57,909 bases of DNA, taken from assembly GCA_021778515.1 (NCBI GenBank), contig JAJYCJ010000008.1, positions 1 to 57,909 of the forward strand, given 5' to 3'. Below, in pieces: positions 1-57,909 of the stretch. How positions within the stretch are numbered: position 1 is the stretch's first letter; each line of letters begins with the position of its first letter. The translations under genes and the position numbers were made by a program. The notes under the pieces were generated by a model that made no database searches, was not told where the DNA came from, and was given only the letters and a program-made list of their open reading frames with translations. The stretch comes from Acidobacteriota bacterium (GTDB taxonomy: Bacteria; Acidobacteriota; UBA4820; DSQY01).

Positions 1-467
1 GCCGTGGGCGCCGCTTCGACGCGGGTGGTCCCGTCGGCCGCGGTCAGCACCTGCACCCGCTCTCCCGGCGCGAAGGCGACTTTGCCGCTTTGTACCACGG
101 CGATGAGGCGGCCGTCGTCCATGTGGATGGTGATCTGCTGCCCCTCCTGGCGCGAGGCGCCCTCTTCGGCCGCGGCGCCGGCCAAACCTCCGAGGAGAGC
201 CCCGGCCACCGTCGTGATGATCTGCCCGGTGCCGCCTCCCATGGCATTGCCCGCGGCGCCCCCGATGACGGCGCCCGCCATCGGACCCACGCCGGTCTGG
301 GGGCCCTGGATGAGGACCGAGCGGATGCTGTCCACCGTGCCGTATTGGACGTTCATGGGCTGGTAGGCTTCGTTGAGCGAGTAGTCGCGATTGGACATCC
401 TGGGTGCGCAGCCGGAGAGAAGGATCGTGGCCGAGAGAAGGGCTGCGGCGGAAAGGGAGGCTTTCAT
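1..467 (-). CDS. Glycine-zipper outer-membrane lipoprotein, SlyB/17-kDa antigen type (3' end outside window)
   Basis: The ORF track misses this gene because it has no stop inside the window. Reading leftward from the ATG at 467 gives an uninterrupted frame of 155 codons that runs off the left edge. The N-terminus is a lipoprotein signal with lipobox LLSGC near residues 16-20. A short linker (YSLNEAYQP, QYGTVDSI) precedes a Gly/Ala-rich double hairpin (GAVIGGAAGNAMGGG, GALLGGLAG) and then a small beta domain (ITIHMDDGRLIAVVQ, FAPGERVQVLT). That order is typical of SlyB/Rickettsia 17-kDa lipoproteins, which sit in the outer membrane with the glycine zipper in the lipid and help keep the envelope intact. 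The 5' boundary is certain and the C-terminus is missing. Confidence 0.85.
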   Translation of the reverse strand, partial: MKASLSAAALLSATILLSGCAPRMSNRDYSLNEAYQPMNVQYGTVDSIRSVLIQGPQTGVGPMAGAVIGGAAGNAMGGGTGQIITTVAGALLGGLAGAAAEEGASRQEGQQITIHMDDGRLIAVVQSGKVAFAPGERVQVLTAADGTTRVEAAPT

Positions 468-705
468 GGTCTCACTCCTATTTTCTGCCTCTCCTCCCTC
501 TTCCAGTGCCAATATGCACCCTTGCCCCCTCTTTGTGAAGTGCTGGCGCTCACATTCGCGCGCATCGGGCGGGATTCAGCCGGGGCGAAAGGGGATGGCG
601 GGGGGGCGAGGGCGGAGCGCAACCGACCCTGCACCGACCACTTGGAGGGGGCCCCGACTCTCGACCCGCCGCCTCGCCGTCTCTCCCCGAGGTTCCGAGT
701 GGAGC

Positions 706-1091
706 CTATTCCGCCAGGAAGCCGTGGTCTTCCAGCCACCGGACGGTGCTCCGGACGGCCACTCCGGCCCTGGCGGCCAGAGGCCAGACGTGCTCCACCC
801 ACGTCCAGGCGCGCAGGAGGGGCCCCTCGTTTCCGGCGCCATCGCTCGGCCGTTCGGCGATGGCGTTGCTCCGCGCAGGAGGCGCGGCGAGGTCCTCCTT
901 CAGCCGGCCCTGGGCCGGCCGCTCTCCTTGAGAGAACGGGCGGTCTCCGGCGGGAGCCGCGGGGGGGTGCCGGTAAGGGTGCGGGGCGCCTGGGCGGGCT
1001 GGGTGGAGGGCATGGCGCCCGCGGCTGCGAGGCCGATGCACGCGCCGAGAAGCAGGGCCGCCGTTCTTTTCGCCAGAGCCGGGCCGATCAT
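706..1091 (-). pseudogene. Small secreted hypothetical protein, apparently frame-broken
   Basis: An ATG at 1091 follows a strong ribosome-binding site (ggggaggtga, about 4 nt upstream) and opens a clear signal peptide (MIGPALAKRTAALLLGACIG...), but this frame stops at 900 after 63 residues. The frame one base away continues from the same area to 706 and reads like real protein at its end (LLRAWTWVEHVWPLAARAG, TVRWLEDHGFLAE). Joining the two needs a one-base change somewhere between about 900 and 1041, for instance at the run of seven G/C at 961-967. The product would be a secreted protein of roughly 127 residues with no recognised family. Alternatives are a real 63-residue secreted peptide (900-1091) or a sequencing error in the homopolymer. 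Confidence 0.4.
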
Positions 1092-1452
1092 GGCGTCACC
1101 TCCCCGGGGCCGTGCTCTCACCCCTCACCCTGTTCCCAAATCCCGCGATTGGACATGGGAGTGGCACCGAAAGGCAGATGGAGGGTAGTTTCCGTGGAAG
1201 ACGGTCTTCACCCGCCAAGGGATTTGGGTTGCCTCCGACCCCGGACTTGATCCGGGGGAGGAAGCCCCAAGGGTGGGGTGGGGCCCAGCGGGCTTTGCCC
1301 GTGGGGCGGGGAGGGAATGGCCCTCCCCGTCCAAGAGACAATGTCTTCCCCCCGTGAACCGGAACCATAGCCGAAGCCACCCGCATTTCAATCGCGGAAT
1401 TTGGGTGTTGGATGCCGGAAAACGGAGAAGGGTTTCAGCGGGCGGGATGGAG
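1092..1452. other. Intergenic region with one copy of a dispersed palindromic repeat
   Basis: About 360 bases between the frame-broken small gene and the stop of the PP2C phosphatase, both on the minus strand. I see no ORF with a ribosome-binding site. The stretch is GC-rich and holds the repeat copy annotated at 1219-1266. Confidence 0.6.
1219..1266 (+). repeat. Dispersed 48-bp palindrome-containing repeat, copy 1
   Basis: This stretch matches 24075-24122 (opposite orientation) at 46 of 48 positions by eye. It contains an inverted repeat CCCCGGA-cttga-TCCGGGG that can fold into a 7-bp stem. Weaker similarity extends upstream to about 1193 (gtggaagacg against gtgaaagacg in the other copy). 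Short intergenic palindromes with a CCGGACTTGATCCGG centre are common in several bacterial groups. No coding role is apparent. Confidence 0.8.
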
Positions 1453-2439
1453 TCAGGCCGCGCGCCGCAGGACGAGGAGCGTGAGGTCGTCCGAAACGGG
1501 CGTCCCCGCGCGGAACGCGGCGTGGTCCGCCAGGCAGGCCGAGAGGAGCGCCTGCGGCTCCAGCGCGTGAAGCGAGCCGAGGACCGAGGCCAGCCGGTCC
1601 GCGCCGTATTCGTCGCCCGCCGGATCGCGCGCCTCGGTCAGCCCGTCGGTGTAGAGCACGAGGGAGTCGCCGGGCCCGAGCGAGAGGGACTGGACGGCAA
1701 ACTCGGCGCTGCAGAAGAGGCCCACGGGCAGTCCGCCCGGCGGCAGCGGGGAGGCGTTGCTGCCCCGAAGGAGGATGGGGCGGACGTGCCCGGCGTTGCA
1801 GAGGTCGAGGCCGCCGTCCGGACCGGCCATCCCGCAGACCAGCGTGGCGTAGTGGGCGGGAAGGGTGCTCTCGCAGAAGGCCCGGTTCACCTGCCCGACG
1901 AGTTTGGGGAGGGGCTCGCGGCGCTCCGCCAGGGTCCTCACCAGGGCGTTCAGGTGGGCCATGAGCATGGAGGCCGCCACGCCCTTGCCGGACACGTCTC
2001 CCAGGGCGACCAGCATGGCGCCTTCGGCGCTCTCGGGCGTGACCACGTCGCAGTAGTCCCCGCTCACCGCGCCGGCGGGCGCGAAGTGGTAGCAAACCTC
2101 CCAGCCCCCGAAACCAAGGCTGCGGCGCGGGAGGAGCTTGAGCTGGATGGCGTGGGCCAGCTCCAGGTCCCGTTCGAGGGCCCGGCGCTCAGGCTGGGTG
2201 AGGTGGTCGAGGCAGGCCTGCACGAGGGGATCGGCGAGCAGCAGCCTCTCCTCGATGGAGTCGTGGCAGACCCGGCAGATCCCGTAGGAGCCCGAGTCGA
2301 GCCGTTCGAGGGCCGCGTCGACCTCGGTGAGCAGGTGCGCGAGCTGGGCCGCCTCCCCGCTCTCCTCCATGGCCGACCCCAGTTTCTGCCGCCTGTCCAA
2401 CAGTTGGGCCTGCAACGTAGCCCGCACGGCCTCTTCCAT
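1453..2439 (-). CDS. PP2C-family (SpoIIE/RsbU-type) serine phosphatase with N-terminal DksA-like zinc finger
   Basis: The protein has 328 residues. Residues 1-75 are a helical region followed by a TraR/DksA-like finger (SYGICRVCHDSIEERLLL, then ACLDH), in which the fourth ligand would be His instead of the usual Cys. Residues about 85-328 form a SpoIIE/RsbU phosphatase domain with its metal-binding motifs: AVSGDYCDV, LGDVSGKGVAASM, LYTDGLTEARD and PVSDDLTLLVL. Such phosphatases remove phosphate from anti-sigma-factor antagonists in partner-switching systems, but no anti-sigma or STAS gene lies nearby. It is probably cytoplasmic, as there is no signal or membrane segment. The finger might sense metal or redox state, which is inference. 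Confidence 0.88.
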   Translation of the reverse strand: MEEAVRATLQAQLLDRRQKLGSAMEESGEAAQLAHLLTEVDAALERLDSGSYGICRVCHDSIEERLLLADPLVQACLDHLTQPERRALERDLELAHAIQLKLLPRRSLGFGGWEVCYHFAPAGAVSGDYCDVVTPESAEGAMLVALGDVSGKGVAASMLMAHLNALVRTLAERREPLPKLVGQVNRAFCESTLPAHYATLVCGMAGPDGGLDLCNAGHVRPILLRGSNASPLPPGGLPVGLFCSAEFAVQSLSLGPGDSLVLYTDGLTEARDPAGDEYGADRLASVLGSLHALEPQALLSACLADHAAFRAGTPVSDDLTLLVLRRAA

Positions 2440-2718
2440 CGTCGCCTCCTACCCGGCCCCCCTTGTCGCATCCTGCGAGACTCCCCCATTCTGGCTCCTC
2501 GCGAGAAGGCGTGCAAGCCGGAACCGAAAGGCCCCCTGCCACAGGAATGGGCGGGGAGGGGATGCCGAGATGTGGGAAAGTCGGGCGCTCGCGGAGATCA
2601 CTCGGGCCGCCGTCCTCATGGCTGGCCAAACGGAACCAGCTCGCGATCGCGGGCGCTGCCTTCCCGAGCGAAGCGGGGGAGGGCACGCTCCGCCGCCGCC
2701 GGCGCAGCCTCGCTGGCC

Positions 2719-4275
2719 TCAGCGGTCGTACGCCTTGAACACCAGCACGTCCCGAGGGTAATCCACGAAGAGCAGGAAATTGTCCAGCACGTCGCGGCCG
2801 ATGAGGCCGTAGCACTGCACCGGGTAGCTCTCCCCGATCTCGGTGACCTGCACCACCGGCATCTGGAGCTGGATCGCCCCCAGGGAGAGGTCCACCCTCT
2901 CCGCCGTGCCGCTCAGGAACATCCCGGAGATGCCCCGTCCGTGCTGGGCCTTGTACTTGCCGCTGTTGACCTTGACGCCCAGCTCGGCGGCGTGCTCCGC
3001 GGCGATGTAGGTGGAGGTGGCCCCCGTGTCCAGGAGGAAGCGCAGATCGCCGCGGTCCAGGATGCGCGTCAGCACCATCGGCATGCCGTTCAGCCAGAGC
3101 GACTTCTGGGGGTAGAGTTTGTCCCCCAGCACCGACGCGGGATCGGTGCCTGAGGGATAGAGCACCAGCTTTCCGTGCCTGCGGTCGTAGAGGAGCGCGT
3201 GGCGGCGGAAGAGGGAGAGCGGCACGATGCCGCCCAGTTCGGACCAGAAGTCGGTGTCCTTGTCCAGCACCATGGCGGGGACGTTCTGGAAGAGCAGTCC
3301 TCCCACCGAAAGGCTCTTGAGCAGGACCCAGTTGGAGCTCACGGCGCCCCTGTAGCCCAGGCCCGCGTATTCCGCCGACGCGATGGGCGAAAGATGCAGC
3401 TCCCTGGCGAGGCGGGCCGTGATGAGCACCACGTTGGCGCCGGAGTCCAGCAGCATCCACTCCTTCTTGCCGCCGTCGGCCACGGCCGGGACCGTGACCC
3501 TGGAGCCCGAGGAGAAGCTCACCGTACTCGACCACTTGGTGTCCTCGGACCAGGCGGGCAGATCCACCCGCTCGGTCTTCTCCTTGAGCGGGATCTCCAG
3601 CGTGCCCCTCTCGATGGGGGCCTCCTCGAAGAGCCTTCCGCCTCCCGCCGCCGCGTAGATCTGCTCCAGCGCCTCCCAGTCGCTCCTTCCCGCGGGATCG
3701 GCCGCCGCGGCCCGCGCCACCAGCTCGCGGCAGCTCTTGGCTTCCGGGGTCAACGAGAGGGCCAGGCGGAACACCGCGGGGGCCGGTTGTTTCAGCTTCT
3801 CCAGCGCCTGCCCGATCAGCTCCCGGGCCTTGGCCTCCTGGCCCTGGGCCAGAAGCGCCTGTGCGCTCCGGGCGTAGGCCTCGGAGGCCCAGCCGTCCTG
3901 GCGACCGTACAGGGCTGACCACATGGCCACGGCCTGCGGCACCATGTCCATCTCGAAGGCGCACTGCCCCGCGAGGTAGCGCAGCTCCGGCTCCTCCGGG
4001 TGCTGGCCCGAGAGGGGCACGACCAAGCGCACGGCCTCCATCGTCCGGCCCAGGCCCATCAGGGCCCTCACCTTCACCACCTGCAGGCGCAGGTCCTGCG
4101 GGTTCTTGGCGAGCGCCCCCTCCGCCTCGCCCAGGGCCTCTGGGTAGGCGCCCCTCTCCAGTGCCCGCCCCGCCGAGACGAGGGCCGGAGGCTCCACGGG
4201 TTTCTTCGGGGCCTCCTGCGACCACGGGACAACGCCACCCAACAGCATCAATGCCAAAGCGACCCGTCCGCCCAT
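2719..4275 (-). CDS. Secreted TPR protein with two retropepsin-like aspartyl protease domains
   Basis: The protein has 518 residues. A short signal peptide (MGGRVALALMLLGGVVPWS) is followed by about 190 residues of helical TPR-like repeats (ALERGAYPEALGEAEGALA). Two pepsin-like half domains come next: the first has LLDSGANVVLI near residue 275 and the second LLDTGATSTYIAA near residue 411, followed by YGLIGRDVLDNFLLFVDY. In this family (gag-asp proteases, clan AA) each domain supplies one D-[ST]-G catalytic loop, so the two could form a pepsin-like bilobed active site in one chain. It is probably periplasmic. The substrate is unknown. Confidence 0.85.
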   Translation of the reverse strand: MGGRVALALMLLGGVVPWSQEAPKKPVEPPALVSAGRALERGAYPEALGEAEGALAKNPQDLRLQVVKVRALMGLGRTMEAVRLVVPLSGQHPEEPELRYLAGQCAFEMDMVPQAVAMWSALYGRQDGWASEAYARSAQALLAQGQEAKARELIGQALEKLKQPAPAVFRLALSLTPEAKSCRELVARAAAADPAGRSDWEALEQIYAAAGGGRLFEEAPIERGTLEIPLKEKTERVDLPAWSEDTKWSSTVSFSSGSRVTVPAVADGGKKEWMLLDSGANVVLITARLARELHLSPIASAEYAGLGYRGAVSSNWVLLKSLSVGGLLFQNVPAMVLDKDTDFWSELGGIVPLSLFRRHALLYDRRHGKLVLYPSGTDPASVLGDKLYPQKSLWLNGMPMVLTRILDRGDLRFLLDTGATSTYIAAEHAAELGVKVNSGKYKAQHGRGISGMFLSGTAERVDLSLGAIQLQMPVVQVTEIGESYPVQCYGLIGRDVLDNFLLFVDYPRDVLVFKAYDR

Positions 4276-4553
4276 GCCAACCCCCTCCCCTCCGCCGACG
4301 GGCCGCGCTCCGCGAACGGGCCCGGCGGCTTCACACTCGCATATCAGTCATTCTATACCTTCCGCGCCCGTGGAGCCACCGCACTTTCCGCTCCAGTCGG
4401 CCCCGAACGAGGTCGCTCTCCGCGTTGGAGAATCGCCGGCGCCACCTGCCAACAAGCTGCCGAAATGAGTCTCGCAGGCCGCACGAAAGGGGCCCGGCGG
4501 ATGGCTCCACCGAGCCCCTTTGTCATTGGCGACGCGGTCGTTCAGCCGGCGCC

Positions 4554-4670
4554 TCAGGGAGGCGAGGGCGCTGTGCAGGTGGGCGGATCGTCGAGGGTGT
4601 TCTGGTCGTAGAGCGCCGAGCTCACCGCGTCGGGCCGGTAGGTGGTACGCAGCAGACAGGTGCGCATCAT
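4554..4670 (-). pseudogene. Possible 3' fragment of a coding gene (38 codons)
   Basis: Reading leftward from 4670, the frame gives MMRTCLLRTTYRPDAVSS and ends in ALYDQNTLDDPPTCTAPSPP before a TGA at 4554-4556. The composition looks like real protein rather than a shadow frame. The start lies exactly where the dispersed repeat at 4668-4739 begins, so this may be the tail of a gene cut off by the repeat, or an independent small gene with a weak ribosome-binding site. I do not recognise the family. Confidence 0.25.
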
Positions 4671-4739
4671 GCCTGTCCTAAGCAGACCGTTCTTCCGGCT
4701 TCGAACCATGGCTGGGTCTCGGCCGCGCCTTTGGCGCGG
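4668..4739 (+). repeat. Dispersed hairpin repeat, family A copy 1
   Basis: The 72 bases match 51769-51840 in inverted orientation at about 59 of 72 positions by eye, with weaker similarity continuing to about 4785. The best-conserved part is a stem-loop GCCGCGCC-ttt-GGCGCGG. Both copies are intergenic. The element does not resemble a tRNA, and no terminal inverted repeat or transposase is visible. Confidence 0.75.
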
Positions 4740-5352
4740 GGCTGGGGGCCTTCGCCGGGCGCGTCCACGCCAGCGTGGCCGCGCTCCGTCCGCAGGCCCT
4801 CAGCCGCCCTTCGGGCGCCAGATTCAGCCTTGCCTGGTGTATGCCGTCCCCCCAACCACCGCGGGTGCGCCGGCGGCGACGGTCCGGCCTGGCCCGGAAG
4901 GCCCGCTTTGAAGAACGGCGCCGGTCCAGGCGTTCTTCAGACGGCTGCTGGCCTTCGGCGCTGCATGGCTTCGCGCCTCAGGCCGCATCCGTAGCTTCGA
5001 ACCCTCCTGCCGCGTCAGGCTTCGGCGCCCGGACGCGCATTCCTCCGCTTCGCTCTGGAAGGCAGACCGCACCAGTGCGCGCTGAAATTGTTTTGGACAG
5101 CCATGGGTGTGCATAGAGAAACTGTCGAAGGTCCCTCACCTCTCTGCACACATTTCACCACGCCCATCCATCACCGGCCCGCCCGCCGACCATCGCGGTA
5201 CCGGCGCACGTCGGCGTGGCCTGGCTTTGGGCTACCGGCGCCCCCGCTTGGCCGCGTGTGGCACAGCCGTTGCTGTTCAGGCGCTGGTCCGCGGGGATGC
5301 GGGCGCGCCGCTTGACAACTTGTGGGAAAGCACTACCAGAGGAGGTTTGCTC

Positions 5353-6633
5353 ATGAAGGAAGGACGCACCTGTTCAATCACCATCGCCACGCTGGCGGTC
5401 GTCGCGGGTTTGGCCCTCGCGCTGTGGCCCCAGAAGACCCAGGCAGTGCCGGCGTTCTCGCGGAAGTACCACGTCCGCTGCTTCACATGCCACACCATCT
5501 ATCCCCGGCTCACTTTGACGGGCTACCTCTTTAAGAGGCTCGGGTTCAGGATGCCCCCACAAGTCGGGCCGGGCCAGCAGGCTCCGCGGGTCCGCGACCT
5601 CGATTCTTCCATTCCGTGGAAGCTGGGCGACACGGCTTCGCTCACCTTCCAAGGCAGCGCCACGCAGGAGAAGACCTCCGCCCCCGGCAGCTCCACCTCG
5701 GCCTCCAGCCTCAATCTGGATGACGCCTCCATCTACCTCGCCGGAACCATGCCCAATTCCGGTTTCTCCTACCTGACCCAGTACTCCATGAGCGACGGGG
5801 ACGCGCCCATGGCGTTCGTCACCTACACCGGGGGGCGCGCCACGAGCAGCTACTTTGCCAGCTTCGGCCGGGGCGAGCTGATAGGCACCGATGGCGTGCG
5901 CGGGGCAGGGTACAGCCTCTTCGATTCGGCGCCCGTACTTTTTTCGTACGGCGACCCCAACAGCGTTTCCTTCGATCAGCAGCCCGTGGGGCTCACCTTC
6001 GGCTACACCTGGGCGCCGTCCGACTTCCACGAGGCACTGGGCCTCACCGTCAAGGTCACCGACGGGCTGAACCCGGACGGGAGCGTCATCACCTCCGGCG
6101 CCACCAAGAACTCGAAGGACGTCTTCGTGATCGGGGACTGGTGGATCAACGCGGGCGGAGGGCTCTCGGTCTTCTACTACCAGGGGCGCAAGGACCAGAT
6201 CCAGAACGCGGGCCTGCCCTCCGAGTTTACTTACTCTCCCAACTTCCGGCGATACGGCGTCTTCGGCGACTACTTCGTGGTGCCGCGCAAGCTCGACCTG
6301 CTGGCGGGTTACGGCGTGGGCCGAGACGACTGGTCGGTGGTTGAAGGCGTCAGCGCGGGCAGTTACACCCAGCGTGCGGGCTACGCCGAGGCGGACTACT
6401 ACCTCACCCAGGGCTTCGCTCTCATGGCGCGCTACGACCGGCTCACCGAGAGTTATCCCGCTGGGGGCGGCGACTCCACCCTGCGCGCCTGGTCCGTGGG
6501 ATGCCAGAAGTGCCTCACCGCCGAAGGAAACACGGCCCTGCGCCTCGCCTACAGCGACCAGCGCGCGGATGGTCCCTTCGACGGCTTCGCCACCGACAAG
6601 CTGGTCAAGCTCGATCTCAAGTTCGGCTGGTAA
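5353..6633 (+). CDS. Fused monoheme cytochrome c-porin, Cyc2-like outer-membrane protein
   Basis: The start is placed at the ATG at 5353, just after a clear ribosome-binding site (gaggaggtttgctc); the ORF-track start at 5107 lacks one. The product has 426 residues. A signal peptide (about 1-31, ending TQAVPA) is followed by a single heme-attachment motif CFTCH near residues 41-45, in the context AVPAFSRKYHVRCFTCHTIY and then LTGYLFKRLGFRMP. This resembles the N-terminus of Cyc2, in which a monoheme plug is fused to an outer-membrane beta-barrel that takes electrons from extracellular iron. Residues about 75-426 are alternating amphipathic strands ending in LVKLDLKFGW, as expected for a barrel with a C-terminal aromatic residue. 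A second Cys pair (CQKC, no His) lies near residue 384. The next gene, 12 nt downstream, is a cytochrome. The role in extracellular electron transfer is inferred. Confidence 0.75.
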   Translation: MKEGRTCSITIATLAVVAGLALALWPQKTQAVPAFSRKYHVRCFTCHTIYPRLTLTGYLFKRLGFRMPPQVGPGQQAPRVRDLDSSIPWKLGDTASLTFQGSATQEKTSAPGSSTSASSLNLDDASIYLAGTMPNSGFSYLTQYSMSDGDAPMAFVTYTGGRATSSYFASFGRGELIGTDGVRGAGYSLFDSAPVLFSYGDPNSVSFDQQPVGLTFGYTWAPSDFHEALGLTVKVTDGLNPDGSVITSGATKNSKDVFVIGDWWINAGGGLSVFYYQGRKDQIQNAGLPSEFTYSPNFRRYGVFGDYFVVPRKLDLLAGYGVGRDDWSVVEGVSAGSYTQRAGYAEADYYLTQGFALMARYDRLTESYPAGGGDSTLRAWSVGCQKCLTAEGNTALRLAYSDQRADGPFDGFATDKLVKLDLKFGW

Positions 6634-6645
6634 GGAGAAAATGCC

Positions 6646-7059
6646 ATGTCAAGGATGCAAATGGCCATCGGCTTCTCGATCGCCGCGCTCCTCACCCTCG
6701 TGGTGTTCGCGCCCGCTGCGGCCGGACAGGGCCCTTGGCCTCAGGACAAGGGCGCAAAACGGGTCGACGTTTCCTCCTACCCCGCCGCCATCCGCCAAGG
6801 GTACAAGCTCTTGCAGGAGGACTGCGGTGCGTGCCACAGCGTGGCCCGGCCCCTCAACACGACCATGAGCCCCGAGCAGTGGAGAGCCTGCGCCACCAGC
6901 GCTCATACCCGCCTCGCCGGGATCCCCGGCAAGGACGTCCCCAGGATCCTCGACTTTCTGATCTACGACCAGATCCACCGGAAGGACCAGAACCCCAAAG
7001 CCTACTTTCCACCTCCTGTGCCCATCCAGATCGCCATCGCCCGAGCTGGAGGGCATTGA
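6646..7059 (+). CDS. Small periplasmic monoheme c-type cytochrome
   Basis: The protein has 137 residues. Its start lies 12 nt after the stop of the cytochrome-porin gene, with a ribosome-binding site (aaggaga) overlapping that stop, so the two are very likely co-transcribed. It has an N-terminal signal or anchor helix (MAIGFSIAALLTLVVFAPAA), one heme-binding motif CGACH near residue 60 in LLQEDCGACHSVARPL, and a Met in TTMSPEQWR that could be the distal ligand. Residues after 90 (IPRILDFLIY-like, here VPRILDFLIYDQIHRKD) complete a small class I-like fold. It is the natural candidate to carry electrons between the outer-membrane protein and the inner-membrane chain, though the sequence does not prove that partnership. 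Confidence 0.85.
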   Translation: MSRMQMAIGFSIAALLTLVVFAPAAAGQGPWPQDKGAKRVDVSSYPAAIRQGYKLLQEDCGACHSVARPLNTTMSPEQWRACATSAHTRLAGIPGKDVPRILDFLIYDQIHRKDQNPKAYFPPPVPIQIAIARAGGH

Positions 7060-7096
7060 GCGCCTCCCTTCCTCCCTTTCCTCCCTTTCCTCCCGA

Positions 7097-7130
7097 GGGG
7101 AGCCGCCCGGTCTTGGCCCGGCGGCTCCCC
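7097..7130 (+). terminator. Hairpin terminator after the cytochrome pair
   Basis: GGGGAGCCGCC and GGCGGCTCCCC form an 11-bp stem 38 nt after the cytochrome stop. No long T tract follows (gccccattt), so termination efficiency is uncertain. The stem separates this operon from the peptidase gene. Confidence 0.6.
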
Positions 7131-7239
7131 GCCCCATTTGACAGAACGGCCGGGAGGGTGGAAAAGGGGAGTGTCGCGGCGGGACCGGCGGGGAGAATTC
7201 TCCGGCGGCGGTCGGCGCTCGCGGCCAAGGAGGCTGAGC

Positions 7240-9534
7240 ATGCGTGAGGTGTACGATGCGAACCGCGGCGAAGCAATCTCACTCCAAACGAACCGGAGAG
7301 GCCGGGCCCGCGCCGGCCTTCGCGCGGTCCTGGCGGCGGCGCTGGTCGTGAGCGCGCCCGTCCTATGGCCGCGGCCTCTTTCCGCCGCGGACGCCAAGAC
7401 GCCCCGCGAGACGAAGGGGACGAACACGCCGGGGGAGAAGGATGGCCTGCGCTATCCGAAGGCCCGCCGCGCCGCCATCGTGGACACCTACTTCGGCACG
7501 AAGGTCCCGGCGCCCTACCAGTGGATGGAGAACCTGAACGGTCCCGAGGTGAAGCGGTGGGTGACCGCGGAGAATCGGGTCACCGATTCGTACCTCGCGA
7601 AGCTTCCCCTGCGGGGCTGGTTTCAGGATCGCATCACGGCCCTCTGGAACTACGCCAAGGAGAGCGCGCCCGTGGAGGCGGGCGGCCAACTGTTCTTCGA
7701 CCGGAACTCGGGCCTGCAGAACCAGTCGGTGGTCTACGTTCAGGACGGCCCGGCGGCCGCCCCCCGGGTCCTGCTCGATCCCAACGTGATCTCACCCGAC
7801 GGCTCCATCGCCCTGGCCGGCTGGCAGCCCACGGAGGACGGCCGCTACCTGGCCTACGAGCTGTCGGTGGGCGGCTCCGACTGGGAAATCATCCACCTCC
7901 TCGACGTGGCCACGGGAAAGGCGCTCCCGGACGAGGTGCGCTGGGTGAAGTTCTCGGGAGTCTCGTGGACCAACGACGACAAGGGGTTCTACTATTCGCG
8001 CTACCCCGAGCCGCCCAAGGGAAAGGCCATCAGCGAGGCCGTGCGGGACCAGAAGCTGTACTACCACCGCCTCGGCACGCCGCAATCCCAAGACGAGCTC
8101 ATCTACGCCCGGCCCGATCTGCCCGAGTGGAGCATCTCGGGCAGCGTGACGGAGGACGGCCGGTATCTCTTCGTCTACCTGAACAACGGAACGGCACCCG
8201 AGAACGAGCTCTACGCGGCGGACCTGGGCGACCCGATGAAGCCCCACGTGAAGGCTCCCCTGAAACCGCTCTTCACCAAGAACGACGCCCAGTACGTGGT
8301 CTTCGGCCACGAGGGTGAGACCCTCTTCGTGCAGACCAACCTGGACGCTCCCATGGGGCGCATCGTGGCCGTGCCGCTGGCTACGCCCGATCCCTCGCAC
8401 TGGCGCGTGGTGGTGCCCGAGGGAGAAGGGGTCATCGCGGAGGCCGCCATGGCCGGCGGCAAGATCCTCGTGGACTCCCAGGTCGTCGCCACCAGCCGCC
8501 TCGCCCTCTACGGCACAGACGGCAAGGAGCTCGCCTCGCTGGGGATGCCGACCCTCGGAACGGTGGGCGGCCTCTCGGCCCGCAACGATTCTCCCAACGT
8601 GTACTACCTCTTCACCTCCTTCCTCTACCCGACCACCGTCTACCACTACGACGTCAGCGACGGAAAGACACAGACCCTCTTCGCACCCAAGGTGGACTTC
8701 GACCCCTCGCCCTACGAGACCAAGCAGGTCTTCTACACCTCGAAGGACGGCACCAAGGTGCCCATGTTCATCGTGGCCAAGAAGGGGCTGAAGCTCGACG
8801 GAAACAACCCGACCATTCTGTATGGCTACGGCGGGTTCGACATCACCATCACCCCCTACTTCTCGCCCTCTCTGCCCGTCTGGCTCGGTCTGGGAGGCGT
8901 CTACGCCGTGGCCAACCTGCGCGGCGGCGCCGCCTACGGCGAGGCCTGGCACAAGGCCGGGATGCTCGGCAACAAGCAGAACGTCTTCGACGACTTCGCC
9001 TGGGCGGCCAAGTACCTCATCGCCCAGGGCTACACGAAATCCAAGCGGCTCGGCATCGAGGGCTACTCCAACGGAGGCCTGCTCATCGGCGCCAGCATCA
9101 CAGAGCACCCGGAGCTCTTCGGCGCCGCCTACGCCGGCGCGGGAGTGATGGACATGCTGCGCTACCAGAAGTTCTCGGGCGGCGCCATGTGGGCCCCCGA
9201 GTACGGCACCTCCGACGATCCGAAGGCGTTCAAGTGGCTGATCGCCTACTCGCCCCTCCAGAACGTGCGCAAGGGGGTCTGCTACCCCCCCACCATCCTC
9301 ACCACCGCCGATCACGACGACCGCGTCGTGCCGAGCCACACCTACCAGTTCACGGCGGCTCTCCAGTGGGCCCAGGGCTGCCCGCAGAACCCCATCCTCG
9401 TCCACGTGGAGACCAACACGAGCCACGGCTACATGCCCACCGACAAGCTCATCGCCCAGGCCGCCGACGTCTGGTCCTTTCTGGCCCACAACCTCGGCGT
9501 GAGCGAGCCGCCCGCCCCGAAGGCCACGAAGTGA
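7240..9534 (+). CDS. Secreted prolyl oligopeptidase (S9A family)
   Basis: The start is set at 7240, downstream of ccaaggaggctgagc, giving 764 residues instead of the 798 in the track. A long basic N-region and hydrophobic stretch (RAVLAAALVVSAPVLW) form a probable signal peptide, so the enzyme acts in the periplasm or outside. A seven-bladed propeller domain spans about residues 120-470 and the alpha/beta-hydrolase about 480-764. The catalytic serine is in GYSNGG (about 610), the aspartate in DHDDRVVPSHT (about 693) and the histidine in TSHGYMPT (about 729). The family cleaves short peptides after proline. Hairpins on both sides suggest a single-gene transcript. Confidence 0.92.
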   Translation: MREVYDANRGEAISLQTNRRGRARAGLRAVLAAALVVSAPVLWPRPLSAADAKTPRETKGTNTPGEKDGLRYPKARRAAIVDTYFGTKVPAPYQWMENLNGPEVKRWVTAENRVTDSYLAKLPLRGWFQDRITALWNYAKESAPVEAGGQLFFDRNSGLQNQSVVYVQDGPAAAPRVLLDPNVISPDGSIALAGWQPTEDGRYLAYELSVGGSDWEIIHLLDVATGKALPDEVRWVKFSGVSWTNDDKGFYYSRYPEPPKGKAISEAVRDQKLYYHRLGTPQSQDELIYARPDLPEWSISGSVTEDGRYLFVYLNNGTAPENELYAADLGDPMKPHVKAPLKPLFTKNDAQYVVFGHEGETLFVQTNLDAPMGRIVAVPLATPDPSHWRVVVPEGEGVIAEAAMAGGKILVDSQVVATSRLALYGTDGKELASLGMPTLGTVGGLSARNDSPNVYYLFTSFLYPTTVYHYDVSDGKTQTLFAPKVDFDPSPYETKQVFYTSKDGTKVPMFIVAKKGLKLDGNNPTILYGYGGFDITITPYFSPSLPVWLGLGGVYAVANLRGGAAYGEAWHKAGMLGNKQNVFDDFAWAAKYLIAQGYTKSKRLGIEGYSNGGLLIGASITEHPELFGAAYAGAGVMDMLRYQKFSGGAMWAPEYGTSDDPKAFKWLIAYSPLQNVRKGVCYPPTILTTADHDDRVVPSHTYQFTAALQWAQGCPQNPILVHVETNTSHGYMPTDKLIAQAADVWSFLAHNLGVSEPPAPKATK

Positions 9535-9583
9535 CGCCGCGCAGGCGGTGAGGGCGCTGACCCGCGCCTTCCCACACTAGACC

Positions 9584-9615
9584 AGGCCGCCCCGCTCTCG
9601 CCGGCGGGGCGGCCT
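9584..9615. terminator. Strong bidirectional hairpin between convergent genes
   Basis: AGGCCGCCCCGC pairs with GCGGGGCGGCCT around a short loop, leaving a stem of about 12 bp, and is followed by cttct on the plus strand. It lies between the ends of the prolyl oligopeptidase (plus) and the phosphoesterase (minus) and probably serves both. Confidence 0.75.
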
Positions 9616-9663
9616 CTTCTATGCACTTCGGTTCGGGATTTCCGCCCTCAGGGGGGGGCAGGT

Positions 9664-10755
9664 TCAGTGCGTTCGCCGGAAGACGTCGGTGACGACGGCG
9701 TCGTCGCTGATGCCGTACCCTGCGGCGTTGGGCTGCTGGGCGCCGGCCTTGGGGAGGCCGTACATGGCCTCGAGGGTGCGCAGGAGGTTGACGTGGGTGA
9801 TGCCCTTCCCCTCGGTGTAGTCCCCGGGCTTGATGTGCGCTCCGGCGAAGATCGTGACGATGCGGTTCTGAAGGTCTTGACAGAGCTGTCCGCAGCCGCC
9901 CTTCTTGCAGGGCCCGAACGAGCGCGGATCGACGGCGGGGTTGGTGAGGCCGGCGTAATCGCTCCCGTCGTCGCTTTCGTCGAAGGTGAGGATCAGGAGG
10001 CTGTTGTGCCCCCTGGCCCATTGGACGTAGCCATCGAGGTTCTTCCAAAGCCAGGCATCTCCCTTCGAGATGCAGCAGGCCAGCGGCGAGGCGAGGCAGT
10101 TGGGCGGATAGCAGTTGTGCATGTCGTCATCGAGGTCCGGGATCACGAAGGCCACCGTGGGTAGCTCGTCGAAGCGGCCGGCCGAGGGAAAGTCGGAGAA
10201 GGGGAGATTGCAGGAGGTAGCGGCGTCGGGGCCGTCCGGGACGTTGGCGAAGCTGACCCAGGGAACGTGCTTGCGCGCGTAGAGGCCGGCGTGGGCGATA
10301 GTGGAGCCGGCGGCGGGCAGGCCCTCGGCGTAACCTCTGAAGGTCCGCCCCGCGGCCAGGAGCTGGGAGGCCAGGTTGGGTGCGGTGAAGGGGTAGTCGG
10401 AGCGGCTCTTCGCGGAGGGGATCTCGTCCTCGAAGCCCACGCCGTGGTCGGAGCCGGAGAAGAGCCAGAAGTAGTTGCCCTCGCTGTTGTGCTCCTCGGC
10501 GTACATCCGCGTGAAGCTGGCCCCCTCCTTGATGAGGACCCCGTTGATGTAAGGCGCCTTTGGGTTGCCGACGATCTCGTCGTAGTCCTTGTTCTCCTCG
10601 ATGACGATCACCACGTGGTCGTAGACCGGCAGGCCCGCGGGCCACAGTCCCGAACCCGCTTTGGGGGCAGGGGGCGCCGCGGTGGGGGATTCCGCTCGGG
10701 CGGAGAGGGAACCGAACAGCAGGACGATGACAATGAGGACAGCCAACCGTCGCAT
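9664..10755 (-). CDS. Secreted phosphoesterase-family protein (phospholipase C/acid phosphatase type)
   Basis: The start is chosen at 10755, after ccgtggaggtgccc, giving 363 residues; the 536-residue track version adds non-coding upstream sequence. The signal peptide is MRRLAVLIVIVLLFGSLSARA. The mature part begins with YDHVVIVIEENKDYDEIVG, the metal-binding start of the phosphoesterase family (PF04185), and continues with EEHNSEGNYFWLFSG, FVIPDLDDDMHNC, LLILTFDESDD and GAHIKPGDYTEGKGITHVNL, which carry the remaining conserved metal ligands. Several cysteine pairs suggest disulfides, consistent with export. The family includes phospholipases C and acid phosphatases; the substrate here is undetermined. 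Confidence 0.88.
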   Translation of the reverse strand: MRRLAVLIVIVLLFGSLSARAESPTAAPPAPKAGSGLWPAGLPVYDHVVIVIEENKDYDEIVGNPKAPYINGVLIKEGASFTRMYAEEHNSEGNYFWLFSGSDHGVGFEDEIPSAKSRSDYPFTAPNLASQLLAAGRTFRGYAEGLPAAGSTIAHAGLYARKHVPWVSFANVPDGPDAATSCNLPFSDFPSAGRFDELPTVAFVIPDLDDDMHNCYPPNCLASPLACCISKGDAWLWKNLDGYVQWARGHNSLLILTFDESDDGSDYAGLTNPAVDPRSFGPCKKGGCGQLCQDLQNRIVTIFAGAHIKPGDYTEGKGITHVNLLRTLEAMYGLPKAGAQQPNAAGYGISDDAVVTDVFRRTH

Positions 10756-11329
10756 GGGCACCTCCACGGATTTTCCTTCGGCCAGGCAGGACATCCCGCG
10801 CTCCGGCCTCACCCTGATTTCCGTTAGCCGGTCCGCCCCAGCATGGCTCCCTTTGCGGCCTGCCGCAACCCCCGCCGCTGCTCTCGGTGCCGCACCGGAG
10901 ATCGCCCGCTGGGGTTCCGAAGGTACTTGGCGAAGCGGCAGGGGACGCCTGCATTTTGCCGCATGTATCGGGACGACTGACCGCAGGGCCGGTTCATATT
11001 TCACCCCCCCATTCGAGAAGGAGGCACCCATGTCCAAGCATTGGCTGGTCCCCTTTTTCATCCCGGTCACGGGAGATCTCTCGTGCCGTATGCTCCCCAG
11101 GCGCACCAGGGGGGCCGGTGAACCCAGGCGACACGGCGTGGCTCCTGGCCGCATCGGCCCCCCCGCGAGGAGATCGCGCGCGCATCTGGAAGCCCCTGTC
11201 CCGCGGCAGCCGTAAGAAGGGGGAGGAGGCGAGCCCGGGGGCGCCGGAACCCGTCCGGCGGGGGCTCCCGGCAACTCCCTTGGGCAGGCTCAGAAGCGGC
11301 TCGGGGCGCGCGGCAGGAGAGGCAAGGGC
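10756..11329. other. Intergenic region containing gene debris
   Basis: About 570 bases upstream of the phosphoesterase gene. No intact gene is supported on either strand. The region includes the amt-like fragment annotated at 11031-11158 and, after it, GC-rich sequence with an imperfect hairpin near 11230-11275. The track ORFs here are in-frame extensions of the phosphoesterase or shadow frames. Confidence 0.5.
11031..11158 (+). pseudogene. Possible degraded 5' end of an ammonium transporter gene
   Basis: An ATG at 11031 follows a near-ideal ribosome-binding site (gagaaggaggcaccc) and starts MSKHWLVPFFIPVTG, like the opening of a signal peptide. After a change of frame the sequence reads GGPVNPGDTAWLLAASA, close to the conserved [ND]xGDTAW(M/L)L segment that begins AmtB-type ammonium transporters. 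Nothing resembling the next conserved segment (LALFYGG) follows. This looks like the 5' stump of an amt gene with a frameshift and a deletion. The assignment rests on a very short motif. Confidence 0.35.
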
Positions 11330-11443
11330 ATGGGTGAGATCCGGCGGAGGGAGTTCATGAAGATCGCGGGCGTGGGGATCGGGGCGATGGCCACTCGGAG
11401 AAGGCGAGGACCCACAGATAGATTAGGCCCGCCAGGGGGATGA
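11330..11443 (+). pseudogene. Truncated Tat-signal gene start
   Basis: From the ATG at 11330 (aggaga upstream) the frame reads MGEIRRREFMKIAGVGIGAM, which has the twin-arginine pattern RR-x-F-[ML]-K followed by a hydrophobic h-region. After about residue 22 it changes to arginine-rich sequence that runs through the tail of an opposite-strand gene and stops at 11443. The cofactor protein that such a signal would export is missing, so this is probably a deletion remnant whose junction lies near 11393. Confidence 0.45.
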
Positions 11444-11594
11444 AGAAGAGCAGGCTCCATGCGGGGCTGAAGCCGGCCTTCTCGCTGATCCGCCAGACGG
11501 GGATGATGACGAAGATGGCCGAACAGCCCCCAACCGCCAGAAAGAGGGGCATGTGGGGGATCATCAGAAAGGGAAACAGCATCGCAAGGGCCAT
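11355..11594 (-). CDS. Small two-helix membrane protein
   Basis: The start is at 11594, after ggaaaggaggagtcc, giving 79 residues rather than the 169-residue track version. Two hydrophobic segments are visible (MLFPFLMIPHMPLFLAVGG and WSLLFFIPLAGLIYLWVLAF), separated by IIPVWRISEKAGFSPA. The pattern VWRI..KAGFSPAWSLL...P followed by AFSEWP is typical of small uncharacterised inner-membrane proteins. The last residues after SEWP (SPRSPRPRSS) are antisense to the truncated Tat-signal gene, so the original C-terminus was probably replaced when that junction formed. Confidence 0.65.
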   Translation of the reverse strand: MALAMLFPFLMIPHMPLFLAVGGCSAIFVIIPVWRISEKAGFSPAWSLLFFIPLAGLIYLWVLAFSEWPSPRSPRPRSS

Positions 11595-11691
11595 GGACTC
11601 CTCCTTTCCCTCCTCACTCATACGCCTGCCGGAAAGAGTTGGTTCTCGTCCCACGCGGAGCCGATGGTGATCCGCCTCGCTCCTCCCGAGG

Positions 11692-12189
11692 TCAGTCCCC
11701 GGCCTCGGCCGAAAAGTCGAAGATCTCGGGCTCCACCAGGGTGAGGTAGTCGGGCACGGAGAGCAGGATGGAGTCGGTGAGCGAGCCGGCGTTGAAGGCG
11801 ATGCGGTCGTTCCGGAGGATGGAAGGATCGAGGTGGAGCCGGAAGGGCAGGACGGGGGGCCCAAAGGGGGGAACGGCGCCGGGCTCCAGCGCGGTCATCT
11901 CGAAGAGCTCCTCGCGGGTGGCGAAGCGGAGCTTGCGCGTGCCGAAGCGGTCCTTGATCTTCCGCGAGTCCAGCTTGAGGGCCGCGCTCAGGACGAAGAG
12001 GCGGAACTCGCCCTTCACCATCAGCACGAGGGCCTTCCCTCCCACGGCCATTTCCTCGCCCCGCGCCCGCGCCGACTCCTCCGAAGTCCGCGTCGGCGGG
12101 TGGTGCATCTCGCGGTAGGGGACCCCCCTTTCCGCGAGGAGCGCCTTGATCCGCTGATAGACGGTCCCTTCTTCCATCACGTTCCCCAT
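11692..12189 (-). CDS. YbaK/ProX-type aminoacyl-tRNA deacylase
   Basis: The 165-residue protein covers a single YbaK/EbsC domain. GGKALVLMVKGEFRLFVLSA contains the conserved lysine used by this editing fold, and LDSRKIKDRFGTRKLRFATREELFEMTALEPGAVPPFG matches the usual second half, with the proline/glycine-rich turn before the last strands. Members hydrolyse misacylated tRNA in trans (for example Cys- or Ala-tRNAPro). It is cytoplasmic. An internal Met at residue 5 is an alternative start. It diverges from the next gene (12317). Confidence 0.85.
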   Translation of the reverse strand: MGNVMEEGTVYQRIKALLAERGVPYREMHHPPTRTSEESARARGEEMAVGGKALVLMVKGEFRLFVLSAALKLDSRKIKDRFGTRKLRFATREELFEMTALEPGAVPPFGPPVLPFRLHLDPSILRNDRIAFNAGSLTDSILLSVPDYLTLVEPEIFDFSAEAGD

Positions 12190-12316
12190 GGAAAGAGAAC
12201 GATCTTAGCATCCCGAGCGGGGGCAAACTCGGGCGGGGTCCGGCGCGTAGAACCACCGTAGGAATCCGGCGGGCGGCCCCAACGAAGGAGGGCCGGATGC
12301 GGGAAGGAGGCGCGCG

Positions 12317-12958
12317 ATGAGGCGAAGTCGGACGGTGGTTCTGGCGGCGGTCCTGCTCGTGACGGTCTCTTCGGTCTGGGCCGGGGAGAAGGTCCGGTCG
12401 GAGGAGAAGGCCTATCCGGTCTCGGCGGCGGCCAGCCTGGAAGTGGAGGTCCCGGTCGGCGGCGTGGACGTCCGGGCCTACGACGGCGCGGAGGTAAAGG
12501 TCTCGATGAGGGTGCTGTGCGACCACGAAAACGCCGACTGCCGAGAGAACGCGAAGAAAATCATCCTCGACTCGGGCACCTCGGGCAAGGCGCTCCACCT
12601 CGAGGTGAAGGGCTTTCCCGAGCACGAGGGCGGGATCTCCGTGGAGCTGACGATCAGCATCCCACGCGGGCTCGATCTCTCGGTGAACGTGGGTGTGGGG
12701 CGGTGCGACGTGGAGGGGCTCTCGCGCGAGGTCAAGCTGGAGGTGGGGGTCGGCAAGGCGACGGTGACGGGCAAGGCCTCCGCCGTGAGCTCCGTGAAAC
12801 TCGATGCGGGCGTGGGCAGCGCCAAGCTGAGCGTGCCCGGGGCCAGACCCAAGGCCGAGGGCTTCATCGGCAAGAGCCTCTCCTGGTCCGAGGGCAAGGG
12901 TTCGGCCAGCATCTCCGCGGACGTGGGCGTGGGCGACGTCAAGGTGGAGCTGGACTAG
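12317..12958 (+). CDS. Secreted DUF4097-like beta-helix protein
   Basis: The protein has 213 residues with a signal peptide (MRRSRTVVLAAVLLVTVSSVWAG). The mature part is a regular series of short valine/glycine strands (LEVEVPVGGVDVRAYDGAE, LSVNVGVGRCDVEGL, VKLEVGVGKATVTG, VKLDAGVGSAKLSVPG, ISADVGVGDVKVELD). This repeating V-x-V-G-V-G pattern is characteristic of DUF4097/putative auto-transporter adhesin-like beta-helices, which are probably periplasmic or surface-exposed. No function is known. It ends 48 nt before the convergent membrane-protein gene. Confidence 0.75.
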   Translation: MRRSRTVVLAAVLLVTVSSVWAGEKVRSEEKAYPVSAAASLEVEVPVGGVDVRAYDGAEVKVSMRVLCDHENADCRENAKKIILDSGTSGKALHLEVKGFPEHEGGISVELTISIPRGLDLSVNVGVGRCDVEGLSREVKLEVGVGKATVTGKASAVSSVKLDAGVGSAKLSVPGARPKAEGFIGKSLSWSEGKGSASISADVGVGDVKVELD

Positions 12959-13006
12959 AGGGCCCCCCCGGCAGTCGCGGGCCGGCTTGCTCGCCCTGTT
13001 CCCCGA

Positions 13007-14083
13007 TCAGCCCTCGGGAGGAGGCTGCGGCTCCCCGGGAGGCGGCACCTGGAGCGGCGGCTGGATCTCCTCCGAAAGGCCTTGCGGCAGCGGTTCCTCG
13101 GCCACGGACCCGAATTGCGGCGGCGGGGGCTGCTCGGGCGAGGTGCCGGTGGCGCTCGCCGGGGGAGCCTCGGAGAAGAGGTGCCACTCGTCGCCGAACT
13201 GCTCCAGAAAGGCCACCGAGTAGGCCCTCATGAAGACGAAGATCGGAAGGAAGACCACCGAGCTGAGGTAGGGCAGGCCGGCGATGCAGCAGGTGATGCA
13301 GGTGCCGAGGGTGATGATGACGCCGGCGGCGAGAGCCAGAAAGAGCTTCAGGAGGTAGAAGAGCAGGAAGGCGCCGACCCGGCCGGGCAGGAGCTCTTCG
13401 CGGAAGGCGCGAAAGCCGGCCATCACGGTGATCTCCCTCCTGGCCATCACGGGCACCACGAAGTCGGCCAGCACAAGGTTGATCATCAGCAGAATGAGGA
13501 CCAGTGGCACCACGAGGACGACGAAGAGGGCCACGGCGAGCAGCCCTCGTCCACCGAAGACACTCGCGCGGATGGAGGGCCACGCTATGAAAAGGCAGAG
13601 GGCCGAGATGGCCGTCACCGCCGCAAGGCCCACCAGACCCAGCAAGAAGCGCAAGAGAAAGAGGCTGTTGCCCAGCTTTCGAAAGCGGCGCCACGGTTCC
13701 GTCACGGCGCCCCGATTGCGCAGTACGCCATCGAGGAACATGAACTGCCCGCGGCTGCCGAGCCACTGCAGGAGGGCACCGAGGGCCACGCCGAGAAGCA
13801 CGACCACGGCGCCGATGGCGACGACGAGGGTGAGGTGGCCCATCACCCAGGCGGAGATGTGGTCGAAGGAGGGCGGCAGGGGTTCCCTTCTGCGCAGGAA
13901 GGGGTTGCTTCGGAAATTGGCCGCGCCGCCACCAGGCCCGCCTTCGCCCAGGGCGGCCAGGAAGGCGCAGAAGCCCAGGACGAACCATTTCTTCAGGTCG
14001 AAGGGCGAGAAACAGATGCGGAGGGTATGGTGCAGGGCACTCTCGACGGCATCCAGGACGGACACGCTCCGATCACTCGCCAT
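13007..14083 (-). CDS. Multi-pass membrane protein of unknown function (DUF4013/DUF7544-like)
   Basis: The protein has 358 residues. About six hydrophobic segments are seen: WFVLGFCAFLAAL, LTLVVAIGAVVVLLGVALGALL, FLLGLVGLAAVTAISALCLFIA, GLLAVALFVVLVVPLVLILLM, FLLFYLLKLFLALAAGVIITLG and YLSSVVFLPIFVFMRAYSVAFL. The loop SRGQFMFLDGVLRNRGAVTEPW is typical of uncharacterised bacterial membrane proteins with glycine-rich N-terminal loops. The C-terminal 55 residues are proline-rich and probably disordered in the cytoplasm. The ATG at 14083 follows aggaataccATG. Confidence 0.75.
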   Translation of the reverse strand: MASDRSVSVLDAVESALHHTLRICFSPFDLKKWFVLGFCAFLAALGEGGPGGGAANFRSNPFLRRREPLPPSFDHISAWVMGHLTLVVAIGAVVVLLGVALGALLQWLGSRGQFMFLDGVLRNRGAVTEPWRRFRKLGNSLFLLRFLLGLVGLAAVTAISALCLFIAWPSIRASVFGGRGLLAVALFVVLVVPLVLILLMINLVLADFVVPVMARREITVMAGFRAFREELLPGRVGAFLLFYLLKLFLALAAGVIITLGTCITCCIAGLPYLSSVVFLPIFVFMRAYSVAFLEQFGDEWHLFSEAPPASATGTSPEQPPPPQFGSVAEEPLPQGLSEEIQPPLQVPPPGEPQPPPEG

Positions 14084-14282
14084 GGTATTCCTCCTGCCTC
14101 CGGCGGCGCCTCAGCGAGGCCGGTCCTTGCTCCTGCCATCGCATCTCGAGGGCGTCGCCGCCGGTGGTTCGCACCACAAGCATACCCCGCGGCAGGGCCC
14201 CCAACAAGCTCAACGGCACTTCCATGGCGGAGGCAACTGGCCTACAGTAATGCTTCGGTGAGGGCGAGAGGAGGAGTGGCGC

Positions 14283-14990
14283 ATGGGCAGGATGCACTTT
14301 GAGGCCGCGGACGGAATCGGCCGGATCCTCTTGGACGACGGCAAGGTCAACGCCATGGACCGGGAATTCTTCGCCGACCTGAACCAGGCCCTGGACCGGG
14401 CCGAGGGGGAAGCGGTGCGTGCGCTCGTGGTGCAGGGCAGGGAGGGTTTCTTCTCCGCCGGCCTCAACGTGAAGCTGCTCCCCTCCCTGGGACCGAAGGA
14501 GCTGGATGGGCTGGTCGAGGCCTTCGCGCGCACGATCCTGCGGGTGTTCACCTTCCCGTGCCCCACCGTGGCGGCCTGCACGGGCCACGCCATCGCAGGG
14601 GGGGCGCTACTCGCCTTCGCCTGCGATCTGAGGTTCGTGCTCGATGGTCCCTTCAAGGTGCAGATGAACGAGGTGGCCGCGGGGCTCGCCCTGCCCACCT
14701 GGGCGCTGCTCGTGGCCCAGACGGCGATCCCTCCCCGGCGCCACGCCGAGCTCCTCCTCCACGCCAGGGCCTGTTCGCCCGGCCAGGCGGTGCAGTGGGG
14801 GCTCTTTGCCGGGGCACCGGCCACGCCGGAGGCGCTCGAACGGGCCGCCTCCGAGGCGGCGCGGGAACTGCTCCCGCTCGATCGCGCCGCCTACGGGGAA
14901 ACCAAACTCCGGATGCGGGCCGGGACGGTGGAGCGCGCCCTGGCGCTCCTGCCCTCCGAACTTCCGACGCGCCTGCCCTTCAGGGGATGA
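14283..14990 (+). CDS. Enoyl-CoA hydratase/isomerase family protein (crotonase fold)
   Basis: The protein has 235 residues and starts after gagaggaggagtggcgc. It shows the crotonase oxyanion-hole segments (REGFFSAGLNVK and TGHAIAGGALLAFACDLRFV) and the glutamate-containing MNEVAAGLALP, which aligns with a catalytic-acid region. It is slightly shorter than the usual 255-260 residues. It could act on short acyl-CoAs as hydratase or isomerase; the exact reaction cannot be read from sequence. It is the first gene of a possible plus-strand operon with the acyltransferase (58 nt downstream) and the phosphatase. Confidence 0.88.
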   Translation: MGRMHFEAADGIGRILLDDGKVNAMDREFFADLNQALDRAEGEAVRALVVQGREGFFSAGLNVKLLPSLGPKELDGLVEAFARTILRVFTFPCPTVAACTGHAIAGGALLAFACDLRFVLDGPFKVQMNEVAAGLALPTWALLVAQTAIPPRRHAELLLHARACSPGQAVQWGLFAGAPATPEALERAASEAARELLPLDRAAYGETKLRMRAGTVERALALLPSELPTRLPFRG

Positions 14991-15048
14991 GGATGGGGCA
15001 GGAAGAAGCGCGGCGCACCCTCGCCGTCTCGCGCTAGAGGAGCCAGCC

Positions 15049-16014
15049 ATGGCGGAGAACAAGGCGCGCATCGCCGCCATCGACCACTTTCGCGGCCTGA
15101 CCATCCTGCTCATGGTCGTCGTCAACTTCCTGGACGGCGCCGTGCACGTGTGGCCGACGCTGAAGCACAGCCCCGACGTGGGGCTCACGCTCACGGATCT
15201 GGTGGCGCCTTTCTTCTACTTCGCCATCGGCCTCACCTACGGCCCCTCGGTGAGGCGGCGCATCGCCAGGGTGGGCCGCGACGCGGCCATGCAGCACCTA
15301 TTCGAGCGCTACGCGGCCATCCTGGGCCTGGGCTACCTCATTTCGGCGGTGGGCCACGTGGTGGGCATACCCCAGGGCGGGCAGTACTGGGGCGTGCTTC
15401 AGGCCATCGGCATGGCGGGTCTCGTGGCCATTCCCTTCATCCTGCTGCCGATCTGGGTGCGGGCGCTCTCTGGGCTGCTCCTGCTTCTCGCCTACCACCT
15501 CCTCCTCTATGACGGCTGGCTCTCCGTCGTGAAGGCAGCCTCCCACGGCGGCATCCAGGGCTCCATGGCCTGGTCGGCCATGCTGCTGCTGGCCACGGCG
15601 CTGGGCGATCTCTACGCCGATGAGCGGCACCGCCGGTGGCTCCCGTGGGCGGGCCTCCTCCTGGTGGCCGCGGGGATCGCGCTTGCTCCCCTCTCGCCCG
15701 TGAGCAAGGCGCGCGTCTCGCCCACCTACGTCCTCGTCACCACCGGCCTGGGCGCCCTCGTCTTCTGGGTCTTTCACCGGGCCGAGCGGCTCCTCGTGAA
15801 GGGGCCTCGGCTGCTCGCCGCCTGGGGACGGAACCCTCTCTTCCTCTACCTCCTGCAGTTCGGCATGCTGGGCCCCTTCTACGTCCTGCTGGGGGACGCC
15901 CTCTACGCCCAGGCGCCGGGGTGGCTCCTGGCCCTGGAGGATGCGGCCGTCATCGGGGTGTTGAGCGCCATCGCGCTGGCTCTGGACCGGCGGGGGTGGA
16001 CGTGGAGCCTGTGA
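15049..16014 (+). CDS. DUF5009/HGSNAT-type membrane acyltransferase
   Basis: The start is reset to 15049 after agaggagccagcc, giving 321 residues. The N-terminus RIAAIDHFRGLTILLMVVVNF is the signature of the DUF5009/DUF1624 family related to heparan-alpha-glucosaminide N-acetyltransferase: an Asp-x-x-Arg-Gly segment at the membrane followed by a first helix. Roughly nine to ten hydrophobic helices follow, ending in GRNPLFLYLLQFGMLGPFYVLLG. Family members move acetyl groups from acetyl-CoA across the inner membrane to sugars. The acceptor here is unknown. Confidence 0.8.
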   Translation: MAENKARIAAIDHFRGLTILLMVVVNFLDGAVHVWPTLKHSPDVGLTLTDLVAPFFYFAIGLTYGPSVRRRIARVGRDAAMQHLFERYAAILGLGYLISAVGHVVGIPQGGQYWGVLQAIGMAGLVAIPFILLPIWVRALSGLLLLLAYHLLLYDGWLSVVKAASHGGIQGSMAWSAMLLLATALGDLYADERHRRWLPWAGLLLVAAGIALAPLSPVSKARVSPTYVLVTTGLGALVFWVFHRAERLLVKGPRLLAAWGRNPLFLYLLQFGMLGPFYVLLGDALYAQAPGWLLALEDAAVIGVLSAIALALDRRGWTWSL

Positions 16015-16099
16015 GGCTGGCCCTTTCCGGAACGCCCCCTCTTTTCGGGGGAGGTTCTGGGCCGACGGACTGGAGGACACTGCTTTTCGAAGGACCCGC

Positions 16100-17227
16100 A
16101 TGGCCGTGAGAACCGGATCGGAAAGAAAACAGAACGGCACCCCCACCGTCAAGAACCTGGGCACGGCCGTCTTCAAAGACCTGCAAAAGGGCGGCCTGAG
16201 CCGCACCCTCAGGCGGGACATGGAAGAGCTCTACGAGTTCTACCTGGATGAGGCCTCGCGCGAGCGGTTGAGGAACATGGGCCGCCTCCGGCGCTGGCTC
16301 TCGATCGCCGTATGGCTCGTGAAGAACCTCATCATGAGACTGCCCCCGGCCCGCAGGCTCCTGCTCCTGGGGGCCTTCCTGCTCCTCTTTTTCAACGACG
16401 TCTCGATCGACACCGGCCGCGTGAACCTCACCCTCAGCATGTCGATCTTCAGCTTCGCGATCGTCCTGGTGATCCTCATGCTCGAGCTGAAGGACAAGCT
16501 CCTGGCGCGGGACGAGCTGGAGGCTGGGCGCGCCGTGCAGCTCGCCCTCCTGCCCCGCGACAACCCCCTCCTGGCCGGGTGGGAGACCTGGCTCTTCACG
16601 CGGCCCGCCAACGACGTGGGCGGCGACCTCGTGGACTATCTCTCGCTCCCCCCCGACGGACTGGGGCTCACCCTCGGGGACGTCTCGGGCAAGGGGCTGC
16701 CGGCCGCCCTCCTCATGGCCAAGCTCCAGTCCACCCTGCGCGCCCTGGCCCCCGAGTGCACAGGCCTCGCCGAGCTGGGCCGGCGCGTCAACCAGATCCT
16801 CTGCCGGGACGGGGTCCCCGGCAAGTTCGCCACGCTGCTCTACCTGCGGGTGGCCCCCGGGGACGGGGCGGTGAGGCTGCTGAACGCCGGCCACATGCCG
16901 CCGCTGGTGCTTCACGAGGGCCGGGTCCACACCCTTCCGCCCGTGGCGAAGCCCCTCGGCATCCTCCCCGACGCCGAGTTCGTGGAGCAGCGCATGGAGC
17001 TGGCCCAGGGCGACCTGCTCGTGGCCTATTCGGACGGCCTCAGCGAGGCCCGGAGCCCGCGGGGCGAGTTCTTCGGCGAGGAGCGCCTGACGGCCCTCCT
17101 GCCGGGTCTCTCGGGTCTCACCGCCGAGGAGGCGGGCCGGCGCATCCTCGAGGAGGAGGCGGCCTTCTCGGGGGACGGCCATCCCTTCGACGACCTGTCT
17201 TTGGTCGTTCTCAGGCGGGTGGTGTGA
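16100..17227 (+). CDS. Membrane-anchored PP2C-family (SpoIIE/RsbU-type) phosphatase
   Basis: The protein has 375 residues. The N-terminal 75 residues are charged and helical and are followed by a hydrophobic pair (RRLLLLGAFLLLFF and LSMSIFSFAIVLVILMLEL), so the phosphatase faces the cytoplasm from the inner membrane. The catalytic domain (about 145-375) carries NDVGGDLVDYLSL, LTLGDVSGKGLPAALLMA, VAYSDGLSEARSP and HPFDDLSLVVLR, with metal-binding aspartates intact. It is the second SpoIIE-type phosphatase in the window but has a different input region from the one at 1453. No cognate anti-sigma factor is present. Confidence 0.87.
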   Translation: MAVRTGSERKQNGTPTVKNLGTAVFKDLQKGGLSRTLRRDMEELYEFYLDEASRERLRNMGRLRRWLSIAVWLVKNLIMRLPPARRLLLLGAFLLLFFNDVSIDTGRVNLTLSMSIFSFAIVLVILMLELKDKLLARDELEAGRAVQLALLPRDNPLLAGWETWLFTRPANDVGGDLVDYLSLPPDGLGLTLGDVSGKGLPAALLMAKLQSTLRALAPECTGLAELGRRVNQILCRDGVPGKFATLLYLRVAPGDGAVRLLNAGHMPPLVLHEGRVHTLPPVAKPLGILPDAEFVEQRMELAQGDLLVAYSDGLSEARSPRGEFFGEERLTALLPGLSGLTAEEAGRRILEEEAAFSGDGHPFDDLSLVVLRRVV

Positions 17228-17228
17228 C

Positions 17229-17242
17229 GAAGCCCGGGCTTC
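17229..17242. terminator. Perfect palindrome between convergent genes
   Basis: GAAGCCCGGGCTTC is a perfect 14-bp palindrome filling the 16-nt gap between the phosphatase stop (plus) and the HAD/TPP stop (minus). It could act as a weak bidirectional terminator, but the stem is short. Confidence 0.35.
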
Positions 17243-17243
17243 C

Positions 17244-18824
17244 TCAGGCTTGCAGGCCGGCGAGCGCCTTCAGGAAGCCCAGGACCTCGGCCGTGTCCGC
17301 GAGCGCGTAGCGCGCCGCGGTGGGCCGCTCATCCCCGAAATCGCGGACCACGACGCCCAGGCCGAGGTCCTCGACGGCGAGAAAGGCGTCTTCGTCGGTG
17401 AGGTCGTCCCCCACGTAGACGGGCAGGACGCCTGGGCCGCCCAGCCCCAGCCGCTCCATCATCCAGAGCAGGGCCTTGCCCTTGTTCCAGTCCACTCGGG
17501 GCTGAAGGTCGCACACCATCTTCCCCTCGGTCCTGCGGAGCCCCGGGAGGGCGCAGAGCACCTCCTCGACGGCCTGGGCGACCGTCGGGAGGTCGCCTTC
17601 GGTCACGTTGCGGTAGTGGGCCGCCACACAGAAGCGCTTGCGCTCGACGAGGGCGCCGGGCACGCCTTGCAGGCGCTCCCTGAGGAGCCGCTCCGCCTCG
17701 TCCACCAGCGGCAGAAAGGCCGGGTCCTGCTCGTAGTCGATCCGGCGCCCCTCGGGCCCCTGGATCTCGAAGCCGTGGCTCCCGGCGTAGAGGAGCCCGT
17801 CCAGGCCTACCATCCGCCGGACGTCCATCAGGTCCCGTCCGCTGACGACCGCCACGGTGGATCGACGGGCCAGCTCTTCGAGCGCGCTCCTCATCTCGCC
17901 GGAAAGAACCGCCAGCTCCGGGCTCGCCACGATGGGAGTGAGGGTGCCGTCGTAGTCCAGAAAGACCGCGAGGCGCTTGCCCCGTGCAGCGGCGGCGATC
18001 TCCTCGATCCGTTCGAGGGCGGACGGCAGGCGGGAGGTGAGGTGACCCCCGATCTCCGGACTCCCCGCGAGGCGCACCTGAGCGAGATCTGAAACCACGA
18101 TGTCCGCCCCCCCCAGCTCCAGCGCCCTCGTCTGTCCCGACCGGTCCACGCCGATGACGAGGCCGAACCCCGCTTTGCGCCCGGCCTGGACGCCGGGCAG
18201 GGCGTCCTCAACCACGGCCGTGCGGGCCGGCGAGGCGCCCAGGCGCCGGACCGCCTCCATGAAGATGGCGGGATCGGGCATTCCGGCAAGATGCAGGCCC
18301 TCCACGTCGTTGCCGTCCACCACCGCGTCGAAGAGGTGGCTCAGGCCCGCTCGCCCAAGGACGTTCCGCCCGTTGCGGCTGGAGGAGACGACGGCGGTCC
18401 GGACGCCGAGGACTCGAAGGGATCGAATGAAGGCGAGGGCCGAGGCGATGGTCTCCACGCCGTGGCGGCGGAGGAGCTCCAGGTAGATCTCGTTCTTGCG
18501 GTTGCCCAAGCCGCAGACGGTTTCCGCGTCCGGGCCGTCCTGAGGCGTTCCCGGGGGAAGCTCGATGGACCGGGAGGCGAGGAAGCTCTCCACCCCCTCG
18601 TAGCGGGGTTTCCCGTCCAGGTATCGGTTGTAGTCGGCGCACGGATCGAAGGGACGGAAGGTCTCATCCAGCCGGACGGCTCGCCGGCGGAGATAGTCGT
18701 CGAAGAGTTCCTTCCAGGCCGCCGCGTGCACCTTGGAGGTGCGCGTCACCACTCCGTCCAAGTCGAACAGGAAGGCGTCGAAATCGGAAGCGGATACCTG
18801 GTGACGGGCACCCTGGCGGGCCAT
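17244..18824 (-). CDS. Fusion of a HAD beta-phosphoglucomutase-like domain with trehalose-6-phosphate phosphatase
   Basis: The start is moved to 18824 (gggagggagcttcg upstream), giving 526 residues. Residues about 12-255 are a HAD subfamily IA enzyme like beta-phosphoglucomutase: FLFDLDGVVTRTSKVHAAAW with the nucleophile aspartate, SSSRNGRNVL, and VVEDALPGVQAGRKAGFGLV. Residues about 280-526 are an OtsB domain: VFLDYDGTLTPI, VAVVSGRDL, VDWNKGKALLWM and VYVGDDLTDEDAFLAV. This order matches the first two modules of mycobacterial OtsB1, which adds a GH65 domain that is absent here. The TPP part should dephosphorylate trehalose-6-phosphate; the role of the HAD part is open. It is cytoplasmic. Confidence 0.87.
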   Translation of the reverse strand: MARQGARHQVSASDFDAFLFDLDGVVTRTSKVHAAAWKELFDDYLRRRAVRLDETFRPFDPCADYNRYLDGKPRYEGVESFLASRSIELPPGTPQDGPDAETVCGLGNRKNEIYLELLRRHGVETIASALAFIRSLRVLGVRTAVVSSSRNGRNVLGRAGLSHLFDAVVDGNDVEGLHLAGMPDPAIFMEAVRRLGASPARTAVVEDALPGVQAGRKAGFGLVIGVDRSGQTRALELGGADIVVSDLAQVRLAGSPEIGGHLTSRLPSALERIEEIAAAARGKRLAVFLDYDGTLTPIVASPELAVLSGEMRSALEELARRSTVAVVSGRDLMDVRRMVGLDGLLYAGSHGFEIQGPEGRRIDYEQDPAFLPLVDEAERLLRERLQGVPGALVERKRFCVAAHYRNVTEGDLPTVAQAVEEVLCALPGLRRTEGKMVCDLQPRVDWNKGKALLWMMERLGLGGPGVLPVYVGDDLTDEDAFLAVEDLGLGVVVRDFGDERPTAARYALADTAEVLGFLKALAGLQA

Positions 18825-18954
18825 CGAAGCTCCCTCTCCCCGTTCCTCTCCGCCGGAGCCTCGCGGCTCCAGGCGTCCACGCCGGCCGGCGCGGAAAACC
18901 CTCGCATCCGGGGCCGGCCCCTGGCGCGGGCCTCTCCGGTGCGGCACACTTAGA

Positions 18955-18960
18955 CTTATA
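18955..18960 (-). promoter_or_regulatory. Possible -10 box for the HAD/TPP gene
   Basis: The minus strand reads TATAAG here, about 130 nt upstream of the HAD/TPP start, in an otherwise very GC-rich stretch. No matching -35 box is evident, so this is only a candidate. Confidence 0.3.
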
Positions 18961-19083
18961 GCCTCATTCGCGACGGGATGCTACGGGGGAGAGCCGAGAT
19001 CGCCGCGAAGCATGACTTGCGCCGGTACATGCCGGGCGGGGGAGGGCTCGGGGCGGCCTTCTCCGCCCCGAAAGGAGGAGCGG

Positions 19084-19506
19084 GTGATCGAGGTGAACGA
19101 CTGGCTGTCCATCCGGGAGGAAGATCTGGAGGAGGCCTTCGTCCGGTCTCCCGGACCCGGCGGGCAGAACGTGAACAAGGTGGCCACGGCGGTCCAGCTC
19201 CGGTTCGACGCCGCGCGATCCCCCTCGCTTCCCGAGGAGGTCCGGCTCCGCCTGTTGCGCCTGGCGGGGAAGCGGGCCACCTCGGAGGGGGTCGTGATCA
19301 TCGAGGCCAGGCGCTTCAGGGCGCGCGAGCGCAACCGCCAGGACGCCCTGGAGCGGCTCCTGGCCCTTTTGCGCGCTGCCGCGCAGGCGCCCAAGGCCAG
19401 GAGGCCCACCGCTCCGACGAGGGCCTCCAGGGAGCGCCGGCTCTCCGGCAAGCACCGGAGGGCCGAGCTGAAACGGCGCCGGGGCGAGCGGCCGGACCCG
19501 GATTGA
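19084..19506 (+). CDS. arfB: ArfB-type peptidyl-tRNA hydrolase for ribosome rescue
   Basis: The start is placed at the GTG at 19084, after a ribosome-binding site (gaaaggaggagcg), giving 140 residues; the track ORF begins 24 codons upstream with no site. The GGQ loop is complete (RSPGPGGQNVNKVATAVQLRFD), followed by a domain that lacks the codon-recognition parts of RF1/RF2. The C-terminal tail (RRLSGKHRRAELKRRRGE) is strongly basic, as in ArfB/YaeJ, where it enters the empty mRNA channel of stalled ribosomes. The enzyme releases peptides from nonstop complexes. Confidence 0.9.
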   Translation: MIEVNDWLSIREEDLEEAFVRSPGPGGQNVNKVATAVQLRFDAARSPSLPEEVRLRLLRLAGKRATSEGVVIIEARRFRARERNRQDALERLLALLRAAAQAPKARRPTAPTRASRERRLSGKHRRAELKRRRGERPDPD

Positions 19507-19561
19507 GGCGCCACCGAAGCGCCGGCCGGCCGCCGCGGCGCCGCCGGGCCGGCGGTCAGTG

Positions 19562-19567
19562 TATAAT
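19562..19567 (+). promoter_or_regulatory. Consensus -10 box upstream of the DEAD-box helicase
   Basis: A perfect TATAAT stands out in GC-rich sequence 79 nt before the helicase start codon. The expected -35 position is GC-rich and does not match consensus. Transcription from here would give an untranslated leader of about 70 nt, which would suit the long-leader regulation seen for some cold-shock helicase genes. Confidence 0.45.
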
Positions 19568-19645
19568 GGCCATCAGGCCGGTCGTCCGTGGCGGGCGGCC
19601 GGTGTTTCCCGCGCGCCAGCGATGGAGTGCAACCGGAGAAAAGGG

Positions 19646-21160
19646 ATGAATGAGGAACCGAATCGACCCTGGCCCACAGTCGGCGCCACGGACCAGGAAG
19701 TGAAACCGGGCGGACCCGCCGAAGATGTCGTGGAACCCGCGGACGCCCTGCCGGAAGCTAGCTTGGAGCAACTCTCCCCCAGGATTCGGGAGGCGGCCAC
19801 CCGGGCCGGATGGACCTCCCTCATGCCCGTTCAGGCCAAGGGGATCCCCTATTTCCTGGCCAAGCGGGACCTCATGGTCCAGTCCCGCACGGGAAGCGGG
19901 AAGACGGGAGCCTACCTCCTGCCCATCCTGGACCGCATCGACCTCGACCGAGCCTCCTGCCAGGCGCTGGTGCTCGTGCCCACCCGCGAGCTGGCTCTCC
20001 AGGTCTCCCGCGAGGCCGAGCTCCTCTGCGGCTCGGCGGGGATGCGCTCGGTCGTGGTCTACGGCGGAGCCGCCTACGGGCCCCAGATCGAGGGCTTCAA
20101 GAAGGGGGCACACCTCGTGGTGGGGACCCCGGGCCGGATCCTGGACCACCTCCTCAAGCGGACCCTCTCGCTGAAGGACCTTCGTATCCTCGTTTTCGAC
20201 GAAGCCGACCGGATGCTCTCCATGGGTTTCTATCCCGACATGCGGAGGCTGCAGAAATTCGTGCCGGAGCATCGCATCAACGGCTACATGTTCTCCGCCA
20301 CCTATCCGGCCTTCGTGCTCCGCCTGGCGGGCGAGTTCCTGAAGGAGCCCGAGTTTCTCAGCCTGAGCCGCGACCGCGTCCACGTGGCGGAGACCGAGCA
20401 CATCTTCTACATCGTGCCCCCCATGAAGAAGGACCGGAGCCTCGTCAAGATCATCGAGGTGGAGAACCCGCTCTCGGCCATCATCTTCTGCAACACCAAG
20501 GCGAACGTGCACTACGTCTCGGTGGTCCTCCAGCGCTTCGGGTACGATGCGGACGAACTGAGCGCCGACCTCTCGCAGGCGGCGCGCGAGAAGGTGATGG
20601 CCAAGCTCCGGAAGGGCGAGCTCCGGTTCCTGGTGGCCACGGACGTGGCGGCCCGGGGCATCGACATCCCCGAGCTCTCCCACGTGATCCAGTACGAGCC
20701 CGGCGAGGACCCCGAATCGTACATCCACAGGGCCGGCCGCACGGGCCGGGCGGGTGCCACCGGACAGTCCATCACCCTGGTGGCGGGCATGGAGGAGATC
20801 AAGCTGCAGCAGGTGGGCGAGCAGTACGGCATCCCGCTCCAGGAGCGGGCGCTGCCCACCGACGAGGAGGTGGGGACGCTGGTGGGCCAGCGCGTCACGG
20901 CCAAGCTCGAGGCCGACCTGCGCTCCCGCGACGGCCTCCAGCTCGAACGCATGAACCGCTTCACCGCACTGGCACGAAGCCTCGGGCAGGAGGAGGACGA
21001 GGCGGCCGTGGTGGCCATGCTCCTGGACGATTACTACCAGCGCACCCTCAACGCGGCCCCCGAGGCGCCCGCGGAGGCTCGTCCCGCCGCACCGCCCAGC
21101 GCCGCTTCGGATCGGAGGCCGTCGAGCAACAGGCCCCCCCGCAGGCGGAGGGACCGCTGA
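19646..21160 (+). CDS. DEAD-box ATP-dependent RNA helicase
   Basis: The start is taken at 19646 (ccggagaaaagg upstream), giving 504 residues. All core motifs are present: Q-motif region TSLMPVQAKGIPYFLAKRDL, motif I SRTGSGKTGAY, Ia PTRELALQ, GTPGRILDHLL, II VFDEADRMLSMGF, III SATYP, IV IIFCNTKANV, V VATDVAARGIDIPELSHVI and VI YIHRAGRTGRAG. The C-terminus after about residue 400 is a helical extension ending in a proline/arginine tail (RPPRRRRDR), which probably binds RNA. Helicases of this type (CsdA/RhlE-like) remodel structured RNA during ribosome assembly or mRNA decay. The exact subfamily is not assigned. Confidence 0.93.
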   Translation: MNEEPNRPWPTVGATDQEVKPGGPAEDVVEPADALPEASLEQLSPRIREAATRAGWTSLMPVQAKGIPYFLAKRDLMVQSRTGSGKTGAYLLPILDRIDLDRASCQALVLVPTRELALQVSREAELLCGSAGMRSVVVYGGAAYGPQIEGFKKGAHLVVGTPGRILDHLLKRTLSLKDLRILVFDEADRMLSMGFYPDMRRLQKFVPEHRINGYMFSATYPAFVLRLAGEFLKEPEFLSLSRDRVHVAETEHIFYIVPPMKKDRSLVKIIEVENPLSAIIFCNTKANVHYVSVVLQRFGYDADELSADLSQAAREKVMAKLRKGELRFLVATDVAARGIDIPELSHVIQYEPGEDPESYIHRAGRTGRAGATGQSITLVAGMEEIKLQQVGEQYGIPLQERALPTDEEVGTLVGQRVTAKLEADLRSRDGLQLERMNRFTALARSLGQEEDEAAVVAMLLDDYYQRTLNAAPEAPAEARPAAPPSAASDRRPSSNRPPRRRRDR

Positions 21161-21568
21161 GGAGTAAGGCATGCGCAGGAGGACCGGGGGGGCATTCCCG
21201 TCACCGTGACCAGCAGCCTGTTCCTAGCCTCCCTCCTCTCCTGCTGCTTTTGCGAGGTCGTCCTGGCGATCGTCCTGAAGGCCCAGACCGATCCAGCGTG
21301 GACCCTGGCCCACACCCTCCTCGGGCTGTCCTGATCGGGGGCTTTCTTCCTGATGGGGCCCCTCCTGGGGCTCTGGGGGATCGTCCGCTTCCGGCGGCGC
21401 GGCCCGTGACGGGCCGGCCGACTTGCGGCGGGCTCACCGGGAACCTATGGTAGCTGTGTTGGGCCGTCGCCGCTCCTAATGGCGCGTGTGACCGCCCCCG
21501 ACCCCGAGGCCTGCGCTTTCGAGGAATCCCATCTCCAGGGGACCGAACCTTTGGGCTAGGGCGCTGAG
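21161..21568. other. Intergenic region between helicase and trehalose synthase genes
   Basis: About 410 bases. The only coding-like content is the interrupted small hydrophobic frame at 21206-21409. The rest, up to the otsA start, is GC-rich with no clear promoter consensus. Confidence 0.5.
21206..21409 (+). pseudogene. Small two-helix membrane protein interrupted by an in-frame TGA
   Basis: From a GTG at 21206 the frame reads VTSSLFLASLLSCCFCEVVL, continues to LAHTLLGLS, meets TGA at 21332, and carries on in the same frame as SGAFFLMGPLLGLWGIVRFR to a TGA at 21407. Both halves look like transmembrane helices, with a basic end after the second. A single TGG-to-TGA change would explain it. 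The start codon is poorly supported, as the nearest ribosome-binding site is about 22 nt away. A genuine 42-residue product cannot be excluded. Confidence 0.3.
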
Positions 21569-23836
21569 ATGAGCCGATTGCTGATCGTGTCCAACCGCCT
21601 CCCCGTGACCGTCACCCGCTCGGACGGAGATTTCATCGTCAGTCCGTCAGCGGGAGGCCTGGCCACGGGCCTGAGGGGGCCACATCAGCGCTCCGGCGCC
21701 CTCTGGATCGGCTGGCCTGGCGACCTGCCCCGGCTGAGCAAGGAGGAGCGGGCCGTTCTCGAAGAGCGCCTCGCCGCGGTGGGCACGGCGCCCGTCTACT
21801 TGACCCAGTCCGAGGTCCGCCGCTACTACGAGGGATTCGCCAACGGCGTGCTCTGGCCCCTCTTTCACTACCTGACCGACAAGGTCCAGCCGGACGAGGG
21901 CGAGAACTGGCTCGCCTACACGGAGGCCAACCAGCGCTTCGCCGAGGCGGTGGCGGCCCACTACCGCCGCGGCGACGTGGTCTGGGTCCACGATTATCAG
22001 CTGGCCCTCGTTCCGGTGCTCTTGCGGCAGATCCTGCCCGAGGCCCGAATCGGCTTCTTCCTGCACATCCCCTTTCCCTCCTCCGACGTCTTCCGCGTCC
22101 TGCCCTGGCGCACGGAGATGCTGGAGGGAATCCTCGGGGCAGACCTCGTGGGCTTTCACACCTACTCCTACCTGCGCCACTTCAGCCGCGCCCTGAATCT
22201 CATCCTCCGCGTGGAGGTGACGGGGAACAAGCTCCAATACGCCAACCGGGATATCCGGCTCGGGGTCTTCCCCATGGGCATCGACGCCGGACACTTCGAG
22301 AGGATGGCCGAGACTGCGCCGGTCCTGGAGGAGGTGGCCTCCATCCGAAGGGATCTCGGGGGCCGCAAGCTCCTCCTCGGCATCGACCGGCTGGATTACA
22401 CGAAGGGTCTGCCCCACCGGATCATGGCCGTGGACCGGCTCATCGAGCGGGAGCCCTCGCTCCGCGGAAAGATCCGCTTCGTGCAGGTGGTGGTTCCCTC
22501 GCGGACCAAGGTGGAGTCCTACAGGAACTACCGGCAGGAGCTGGACGGCCTCGTGGGCCACGTCAACTCCCGCCACGCCACGATCCACTCGGTGCTCATC
22601 CACTACCTCTACCACTCCATCTCCCAGGAGCAGCTCGTGGCCTTCTACCGGGCGGCGGACGTCATGCTCGTGACGCCCCTCCGAGACGGAATGAACCTGG
22701 TGGCTAAGGAGTTCGTGGCCACGCGGACGGATGACTCGGGGGTGCTCGTGCTGAGCGAGTTCGCGGGCGCCGCCTCCGAACTGGCCGAGGCGCTGCAGGT
22801 CAATCCCTATGACACGGACGCCACGGCCACCGCCATCCTGGCGGCGCTGTCCATGCCCGAGGAGGAGCGCCGCACGCGCATGCAGGCCCTCAGGCGGCGG
22901 GTGGCCACGTACGACTCCTACCGCTGGGCGGAGAGTTTTCTGGCGGCCCTCGATGCGGCCCGCCCCCGAACCGCCACCCGGGCCGGCCGGGTCAGCTCCC
23001 CCCAAACCCTGGCCCGCGTGGCCGAGCAGCTCCGGGGGGCCTGGGGGCGCGTGCTGCTGCTGGACTACGACGGAACCCTCGTGCCCTACGCCACCTCGCC
23101 GCAGTTGGCCGCCCCCGATGCGGAGCTCCTGGATCTCCTGAAGGCCCTGGCGGCCCACCCTCGCACGGTGGTCCACCTCATCAGCGGCCGCCCGCCCGAC
23201 GTGATCCAGCGCTGGTTCGGCTCCCTTCCCATCACCCTCCACGCGGAGCACGGCTTCTGGTCGCGGTTCTACCCCGGTGGATGGTGGCTTCCCCTCCACG
23301 CGGAGGCGCCCGGATGGAAGGAGAAGGTCGCCCCCATCCTGAACGACGCCCTCAGGACGACGCCCGGGTCCTTCCTGGAGGAGAAGACGGCGGCCATGGC
23401 CTGGCATTACGGCATGGCCGACCCCGAATTCGGCGAGCGGAAGGCGGCGGAACTCACGCGCCGCCTCCTGCGCGACCTCAAGGAGCTGGGCGTGGACCTG
23501 GTGCCCGGCGACAGGGTGCTGGAGGTCCGCATGGCGGGGACCCACAAGGGGGTCATCGCCGAGCGGATCGGCCTGGAGCCGGCCGATGGAATGGGGGTCC
23601 TCGCCATGGGTGACCACCGGACCGACGAAGAGCTCTTCGCCGTGCTGCCCCCGGGGAGCGTCACGGTGCACGTGGGGTCCCGGCCCAGCAAGGCCGCCTA
23701 CCGCGTCAGCGGGCCGGCGGAGGCCCGCGCCCTGCTCCGCATGCTGCTGGACGAGAGATCGGAAAGCACGATGGAGAGGGCCGAGACCCGGGGTCAGGAA
23801 GTGGGGAGCGGAGGGCCGGCCGAGGCCCGAGAGTGA
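21569..23836 (+). CDS. Bifunctional trehalose-6-phosphate synthase/phosphatase (TPS-TPP fusion)
   Basis: The protein has 755 residues. Residues 1-470 form a GT20 synthase: [10 protein letters not shown], the SAGGLATGL loop, [57 protein letters not shown] and [16 protein letters not shown] are the substrate- and donor-binding motifs. Residues about 490-745 are an OtsB-like phosphatase: [37 protein letters not shown] and [12 protein letters not shown]. The protein should therefore convert UDP- (or ADP-) glucose plus glucose-6-phosphate to trehalose in one chain. Bacterial TPS and TPP are more often separate proteins; fusions are known. It probably feeds the TreS/GlgE branch at 46-51 kb. Confidence 0.93.
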
Positions 23837-23920
23837 AGCAGGGGCCCGAGGCGAGGCGGGGGACGGGCGGCGCGAGACGCAAGCAGCGGGAACCCAGATG
23901 CGAAACGCTAGATGGGAAGA

Positions 23921-23959
23921 TGAATGCACCACGGAGAGCACGGAGCCCACGGAGGATAG
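23921..23959 (+). repeat. ACCACxGAGxCACxGAG repeat, copy 1
   Basis: The sequence caccacggagagcacggag is followed by cccacggagg, an imperfect tandem of a 9-10-base unit. The same unit, as accacagaggcacagagaca, appears inverted at 42164-42200 and 39503-39538. These short repeats are widespread between genes in many environmental bacteria and are often misannotated as ORFs starting NHRGTETQR. Confidence 0.6.
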
Positions 23960-24074
23960 GGGGGCGGAGGCGCGGGGGACACCGTACGGCACCCCGGCCC
24001 CGTTTCCTGTCATCCTGACGGCACCCCGCGGCTGGCTCCCCCCGGAAGGATCTCGCGCGGGGTCCCGCCCTTGA

Positions 24075-24122
24075 GGCTTCCTCCCCCGGATCAGGTCCGG
24101 GGTCGGAGGCAGCCCAAATCCC
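24075..24122 (-). repeat. Dispersed 48-bp palindrome-containing repeat, copy 2
   Basis: This is an inverted copy of 1219-1266, differing at two positions by eye; one is within the loop of the stem (CCCCGGA-cctga-TCCGGGG on the minus strand). Partial similarity extends to about 24148. The two copies lie 22.8 kb apart in unrelated intergenic regions. Confidence 0.8.
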
Positions 24123-24313
24123 CTGAAGGGCCAACGGCGTCTTTCACGAAAAGGTCGCCCCCCCGGCCTTTTATCAACACGTGCCTCTCCAGGGCGGAAT
24201 GGGGGTCATCCCGCCGGTCTTCACCGGAGAGGCCCAAGCTGGTACAGTAGCCGTTCCGCCGCCGGCGCCCGCTCTTGCGGGGTGCCCCCCGGCGACCGCA
24301 ACCTGGAGGACCG

Positions 24314-26458
24314 ATGGACTGGACCCCCCGATTCCCCGAGATCCCGCAGCGCATCGGAGGCCTCGAGAAGCTGGCCTACAACCTCTGGTGGAGCTGGAAC
24401 CCCGATGCCCGGGCCCTCTTTTGGGCCCTGGACCTGGCCGTCTGGCGCGAGAGCGGCCATAACCCCATCCGCATGCTGGCCATCCTGCCCGGCGAGCGGC
24501 TGAGGGAGGCCTCGGAGGAGGCGGCCTTCCTGCGGCGGTACGACGCGGTCATGGCCCGATTCGAGGCGGAGACGGCCGGGCGCGAAGGCTGGTTCACCCG
24601 CCGGTACGGCTCGCCGCGGGCGCCCCTGGCCTACTTCTCGGCCGAGTATGGGCTGCACGTGTCTCTCCCCATGTACGCCGGCGGGCTGGGCATCCTGGCG
24701 GGGGACTACCTCAAGGAGTGCAGCGACATGGCCATCCCCGTGGTGGCCGTGGGCCTGCTCTACTCGCGCGGCTACGTCACCCAGCGCATCCGCGAGGACG
24801 GCTCGCCCGAGGACCTGCGCGAGACGCTGGACCGCACCTACGACCCCGTCCGGCGCGTCCTGGACGGCGAAGGCCGCCCGCTCGCGGTGCAGGTGCCGCT
24901 CTTCGATCCACCCCTGCACGTGGCGGTCTGGAAGGTGGAGGTGGGCCGCGTCCCGCTCTACCTCATGGACACCGACCTGGAGACGAACCAGCCGTGGGAC
25001 CGCGCCATAGCCCACCACCTCTACGCCATACAGCCGGAACAGCGGTTGAGGCAGGAGATCGTGCTCGGCATGGGCGGCATGCGGGTCCTGGAGGCCCTGG
25101 GGCTGAGTCCGGGCGCCGTCCACATCAACGAGGGACATCCGGCGCTGGCGCTGCTCCAGCGCGTCCGGCCGCTGATGGAGCAGGGGATGGGGTTCACGGA
25201 GGCACTGGAGGAGGTCCGGCGGACCACGGTCTTCACCACCCATACGCCCGTCTCGGCGGGCACCGACGTTTTCCCCTTCGCCATGATGGAGAAGTACTTC
25301 GCCCACTGCTGTCAGGACCTGGGGCTGGACCATACGCAGTTCCTGGGCCTCGGGACGCATCCCCAGGAGCCCGAGGCGGGCTTCAACACGACCGCCTTCG
25401 CCCTGCGGATGAGCCGCTTCGCCAACGGCGTGAGCCGGCGGCACGGCGAGGTGGCCCGCGAGATCTGGGCTCCGCTCTGGCCGGATCGCCCCACGGAGGA
25501 GGTTCCCATCGCCTCGGTGACCAACGGCGTGCACCTGCCCACCTGGATCGACCCGCACCGCCTGCAGCCCCTCTTTGACCGCGTGCTGGGGCCCGACTGG
25601 AGGGACCGGCAGGACGCCCCCGGCCTCTGGGACAAGGTGGAGGAGATACCCGACGAGGAGCTGTGGCGCCTACACCAGGAATTGAAGGTCCGGCTCATCG
25701 ATCACATCCACAAGCGGGCCCGCCCCCGCTGGGAGCGGAGGCAGGTCTCGGCGCAGAACGTCATCGCCAGCGGGGCCCTGCTCGACGCCAAGGTCCTGAC
25801 CTTGGGCTTCGCCCGGCGCTTCACCGCCTACAAGCGGCCCGACCTGCTGCTGCGGGACAGGGACCGGCTCATGCGCCTGGTCACCGATCCGCTCCGGCCG
25901 GTGCAGATCATCTTCGCCGGCAAGGCCCACCCCGCGGACACGGAGGGCAAGCACCTCGTTCAGGAGATCTTCCGCTTCTGCCAGGACCCCGAATTCGCTG
26001 GGCGGCTGGCCTTCGTGGAGGACTACGACCAGGCCCTCGCCTCCTACCTGGTTCGGGGCGTGGACGTCTGGCTCAACAACCCCGTTCCGCCCCTGGAGGC
26101 CAGCGGCACCAGCGGCATGAAGGCCGGGATGAACGGCACCCTCAACTGCTCCATCCTGGACGGGTGGTGGATCGAGGGTTTCAGCGGGAAGAACGGATGG
26201 TCCTTCGGAGAAGAGTCTTCCGGCGAGGGGGACCGCTTCTCCGCCGATGCCGACGCGCTCTTCCACCTCCTGGAAGAGCAAGTGGTGCCCCTCTACTATG
26301 CCAACAACGGCGGCATCCCCAAGGGATGGGTGCGCCGCATGAAGGAGTCCATCAGGACCGTGGCCCCTCTCTTCGGCACCCGCCGCATGGTCCGGGAGTA
26401 CGTGGAGCAGTTCTACGTCGCCGCCCTCGGCCTTCACGAAAACGGCGCCGGTTCCTGA
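24314..26458 (+). CDS. Alpha-glucan phosphorylase with N-terminal DUF3417 domain
   Basis: The start is set at 24314, after acctggaggaccg, giving 714 residues. The first 110 residues are a DUF3417 region (FPEIPQRIGGLEKLAYNLWW, then SWNPDARALFW), the hallmark of the shorter glucan-phosphorylase branch. The GT35 catalytic part includes YFSAEYGLHVSLPMYAGGLG, INEGHPALALL, TTHTPVSAGTDVFP and the pyridoxal-phosphate lysine in EASGTSGMKAGMNGTLN (about residue 602). It releases glucose-1-phosphate from glycogen or maltodextrin. The gene is next to the trehalose synthase fusion, which fits a storage-sugar block. Confidence 0.92.
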   Translation: MDWTPRFPEIPQRIGGLEKLAYNLWWSWNPDARALFWALDLAVWRESGHNPIRMLAILPGERLREASEEAAFLRRYDAVMARFEAETAGREGWFTRRYGSPRAPLAYFSAEYGLHVSLPMYAGGLGILAGDYLKECSDMAIPVVAVGLLYSRGYVTQRIREDGSPEDLRETLDRTYDPVRRVLDGEGRPLAVQVPLFDPPLHVAVWKVEVGRVPLYLMDTDLETNQPWDRAIAHHLYAIQPEQRLRQEIVLGMGGMRVLEALGLSPGAVHINEGHPALALLQRVRPLMEQGMGFTEALEEVRRTTVFTTHTPVSAGTDVFPFAMMEKYFAHCCQDLGLDHTQFLGLGTHPQEPEAGFNTTAFALRMSRFANGVSRRHGEVAREIWAPLWPDRPTEEVPIASVTNGVHLPTWIDPHRLQPLFDRVLGPDWRDRQDAPGLWDKVEEIPDEELWRLHQELKVRLIDHIHKRARPRWERRQVSAQNVIASGALLDAKVLTLGFARRFTAYKRPDLLLRDRDRLMRLVTDPLRPVQIIFAGKAHPADTEGKHLVQEIFRFCQDPEFAGRLAFVEDYDQALASYLVRGVDVWLNNPVPPLEASGTSGMKAGMNGTLNCSILDGWWIEGFSGKNGWSFGEESSGEGDRFSADADALFHLLEEQVVPLYYANNGGIPKGWVRRMKESIRTVAPLFGTRRMVREYVEQFYVAALGLHENGAGS

Positions 26459-26623
26459 CCAACGGCGTCCCGCCGGGCCGGCTTCGGCCGAAGGCCCGAA
26501 CCGAGCGAATGAATCATGCTCCTCGCGCGTTTGACTAAAATGAACCCCTCGACGGCCAGGAGACGGCCGCGAGGAGAGCCGCGTCTCTCGCGACTTCAGC
26601 ACGCCAATCCATGGAGGTTCTGC

Positions 26624-28045
26624 ATGACCCACACCGTCCTCAAGACCGCCGCCCTGCTGGCGGCCCTCGCCGCCCTGCCCGTCCTCGCCCAGTACAAGCC
26701 CGGCCCCGGCGAGGAGCCCACCCCAGCCGCCGGCCTCTCCGCCAAGGACATCCAGGAGATCCGCTCCTCGCTCACCATGACCCCGCCCCTGAAGGCCACC
26801 CAGAACGCGCTCGCCGATCATATGATCAGCGACCTGGCGATCAACCGGGAGAAGGCCCTCGCCAACGACGACCTCTTCACGCACGTCATCAAGAATCCCG
26901 GGTCCATCACGGATCAGGCGCGCTCGGGCCGCTGCTGGCTCTTCGCCGGCCTCAACATCCTGCGCCCCCAGGTCATGAACAAGTTCAACATGAAGGACTT
27001 CACCCTCTCCCAGGCCTACGAGGACTTCTGGGACAAGGTGGAGCGCGCCAACCGGGCGCTGGAGCTGGCCGTGGCGCTGGCCAAGGAGCCCCTGGACAGC
27101 CGCAAGAACATGCACCTGCTCAAGAGCCCCATGGACGACGGGGGCGACTGGAACTACGTCCTGGGCCTCGTGGACAAGTACGGCGTGGTGCCGCAGGAGG
27201 TCATGCCGGACACCTTCAGCGCCTCCCACACGGACCAGATGAACAAGCTCCTGAACACCGAGGTGCGCAAGGGCGTGCTCTCTCTCCGCGCGGCCGTCAA
27301 CGCGGGGGAGCCGGCCTCCAAGATCCAGCAGATCAAGATGGGGACCCTCGACCGCGTCTACAAGATCCTCGTCCTCTGCATGGGCGAGCCGCCGCAGTCC
27401 TTCCAGTGGCGGTACACGGAAAAAGACGGCAAGGTCTCGCCCTTCAAGACCTACACGCCCCAGAGCTTCTACAAGGAGTTCGTGGGCAGCGACCTGCACG
27501 ACTTCGAATGCTTCGTCAACTACCCAGGCAAGCCCATGCACGAGAGGCTCCAGTGGGCCTGGGACCGCGACATGGCCGACCACCCCGACCTGACCGCCGT
27601 CAACATCACCTCCGAGGAGATGACCGACATGGCCAAGGCCTCCGTCCTGGGCGACCAGGTCGTCTGGTTCGCGGCCGACGCGGGCGCCCAGGGCAACCGC
27701 AAGGCAGGCCTCTGGGCCGAAGGAGCCGAGGATTTCCAGGACCTCTTCGGCCTCGATTTCGCCATGAGCAAGAAGGACGCCCTGGAAACGGGCAACGGCG
27801 CCCCAGACCACGCCATGGTCTTCGTCGGCGTGGACATCCAGAACGGCAAGCCCGACAAGTGGAAGGTGGAGAACTCCTGGGGCAAGAAGGCCGGGCAGGA
27901 GGGCTTCTTCACCATCGATCAGGGCTGGTTCGACCAGCACGTCTACGAGATCATCGTGGACAAGCGCTTCGTCCCGCCGGCCATCCAGAAGCTCGTGGAC
28001 CAGAAGCCCTACATCCTCCCCCCCTGGGATCCCTTCGGCGCCTGA
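26624..28045 (+). CDS. Secreted C1B cysteine peptidase (bleomycin hydrolase/PepC-like)
   Basis: The start is set at 26624 (atggaggttctgc upstream), giving 473 residues. A signal peptide is evident (LKTAALLAALAALPVLAQ), which is unusual because bleomycin hydrolases are normally cytosolic. Catalytic residues are the Cys of ARSGRCWLFAGLNILRP, the His of GAPDHAMVFVGVD and the Asn of KVENSWGKKAGQEGFF. The whole C1B length is present (FTLSQAYEDFWDKVERAN, PQEVMPDTFS). The enzymes act as aminopeptidases inside a hexameric ring, with the C-terminal tail in the active site; here the tail is longer (PYILPPWDPFGA). It is probably periplasmic or extracellular. Confidence 0.9.
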   Translation: MTHTVLKTAALLAALAALPVLAQYKPGPGEEPTPAAGLSAKDIQEIRSSLTMTPPLKATQNALADHMISDLAINREKALANDDLFTHVIKNPGSITDQARSGRCWLFAGLNILRPQVMNKFNMKDFTLSQAYEDFWDKVERANRALELAVALAKEPLDSRKNMHLLKSPMDDGGDWNYVLGLVDKYGVVPQEVMPDTFSASHTDQMNKLLNTEVRKGVLSLRAAVNAGEPASKIQQIKMGTLDRVYKILVLCMGEPPQSFQWRYTEKDGKVSPFKTYTPQSFYKEFVGSDLHDFECFVNYPGKPMHERLQWAWDRDMADHPDLTAVNITSEEMTDMAKASVLGDQVVWFAADAGAQGNRKAGLWAEGAEDFQDLFGLDFAMSKKDALETGNGAPDHAMVFVGVDIQNGKPDKWKVENSWGKKAGQEGFFTIDQGWFDQHVYEIIVDKRFVPPAIQKLVDQKPYILPPWDPFGA

Positions 28046-28073
28046 TCCGGTTCCGATGATCCCTTCTCGCCAC

Positions 28074-28109
28074 ATGCCAAGGCGGGGGCTCGTCCCCCGC
28101 CTTCGGCAT
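28074..28109. terminator. Hairpin after the C1 peptidase gene
   Basis: ATGCCAAGGCGGGGG-ctcgt-CCCCCGCCTTCGGCAT is a long stem with one mismatch, 28 nt after the peptidase stop. Only tttgg follows, so it lacks a proper U tract, but position and stability fit a terminator. Confidence 0.7.
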
Positions 28110-28286
28110 TTGGAGGAAGCGCGGTTGAAAAAGCCCCCGGGGGTGGAGGAAAGGAGGCCACGACCCCCAGCCGCCGCGTGCGAGGGGCCGCGCCACGAGT
28201 GCGGAGGCTGCGGCCAATCCCCCCCAGGAAGCCGGGATTATCTTGGGCGGCCATGATTTCGCGCGCCTCCCGTGATTGCCCCCGCC

Positions 28287-29003
28287 TCATCGGGCGGCTG
28301 GTTGTTCCACTACCGCCTCGTGGGGCTCGGGTGTCGCCTTTTCTCCGCCTTGGCTCTTGCCATTCGAAGGTTCCAGGAGCCGGACGAGGTCCGTCGCGAT
28401 CTCCTTGCCCAGCCTTCGGATTTCCCTATCCGTAGCTCCTCTGCTGAGGCCGTAGCGGGCAGCGGTGACCCAGGGGTTCCGCAAGAGAATGCTCCCCGGT
28501 ACCTTCCTCGACTGGTCGTTGCTTCCGAATTCCAGAAACGGCCTATTCCGGTCCTTGGCCAGATCGTACACCTTGACTTGAACCGCGAGCTTCACTTCTC
28601 CCGCGCCCAAGCCGATGACGGTTCGCCGCATGCGTTTCCCTTCGGTTGCCTGGAGGAATTCCCCCCCCACGAGCAGCCCGTCAGCCGGCAGAGAGTCACC
28701 CTGGGCGAGCCGCCGGGCGGGGTAGCCCTTCTTCTTGAGGTCCGTCACGACGGCCTCGGTCAGGAGGTCCGTCAGGTGATGAGCCCGCGCGATCTGGTCT
28801 TTGTCTCCCGCGTTGGGAACGACGTCCGATTCCTGCTTCAGAACGCTCGCGTCGAGCACGAAGTCCTGGATGACCATGGGTCGCTTCGGCGCTGGTGCGG
28901 CGGTTTCCTCGGCACGGCAAGAACCGCCCGCAGAGAGGAGAACCCCGGTTGCCAGCACCAGACAGATAACGTTGAGTTGCCGCCTTACGGGTAGACTGAA
29001 CAT
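28287..29003 (-). CDS. DUF4410 secreted protein
   Basis: The protein has 238 residues with a signal peptide or lipoprotein-like N-terminus (LNVICLVLATGVLLSAGGSC, with a Cys at its end). The mature part has the order seen in DUF4410: LTEAVVTDLKKKGYPARRL, LLVGGEFLQATEGKRMRRTV, IGLGAGEVKLAVQVKVYD and the C-terminal helix LGKEIATDLVRLLEPS. Members are envelope proteins of unknown role with a fold resembling lipoproteins that bind other envelope components. It is on the minus strand, upstream in the same direction of no obvious partner. Confidence 0.78.
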   Translation of the reverse strand: MFSLPVRRQLNVICLVLATGVLLSAGGSCRAEETAAPAPKRPMVIQDFVLDASVLKQESDVVPNAGDKDQIARAHHLTDLLTEAVVTDLKKKGYPARRLAQGDSLPADGLLVGGEFLQATEGKRMRRTVIGLGAGEVKLAVQVKVYDLAKDRNRPFLEFGSNDQSRKVPGSILLRNPWVTAARYGLSRGATDREIRRLGKEIATDLVRLLEPSNGKSQGGEKATPEPHEAVVEQPAAR

Positions 29004-29153
29004 GATCTGGCTCCTTCCAATCGCTTTTGCCTCATCAAGGTCCCGAACCGATAGCGCCGACGGTACCCGGCGTCAGCGCCCCACTCCTCCGCTGGGAACG
29101 GGCGTCACGGCGGTACCCCCGCCGGCCAGGTGAGAGCCCGATTCCCCCGCCCG

Positions 29154-30593
29154 TCAGAAATCGAAAAAGGCGCCGGTGGCCAGGGCGCTCCTCCGGCCCT
29201 TGGAGCCATCGGCCTTTCGGCTATCCTCCGGCTTGATTTCGAGGAAGAGGAAGCTCGTCCCGTGGAAGAGGTATTTGATCCCCACGTCCACGTATCGCAT
29301 GCGGTAGCGCCCCCTGTAGGATCCGCCGGGCTCCAGGGCGTTGAAGCCTCCGTACACGAACCACCTGGGCGCCGCGGCGTACTGCGCGTAGAGCTCGTAG
29401 CCGTGCCCGCTGAACCAGGTGCCGGCGTCGTCCTTCTCGTGGTTCTTGAAATCGGCGTAGGTCAGGGCGACGTAGAGGGGATCGCGGAAGAACTTGGCGC
29501 CCGCGATGAACGAACGGTCCCCCGCCTTGGGCTGGCCGCTCTTGGGCGCCCTGACGCCGTCGCGAACGTCCACGTAGGCCGCCCCGAACCCGAGCCCCGA
29601 GGAACCTTCCCACCGCAGCGAGGCGGCGAGGGTGTCGCCCCACTTCAGCTCGGAGGTGGTGAGCGACCGGTTCTGGACTTGCAGGCCGAGCTTCAACGGG
29701 AAGTTCGGCGTCCGGTAGATGAGGGCCTGGTCCACCCGGCCGGTGCCCGAAGGGCTTCCGTCCGTGCCGGCGTTGTAAGTGCCCTGGGCCTCTCCCCCCC
29801 ACGCGGCGAACTGGTCCGTCCAACCGCCGATGTCGTAGTAGACGCTCCACTGCCGGCCCCACGTCGCGGTGCCCCCGGGGGTCCTGAAGCCGACGTAGCC
29901 CAGCCGGGCGCTGAAGACGTTGTTGGCCGTGGCCGTGGTCCCGGCCGGGTCGGGATGGAGCACGACGCTGGCGTCGTTCTTGATGAGCCGCATGCCCACT
30001 TCGGCCCGGGCGTAGACCGTGGCCGAGGTGTCCCCGAGGGGCATTTCCGCCTTGAGGCCGATCCGGGAGCTGTTGTCCTGGATCTCAGAGGTCCCCGAGG
30101 AATCCGCGGCCGACTTGAACCGGAGGCTTCCGTAGACGTTGATCGGTATGGTGGCCGAGAGGGGACGGCCCTCGGGAGGGAGCTCCTTTTCGGGAGGCCT
30201 CATGGCCGCCACGGTCGGAACCGGTGGAGGAGCCGGTGAAGCGGGCTGGACGGCGGGGGGCGCGAGCGTCGCGGGCGCGGCGGGAGGTTGGAGGGACGAG
30301 GCCCGTTCCGCCTGGAGCTGCTGCACGCGGGCGGAGAGGTCGGCGATGGTCCTCTTGAGCGCCTCGATCTCGGCCTGGTGCCGGGCGTCCTGCTCCTTGA
30401 GAAGGGCCTCGAACTGGGCCTTCAGCCCCTCGATCTCCTTGGGCTCCTGGGCCTGTTGGGCCCCGAGCGCGCCAGCGCACCCGAGGGCCAGGATGAGGAC
30501 GGCGGCGAGGCGTGGCGCCCGGCGCGGCTCATCCGGAAGCGCCCGCGGCGAGGAGACGGCACCGCACGACGGAAGGTCTGGCCGTGGTCGCAT
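29154..30593 (-). CDS. Outer-membrane porin with N-terminal coiled coil
   Basis: The start is taken at 30593, where gaggaggctctc precedes the ATG, giving 479 residues; the 546-residue version extends into non-coding sequence. A signal peptide (RLAAVLILALGCAGALGAQQ) is followed by a heptad-type coiled coil (EIEGLKAQFEALLKEQDARH, EIEALKRTIADLSARVQQLQ) and a proline/alanine linker. The rest is a beta-barrel: INVYGSLRFKSAADSS, SRIGLKAEMPLGDTSATVYA, ending in ATGAFFDF with a terminal Phe. This layout matches trimeric porins whose N-terminal coiled coil spans the periplasm towards the cell wall. Substrate preference is not evident. Confidence 0.85.
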   Translation of the reverse strand: MRPRPDLPSCGAVSSPRALPDEPRRAPRLAAVLILALGCAGALGAQQAQEPKEIEGLKAQFEALLKEQDARHQAEIEALKRTIADLSARVQQLQAERASSLQPPAAPATLAPPAVQPASPAPPPVPTVAAMRPPEKELPPEGRPLSATIPINVYGSLRFKSAADSSGTSEIQDNSSRIGLKAEMPLGDTSATVYARAEVGMRLIKNDASVVLHPDPAGTTATANNVFSARLGYVGFRTPGGTATWGRQWSVYYDIGGWTDQFAAWGGEAQGTYNAGTDGSPSGTGRVDQALIYRTPNFPLKLGLQVQNRSLTTSELKWGDTLAASLRWEGSSGLGFGAAYVDVRDGVRAPKSGQPKAGDRSFIAGAKFFRDPLYVALTYADFKNHEKDDAGTWFSGHGYELYAQYAAAPRWFVYGGFNALEPGGSYRGRYRMRYVDVGIKYLFHGTSFLFLEIKPEDSRKADGSKGRRSALATGAFFDF

Positions 30594-30942
30594 GAGAGCC
30601 TCCTCAGGAGTGAAGCCGCTCCGGCCCTTCAAACGCCTCGTGCTGGACATAAAGAGGCCATGCCTCCTGAAATCCTGTGAGGCCAGACCCTGCTTGAGCC
30701 TCGCGCACCGGACGAGCTTCACCATGCCACCCCCTCCATCGCGCCCGGGCCGTGGGACCCGGGGCGCCATCTCCCGACCCGAGGATCTCCCCACCAGTCT
30801 CCATCATGCCTGCCCACGGTGGAGCGCTTTGCCGCCTCCGAACCGCGGCGGGACCTGGGCACCCATGGCGCCTTGCGGCCGGCCCCATGGGCGGGCGGCC
30901 AGAGGCGCGAGCCCCTCCTGTTCCCGTTGACCGTCCCCTCGG
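30594..30942. other. Intergenic region upstream of the porin gene
   Basis: About 350 bases between the porin start and the stop of the efflux outer-membrane gene. I see no gene. The 94-residue minus-strand ORF here lacks a ribosome-binding site and has shadow-like composition. It probably contains the porin promoter and the terminator of the efflux operon, but no clear consensus is visible. Confidence 0.5.
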
Positions 30943-32430
30943 TCAGGGCCCTCCGCCAGTCTGCGTTGCGCCCCGAGGGGCTGGGGCCGCCTCGGGTCCG
31001 GCCATGGCCCGCGCCGGTTGCGGGTCCGGCTCGACCTGCCAGCCCCCGCCCAGGGCCTTGTAGAGGGTCACGACGGCGGCGAGCTTCTGCTCGAGGATCG
31101 AAGAGGCCTGCTGCTGGGCGGAGAAGAGGGACCGCTCCGAGTCAAGCACCTCGAGGTAGTTCGTGTAGCCTTCGTTGTAGCGGGCCTGCGAGAGCTGGAC
31201 GGCGCTGCGGGCGGCCTCGACCTGTCGAACGGTGGACGCGTGCTGATCGTTCAACGTGCGCACGGCCACGAGGCCGTCCTCGACCTCCTTGAAGGCCGCC
31301 AGCGCGGTCTTCTCGTAGGCCTGAAGCGCCTGTTCGGCCAAGGCCCGCTGGACCTGCACCCGCGACTTGCTCTTGCCGAAATCGAGGAGCGGTCCGAAGA
31401 TCGAGAGCCCTCCGCTCCAGATGGTGGCGCTTCCGGAGTAGCCCAGAAGCTCCTGGCTCTCACGGCCGAAAAGGCCGGTCAGGCTGAAGGTGGGCAGCCG
31501 CAGGGCCTGGGCCACCCCGATCTGGGCCGTCTGGGCGTGGAGGAGGTGCTCGGCCTGGAGGATGTCGGGGCGCCGCTCCAGGAGGTCCGAGGGCAGGCCG
31601 GCCGGGATCCTCTCCGGGAAACCCTGATCGGTGAGGGCCCTGCCCCTGGGAACGGGGCCGGGCGGCAGGCCCAGCAGGAAGTTCAGGGTGGTCTCGGTCT
31701 GGGCCACGCTCCGCTCGTACTGGGCGACCGCCGCCTCCGCGCCGGACACCTGGATCTGGGCCTGGTCCACGTCCAGGAGCTGGGTCCAGCCGGCGTCGTA
31801 CCGGAGCTTGATGAGGCGGTAGTTTTCGCGGTAGGAAGCGAGGGTCTGGCGGGAGATGTCGAGGCGCGCGTCCAGGTCTCTCAGAAGCAGGTAGGTCGCG
31901 GCCACGTCGCTCACGAGCGTGAGGGTGACGGAGCGACGGGCCTCCTCGGTGGCCAGGAGCTGTTCGCGCGCCGATTCGGTGGCCCGCCTCAGGCGGCCCC
32001 AGAGGTCCACTTCAAAGGAGACGTTGGCGGCCACCACCCCGTCGTTGGCGATGGGCTCTCCGAAGGTGATCCCCCTCACCCCCGGGGTCGCCGACAGGGT
32101 CTTGGCGCGAACGCCCTGGGCCGCGTAGCCGAGGGAGGGCCACTGGTCGGCCCGCGTGAATCCGAGGCTCGCGCGCGCCTGCTGGATGCGGGCCACGGCG
32201 GTCTTGAGGTCCTGGTTGTCCGCGAGCGCGATGCGAATGCAGGCGCGAAGCTGTTCGTCGCGGAAGAGGTCCCACCACGGCAGGTTCGCGAAGGAGTCCC
32301 CCCGCGGCGCCTTCTCCCGGTAGGCGGAGGGCGTGGCCACTGGGGGACGCTTGTAGTCGGGCCCGACGGCGCAGCCGCAGGCGCAGAGCAGGGCGGTCAC
32401 GGCGAGACAGGGCGCAAAAGTCCGTTTCAT
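30943..32430 (-). CDS. Outer-membrane channel lipoprotein of RND efflux system (NodT/OprM family)
   Basis: The protein has 495 residues, the usual length for OprM/NodT channels. The lipobox ends LLCACGC, followed by the family signature CAVGPDYKRPPVATPSAYR. Long helical repeats follow (DLKTAVARIQQARASLGFTRA and, in the second half, TALAAFKEVEDGLVAVRTLN) with YNEGYTNYLEVLDSERSLF, typical of TolC-like trimers. It is the third gene of the efflux operon, starting 1 nt after the transporter stop. Proline- and glycine-rich residues after 470 form an extra tail (PAPRGATQTGGGP). Confidence 0.93.
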   Translation of the reverse strand: MKRTFAPCLAVTALLCACGCAVGPDYKRPPVATPSAYREKAPRGDSFANLPWWDLFRDEQLRACIRIALADNQDLKTAVARIQQARASLGFTRADQWPSLGYAAQGVRAKTLSATPGVRGITFGEPIANDGVVAANVSFEVDLWGRLRRATESAREQLLATEEARRSVTLTLVSDVAATYLLLRDLDARLDISRQTLASYRENYRLIKLRYDAGWTQLLDVDQAQIQVSGAEAAVAQYERSVAQTETTLNFLLGLPPGPVPRGRALTDQGFPERIPAGLPSDLLERRPDILQAEHLLHAQTAQIGVAQALRLPTFSLTGLFGRESQELLGYSGSATIWSGGLSIFGPLLDFGKSKSRVQVQRALAEQALQAYEKTALAAFKEVEDGLVAVRTLNDQHASTVRQVEAARSAVQLSQARYNEGYTNYLEVLDSERSLFSAQQQASSILEQKLAAVVTLYKALGGGWQVEPDPQPARAMAGPEAAPAPRGATQTGGGP

Positions 32431-32431
32431 G

Positions 32432-35400
32432 TCAGTCCCCCCCTTCCCGCGGCGGCCCGCCCGGAATTCCGGCGTGGGGTTGCTTTTCCGCGCCCGACAG
32501 CCTCTCCACGATCACGAAGAGCGTCGGTATGAGGCAGACTCCCAGGATCGTCGCCACGAGCATGCCGGAGAACACCGCGAGCCCCATCACCTTTCTGGCC
32601 TCGGCGCCCGCGCCCGACGCGATGACGAGCGGCACGACCCCCAGGATGAAGGCGAAGGCCGTCATGAGGATGGGCCGGAAGCGGAGCTGGGCCGCCCCCA
32701 GGGCCGCCTCCGCGAGGGGCTGTCCCTCGTGGAACTTCATGCGGGCGAACTCGACGATGAGGATGGCGTTCTTGGCGGCCAGGCCGATGAGCATGACCAG
32801 GCCGATCTGGGCGAAGACGTTGTTGACGTAGCTGGCCCCCAGGACCTTGGGGAGGAGGAGGCGCGCCAGCCACAGGCCCAGGAAGGCGCCGAAGACCGCG
32901 AAGGGCGTGCCGAAGAGGACGCTCAGGGGAAGGGTCCAGCTCTCGTACTGGGCCGCCAGGATGAGGAAGACCATCACGATGGCCAGGATGAAGACCGTGG
33001 CGCCGGTGCCCGCGGCCCTCTTCTCCTGGTAGGAGGTGTTGGACCAGTCGTAGCCGACCCCCTGGGGCAGGACCTGCGCGGCCACTTCCTGCAGGGCGTC
33101 CATGGCCTGCGCCGAGCTGTAGCCCTCCGCGGCCTCGCCCGAGATTTCGGCGCTGCGGTAGAGGTTGAACCGGTTCGTGAAGTCTGGGCCGCGGCTCTCC
33201 CTGGTCGCGATGAGCGTGTCCAGCGGGATCATCTGCCCCTTGGAGCCTCGGACGAAGAACAGGCGCAGATCCGAGGGCTCCACGCGGAACTGCGGTTCGG
33301 CCTGGACGAAGACCTTGTACACCCGGCCGAAACGGTTGAAGTCGTTGATGTAGGAGCCGCCCAGAAGGGTGCCCAGGGTGGTGTTCACGTCGTTGATGGA
33401 GGCCCCCATCTTGAGCGCCTTGTCCCGGTCCAGGTCCGCCGTGATCTGGGGCACGCTGGCCCGGAAAACCGAATTGACGCGGCCGATTTCGGGCCGCTTC
33501 CTGGCCGCTTCCACGAAGCGGTTCAGCTGATCCGCGAGGAACTGCGGATCGTGGCCGGAGCGGTCCTGGAGCATGAAGGTGAATCCCGATCCCGTGCCCA
33601 GGCCGGGGATGGCCGGCGCCCCGAAGGCGAACACCGTGGCGCCGGGGATCTTCTCGTAGAAGTCCTTGTTCAGGCGCATGGCCAGGAACTTGGCGCGGTC
33701 CTTGACCTGGCTCCGCTCGTCCCACGGCTTGAGCTGGACGAAGAAGAAGCCGCTGCCCGACCCCACGCACCCCGTCAGCATGCTGTAGCCCGTGACGGTC
33801 ACGTAGGACTGGACCGGCTCATAGGTGGAGAGGATCTGCTCCACCTGGCGGCAGACCGCGTCGCTCCTCTGCAGGGAGGAGGCGTCGGGGAGCTGGACGT
33901 TGACCATGATGTAGCCCTGGTCCTCCTCGGGCACGAAGCCTCCCGGCACGTGCTTGATCAGGAGCGCGGCCACGGCCAGCAGCACGACGATGAAAACGAC
34001 GCCGCGCATGGCCTTCCCGATGAGGAATCCCGCGAAGCCCGTGTAGCGTTTCGTCACCGCGCCGAAAATCCTGTTGAACCGGTCGTAGAAGGGCTGGAGC
34101 CGGCTCCGGCCCGTGGCCGGCCTCAGGAGCTTCGCCGCGAGGGCCGGGCTCAGGGTCAGGGCGTTGAAGGCCGACAGGAGGACGGAGATGGCGATGGTGA
34201 TGGCGAACTGCTGGTAGAGCCGCCCCGTGATGCCCCCCATGAAGGCCACGGGAACGAAGACCGCCGTCAGGATGAGGGCGATGGCCACGACCGGCCCGGA
34301 GACCTCCTCCATGGCCTTCAGGGTGGCCTCCTTGGGTTCCATTCCCTCTTCGATGTGGTGCATGACCGCCTCGACCACGACGATGGCGTCGTCCACCACG
34401 ATCCCGATGGCCAGCACCAGCCCGAGCAGGGAGAGCACGTTGACCGAGAAGCCCAGCAGCGGAAAGGCCATGAAGGTTCCCACGAGGGCCACGGGCACCG
34501 TGAGGAGCGGGATGAGGGTGGCCCGCCAGTTCTGGAGGAAGACGAAGACCACCAGGATGACCAGGCAGATCGCCTCCAGCAGGGTGATGACGATCTCGCG
34601 GATGCCCTCGCTGATGGGGAGCGTCGTGTCGAGGGAGACCCCGTACCGCATGTCCGGCGGGAACCGGCTGGAGAGCTCCTGCAGGGCCCTCTTCACGTCC
34701 CTCCCCACCTGGATGGCGTTGGTGCCGGGGATCTGGTAGATGGTGAGGACGGCCGCCGGCCTCCCGTCGAGACGCCCCCGCGTGTTGTAGAGCATGGTCC
34801 CGAGATCCACGCGGGCCACGTCGCCCAGCCTGACCTGGGAGCCGTCCTGGTTGGAGCGGAGGATGATGGCCGAGAAGTCGTCCGCCGTCAGCAGGCGGCC
34901 CCGCGTCCGCACGGTGTAGGTGAAGTCCGTGCCGGGAGGAGCCGGGGCCCCTCCGAACTGCCCGCCCGGCGTCAGAACGTTCTGCTGCTGGAGGGCGTTC
35001 GAGACGTCCGAGACGGTCAGGCCGAGCTTGGCCAGGCGGTCCGGCGTGATCCAGACGCGCATGGCGTAGTCGCTGCCGCCGAAGAGGTTGACCTGGCCCA
35101 CGCCCCGGATGCGGGAGAGGGTGTCGATGACGTTGATGGAGGCGTAGTTGCACAGAAAGTCGCTGTCGTAGGTTCCCTTCGGGGAGGAGAGCGAGACGAC
35201 CAGGAGCGGGAAGGCGAGCGACTTCTTCGTGGAGACGCCGTAGTTCTTCACCGCCTGCGGCAGGCTCGCCGTGGCCTGGGAGACCCGGTTCTGGGTCAGG
35301 ACGTTGGCCATGTCCAGGTTGGTGCCCACCTCGAAGGAGACCTGGAGGTTCAGCGTGCCGTCGTTGGCGTTGACCGATTTCATGTAGATCATGTTCTCCA

Positions 35401-35614
35401 CGCCGTTGATCTGCTGTTCGAGGGGCGTGGCCACCGTCTGCTCCACGTCGGTGGCGCTCGCCCCGATGTAGGTCGTGGTCACCTGGATCATGGGCGGAAC
35501 GATCTCGGGGTACTGGGCCACGGAGAGGCGCGTGAGGGCCACGACGCCCAGAAGGACGACGATGATGGAGATGACCATCGCGACGATGGGCCGGTTGATG
35601 AAGAAGCGCGCCAT
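32432..35614 (-). CDS. RND efflux inner-membrane transporter (HAE1/AcrB family)
   Basis: The protein has 1060 residues, full length for HAE1 pumps. It starts ARFFINRPIVAMVISIIVVL, the first membrane helix, followed by the porter-domain start LSVAQYPEIVPPMIQV. The proton-relay residues are visible: two aspartates in IVVDDAIVVVEAVMHH and the lysine in GLAAKNAILIVEFA. The usual repeats of six helices with two large periplasmic loops are present. It exports hydrophobic compounds driven by proton flow together with the adaptor (35618) and the channel (30943). The start is 3 nt after the adaptor stop. Confidence 0.95.
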   Translation of the reverse strand: MARFFINRPIVAMVISIIVVLLGVVALTRLSVAQYPEIVPPMIQVTTTYIGASATDVEQTVATPLEQQINGVENMIYMKSVNANDGTLNLQVSFEVGTNLDMANVLTQNRVSQATASLPQAVKNYGVSTKKSLAFPLLVVSLSSPKGTYDSDFLCNYASINVIDTLSRIRGVGQVNLFGGSDYAMRVWITPDRLAKLGLTVSDVSNALQQQNVLTPGGQFGGAPAPPGTDFTYTVRTRGRLLTADDFSAIILRSNQDGSQVRLGDVARVDLGTMLYNTRGRLDGRPAAVLTIYQIPGTNAIQVGRDVKRALQELSSRFPPDMRYGVSLDTTLPISEGIREIVITLLEAICLVILVVFVFLQNWRATLIPLLTVPVALVGTFMAFPLLGFSVNVLSLLGLVLAIGIVVDDAIVVVEAVMHHIEEGMEPKEATLKAMEEVSGPVVAIALILTAVFVPVAFMGGITGRLYQQFAITIAISVLLSAFNALTLSPALAAKLLRPATGRSRLQPFYDRFNRIFGAVTKRYTGFAGFLIGKAMRGVVFIVVLLAVAALLIKHVPGGFVPEEDQGYIMVNVQLPDASSLQRSDAVCRQVEQILSTYEPVQSYVTVTGYSMLTGCVGSGSGFFFVQLKPWDERSQVKDRAKFLAMRLNKDFYEKIPGATVFAFGAPAIPGLGTGSGFTFMLQDRSGHDPQFLADQLNRFVEAARKRPEIGRVNSVFRASVPQITADLDRDKALKMGASINDVNTTLGTLLGGSYINDFNRFGRVYKVFVQAEPQFRVEPSDLRLFFVRGSKGQMIPLDTLIATRESRGPDFTNRFNLYRSAEISGEAAEGYSSAQAMDALQEVAAQVLPQGVGYDWSNTSYQEKRAAGTGATVFILAIVMVFLILAAQYESWTLPLSVLFGTPFAVFGAFLGLWLARLLLPKVLGASYVNNVFAQIGLVMLIGLAAKNAILIVEFARMKFHEGQPLAEAALGAAQLRFRPILMTAFAFILGVVPLVIASGAGAEARKVMGLAVFSGMLVATILGVCLIPTLFVIVERLSGAEKQPHAGIPGGPPREGGD

Positions 35615-35617
35615 GGC

Positions 35618-36814
35618 TCAGCTCTTGGTGCTCTGAGACGGGGCGCCGGTGGCGGGCGCCGTCTGTAGCGCCTCGTAGGGCTTGGGAACGACCGCCATGT
35701 CCGGCTTCAGCTTCTGGATGCCCTCCACCACGATCGTGTCACCGGGGCTCAGGCCCTGGTTGACCATCCAGAGATTGCCGACCTTCGGGCCCATCTGGAC
35801 GGTCCTGAGCTGGACCTTGTCGCCGGGCGCCATCACGTAGAGCTGGGAGAGGCCCTGGAGCTCCTGGACGGCCCGCTGGGGCACCAGCAGGGCCCCCTTG
35901 CGGACGTCCGTCTGCATGCGGATCCTGGCGAACTGCCCCGTCCTCAGGACCCTGTCCGGATTTGGAAAGGAGGCCTGGATCAACAGGCTCCCCGTGCTGG
36001 GGTCCACCTGGCTGTCGGCGAAGTTGGCCGCACCCCTCTGGGGAAAGACCGACCCGTCAGCCAGGATGAGCTCCATGGAGACCGGCTCCTTCTGTCCCCC
36101 GCCAAAGGGCCCGTACCGCCTGACGTAGGCGAGGTAGTCGGTCTCGCTGATGAAGAAGTCCACGTCCACCGTGTCCACGTCCGAGAGGAGGTTGAGGATG
36201 ACCGGGTTGGGGGCGCGCCCCACGTAATCGCCCACCTTGGCCTGGGTCTTGCCGATGAGGCCCGAGATGGGGGCCGTGATGCGGCAGTAGGAGAGGTTGA
36301 GGAGCGCGTAGTCCACCTGCGCCTTGGCGGCGTCCACCTCTCCCTGGGCGGCATCCCGCTTGGCCGTGGCGCTGTCCAGGTCCCGCTTGGAAAGGGCGTT
36401 CATCTCGGCGAGCGGCTTCACCCGGGCGAGCTCCGACTGCGCGTTGGCCAGCTGTGTCTTGGCCTCGGCGAGCTGGGCCCGCGCCGAGTCCACCTGGGCC
36501 TGGTACTCCCGCGGGTCGATGGTGTAGAGCAGTTCCCCGGCCTTGACCTGGCCGCCCTCCCTGAAGTGTATGCCCTCCAAGAATCCGTCCACCCGGGCCC
36601 GGATCTGAATGTCCGTGGCCCCGTGGATCTGGCCCACGAACTCCGCGTAGAGAGGCGCGTCCCTCTGAATCACGGGCGCGACCAGCACCTCCGGAGGCGG
36701 CAGCGACACCGCGCTCTTGCCGCCGCACCCGCCCAGGCAGGCGACCAGCGAACCTCCCAGCAACACCGTCCTGAAAAGAGATACAAATCCCCCGTGTACA
36801 GATGTGCGCCACAT
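35618..36814 (-). CDS. RND efflux periplasmic adaptor (AcrA/MexA family)
   Basis: The protein has 398 residues. A lipoprotein signal ends LVACLGGC. The lipoyl/barrel-sandwich halves (GFLEGIHFREGGQVKAGELLYTIDP cut by a hairpin, then YCRITAPISGLIGKTQAKVG) flank a helical hairpin (AQVDSARAQLAEAKTQLANA). The beta-barrel and membrane-proximal domains follow (LRTGQFARIRMQ, ALLVPQRAVQELQG). It links the pump to the outer-membrane channel. It is the first gene of the operon. The start codon sits inside a perfect palindrome (36799-36817), possibly a control site. Confidence 0.93.
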   Translation of the reverse strand: MWRTSVHGGFVSLFRTVLLGGSLVACLGGCGGKSAVSLPPPEVLVAPVIQRDAPLYAEFVGQIHGATDIQIRARVDGFLEGIHFREGGQVKAGELLYTIDPREYQAQVDSARAQLAEAKTQLANAQSELARVKPLAEMNALSKRDLDSATAKRDAAQGEVDAAKAQVDYALLNLSYCRITAPISGLIGKTQAKVGDYVGRAPNPVILNLLSDVDTVDVDFFISETDYLAYVRRYGPFGGGQKEPVSMELILADGSVFPQRGAANFADSQVDPSTGSLLIQASFPNPDRVLRTGQFARIRMQTDVRKGALLVPQRAVQELQGLSQLYVMAPGDKVQLRTVQMGPKVGNLWMVNQGLSPGDTIVVEGIQKLKPDMAVVPKPYEALQTAPATGAPSQSTKS

Positions 36815-36817
36815 CTG
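36799..36817. promoter_or_regulatory. Perfect palindrome overlapping the adaptor start codon
   Basis: CAGATGTG-cgc-CACATCTG is a perfect 8-3-8 inverted repeat that includes the ATG of the efflux adaptor gene (CAT at 36812-36814). It could be an operator for a dimeric repressor, or an mRNA stem that hides the start codon. No regulator gene is adjacent. Confidence 0.4.
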
Positions 36818-37144
36818 CCCCTCCTCTTTGAGAACTCATTGAATGCAAGCTATCACACAAGTCCGGGAGTCCACAATCAAAGGGCCGGCCCCGGCCGCGC
36901 CCCCGGCCCCCACGACCGCGCTCATCCCGGACCAGCGGATCCATTCCTTTCCCGAGGGTGTATGATTTTTCCGGAGCCCAGGCCGCGGAGTGGACGGCAC
37001 CTTCCTGGTCCGCCGATCGTGCGGTGGCCCTCCCGCCCCCGGCGGACGCCCGGAAGCCGCCGGCGGCCGTGGACCCGTGCCCCCGTCCGGCAGAGGGGGA
37101 AGGGAGCGCGCCTGTTTTCCGCGACAGCGCGAAGGGGGACCGCC
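36815..37144. other. Divergent promoter region between efflux operon and patatin gene
   Basis: About 330 bases between two divergent genes. The half nearest the efflux operon is comparatively AT-rich (ttgagaactcattgaatgca), as expected for a promoter; the minus strand has the efflux ribosome-binding site aaagaggaggggcag. A possible -35/-10 pair (TTGTGG and ATAGCT, 17 nt apart) lies about 40 nt further upstream but matches consensus poorly. The other half is GC-rich and holds no gene. Confidence 0.4.
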
Positions 37145-39370
37145 ATGCCAGAGAACGCCCGCCGCCTCCTCGCCGCCCTCGTGGCGGCATGGACCGTCTC
37201 CATCGCGGGCCAGGCTCCGCCGCCGGCCCCCGCCCCGGCGCCCGGTGCCCCGCCGCACCGGCCCAGGATCGGACTCGTCCTGTCAGGAGGAGGGGCGAGG
37301 GGCGTCACGCACCTGGGGGTCCTCAAGGAGCTGGAGCGCCTGCACGTCCCCATCGACTGCATCGCGGGCACGAGCATGGGCGCCGTCGTGGGCGGCCTCT
37401 ACGCCTCCGGCATGAGCACGGACGAGATCGAGAAGGTCCTCCTGGGGGCCGACTGGGAAGAGATCTTCACCGATCGTCCGCCCAGGAGGGAGCTGACCTT
37501 CTCCAGGAAGGAGGACGACCGCCGCTACGTCGTGGGCTTCGTGGCGGGCCTGGACTCCAGGGGCTTCCACGTGGCCAAGGGCCTCATCCCCGGCCAGCAG
37601 CTCAGCCTGCTCCTCCAGACCCTCACCCTGCCCGTGGCTCGGGTGAGGGATTTCGAGGGCCTCCCGATCCCCTTCCGGTGCGCCGCCACGGACATCGTCA
37701 CCGGTGACAAGGTGATCCTCTCGGGCGGCTCGCTCGCTTCCGCCATCCGGGCGAGCATGTCCCTGCCCGCCATCTTCGCCCCCGTGGAGCGGGACGGGCG
37801 CCTCCTGGTGGACGGCGGCCTCGTGGACAACCTCCCCGTGGACGCGGCGCGCGCCATGGGCGCCGACGTGGTCATCGCGGTGGACATCGGCACCCCGCCG
37901 CTCAAGCGGGACCAGCTCACCTCGCCGCTGGCCGTCTCCTCCCAGATGATCGCCATCCTGATGCAGAAGAACGTCGAGGCATCGAGCGCCCAGGCCGATA
38001 TCCTGCTGCGGCCCGACCTGAAGGGCTTCTCGAGCATGAACTTCCGCCACGCGGCGCCGCTGGTGGCCGTGGGAGAGGAGGCCGTGGAGGCCTCGGCCCC
38101 CGGGCTGGAGCGGCTGGCCCTCCCGCCCGAGGCTTACGCCGCCTGGCGCCGGCGCGTGGATGAGCGGCGGCCCCAGCCGCCCACGGTGGACTTCGTCAGC
38201 GTGGAGGGTGCGAGCCCCCGGGGCGCGGCGGCCATCCGCAAGTACATCCGGACCGCCCCCGGCCGGCCCCTGGAGCCCGCCACCCTGGAGCGCGACCTGA
38301 CCCGCATCTACAACTCCGGGAGCTACGACCTCCTGGACTTCCGCATGGCGCAGGAGGGGGGCAAGGAGGGCGTCGTCATCCAGGCCAAGCCGAGCCCGAT
38401 GGGGCCCGTCCAGCTCAGATTGGGCCTCCGATTATCCACGGACTTCCAGCGCCAGAGCGACGCGGGAGTGCTGGCGGGGCTCAGGTGGACGAGGCTCAAC
38501 GGCCTGGGGCTGGAGTGGAAGACGGATGCCGAGCTGGGCCTGAACCGGCGGCTCGACACCGAGCTGCGCCAGCCTCTCGACCGCCGCGGGAGGTGGTTCG
38601 TCGCACCCGTGGCCGAGTACCAGAGCCTCCTGGATGACGTTTTCCTCGGCGAGGACGTGGCCCGCTACCGGGCCTCCCGCGCGGACGTGGGGCTGGACCT
38701 CGGCTTCAACCTGGGCCATTACGGCGAGGTGCGCGTGGGGCCCCGCTGGGGGCACGACCGCTTCTCGCCCGAGATCGGCCAGAGCGAGATCTTCCAGGAC
38801 TTCAGCGTCTCCACGGGCGGCTGGAGCCTGAAGGCGATCCTGGACCACCTGGACGCCCCCGACCTCCCCTCCCGCGGCTACCTCCTCGACGTGGACGCCT
38901 ACTTCGCCCGCCGCTACATGGGTTCTGAGGTCAGCTACAACCGCGCCGCGCTGGCGTGGCACGGATTCGCCACGCGCGGGCGCCACACCCTCTCCGCGGG
39001 CCTCTCGGCGGGAACGGCCCTGGGCTCCGACCTGCCCGTCTACGAGTGGTTCTGGGTCGGCGGCTTCGACTCCTTCGCCGGCTACCAGCGCGGTCAGCTC
39101 CTGGGCCCCTACTACGCCGTCGCCCGCCTGGGCTACACCTACCGCCTGGCCGACCTCCCCATCGTCGTCGGCCGCGGCGTCTACCTCATGGCCTTCACCG
39201 ACGCCGGCAACGCCTGGCTCACCACCGCCAGCATCGCCGCCCGCACGCTGCGCTACTCCGGCACCCTCGCAATCGCCACCAGCACCAAGTTCGGACCCCT
39301 CATCTTCGGCTACAGCTACGCCAAGGGCGGCTTCGACCAGGTGACTCTCACCATGGGGAAACGGTTTTGA
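37145..39370 (+). CDS. Patatin-like phospholipase with POTRA and Omp85 barrel (PlpD-like type Vd autotransporter)
   Basis: The start is set at 37145 (gaagggggaccgcc upstream), giving 741 residues. A signal peptide (LLAALVAAWTVSIAGQ) and a proline-rich linker lead into a patatin domain: RIGLVLSGGGARGVTHLGVL, the nucleophile serine in AGTSMGAVVGGLYASGM (about residue 77) and the aspartate in LLVDGGLVDNLPVDAAR (about 222). A POTRA domain (VDFVSVEGASPRGAAAIRKY) comes at about 330-410, followed by a surface-antigen barrel ending GYSYAKGGFDQVTLTMGKRF. Type Vd proteins pass their lipase through their own barrel to the surface. The catalytic dyad is intact, so lipase activity is likely; the target is unknown. 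Confidence 0.9.
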   Translation: MPENARRLLAALVAAWTVSIAGQAPPPAPAPAPGAPPHRPRIGLVLSGGGARGVTHLGVLKELERLHVPIDCIAGTSMGAVVGGLYASGMSTDEIEKVLLGADWEEIFTDRPPRRELTFSRKEDDRRYVVGFVAGLDSRGFHVAKGLIPGQQLSLLLQTLTLPVARVRDFEGLPIPFRCAATDIVTGDKVILSGGSLASAIRASMSLPAIFAPVERDGRLLVDGGLVDNLPVDAARAMGADVVIAVDIGTPPLKRDQLTSPLAVSSQMIAILMQKNVEASSAQADILLRPDLKGFSSMNFRHAAPLVAVGEEAVEASAPGLERLALPPEAYAAWRRRVDERRPQPPTVDFVSVEGASPRGAAAIRKYIRTAPGRPLEPATLERDLTRIYNSGSYDLLDFRMAQEGGKEGVVIQAKPSPMGPVQLRLGLRLSTDFQRQSDAGVLAGLRWTRLNGLGLEWKTDAELGLNRRLDTELRQPLDRRGRWFVAPVAEYQSLLDDVFLGEDVARYRASRADVGLDLGFNLGHYGEVRVGPRWGHDRFSPEIGQSEIFQDFSVSTGGWSLKAILDHLDAPDLPSRGYLLDVDAYFARRYMGSEVSYNRAALAWHGFATRGRHTLSAGLSAGTALGSDLPVYEWFWVGGFDSFAGYQRGQLLGPYYAVARLGYTYRLADLPIVVGRGVYLMAFTDAGNAWLTTASIAARTLRYSGTLAIATSTKFGPLIFGYSYAKGGFDQVTLTMGKRF

Positions 39371-39502
39371 GGGGATAGGTGAGTGAGGAAGTGAGGAAGG
39401 AAAGAACTCCCTTCCCAGCCGTCCGGGGCTGCCGGTGGACGCTTCGTCTGCAGCCCGCCCATGGCCGAGTCGCGCTCCGTACTCCAGAACCTCAATCCCA
39501 AA

Positions 39503-39538
39503 AGTCTTTCTCTGTGCCCCTGTGTCTCTGTGGTCTCT
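39503..39538 (-). repeat. ACCACAGAGACACAGxGG repeat, copy 2
   Basis: The minus strand reads gagaccacagagacacaggg followed by gcacagagaaag. It lies in the 177-nt gap between the patatin and GH57 genes, next to the GH57 stop. It shares its unit with the copies at 42164-42200 and 23921-23959. Confidence 0.6.
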
Positions 39539-39547
39539 CCCTTCCCA

Positions 39548-41932
39548 TCACTCCTGCTCCACCCTGAAGTTGAGCCGCCGGCCGAGGTCGCGGAAGGCGG
39601 CGGCGTCGGGGAGGGGGGCCTCGCCGGAGGCGAGGTCGTGGTAGAGGTTCTGGACGTTCCAGAGGTCGGTGGGGAAGGGGAGGGCCCGGGCCACGTCCAG
39701 CAGGTGGACGAGGACGGCGAGGTGGCCCGGGTCGGCCGGGCTCTCGCAGAGCTTGCGCATGTGGCGCTCCAGGGAGGCGCGCAGGGCGAAGGCGAGGGTG
39801 GCCTCCTCCCATTGGAGGTGCAGGCCGGCGGCCTCCTGCAGCATGGCCTTGACGCGGGCGAGGTCGGGCGAGTCCCTCTGGAGCTCCCGCTTGAGGTCCA
39901 GGTTGAGGATGTACTCGGCGGCCGTCTTGAAGGCGCGCGGGGGCTGGAGGCCCAGCTGGGCGTGGAACCGGATCATGGAGGCGTAGCTCTCGGTGATCCG
40001 CCGGTAGGCCTCCTCGATCTCAGCCAGGCTCTCGTTGAGCATGCGGTGGACGATGCTGCGCTGCTGGTCCCGGAAGAGCTCGCGCAGGGAGTAGGTGGCC
40101 TCGCCGAAGTGGCGGTCCAGCAGCCTGAGGAGCGCCGAGTAGTCGCCCGACTCGAAGCCTTCCAGCAGCTCCGTCCGCGTGGCCGAGAAGGCCTCCTCCG
40201 AGAGGGTGGGCCGCACGCCGCAGCGCATGAGCTGGTCCGTGAGGAGGAGGGCGCCGAAGCTGAGGAGGAGGCTCTCGCCGGTGATCCGCGAGGCGATCCG
40301 CACGCGGCCCAGGACGAGCCGGACCTTCCCCGACTTGGCCGTCTCGAACTCCTCCTGGTCCGCCTCGTAGCAGTAGATGTGGGATTTTCGGGCGAAGGGC
40401 TCGAAGAGGGAGCGGACGGCGTAGTGGGCGCCCACCCGCGTGAGGTCCACCGCGGCGGGCTTCACCTCCCGCCCGTAGAGGGCCCGGCCGTCGCCCAGCT
40501 CGGGGCGGTTGGAGCGGGCGCCCTGGAGGCGGGAGAGGAAGCCCTCCTCCAGGTCCATGTCCCAGAGCGCCTTGGCGAGCTGGATTACGCGGCCGGCGTA
40601 GCGCAGGATCTGGATGCCCTCGATGCCCGCCAGGTCGTCGAAGAACCAGCCGCAGCTCGTGAACATGAGCATGGCGTGGCGCTGGAGCTCCATGAGCTTG
40701 AGGGCGCGGACCCGGTCGCAGGCCGGGACGGCGTGGCGGGCCAGGAAGGCCTCCACCGAGTCCTCGGAGCGGTCGAGCACCACGTCGATGTAGGCGTCCC
40801 GGGCGGCCCACGGATCGGGGAAGGGGTTGCCGCCGGGGGCTTCGAAGGCCGCGGCCGCCTCGTCCCGCAGCCAGTCGAGCGCCTGGCGCAGCGGCGCGCG
40901 CCAGGCCTGGTTCCAGCCGGGCCGGGTGCCCGTTCCGCAACCGCAGTCCGAGCGCCAGCGCTCCACGCCGTGGATGCAGCTCCAGGAGGTGGCCTCTCGG
41001 ATGCGCGCCTCGAAGCGCGGCGGATAGCGTTCGAGGAATTCGCCGTAGTTGGTGATGCGGGCGAGGCCTCGCTCCTCGATGACCCTCAGGGCGTACGCCA
41101 GCGCCATGTCGCCGTAGCGGTGGTGGTGGCCGAAGGTCTCGCCGTCGGTGGCGATGTGGACCAGGCGCGACTCCTCGCCGTCCTGAGGAAACGCCCCCAC
41201 GAGGCGGGCGGCCAGGTCCTCGCCGGAGGTCAGGAGCCCCTCGAAGGCCACGGCCCTTGCCACGGGGCCATCGTAGAAGAAGAGGGCGATGGAGCCGCCG
41301 GAGGGCAGGAGACAGCGGTAGGCGCGAGTGGGGTCCACCGAGGCGCCGTCCAGCTCCCGCCACTCCTCCTCGCCGATGGCGCGCACGGCGGCCGCCTGGT
41401 GCGGGGCGAGGACGGTGAAGGCGACGCCGTGGCGTGCCAGCGCTTCGAGGGTTTCCGTGCTCACGGCGGTCTCGGGCAGCCACATCCCCTCGGGCTTTCG
41501 GCCGAAGCGGCGCTCGAAATCGCGGATGCCCCAGATCACCTGCGTCTCCCGGTCGCGCGGGCTGGCGAGCGGCATGATCATGTGGTTGTAGACCTGGGCG
41601 AGGGCCGATCCGTGCCCCGAGAAGCGGTCGCGGCTCGCCTCGTCGCTCTCGATGATCCGGCGGTAGAGGGTGGAGGCGTGGATCTCCAGCCAGCTCAGGA
41701 GGGTGGGGCCGAAGTTGAAGCTCATGCGCTCGTAGTTGTCGGCGATGTCGGCGATGCGGCCCTCGCCGTCGAGGATGCGGGCCGTGGCGTTGGGCTGGTA
41801 GCACTCGTGGGTGATGCGCTCGTTCCAGTCATGGTACGGGTGCGCCGACTCCTCGAGCTCCACGTGCTCCAGCCAGGGGTTCTCCCGCGGAGGCTGGTAG
41901 AAGTGGCCGTGGATGCAGACGTAGCGGTTCAT
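39548..41932 (-). CDS. GH57-family protein with DUF3536 domain
   Basis: The start is placed at 41932 because homology-like sequence begins there (MNRYVCIHGHFYQPPRENPW), giving 794 residues; the 1034-residue track version reads into the malQ-glgB shadow. The first half is a GH57 barrel: HGHFYQPPRENPW, GMWLPETAVSTETLEALA with a likely nucleophile region, and LVHIATDGETFGHHH. The second half (from about 290) is the DUF3536 helical region. Family members are thought to act on alpha-glucans, but no activity is established for this subgroup. It lies 262 nt downstream of malQ-glgB, in the same direction. Confidence 0.83.
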   Translation of the reverse strand: MNRYVCIHGHFYQPPRENPWLEHVELEESAHPYHDWNERITHECYQPNATARILDGEGRIADIADNYERMSFNFGPTLLSWLEIHASTLYRRIIESDEASRDRFSGHGSALAQVYNHMIMPLASPRDRETQVIWGIRDFERRFGRKPEGMWLPETAVSTETLEALARHGVAFTVLAPHQAAAVRAIGEEEWRELDGASVDPTRAYRCLLPSGGSIALFFYDGPVARAVAFEGLLTSGEDLAARLVGAFPQDGEESRLVHIATDGETFGHHHRYGDMALAYALRVIEERGLARITNYGEFLERYPPRFEARIREATSWSCIHGVERWRSDCGCGTGTRPGWNQAWRAPLRQALDWLRDEAAAAFEAPGGNPFPDPWAARDAYIDVVLDRSEDSVEAFLARHAVPACDRVRALKLMELQRHAMLMFTSCGWFFDDLAGIEGIQILRYAGRVIQLAKALWDMDLEEGFLSRLQGARSNRPELGDGRALYGREVKPAAVDLTRVGAHYAVRSLFEPFARKSHIYCYEADQEEFETAKSGKVRLVLGRVRIASRITGESLLLSFGALLLTDQLMRCGVRPTLSEEAFSATRTELLEGFESGDYSALLRLLDRHFGEATYSLRELFRDQQRSIVHRMLNESLAEIEEAYRRITESYASMIRFHAQLGLQPPRAFKTAAEYILNLDLKRELQRDSPDLARVKAMLQEAAGLHLQWEEATLAFALRASLERHMRKLCESPADPGHLAVLVHLLDVARALPFPTDLWNVQNLYHDLASGEAPLPDAAAFRDLGRRLNFRVEQE

Positions 41933-42163
41933 GGCGCAGAGCCCACGGACGTGAGACGGAAGACGGGCGAAGCCGAAGCGCGGCAGCTTTCCAGGAGGCC
42001 TCTCCAGAGGCCGATGCGGGTTCCACGCTCCACCGGTCGCGCTCTGGAGGGCGCTCCTGCGTGCGAGGGCCTGGGAGCTTCGGGTGCAAAGCGGAGACCG
42101 GATGGGAACATTTCCCAAGTCCCCATACCCAAATCCCCAATGCCCCATTCCAGGTGTCCCATG

Positions 42164-42200
42164 TTTTTCCTCTGTGTCTCTGTGCCTCTGTGGTTCATCT
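42164..42200 (-). repeat. ACCACAGAGGCACAGAGACACAGAGG repeat, copy 3
   Basis: The minus strand reads gaaccacagaggcacagaga followed by cacagaggaaaa. It overlaps the last codons of malQ-glgB and begins the 262-nt gap before the GH57 gene. A run of near-repeats (ccccatac-, ccccaatg-, ccccattcc) follows at 42121-42160. Confidence 0.65.
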
Positions 42201-45200
42201 GTTCTCCGGCTTGAGGAAGAGGAGCGCGAGGGGCGGGAGGGTGAGGCCGAGGGAGAAGGGGCGGCCGTGGGCGGGCTCGGGCAGGGCCTCGGCCGCTCCG
42301 CCGTTGCCCAGGCCGCTGCCGCCGAATTCGGCGGCGTCGGAGTTGAAGAGCTCGACCCAGCGCCCCGGCACCTCCACCCCCGCCCGGTAGCCGTGCCGAG
42401 GGACGGGGGTGTAGTTGCAGGCCACGAGGATCGTGTCGCGCGGCTCTCCCGTGCGGCGCTCGAAGAGGAGCACGCTGCTCTCGGCGTCGTTGCAGTCCAC
42501 CCACGAGAAGCCCTCGGGGCGGCAGTCGGCCTCGTGGAGGGCCGGCTCTCTCCGGTAGAGCCCGTTGAGGGCCCGGACCATGGCCAGCAGGCCCTTGTGG
42601 GGTGCGAACTCCAGCAGGTGCCAGTCCAGGGAGCCATCGTGGGACCACTCACGCCACTGGCCGAACTCGCCCCCCATGAAGAGGAGCTTCTTGCCCGGCT
42701 GGGCGAACTGGGTGGCGAGGAGGGCGCGGAGGTTGGCGAAGCGCTGCCAGTCGTCGCCGGGCATGCGGCCCAGCAGGGAGCCCTTCCCGTGGACCACCTC
42801 GTCGTGGGAGAGGGGCAGCACGAAGTTCTCGGTGAAGGCGTAGAGGCCGCGGAAGGTCAGCTCGCCGTGGTGGTAGCGGCGGTGGATGGGCTCGTTGCGG
42901 AAGTACTCCAGGGCGTCGTGCATCCAGCCCATGTCCCACTTCAGGCCGAAGCCCAGGCCGCCGGCGTAGGTGGGCCGGGAGACCATGGGCCAGGCGGTGG
43001 ACTCCTCGGCCCAGGTCTGGACGCCGGGGAAGGCGGCGTAGATCTCCGTGTTGAGCCGCTTGAGAAAGTCGATGGCGTCGAGGTTCTCTCGCCCGCCGAA
43101 GGCGTTGGGCTCCCACTCGCCCTCCTTCCGCGAGTAGTCCAGGTAGAGCATAGAGGCCACGGCGTCCACCCTGATCCCGTCGGCGTGGTAGCGCTCCAGC
43201 CAGAAGAGGGCGCTGCTGAGGAGGAAGCTGCGGACCTCGTGGCGGCCGTAGTTGAAGATGGCGCTGCCCCAGTCCGGGTGGAAGCCCCTGCGCGGGTCCT
43301 CGTGCTCGAAGAGGTGGGTGCCGTCGAAGAACCCCAGGCCGTGCTCGTCCGTGGGGAAGTGGGAGGGGACCCAGTCCAGGATCACGCCGATGCCCTGCTG
43401 GTGCAGCGTGTCCACCAGGGCCATGAGGTCCTGCGGCGTGCCGTAGCGGCTCGTGGGGGCGAAGTAGCCGGTGCACTGGTAGCCCCAGGAGCCGTAGAAG
43501 GGGTGCTCCATGACCGGCATGAGCTCCACGTGGGTGAAGCCCGCCTCCTTCGCGTAGGCCGCCAGCTTGGGGGCGATCTCCCGGTAGCTGAGGGAGCGCC
43601 CCCCCTCCTCCGGGACGCGGGCCCAGGAACCGAGGTGGACCTCGTAGATGGAGACGGGGGCTTCGAGCGTCTGCCGCGAGGCGCGCTCGGCCATCCACCC
43701 GCCGTCGCCCCAGGCGTAGTCCAGGTCCCAGACGATGGAGGCGGTCCTGGGGGGCGTCTCGGCCCAGAGGGCGAAGGGGTCGGCCTTGTCCACGCGGTAG
43801 CCGTCCACTCGGGAGTCGATGTGGAACTTGTAGCGGTCGCCCTTCCGGGCCCCCTCCACGAAGCCCTCCCAGATGCCCGAGCTGCCCGAGGGTGAGAGCG
43901 GATGGCTTCCGGGCGCCCACCGGTTGAAGTCGCCGAGGACGCCGACCGACTCCGCGTTGGGGGCCCAGACGGCGAAATGGACGCCGCGCTTCCCCTCTCG
44001 CTCGCAGGGGTGGGCTCCGAGCCTGCGGTAGAGGCGGGTGTGGGAACCCTCGTTGAAGAGGTAGCGGTCCTCTTCCGTGAGCCGCAGCGAGTCGGCCGGC
44101 GGGAGCCCTCCTCCCTCCGGTTGGGCCTGAGTCCTCTTTCCCATGCTTTCCCCTCGTGATGTGGCGGTCTTCAGGAGCTCCAGAGCCTCGGCCACCTCGG
44201 GCCGGGCCGCCGACTCCTCCAGCGAGTAACGCAGGAAGCGGCTCCAGCTCGGCCGCTCTCCGGTCACTCCGGGCCAGTTCTGCGGGACTCTCTCGCCCCA
44301 GAGGTCCTCCAGGGAGACGACCACGAAGCCGGCCCGGCTCGCGCCGAGTTCGCCCAGCAGGGCTAGGAGCGCGGCGCGGGTCTGGGCGGCGTCCGTTCCG
44401 GCGGAGATGCCCAGTTGGCGGGCCACGTTCTCGCGGATCGCGCTCCGCTCCTCGCCTTCCAGCCGCGCCCCCTCCGGGTCCAGGAGGCCCAGCTCCCGGC
44501 GGTCCTCCACGTCCAGGCCCCGCCAGTAGGAGGCGAAGGGAGGCATGTCGTGGGTGTTGAGCGCGGCCAGGCTGCCCGGCGGCACCGCCGAGGAGGGCGG
44601 CGGGGAGGAGGGCCCCGTCTCGAAGGGAAAGACCCACATGCGACGAAGGCCCCGCCTCGCCATGGCCTGGCGCACCTCGGCGGGCACGGTGCCCAGGTCT
44701 TCGCCGACGATCCCGGTGCCGTGGCGGCGAGACTCCAGACAGACCAGCGCATGGAGGAGGTCGGTGGGGTAGCGGACGTAGAGGCCCTCGCGGGCCGAAA
44801 AGCCCGACGGCACCCAGAAGAGCCGGTGCATCCCCATGACGTGGTCGATCCTCAGGAGGTCGGCGTGGCGCATGGCGGCCGAGAGGGAGGCGCGCAGGTA
44901 CTCCACGCCCTCCGCGGTCCGGAGCGCCTCGGGATGGAGGGGAGGGAAGCCCCAGTCCTGGCCTCCCGAAAAGAAGGGGTCCGGCGGCGCGCCCGCCGAG
45001 ACGCCGCGGGCGAAGAGCCCCGGGTGGCGCCAGGTGTCGAAGCCGTGGGGATGGACTCCCAGCGGGTAGTCGAGGTAGAGCCCAACGCCTCGGCTCCGGG
45101 CGCTCTCGCGGGCCGCCTCCATCTGCTCCCGCGCGGCGAACTGGCCGTAGGCGTGGGCGAGAAAGGCGCCCGAGTCGTAATCATCCTCGCGCCACTCCCC

Positions 45201-46247
45201 ACGGCTCAGGCGCTCCTCCCAGGCGGGCCATCCCTCGCGCCGCCGCTCCGCGACCGCCCGAAAGGCCGCGTAGGCCGACAGCTCGGTCTCCTCTTGAAGA
45301 AAGCGCTCGAAGCGCCCGCGGCGAGGGCCGGCATCGGCCATCAGCCCGCGAGCGCACACCTCGATGGCGCGCCGCTTGAGGGCGTAGCCCCGCCGGTAGT
45401 CCACCTCCCCCGCGGAGCGAAGCCGGTCGGCCTCCTCCCGGAAGGCCGGGGAGTCCGCGAGGGCCCGGGCCTCCTCGGAGGCCGACCACTCCGGGAGCGC
45501 GGCCACATCCAGGTAGTACTCGTTGAGGAAGAGCCTGCTCACCGGGGAGTACGGGCTCGGGTCGAAGGGCTCGTCGAGGAAGGCCGCGTGCAGCGGCAGG
45601 GTCGCCGCGAGATTCCCCCCGCGCTCCGCCGCCAGGGCGGCCAGTCCCGCGAGCTGGGCGAAGCTGCCCGCGGGGACGGGGCCGCCGGCGCGCAGGGAGT
45701 ACAGCGGCGCGAAGAGGCCCCACCGCGGGCCCCGCTCCTGGGCCGGAGCGGCGAAGGCCCGGCGCGGGGCCACCAGGAGCAGCCCCTCGGCGGTGCGCCG
45801 CCCGAGCTTCACGGCCAGGCGGTGGCACCCCGCGGGAAGCGGCTGAGACCAGCGGGCCCTCGCACCGCGAAGGCCCGGCAGATGGCCCGGCGCCTCGGCG
45901 GGGAGCAGGGCCAGCGCCGCGCCGCGCTCCTCTCCGCTCTCCAGGCGCACGGCGGCCGAACAGGAGGTGGCTGAACTCCCCTTGGGCAGGGAGAATTCGA
46001 TGGAAAAGGCCGTGCCCTCGGCGGCGACCGTCACGGGGGGAAGTAGGCCAACCGAGTGCTTCTCGGCCAGCGCCCGCATCAGGGAGGGGGCCTCCTCCGG
46101 GCTCTCGATGGGAACGCCGAGCGCCCGCGCCACGGCCATCACCGCTTCCGTGGAGGCCCGGCGCACCCGGCCGTCCAGCGCCCGGTACCGGGTCTGGATG
46201 CCGAGCAGGGAGGCGAGCGAAGAAAGGGGACCACTTCCCGGGGACAT
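42195..46247 (-). CDS. Fusion of 4-alpha-glucanotransferase (GH77) and glycogen branching enzyme (GH13)
   Basis: One open frame of 1350 residues. Residues 1-690 are MalQ: a variable N-terminal part, [18 protein letters not shown], the nucleophile region [13 protein letters not shown] (about 466), [14 protein letters not shown] and [13 protein letters not shown]. Residues 702-1350 are a GlgB with CBM48 ([20 protein letters not shown]) and GH13 motifs: [16 protein letters not shown]-type region ([14 protein letters not shown], about 1026), [10 protein letters not shown] and [14 protein letters not shown]. At residue 702 there is an internal ATG (44144) preceded by cacgaggggaaagc, so the branching enzyme might also be made alone. 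MalQ disproportionates maltodextrins and GlgB adds alpha-1,6 branches. It starts 6 nt after the TreS-maltokinase stop. Confidence 0.92.
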
Positions 46248-46253
46248 GGGCGG

Positions 46254-49634
<3,381 letters not shown>

Positions 49635-49648
49635 GGCCTGGTCTCTCC

Positions 49649-51616
49649 TCAAGGTCCGATGCCCGTGCCGCGCGCCGGGCGCACTCTCAGGATGTGGGCC
49701 GGCAGCCGCTGGGGGTCCAGCTCCACGAAGTTCCTGGGGCCGTTCCAGGTGTAGCTCTCGCCTCCCAGCAGGTCCTCGACCCGGTAGCTCCCCGCCTCGG
49801 GAAGCCCCAGTGCGGACAGCCGGAGGCCGGTCCAGGCGGACTGGCGGTGGCGGGGATCCAGGTTCACCACCATCAGAAGGACGTTCTCCCCCCGCCGCTT
49901 GCTGTAGGCCAGGAGGTTCGGATTGTCGGTCTCGTGGAAGGTCAGAGGGTCCGCGAAGCGCAGGGCCGCGTTGGCGCGGCGGATGGAGTTCACCCTGGCG
50001 ATGAGTTCGCGCAGGCTCTCGGGGCTCTCCCGGTCCCAGCGGCGGAGCTCGTACTTCTCCGAGTGGAGGTACTCCTCGCTGCCGGGCTCCCTGGGCTCCG
50101 TCACGCAGAGCTCGTAGGGCGGGCCGTAGATGCCGTAGCTCGCCCCCAGGGTGGCGGCGAGGACGAGCCGGACCGCGAAGGCGGGCCGGCCGCCCTCCTG
50201 AAGGTAGGCGTGCAGGATGTCCGGTGTGTTGGCGAAGAGGTTGGGCCGGAGGATGTCCTTCAGCGGCGGGCTCGTCAGCTCCCGGAAATACTCCCGAAGC
50301 TCCCAGGAGCCGGTGCGCCATGTGAAGTAGGTGTAGGACTGGCTGAAGCCCGCCTTGGCCAGCCGGGCCATCACCTTGGGGCGCGTGAAGGCCTCCGAGA
50401 GGTAGATCGTCTCCGGGTGGCTGCGCTTGAGCGAGCCCAGGCACCATTCCCAGAAGGCGAAGGGCTTGGTGTGGGGGTTGTCCACGCGGAAGATGGAGAC
50501 CCCCTGCCCGATCCAGAACTCGAAGATGCTTCGGAGCTCGCGCCAGAGCGAGAGCCGGTCATCGCACTCGAAGTCGAAGGGGACGATGTCCTCGTAGCGT
50601 TTGGGCGGGTTCTCGGCGTACCGGATCGTGCCGTCGGCCCGGTGGCGGAACCACTGCGGGTGCTCCTTCACGTAGGGATGGTCGGGGGAGCACTGGAAGG
50701 CCACGTCCAGCGCCACTTCCAGCTCGTGCCGCCGGGCCTCCGCCACCAGCTCCCGGAACTCCTCGAAGGTGCCCAGCTCGGGGTGGATGGACTTGTGACC
50801 CCCCTCCTCCGAGCCGATGGCCCAGGGGCTGCCCGGGTCGCCGGGGCCGCAGAGCAGGGAGTTGTTGGCGCCCTTGCGGTGCGTGGTGCCGATGGGGTGG
50901 ATGGGCGGCAGGTAGAGGACGTCGAAGCCCATGCCGGCGACGTAGGGGAGCAGGGCGATCACGTCCCTGAATGTGCCGTGCCTGCCCGGCTCGGGCGAGG
51001 CGGAGCGGGGGAACATCTCGTACCAGGCCCCGTACCGGGCCCGCTCCCGATCCACGGCGACGGGAACCTCCAGCGGATAGGTGACGGCGAAGGGCCGGGG
51101 CGCGTGCCTCGCCATGAGGTCCGCCATCTCCGGGGAGGCGGCCGCGGCGAAGCGAGCGCTCTCCTTGCCGTGGTCTTCGGCAGCGGAAGCGGCGGCGCGA
51201 AGTCGCCGGGCCTCGGCGGGCGGGGCATGCCCGGCGGCCTCCTCGATCAGGGCGGCCCCTTCCCGCAGGTCCAGCTCCACGTTCTGGCCCGCCTGGAGCT
51301 TCTTGGCGGTGGCCTCGCGCCAGGTGGCGTAGCGGTCCACCCACGCGGTGAGGGTGAACTCGTAGGGCGCCTCCTCCTCCACGGTGAACTCGGCGGCCCA
51401 GCGGTCGTTCCCGAGGTGCTCCATGGGAAGTTCGCGCCAGCGGCGCTGCCCCTTCCGCCGATGGAGGAGCCTGCAGGCCAGCAGGTCGTGCCCGTCGGCG
51501 AAGATGTCCGCCTCCACGCGCACGCTCTCGCCTGGGGTGCGCTTGACGGGAAATCGCCCGCCGTCCAGCTGGGGGGCCACGGCCGTGATCACCACGCGCT
51601 GACGTCCGTCTTCCAT
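49649..51616 (-). CDS. glgE: Alpha-1,4-glucan:maltose-1-phosphate maltosyltransferase
   Basis: The start is set at 51616 (ggagaggacaggc upstream), giving 655 residues; the longer track version is an in-frame extension. The N-terminal domain (VVITAVAPQLDGGRFPVKRT, EADIFADGHD) is the GlgE dimer region. The GH13_3 catalytic part has AVDRERARYGAWYEMFPRS, VLYLPPIHPIGTTHRKG, the nucleophile in IFRVDNPHTKPFAFWEW (about 377) and the acid in IYLSEAFTRPKVM (about 405). It adds maltose from maltose-1-phosphate to growing alpha-1,4-glucan. It is first in a glgE-treS/mak-malQ/glgB run with gaps of 14 and 6 nt, probably one operon. Confidence 0.94.
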   Translation of the reverse strand: MEDGRQRVVITAVAPQLDGGRFPVKRTPGESVRVEADIFADGHDLLACRLLHRRKGQRRWRELPMEHLGNDRWAAEFTVEEEAPYEFTLTAWVDRYATWREATAKKLQAGQNVELDLREGAALIEEAAGHAPPAEARRLRAAASAAEDHGKESARFAAAASPEMADLMARHAPRPFAVTYPLEVPVAVDRERARYGAWYEMFPRSASPEPGRHGTFRDVIALLPYVAGMGFDVLYLPPIHPIGTTHRKGANNSLLCGPGDPGSPWAIGSEEGGHKSIHPELGTFEEFRELVAEARRHELEVALDVAFQCSPDHPYVKEHPQWFRHRADGTIRYAENPPKRYEDIVPFDFECDDRLSLWRELRSIFEFWIGQGVSIFRVDNPHTKPFAFWEWCLGSLKRSHPETIYLSEAFTRPKVMARLAKAGFSQSYTYFTWRTGSWELREYFRELTSPPLKDILRPNLFANTPDILHAYLQEGGRPAFAVRLVLAATLGASYGIYGPPYELCVTEPREPGSEEYLHSEKYELRRWDRESPESLRELIARVNSIRRANAALRFADPLTFHETDNPNLLAYSKRRGENVLLMVVNLDPRHRQSAWTGLRLSALGLPEAGSYRVEDLLGGESYTWNGPRNFVELDPQRLPAHILRVRPARGTGIGP

Positions 51617-51768
51617 GCCTGTCCTCTCCGTGCCATCCCCCATGGGCCCTAGCCGGACCTTGTTCGAAACGTCTTCATACCATGGGATTATGCCGTGCCC
51701 GAGTCTGCGGGTCCAGTCCGGGCCCGCGGCCAGGCCCGGGTGGCCGCGCTCGGAGAACGCCACCGGCG

Positions 51769-51840
51769 CCGCGCCAAAGGCGCGGCCCGGCCCCGGCCGT
51801 GGTTCAGAGCCAGAAAGACGGCCTGCCTTGGACAGGCATG
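51769..51840 (-). repeat. Dispersed hairpin repeat, family A copy 2
   Basis: This is an inverted copy of 4668-4739, with about 59 of 72 positions matching by eye and weaker similarity to about 51700. Here the stem is perfect: GCCGCGCC-ttt-GGCGCGGC on the minus strand. It lies between the sensor-kinase stop (51871) and the glgE start (51616), where a terminator would be expected. The 254-nt gap holds nothing else I can identify. Confidence 0.75.
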
Positions 51841-51870
51841 ATTCCGGCTCGCTCCTGGGGCGCAGGCCGC

Positions 51871-54800
51871 CTAGGGCTTCGCGGAGGACGGATCGAGCTC
51901 GCTGACGGCCACGGGCGCGCTGACGCCCTTGAAGCTGCGCTCCTCCAGGGGGCCGTACGGGAACTCGCGCAGCGTGAGGGAGCGGATCCGGTCGGAGACG
52001 AGGATGCGGCCGGGCGCGCAGGCCGTCTCCAGCCGCTTGGCCAGGTTGATCCCCCGTCCGACGGCGGTGTACTCCATGTGCTCGGGCGCGCCGAAATTCC
52101 CCACCGTCAGGTAGTCCTGATGAATGCCGACGCGCAGCGTCAGGGAGGCGCCCATGCCCCTCTCCTGCCAGAGCCTGCCGAGGTCGGCCGTGCGCCGCTG
52201 CATGGCCAGCGCCATCCGCACGGCCCGGACGGCCTGCTCCGCGGGCTCCATCTCCTCGAAGGCGCCGAAGAAGCCCAGGATGCCGTCGCCCATGAAGCGG
52301 GCGAGGGTGCCGCCGTGGAGCCGGATGGCCTCCACCATCTCGGTCAGGTAGCGGTTGAGGAGGGCCGTGATCTCCTCGGGCTCGGTGCGCTCGGTGAGGG
52401 CCGTGAAGCCGGCCAGATCCGTGAAGAAGACGGTCACGAGCCGCCGCTCGCTCCCCAGCTCCACGTCCTCCTCCGAGAGGAGGACCTTCTCCACGAGCTT
52501 CTGCGGGAAGTACTTCGTCAGGCGCCGGTCCTTGGCGATCTGGATGAGCTGCTCGCGGACCTTCTTCTCCAGCTCCTCGTTGAAGCTCTTGAGCATGCGC
52601 TCCTGCTGCCGGATCCGGATGAGGTTCCGGGCCCTGGCCATGAGCTCCTTGGAGTCGAAGGGCTTGGGCAGGTAGTCGTCGGCCCCCACCTCGAGCCCCT
52701 CCACCTTGCTGTCCTGGGAGGCCTTGGCCGTCAGGAGCATGCACGGCACGTGGTCGAGCTGGGGGTCGCGCCGGAGGGCCCGGCAGAGCTCGTACCCGTC
52801 CATCCGGGGCATCATCACGTCGCTGATCACGAGGTCCGGCGGCTCGCGCCTGGCCAGCTCCAGGGCCTGCTCCCCGTCGCAGGCCTCCAGGACGCGGTAG
52901 CGCCGGGCCAGCACGCTCCGGATGTAGGCCCTCACCTCGCCGTTGTCCTCGGCGATCAGGACCGTCTCGGTGGAACCACCGGGCACCGCGGCTTCCGGCT
53001 GCTCGGCCGGCTCCGGGGGCGCCGGTTCCGGGAGGCTCGCGGGGATTCGGGAGCGGCGCTCTTCCGCCGCCTCGCCGGAGTGCACGATCTGCTCGTCCCT
53101 CAGGTGTTCTCGGCCCAGGGGCAGTAGCAGTTCGAACCGGGCTCCGGCCCCCGGTTCGCTGGAGGCGGTGAGCGCGCCCCCGTGCAGGACCGCCAGCTCC
53201 CTGGCCAGGGCCAGGCCGATGCCGGATCCTCCCTGGGAACGGTCGGTAGGCCGGCCCGACTGGTAGAAGCGCTCGAAGACGTGGGGCAGATCCTCCGATG
53301 GGATCCCCGGCCCGCTGTCCTCCACGGTGATGCGGGCCGCGGGCCCGCGCCGGGGGTCATCGGCGCGCTCCAGCGCCACCGAGACGGAGCCGCCCCGCGG
53401 AGTGAACTTGAAGGCGTTGGAGAGGAGGTTGTAGAGGATCTTCTCCATCTTCTCGGCGTCCAGGTAGACGGGGCATGGCCCATCCGTGGGGAGGTACCTC
53501 AGAGTGATGCCCTGGCGTTCGGCGAGGGGCGTGAAGGAGTGCACCACGCTGGCGAGGAAGGCCGCCAGATCGGCCTCCCGCGTGTGCAGCTCCAGGCGGC
53601 CCGCCTCCAGCTTGGAGATGTCGAGCAGTTCGTTGATGAGGTGGAGGAGGCGGCGGCCGTTGCGCAGCATGAGCGAGAGGGCCTCCACGACCTCCTTTCC
53701 GAAGGTGCCGTAGGCCCCGCCGAGGGCGTCCTCCAGCGGTCCCAGGATCAGCGTGAGGGGTGTCCGGAACTCGTGACTTACGTTGGCGAAGAAGCGCGTC
53801 TTGACCTGGTCCATCTCCTGCAGCTTCTTCTCCTGGGCGCGGACCACCTCCAGGGCCCGCTCCGTGCGCTCCTTTTCCTCCTGGAGGTTCCGCGTCCGCG
53901 CGGCCACCAGGGCCACCAGCTCCCGCTCCCTGGCCTTGAGCCGTCCGATTCGGGCGAGGTAGAGGCCGCCCGCCAGGAGAAATGTGCCCATGAGGCAGAG
54001 GACCAGGAAGGCCCAGGTCTGATAGAAGTGCGGCCGGATGCGGAGGGAGAAGGAGGAGGCCCCCTCTCCCCAGGCGCCACCCGGCGCCGCCGCCATGACC
54101 CTGAAGACGTAGCTGCCGGGCGGGATGTTCGTGAAGAAGGCCTCGCGGCGCGTGCCGGCCTCCACCCATCCCTCCTGGAAGCCCTCCAGGCGGTATCGGA
54201 AACGGACGCGCCGGGAGGAGGCGAGCGTCATGGCCGTGTACCTGAACTCGAGCTCCCCCTTGCCGGGAGGCACGTCGGCCAGGTGACCGTTCATGGGTAG
54301 CGGCCGGCGGTCGTACAGGGCCTCCTCGACCCTCGCCGGGACCACCGGCGGCGGGGCGCAGGCGAGGACGGGGGCCACGGAGACCAGCCCCTTGACCGTC
54401 GGAAACCATAGCCGGCCTTCCTGGTCCCGCCACGCGGCCGGCTGGGTGCCGCCGTTGCACTCGTTGGAGCGCATGCCGTCCGCGCGGCCGAAGGCCAGGC
54501 AATCGACGCGGGATTTCACCCCTTCGGCCACGGAGCGGAGCTCCGCGAGGGGGGCGCAGTAGACCCCCTTGTTGCAGGTCATCCAGAGCCGCCCCGCCCC
54601 GTCCTGGACGATCGAGTAGACCACGTCGTCGAAGAGGCCCTGGCGCGTTGTCACGGCCGACCAACGGCCGGCGTGATAGAGCCCGAGTCCGCCGCCGTAG
54701 GTGCCCGCCCACAGGCCGCCGCCAGCGTCCTCGAAGAGCGCGAACACCTGATGCTGGGGCAGTCCGGAAGCCGTCGTGAAGGTGGTGAACCCGCCTCCCG

Positions 54801-56283
54801 CAAAGTGGGCCAGACCCTTGTAACTGCCCACCCACAGGCTTCCGTCCCTGGCACCCAGCAGCGCCACCACGGCCGTATCGAGGGTTCCCCCCGGCTGGTC
54901 GAAGACCGTCATCCGGCCGCCCGCGAAGCGGGCCAGACCGTGGCCCGTGCCGAACCAGAGGCTGCCGTCCCGGGTGGCGGCCATGGCGTAGACGGAGGGG
55001 TTCGGCAGGCCCTCCCGCTCCGTCAGGGAGAGCTTCGGCCCTCCGGTGAGGCGCTGGGCGCCGCTGCCCGTTCCCACCCAGAGCGAGCCGTCGGGGGCCA
55101 GCATGAGGCTGTAGACGTTGTCGTCCAGGAGGCCGTCCCTGCTGGTGATCCGGGTGACGCGGCCGGAATCGATGCGGCAGAGTCCGGCGCCGTATGAGCC
55201 AACCCACAGCGTTCCCTTTCCATCCTGGAGAAGGCACGACACCATGTTGTCGGGCAGTCCCTCCGCGGTTCCGAAGGGAATGAACGGTCCGCCAGTCAAC
55301 CGGTTGACGCCCCCGCCCACGGTCCCGGCCCAGAGGTCGCCCTCCCGGTCCTCGAAGAGCGAGATGACCACGTCGTTGGAGAGCCCCTGTTGGCTGGAAA
55401 GGCGTTCGAAGCGCCCGTTCCGAAGGCGAAGGAGCCCGCTGCCGTAGGTGCCGACCCAGAGGGAGTGCTCACGGTCCGCCAGCAGGGCGTACACCATGCG
55501 GTTGGGGAGCCCGTCCCGTTCCGTCCAGTGCCTGAACTTCCCATCGGCGTATGAGTAGAGTCCCGCCCCTTCGGTGCCCGCCCAGAGCGTTCCATCGGCG
55601 CCCTCGGCCAGGCAGTAGACCCTGGCCCTCCCGGGCCCCGCCGGGTCGGTTTCGGCGGTGAACACCCCGCCGTGGTACCGGCACAGCCCCGCCGAGGTCG
55701 CGAACCACAGGGAACCGTCTCGCGTCTCCAGGATGCACTGAACGCCTTTGTCGGGCAGCCCATCGGGTGTCCCGAAGGCCTGGAATCGGCCGCCGTCGAA
55801 GCGCATGGCGCCCCCGTCGGAGGTGCCGATCCAGAGGGCGCCGTCGCGGGCCGAGGTCAGCCAGCGGATGCCCTCCCCCGACAGGCCGTCCCTCCTGGTG
55901 AAGCGGACGAAGGACGCTCCCTCCATGCGGATCAGGCCGGCATCCGTGCCGATCCAGAGGACGCCCGGTGCCGGGGCGCAGAGGGCGGTGACGTTGTTGC
56001 TGGCGAAGGCGGGCGTGTTGGACTTGTCGTAGAGCTGGAACCGGACGCCGTCGAACCGCACGAGCCCTTCCTGGGTGCCCATCCAGAGATAGCCGTCGTC
56101 GCTCTGCGCGATGGCCTGGACCGAGTTCTGGGGGAGCCCCTGGTCCGTCGTCCATGCGGCGAGGCCGTACTGCGTCAGGGCCCGATCGGGAGCCAGCGCG
56201 TCCGTGCCCAGCGGGGCCATGAAGACCGCCGCGAGCAGGAGCGAAGCCGCCATCCGGCTGCGGGGCGGCCACGAAATGGCCAT
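51871..56283 (-). CDS. Hybrid sensor kinase with two propellers, receiver and class III nucleotide cyclase domain
   Basis: The start is set at 56283 (gaaagaggagagcacc upstream), giving 1470 residues. A signal peptide leads to 14 propeller repeats marked by LW[VAIFM]GT/S (two seven-bladed propellers, about 35-640), then a Y_Y_Y domain (about 670-750) and one membrane helix (FLVLCLMGTFLLAGGLYLA). Inside the cell are HisKA (FFANVSHEFRTPLTLI, His about 837), HATPase (NLLSNAFKFTPRGG, GGSGIGLALARELA), a receiver (VISDVMMPRMDGYE, Asp about 1155) and a class III cyclase (VTVFFTDLAGFTALTERTEP, FMGDGILGFFGAF). The extracellular layout is that of hybrid two-component systems sensing glycans. The usual C-terminal AraC regulator is replaced by a cyclase. 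It lies directly upstream of the GlgE operon. Confidence 0.9.
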   Translation of the reverse strand: MAISWPPRSRMAASLLLAAVFMAPLGTDALAPDRALTQYGLAAWTTDQGLPQNSVQAIAQSDDGYLWMGTQEGLVRFDGVRFQLYDKSNTPAFASNNVTALCAPAPGVLWIGTDAGLIRMEGASFVRFTRRDGLSGEGIRWLTSARDGALWIGTSDGGAMRFDGGRFQAFGTPDGLPDKGVQCILETRDGSLWFATSAGLCRYHGGVFTAETDPAGPGRARVYCLAEGADGTLWAGTEGAGLYSYADGKFRHWTERDGLPNRMVYALLADREHSLWVGTYGSGLLRLRNGRFERLSSQQGLSNDVVISLFEDREGDLWAGTVGGGVNRLTGGPFIPFGTAEGLPDNMVSCLLQDGKGTLWVGSYGAGLCRIDSGRVTRITSRDGLLDDNVYSLMLAPDGSLWVGTGSGAQRLTGGPKLSLTEREGLPNPSVYAMAATRDGSLWFGTGHGLARFAGGRMTVFDQPGGTLDTAVVALLGARDGSLWVGSYKGLAHFAGGGFTTFTTASGLPQHQVFALFEDAGGGLWAGTYGGGLGLYHAGRWSAVTTRQGLFDDVVYSIVQDGAGRLWMTCNKGVYCAPLAELRSVAEGVKSRVDCLAFGRADGMRSNECNGGTQPAAWRDQEGRLWFPTVKGLVSVAPVLACAPPPVVPARVEEALYDRRPLPMNGHLADVPPGKGELEFRYTAMTLASSRRVRFRYRLEGFQEGWVEAGTRREAFFTNIPPGSYVFRVMAAAPGGAWGEGASSFSLRIRPHFYQTWAFLVLCLMGTFLLAGGLYLARIGRLKARERELVALVAARTRNLQEEKERTERALEVVRAQEKKLQEMDQVKTRFFANVSHEFRTPLTLILGPLEDALGGAYGTFGKEVVEALSLMLRNGRRLLHLINELLDISKLEAGRLELHTREADLAAFLASVVHSFTPLAERQGITLRYLPTDGPCPVYLDAEKMEKILYNLLSNAFKFTPRGGSVSVALERADDPRRGPAARITVEDSGPGIPSEDLPHVFERFYQSGRPTDRSQGGSGIGLALARELAVLHGGALTASSEPGAGARFELLLPLGREHLRDEQIVHSGEAAEERRSRIPASLPEPAPPEPAEQPEAAVPGGSTETVLIAEDNGEVRAYIRSVLARRYRVLEACDGEQALELARREPPDLVISDVMMPRMDGYELCRALRRDPQLDHVPCMLLTAKASQDSKVEGLEVGADDYLPKPFDSKELMARARNLIRIRQQERMLKSFNEELEKKVREQLIQIAKDRRLTKYFPQKLVEKVLLSEEDVELGSERRLVTVFFTDLAGFTALTERTEPEEITALLNRYLTEMVEAIRLHGGTLARFMGDGILGFFGAFEEMEPAEQAVRAVRMALAMQRRTADLGRLWQERGMGASLTLRVGIHQDYLTVGNFGAPEHMEYTAVGRGINLAKRLETACAPGRILVSDRIRSLTLREFPYGPLEERSFKGVSAPVAVSELDPSSAKP

Positions 56284-56499
56284 GGTGCTCTCCTCTTTCC
56301 ATCGAACCGCGGCGATGCCAATTCTCAGGACCTTGGCAGACCACAACAGGATGCGTCCGAGCAGCCCATTTTTCAAGCCCAGGGTTCGAAGAGGAGCAGA
56401 CAGATCACCTTGGCAGGCCGTAGAACAGGCCCTTCAGGAGTCTCCGATCAAAGGGGGCGTCAGTGGAGTTCAGCGCGCCTTCAACGCGGCAGTGCTGGA

Positions 56500-57909
56500 C
56501 TACCAGGAGAAGCTGAAGGGGACCGATATCCCTCCGTCGTCGTTGTTGGTGACCGTTACCCAGACAGAGGTGCCCCTGGGAACCATCGCCTTCAGAGCGC
56601 CGCCGCCTTTGGCAATGAGGAAACCAGAGTTCTTGAGGAGGGTTTGGGGAACGGCGGTCCCGTTCACCTTGACGGTGCAGCCCTGGTGAAAGTTCGTCCC
56701 GTAAACCTTGAGCCGGAACGGGTTGCCTGCTTTGGCCACGCTGGAAATGCCGGGCGGAGTGATCGTCACCTGCACGAAGTCCTGTCCCGTCACGTCGGAG
56801 CCCGAGAGCGTGACTGATCGAGCGGGCGGAGTGAAGCTGTGCCCGAGCTGGCTGGGCAGGATGGAATAGACGCCGTCGGGCAGGTCCGTGAAGGAGTAGG
56901 CGCCGTCGGAACCGGTGTAGACCGTCGACGTCTGGATTCCGGAGAGGCCGATCGTCACCGAGGCGACGGGATTGCCCTGGCCGTCAGTCACGGTCCCGGA
57001 GATGGAGTGGACCAAATTGGCCTGGCAGTTGCTCGCCAGGGCCGTCCCACTGGCGCCCATAACCAACAGAAGACTGTTGTCGGAAGTGGCCGCGTCAAGG
57101 TCCGAGGCGGTGCCCGAGGAGACAGACGTCCAGTGGCTGCCGTCGGTCGAAGTCAGGAGGGTACCGGCGCTCCCCACGACCACAAAGAGCCCGGAGCCGT
57201 ACGCTACCCCGTACAGGTCGAGGGTCGTCGGGGGCGCCAGGTTGGTCCAGGTGGAGGAGTCGGGGCTGGTGAGGATGCTCCCCGAGGCACCCACCGCCAC
57301 GAAGCGGCCGTTGCCGTAGGCCACCCCGTACAGCGAGAGGCGGGATTGGGTTTGGAAAACAGTGTGACTCCCCGTGGGGCTCAGAGAGACGATGAGCCCC
57401 GAACTGCCCACGGCGACGAAACGGCCGCCGGCGAAAATAAGCCCGTAGGCGCTCTCGGTGGTCACGGGAGAGATCTTGGTCCAACCCGTGCCGTTGCTAC
57501 TGAAAAAAATGTCGCCGGAGAGGCCAGCGGCCGCAAAGTAGCCCGCACCGAAGGTGACTGCCCTCAATCCGTTCGCATTGGCGAGGGCAATGCTTTCCCA
57601 CGAAGCCCCATCGGGGCTCATCAGGGCGGTCTGACCGCCCACCGCCACAAACCGGCCGGCGCCCGCGGCTGCCCCGTAGGTCACGTCGTAGAGGGTGTCC
57701 GTAGTCCCCGAAGACTGTGAGGTCCAGGTCTGACCGTCGGGGCTCGTGAGCACGGTCCCCGAATCCCCCACTGCGACGAATTGCCCCCCCCCGTAAGTGA
57801 CAGCCCTCAAGGTGGCCGAGGACGGCATGGTGGTGACCGGGGCCCAATTCGTGCCACAGGACTGGGCGGACACGCCGAGGCCGCACAGGGAGCCCAGCAA
57901 CACGATCGA
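56500..57909 (-). CDS. Secreted propeller protein with carboxypeptidase-regulatory-like and IPT/TIG-like domains (5' end outside window)
   Basis: The frame is open to the right edge; the GTG at 57903 used by the track is internal to a truncated signal peptide (IVLLGSLCGLGVSAQSC). About 300 residues of propeller repeats follow, each with a FVAVG-type strand and SPDG-W turn (GGGQFVAVGDSGTVLTSPDG, GNGRFVAVGASGSILTSPDS). Then comes a carboxypeptidase-regulatory-like Ig fold (ISGTVTDGQGNPVASVTIGL, GAYSFTDLPDGVYSI) and a last IPT/TIG-like domain (VYGTNFHQGCTVKVNGTAVP). It is probably a surface or extracellular protein. It reads toward the sensor kinase with a gap of 216 nt. Function is unknown. Confidence 0.8.
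   Translation of the reverse strand, partial: SIVLLGSLCGLGVSAQSCGTNWAPVTTMPSSATLRAVTYGGGQFVAVGDSGTVLTSPDGQTWTSQSSGTTDTLYDVTYGAAAGAGRFVAVGGQTALMSPDGASWESIALANANGLRAVTFGAGYFAAAGLSGDIFFSSNGTGWTKISPVTTESAYGLIFAGGRFVAVGSSGLIVSLSPTGSHTVFQTQSRLSLYGVAYGNGRFVAVGASGSILTSPDSSTWTNLAPPTTLDLYGVAYGSGLFVVVGSAGTLLTSTDGSHWTSVSSGTASDLDAATSDNSLLLVMGASGTALASNCQANLVHSISGTVTDGQGNPVASVTIGLSGIQTSTVYTGSDGAYSFTDLPDGVYSILPSQLGHSFTPPARSVTLSGSDVTGQDFVQVTITPPGISSVAKAGNPFRLKVYGTNFHQGCTVKVNGTAVPQTLLKNSGFLIAKGGGALKAMVPRGTSVWVTVTNNDDGGISVPFSFSW

Follow-up and report, generated by a model that had tools for sequence, protein, structure and literature searches.

A hairpin repeat of an Acidobacteriota genome is probably the left end of a MITE served by an IS4-type transposase, in a family whose larger copies hold a folded module

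Two intergenic copies of a hairpin-bearing repeat lie in opposite orientation near 4.7 and 51.8 kb of the window, the whole stretch of 57,909 nucleotides analysed here (contig C156 of the 3.34-Mb Acidobacteriota assembly G000), which raises the question of what kind of element they represent. An earlier note, made from the sequence alone, had suggested a REP- or MITE-like element, a terminator or a structured RNA. It had counted 59 identical positions among 72, and this count is exact for 4668-4739 (+) against 51769-51840 (-). The stem, which it had called perfect or near-perfect, has a perfect core at 51768-51786 (-) and one outer mismatch at 4722-4740. With three mismatches allowed, the stem core GCCGCGCC-TTT-GGCGCGGC was found at these two window sites only, against 0.12 sites expected by chance. 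In a BLAST comparison with the family consensus described below, the similarity of both copies far exceeded chance; the copy at 4668 matched across its full length with 77% identity (E = 7e-82), and the 51.8-kb copy gave E = 5e-26.

The repeat is thus real, but the earlier coordinates covered only the first 72 of the 438 bp of an element with imperfect terminal inverted repeats (CATGCCTGTCC.../...GGACAGCCATG; Table 1). Counting copies genome-wide, as the note had proposed, gave 41 matches to a 105-bp query, or about 40 copies, in the window's assembly, so further copies do exist. At least 22 copies were scored in a congener (G001), which has about 30 left ends, and at least four in a sister genus (G004); beyond these two no convincing copy was found among 40 relatives, and plasmid, phage and viral collections contained no match. 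The elements range from 128 to 835 bp, most commonly about 393 bp, and the size variants differ mainly by internal segments; in local alignments the copies stay similar up to about 440 bp, many with internal gaps. The 393-bp consensus was built from 21 copies of 388-395 bp with a mean pairwise identity of 85%, and the right end of the consensus is the inverse of its left end (CATGCCTGTCCAAAA... and ...TTTTGGACAG(C/G)CATG). The delimited copies bear an imperfect inverted repeat resembling CATG(C/G)CTGTCCAAAA at either end. Comparison with IS4 proteins revealed no transposase gene or remnant inside the elements.

Table 1. Features of the MITE family in the window, with examples of the 273-nt module at other loci
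Feature	Position	Strand	Basis or remark
Left target-site duplication GGTGCGCAT	4659..4667		8/9 identical to 5106-5114
Complete MITE, 438-bp variant, including the 72 bp noted earlier	4668..5105	+	consensus BLAST, ends, duplication
Left terminal inverted repeat CATGCCTGTCCTAAG	4668..4682	+	consensus CATGCCTGTCCAAAA, 21 copies of 388-395 bp
Subterminal hairpin GCCGCGCC-TTT-GGCGCGGg	4722..4740	+	sequence conserved, no covariation
Right terminal inverted repeat, CATGGCTGTCCAAAA on the minus strand	5091..5105	-	paired-end analysis
Right target-site duplication GGTGTGCAT	5106..5114		comparison with left flank
Second copy, left-end piece; right part lost or unrecognisable	51705..51840	-	about 82% over 116 bp
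Decayed right-end piece, same MITE family	2617..2700	-	73% over 83 bp, E = 4e-10
Decayed left-end piece, same MITE family	30805..30912	+	68% over 111 bp, E = 3e-9
273-nt module, examples	L097:1683-1958 (-), L044:1809-2082, L200:1042-1314, L249-L273		

No intact right end was found for the 51.8-kb copy. An exact CATGCCTGTCC match lies at 51614-51624, 226 bp from the left end of this copy, and includes the start codon of a GlgE-like gene on the minus strand; it has no target duplication and may be either the lost right end or a chance match.

Paired ends delimit 55 elements shorter than 900 bp in the three genomes. Their 9-bp flanking duplications match at eight or more of nine positions in 35 of the 55 and perfectly in 17, compared with 77 of 20,000 mismatched flank pairs (0.4%) that reach eight of nine or more in the control. 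The base composition of the duplications is symmetrically biased, with A at position 1, T at position 9, few A at position 3 and no T at position 7, and such a two-fold symmetry would be expected from a staggered cut by a DDE enzyme. At one site of the congener (L042) the arrangement is GGCCGTGGT-element-GGCCGTGGT, and the orthologous stretch of the window's assembly (L024, contig C121), with flanks about 95-97% identical to those of the congener, carries a single GGCCGTGGT and no element. This site, filled in one species and empty in the other, demonstrates past mobility of the family. Both species seem to carry an element at other sites, such as L053/L040, L022/L104 and L051/L107. Around the window copy, the whole 2.7-kb stretch 2457-5119, including the gene at 2719-4275 (-), is absent from the congener, and orthology with the latter ends within a few bases of the right duplication; because the entire 2.7 kb on the left is missing there, no empty site for the window copy itself could be demonstrated.

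The inverted ends, the 9-bp duplications, the copy number, the lack of a transposase gene and the filled and empty site together identify the element as a MITE, which bears out the MITE-like reading among the earlier suggestions. The absence of a transposase near the repeat, also remarked on earlier, is explained by the non-autonomous nature of the element. We assign a probability of about 0.86 to the reading in which the hairpin repeat forms the left end of a non-autonomous MITE on which an IS4-type (DUF4372, IS4Sa-like) transposase would act in trans.

In the proposed mechanism, the DDE transposase of an IS4-family element (DUF4372 type, IS4Sa-like) would recognise the MITE ends in trans and would move the MITE into 9-bp staggered targets. 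Two intact IS4-family elements of 1325 bp (L132) and 1387 bp (L133) are present in the same bacterial family. Their ends, CACTGCTGTCCGG and CACACCTGTCCAAGAT / CACTGCTGTCCAAGAT, are flanked by perfect 9-bp duplications and follow the end design of the MITE (ACCTTGAGT in L132, GGTCCAAGT in L133), being similar though not identical to the MITE ends. The encoded proteins score far above the cut-off of NCBIfam NF033592 (IS4 family) and contain DUF4372 and DDE_Tnp_1. Four more Acidobacteriota loci combine the same end design with perfect 9-bp duplications. The IS4Sa insertion sequences are characterised by CA------T ends, repeats of 8-10 bp and a length of 1150-1750 bp (De Palmenaer et al. 2008, PMC2266710 Table 1); the MITE has their CA-starting ends with T at position 9 (CATGCCTGT) and a 9-bp duplication within the range of the subgroup, but the window element measures 438 bp and has no transposase gene. 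The common end design, the 9-bp duplications and the fit to IS4Sa point to an IS4Sa-like helper. It is deduced from relatives because a DUF4372 transposase was found in none of the three MITE-bearing genomes (G000, G001 and G004), nor was a 1-2.5 kb element with exact MITE ends, the autonomous parent, among their paired ends. We infer that the helper is now missing from the window's genome or was not binned with it.

In G006, the ends CACGCCTGTCCAAAATAGC are located at contig ends (L084, L085, L086), and two of the contigs share the adjoining ATGTTAAAT. The assembly was probably interrupted there by a related repeated element with a 9-bp duplication.

Duplications of 9 bp are made by several IS families, and no matching transposase was found in the window's assembly or the congener, which leaves some room for the same non-autonomous element being moved by a different DDE transposase with 9-bp duplications (e.g. 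an IS1-, IS10/IS50- or IS903-like one). This is nonetheless unlikely, as CAnnnCTGTCC ends and a 9-bp duplication are combined in IS4/DUF4372 elements, both within the same bacterial family and in other Acidobacteriota, and the two other DDE_Tnp_1 genes of the window's assembly lack such ends.

About 55 bp separate the hairpin from the left end of the MITE. The hairpin stem is 97.9% paired, and it is the sequence that is conserved rather than the pairing by compensation: a single compensatory cell was counted in 280, a value equalled by 27 of 500 shuffles. A structured RNA at the hairpin was accordingly rejected, and the Rfam 15 covariance models gave no match in the window. The proposed terminator fares no better, since the stem is not followed by a T-run and the only terminator-like site that a scan detected in 4500-5400 lies at 4503, outside the element. 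Rather than forming a module of its own, the hairpin belongs to the MITE as a conserved subterminal palindrome, to which the transposase or a host factor may possibly bind.

A regulatory module that selection maintains at every locus, be it a terminator, a promoter island or an outward start codon, is very unlikely. The outward ends do read GGACAG(G/C)CATG, and the CATGCCTGTCC match at the GlgE-like start codon at 51614 fits such a role; on the other hand, neither a T-run nor a promoter match is present, and at least one insertion differs between the sister genomes. Moreover, the frame of the outward ATG stays open for at least 100 codons at 19 of 63 ends, and another frame does so at 20 of 63. 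Because open frames are not in excess, a general start-codon role of the outward GGACAGGCATG ends was rejected. Most improbable of all are the readings in which a RAYT tyrosine transposase has spread a REP/BIME-type repeat, or in which the repeat is a comparable extragenic palindrome that duplicates no target: REP/REPIN sequences (PMC2817692, PMC3116915) are likewise multi-copy, intergenic, GC-rich palindromes, but REPs measure 20-40 bp, whereas the units found here are 128-835 bp long with terminal inverted repeats and 9-bp target duplications, the palindrome is an internal part of the element and not the repeat unit, and the empty orthologous site also argues against it.

No description of the MITE family or of the 273-nt core treated below was found in the literature (open-licence papers), and the family is apparently undescribed. 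MIC231 elements are non-autonomous cassettes of the IS4 family. The MIC231/IS231 cassettes of Bacillus cereus (cited in PMC2266710) share modular interiors with the MITE, but belong to the IS231 subgroup, whose repeats measure 10-12 bp and whose ends differ, and some carry passenger genes. By their descriptions, QMITE1/2 of Coxiella (PMC5896051) and MITEAba12 (PMC6382973) are also short, non-autonomous elements with inverted ends, many copies and stable folds, and prokaryotic MITEs have direct repeats as well (7-9 bp in QMITE2). Unlike QMITE1/2 and MITEAba12, the Acidobacteriota MITE is GC-rich, has IS4-type ends and reaches 835 bp.

Covariation, which the earlier note had proposed as a check, is lacking in the stem it described but is strong in a different module, present only in larger copies of relatives. 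This 273-nt module, which has inverted ends of its own, is contained in the 756- and 835-bp copies of the congener and in the 663-bp copy of the sister genus. Neither the 393-bp class nor the window copy contains it, and in the window's assembly it survives as pieces only. Homologues outside these MITEs occur at 31 places in G003 and 12 in G007, partial ones counted. Among 20 module copies, double changes affect 37 of 90 pairs, and 176 compensatory cells were counted, where shuffles had 54 (sd 5); the module reaches a covariation score of 0.291, and slid controls do not exceed 0.064. This test is independent because the 20 sequences were gathered by BLAST; a caution is that the inverted end itself makes up the outer stem of the module, and that apparent compensation can arise when palindromes undergo intrastrand correction. 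Rfam gave no convincing match for the module in the relatives.

Of 396 Acidobacteriota genomes, 69, from 37 genera, matched a covariance model of the module at E<=0.001, with at most four candidates scored per genome. The matches examined are palindromic elements of about 270-280 bp with several types of inverted ends, some of them flanked by CTAG, TTAA or TA. Most contain a 23-base core motif at a fixed offset on either arm, with 16-23 matching bases against shuffled maxima of 15-17; in the TCTGTTTTCAAATT type the motif is weak. Each of the 15 elements tested aligns with the module (z 4-20). A structure-blind alignment of 29 phylum-wide sequences has a mean column identity of 65% and double changes in 78 of 86 pairs, a covariation that is not independent, as the model pre-selects such folds and most sequences match on both strands. 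The core consists of a stem, two long arms and a CCCGnAGGG mini-hairpin, and its stretches GAGGAGCGGCAAC and CTCGTCG are conserved.

At L237:1444-2116, L205:772-1317 and L222:1473-1743 (G003, G007 and G005, respectively), the 273-nt module or its core is enclosed by inverted ends of a further type, TAAGGGCCTATCCGTAAATAGG. The interior of the 393-bp consensus (206-310) was considered as a homologue of the phylum-wide element; the resemblance is plausible by eye, and it was rejected at z <2 against shuffles.

The folded core seems to recur across the phylum and to be undescribed. Tentatively, the module may be more than a simple palindrome, namely a selected folded element, either RNA or single-stranded DNA, whose core recurs phylum-wide with different ends and CTAG/TA-type targets. 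If so, more than one transposition system would have taken up what is either a structured passenger or a folded mini-transposon of a new class.

The feature in the window is of an ordinary kind, a MITE, and the surprising part is the phylum-wide folded core, which the window copy does not contain. A MITE family with past mobility aids the annotation and comparison of bacteria that are known here from draft assemblies only. The interiors of MITEs have usually been held to be decayed remnants, whereas the interior module described here keeps its pairing through many compensatory changes. Given its recurrence across the phylum with different transposon ends, one can now test whether the interiors of some MITEs serve a function as folded molecules.
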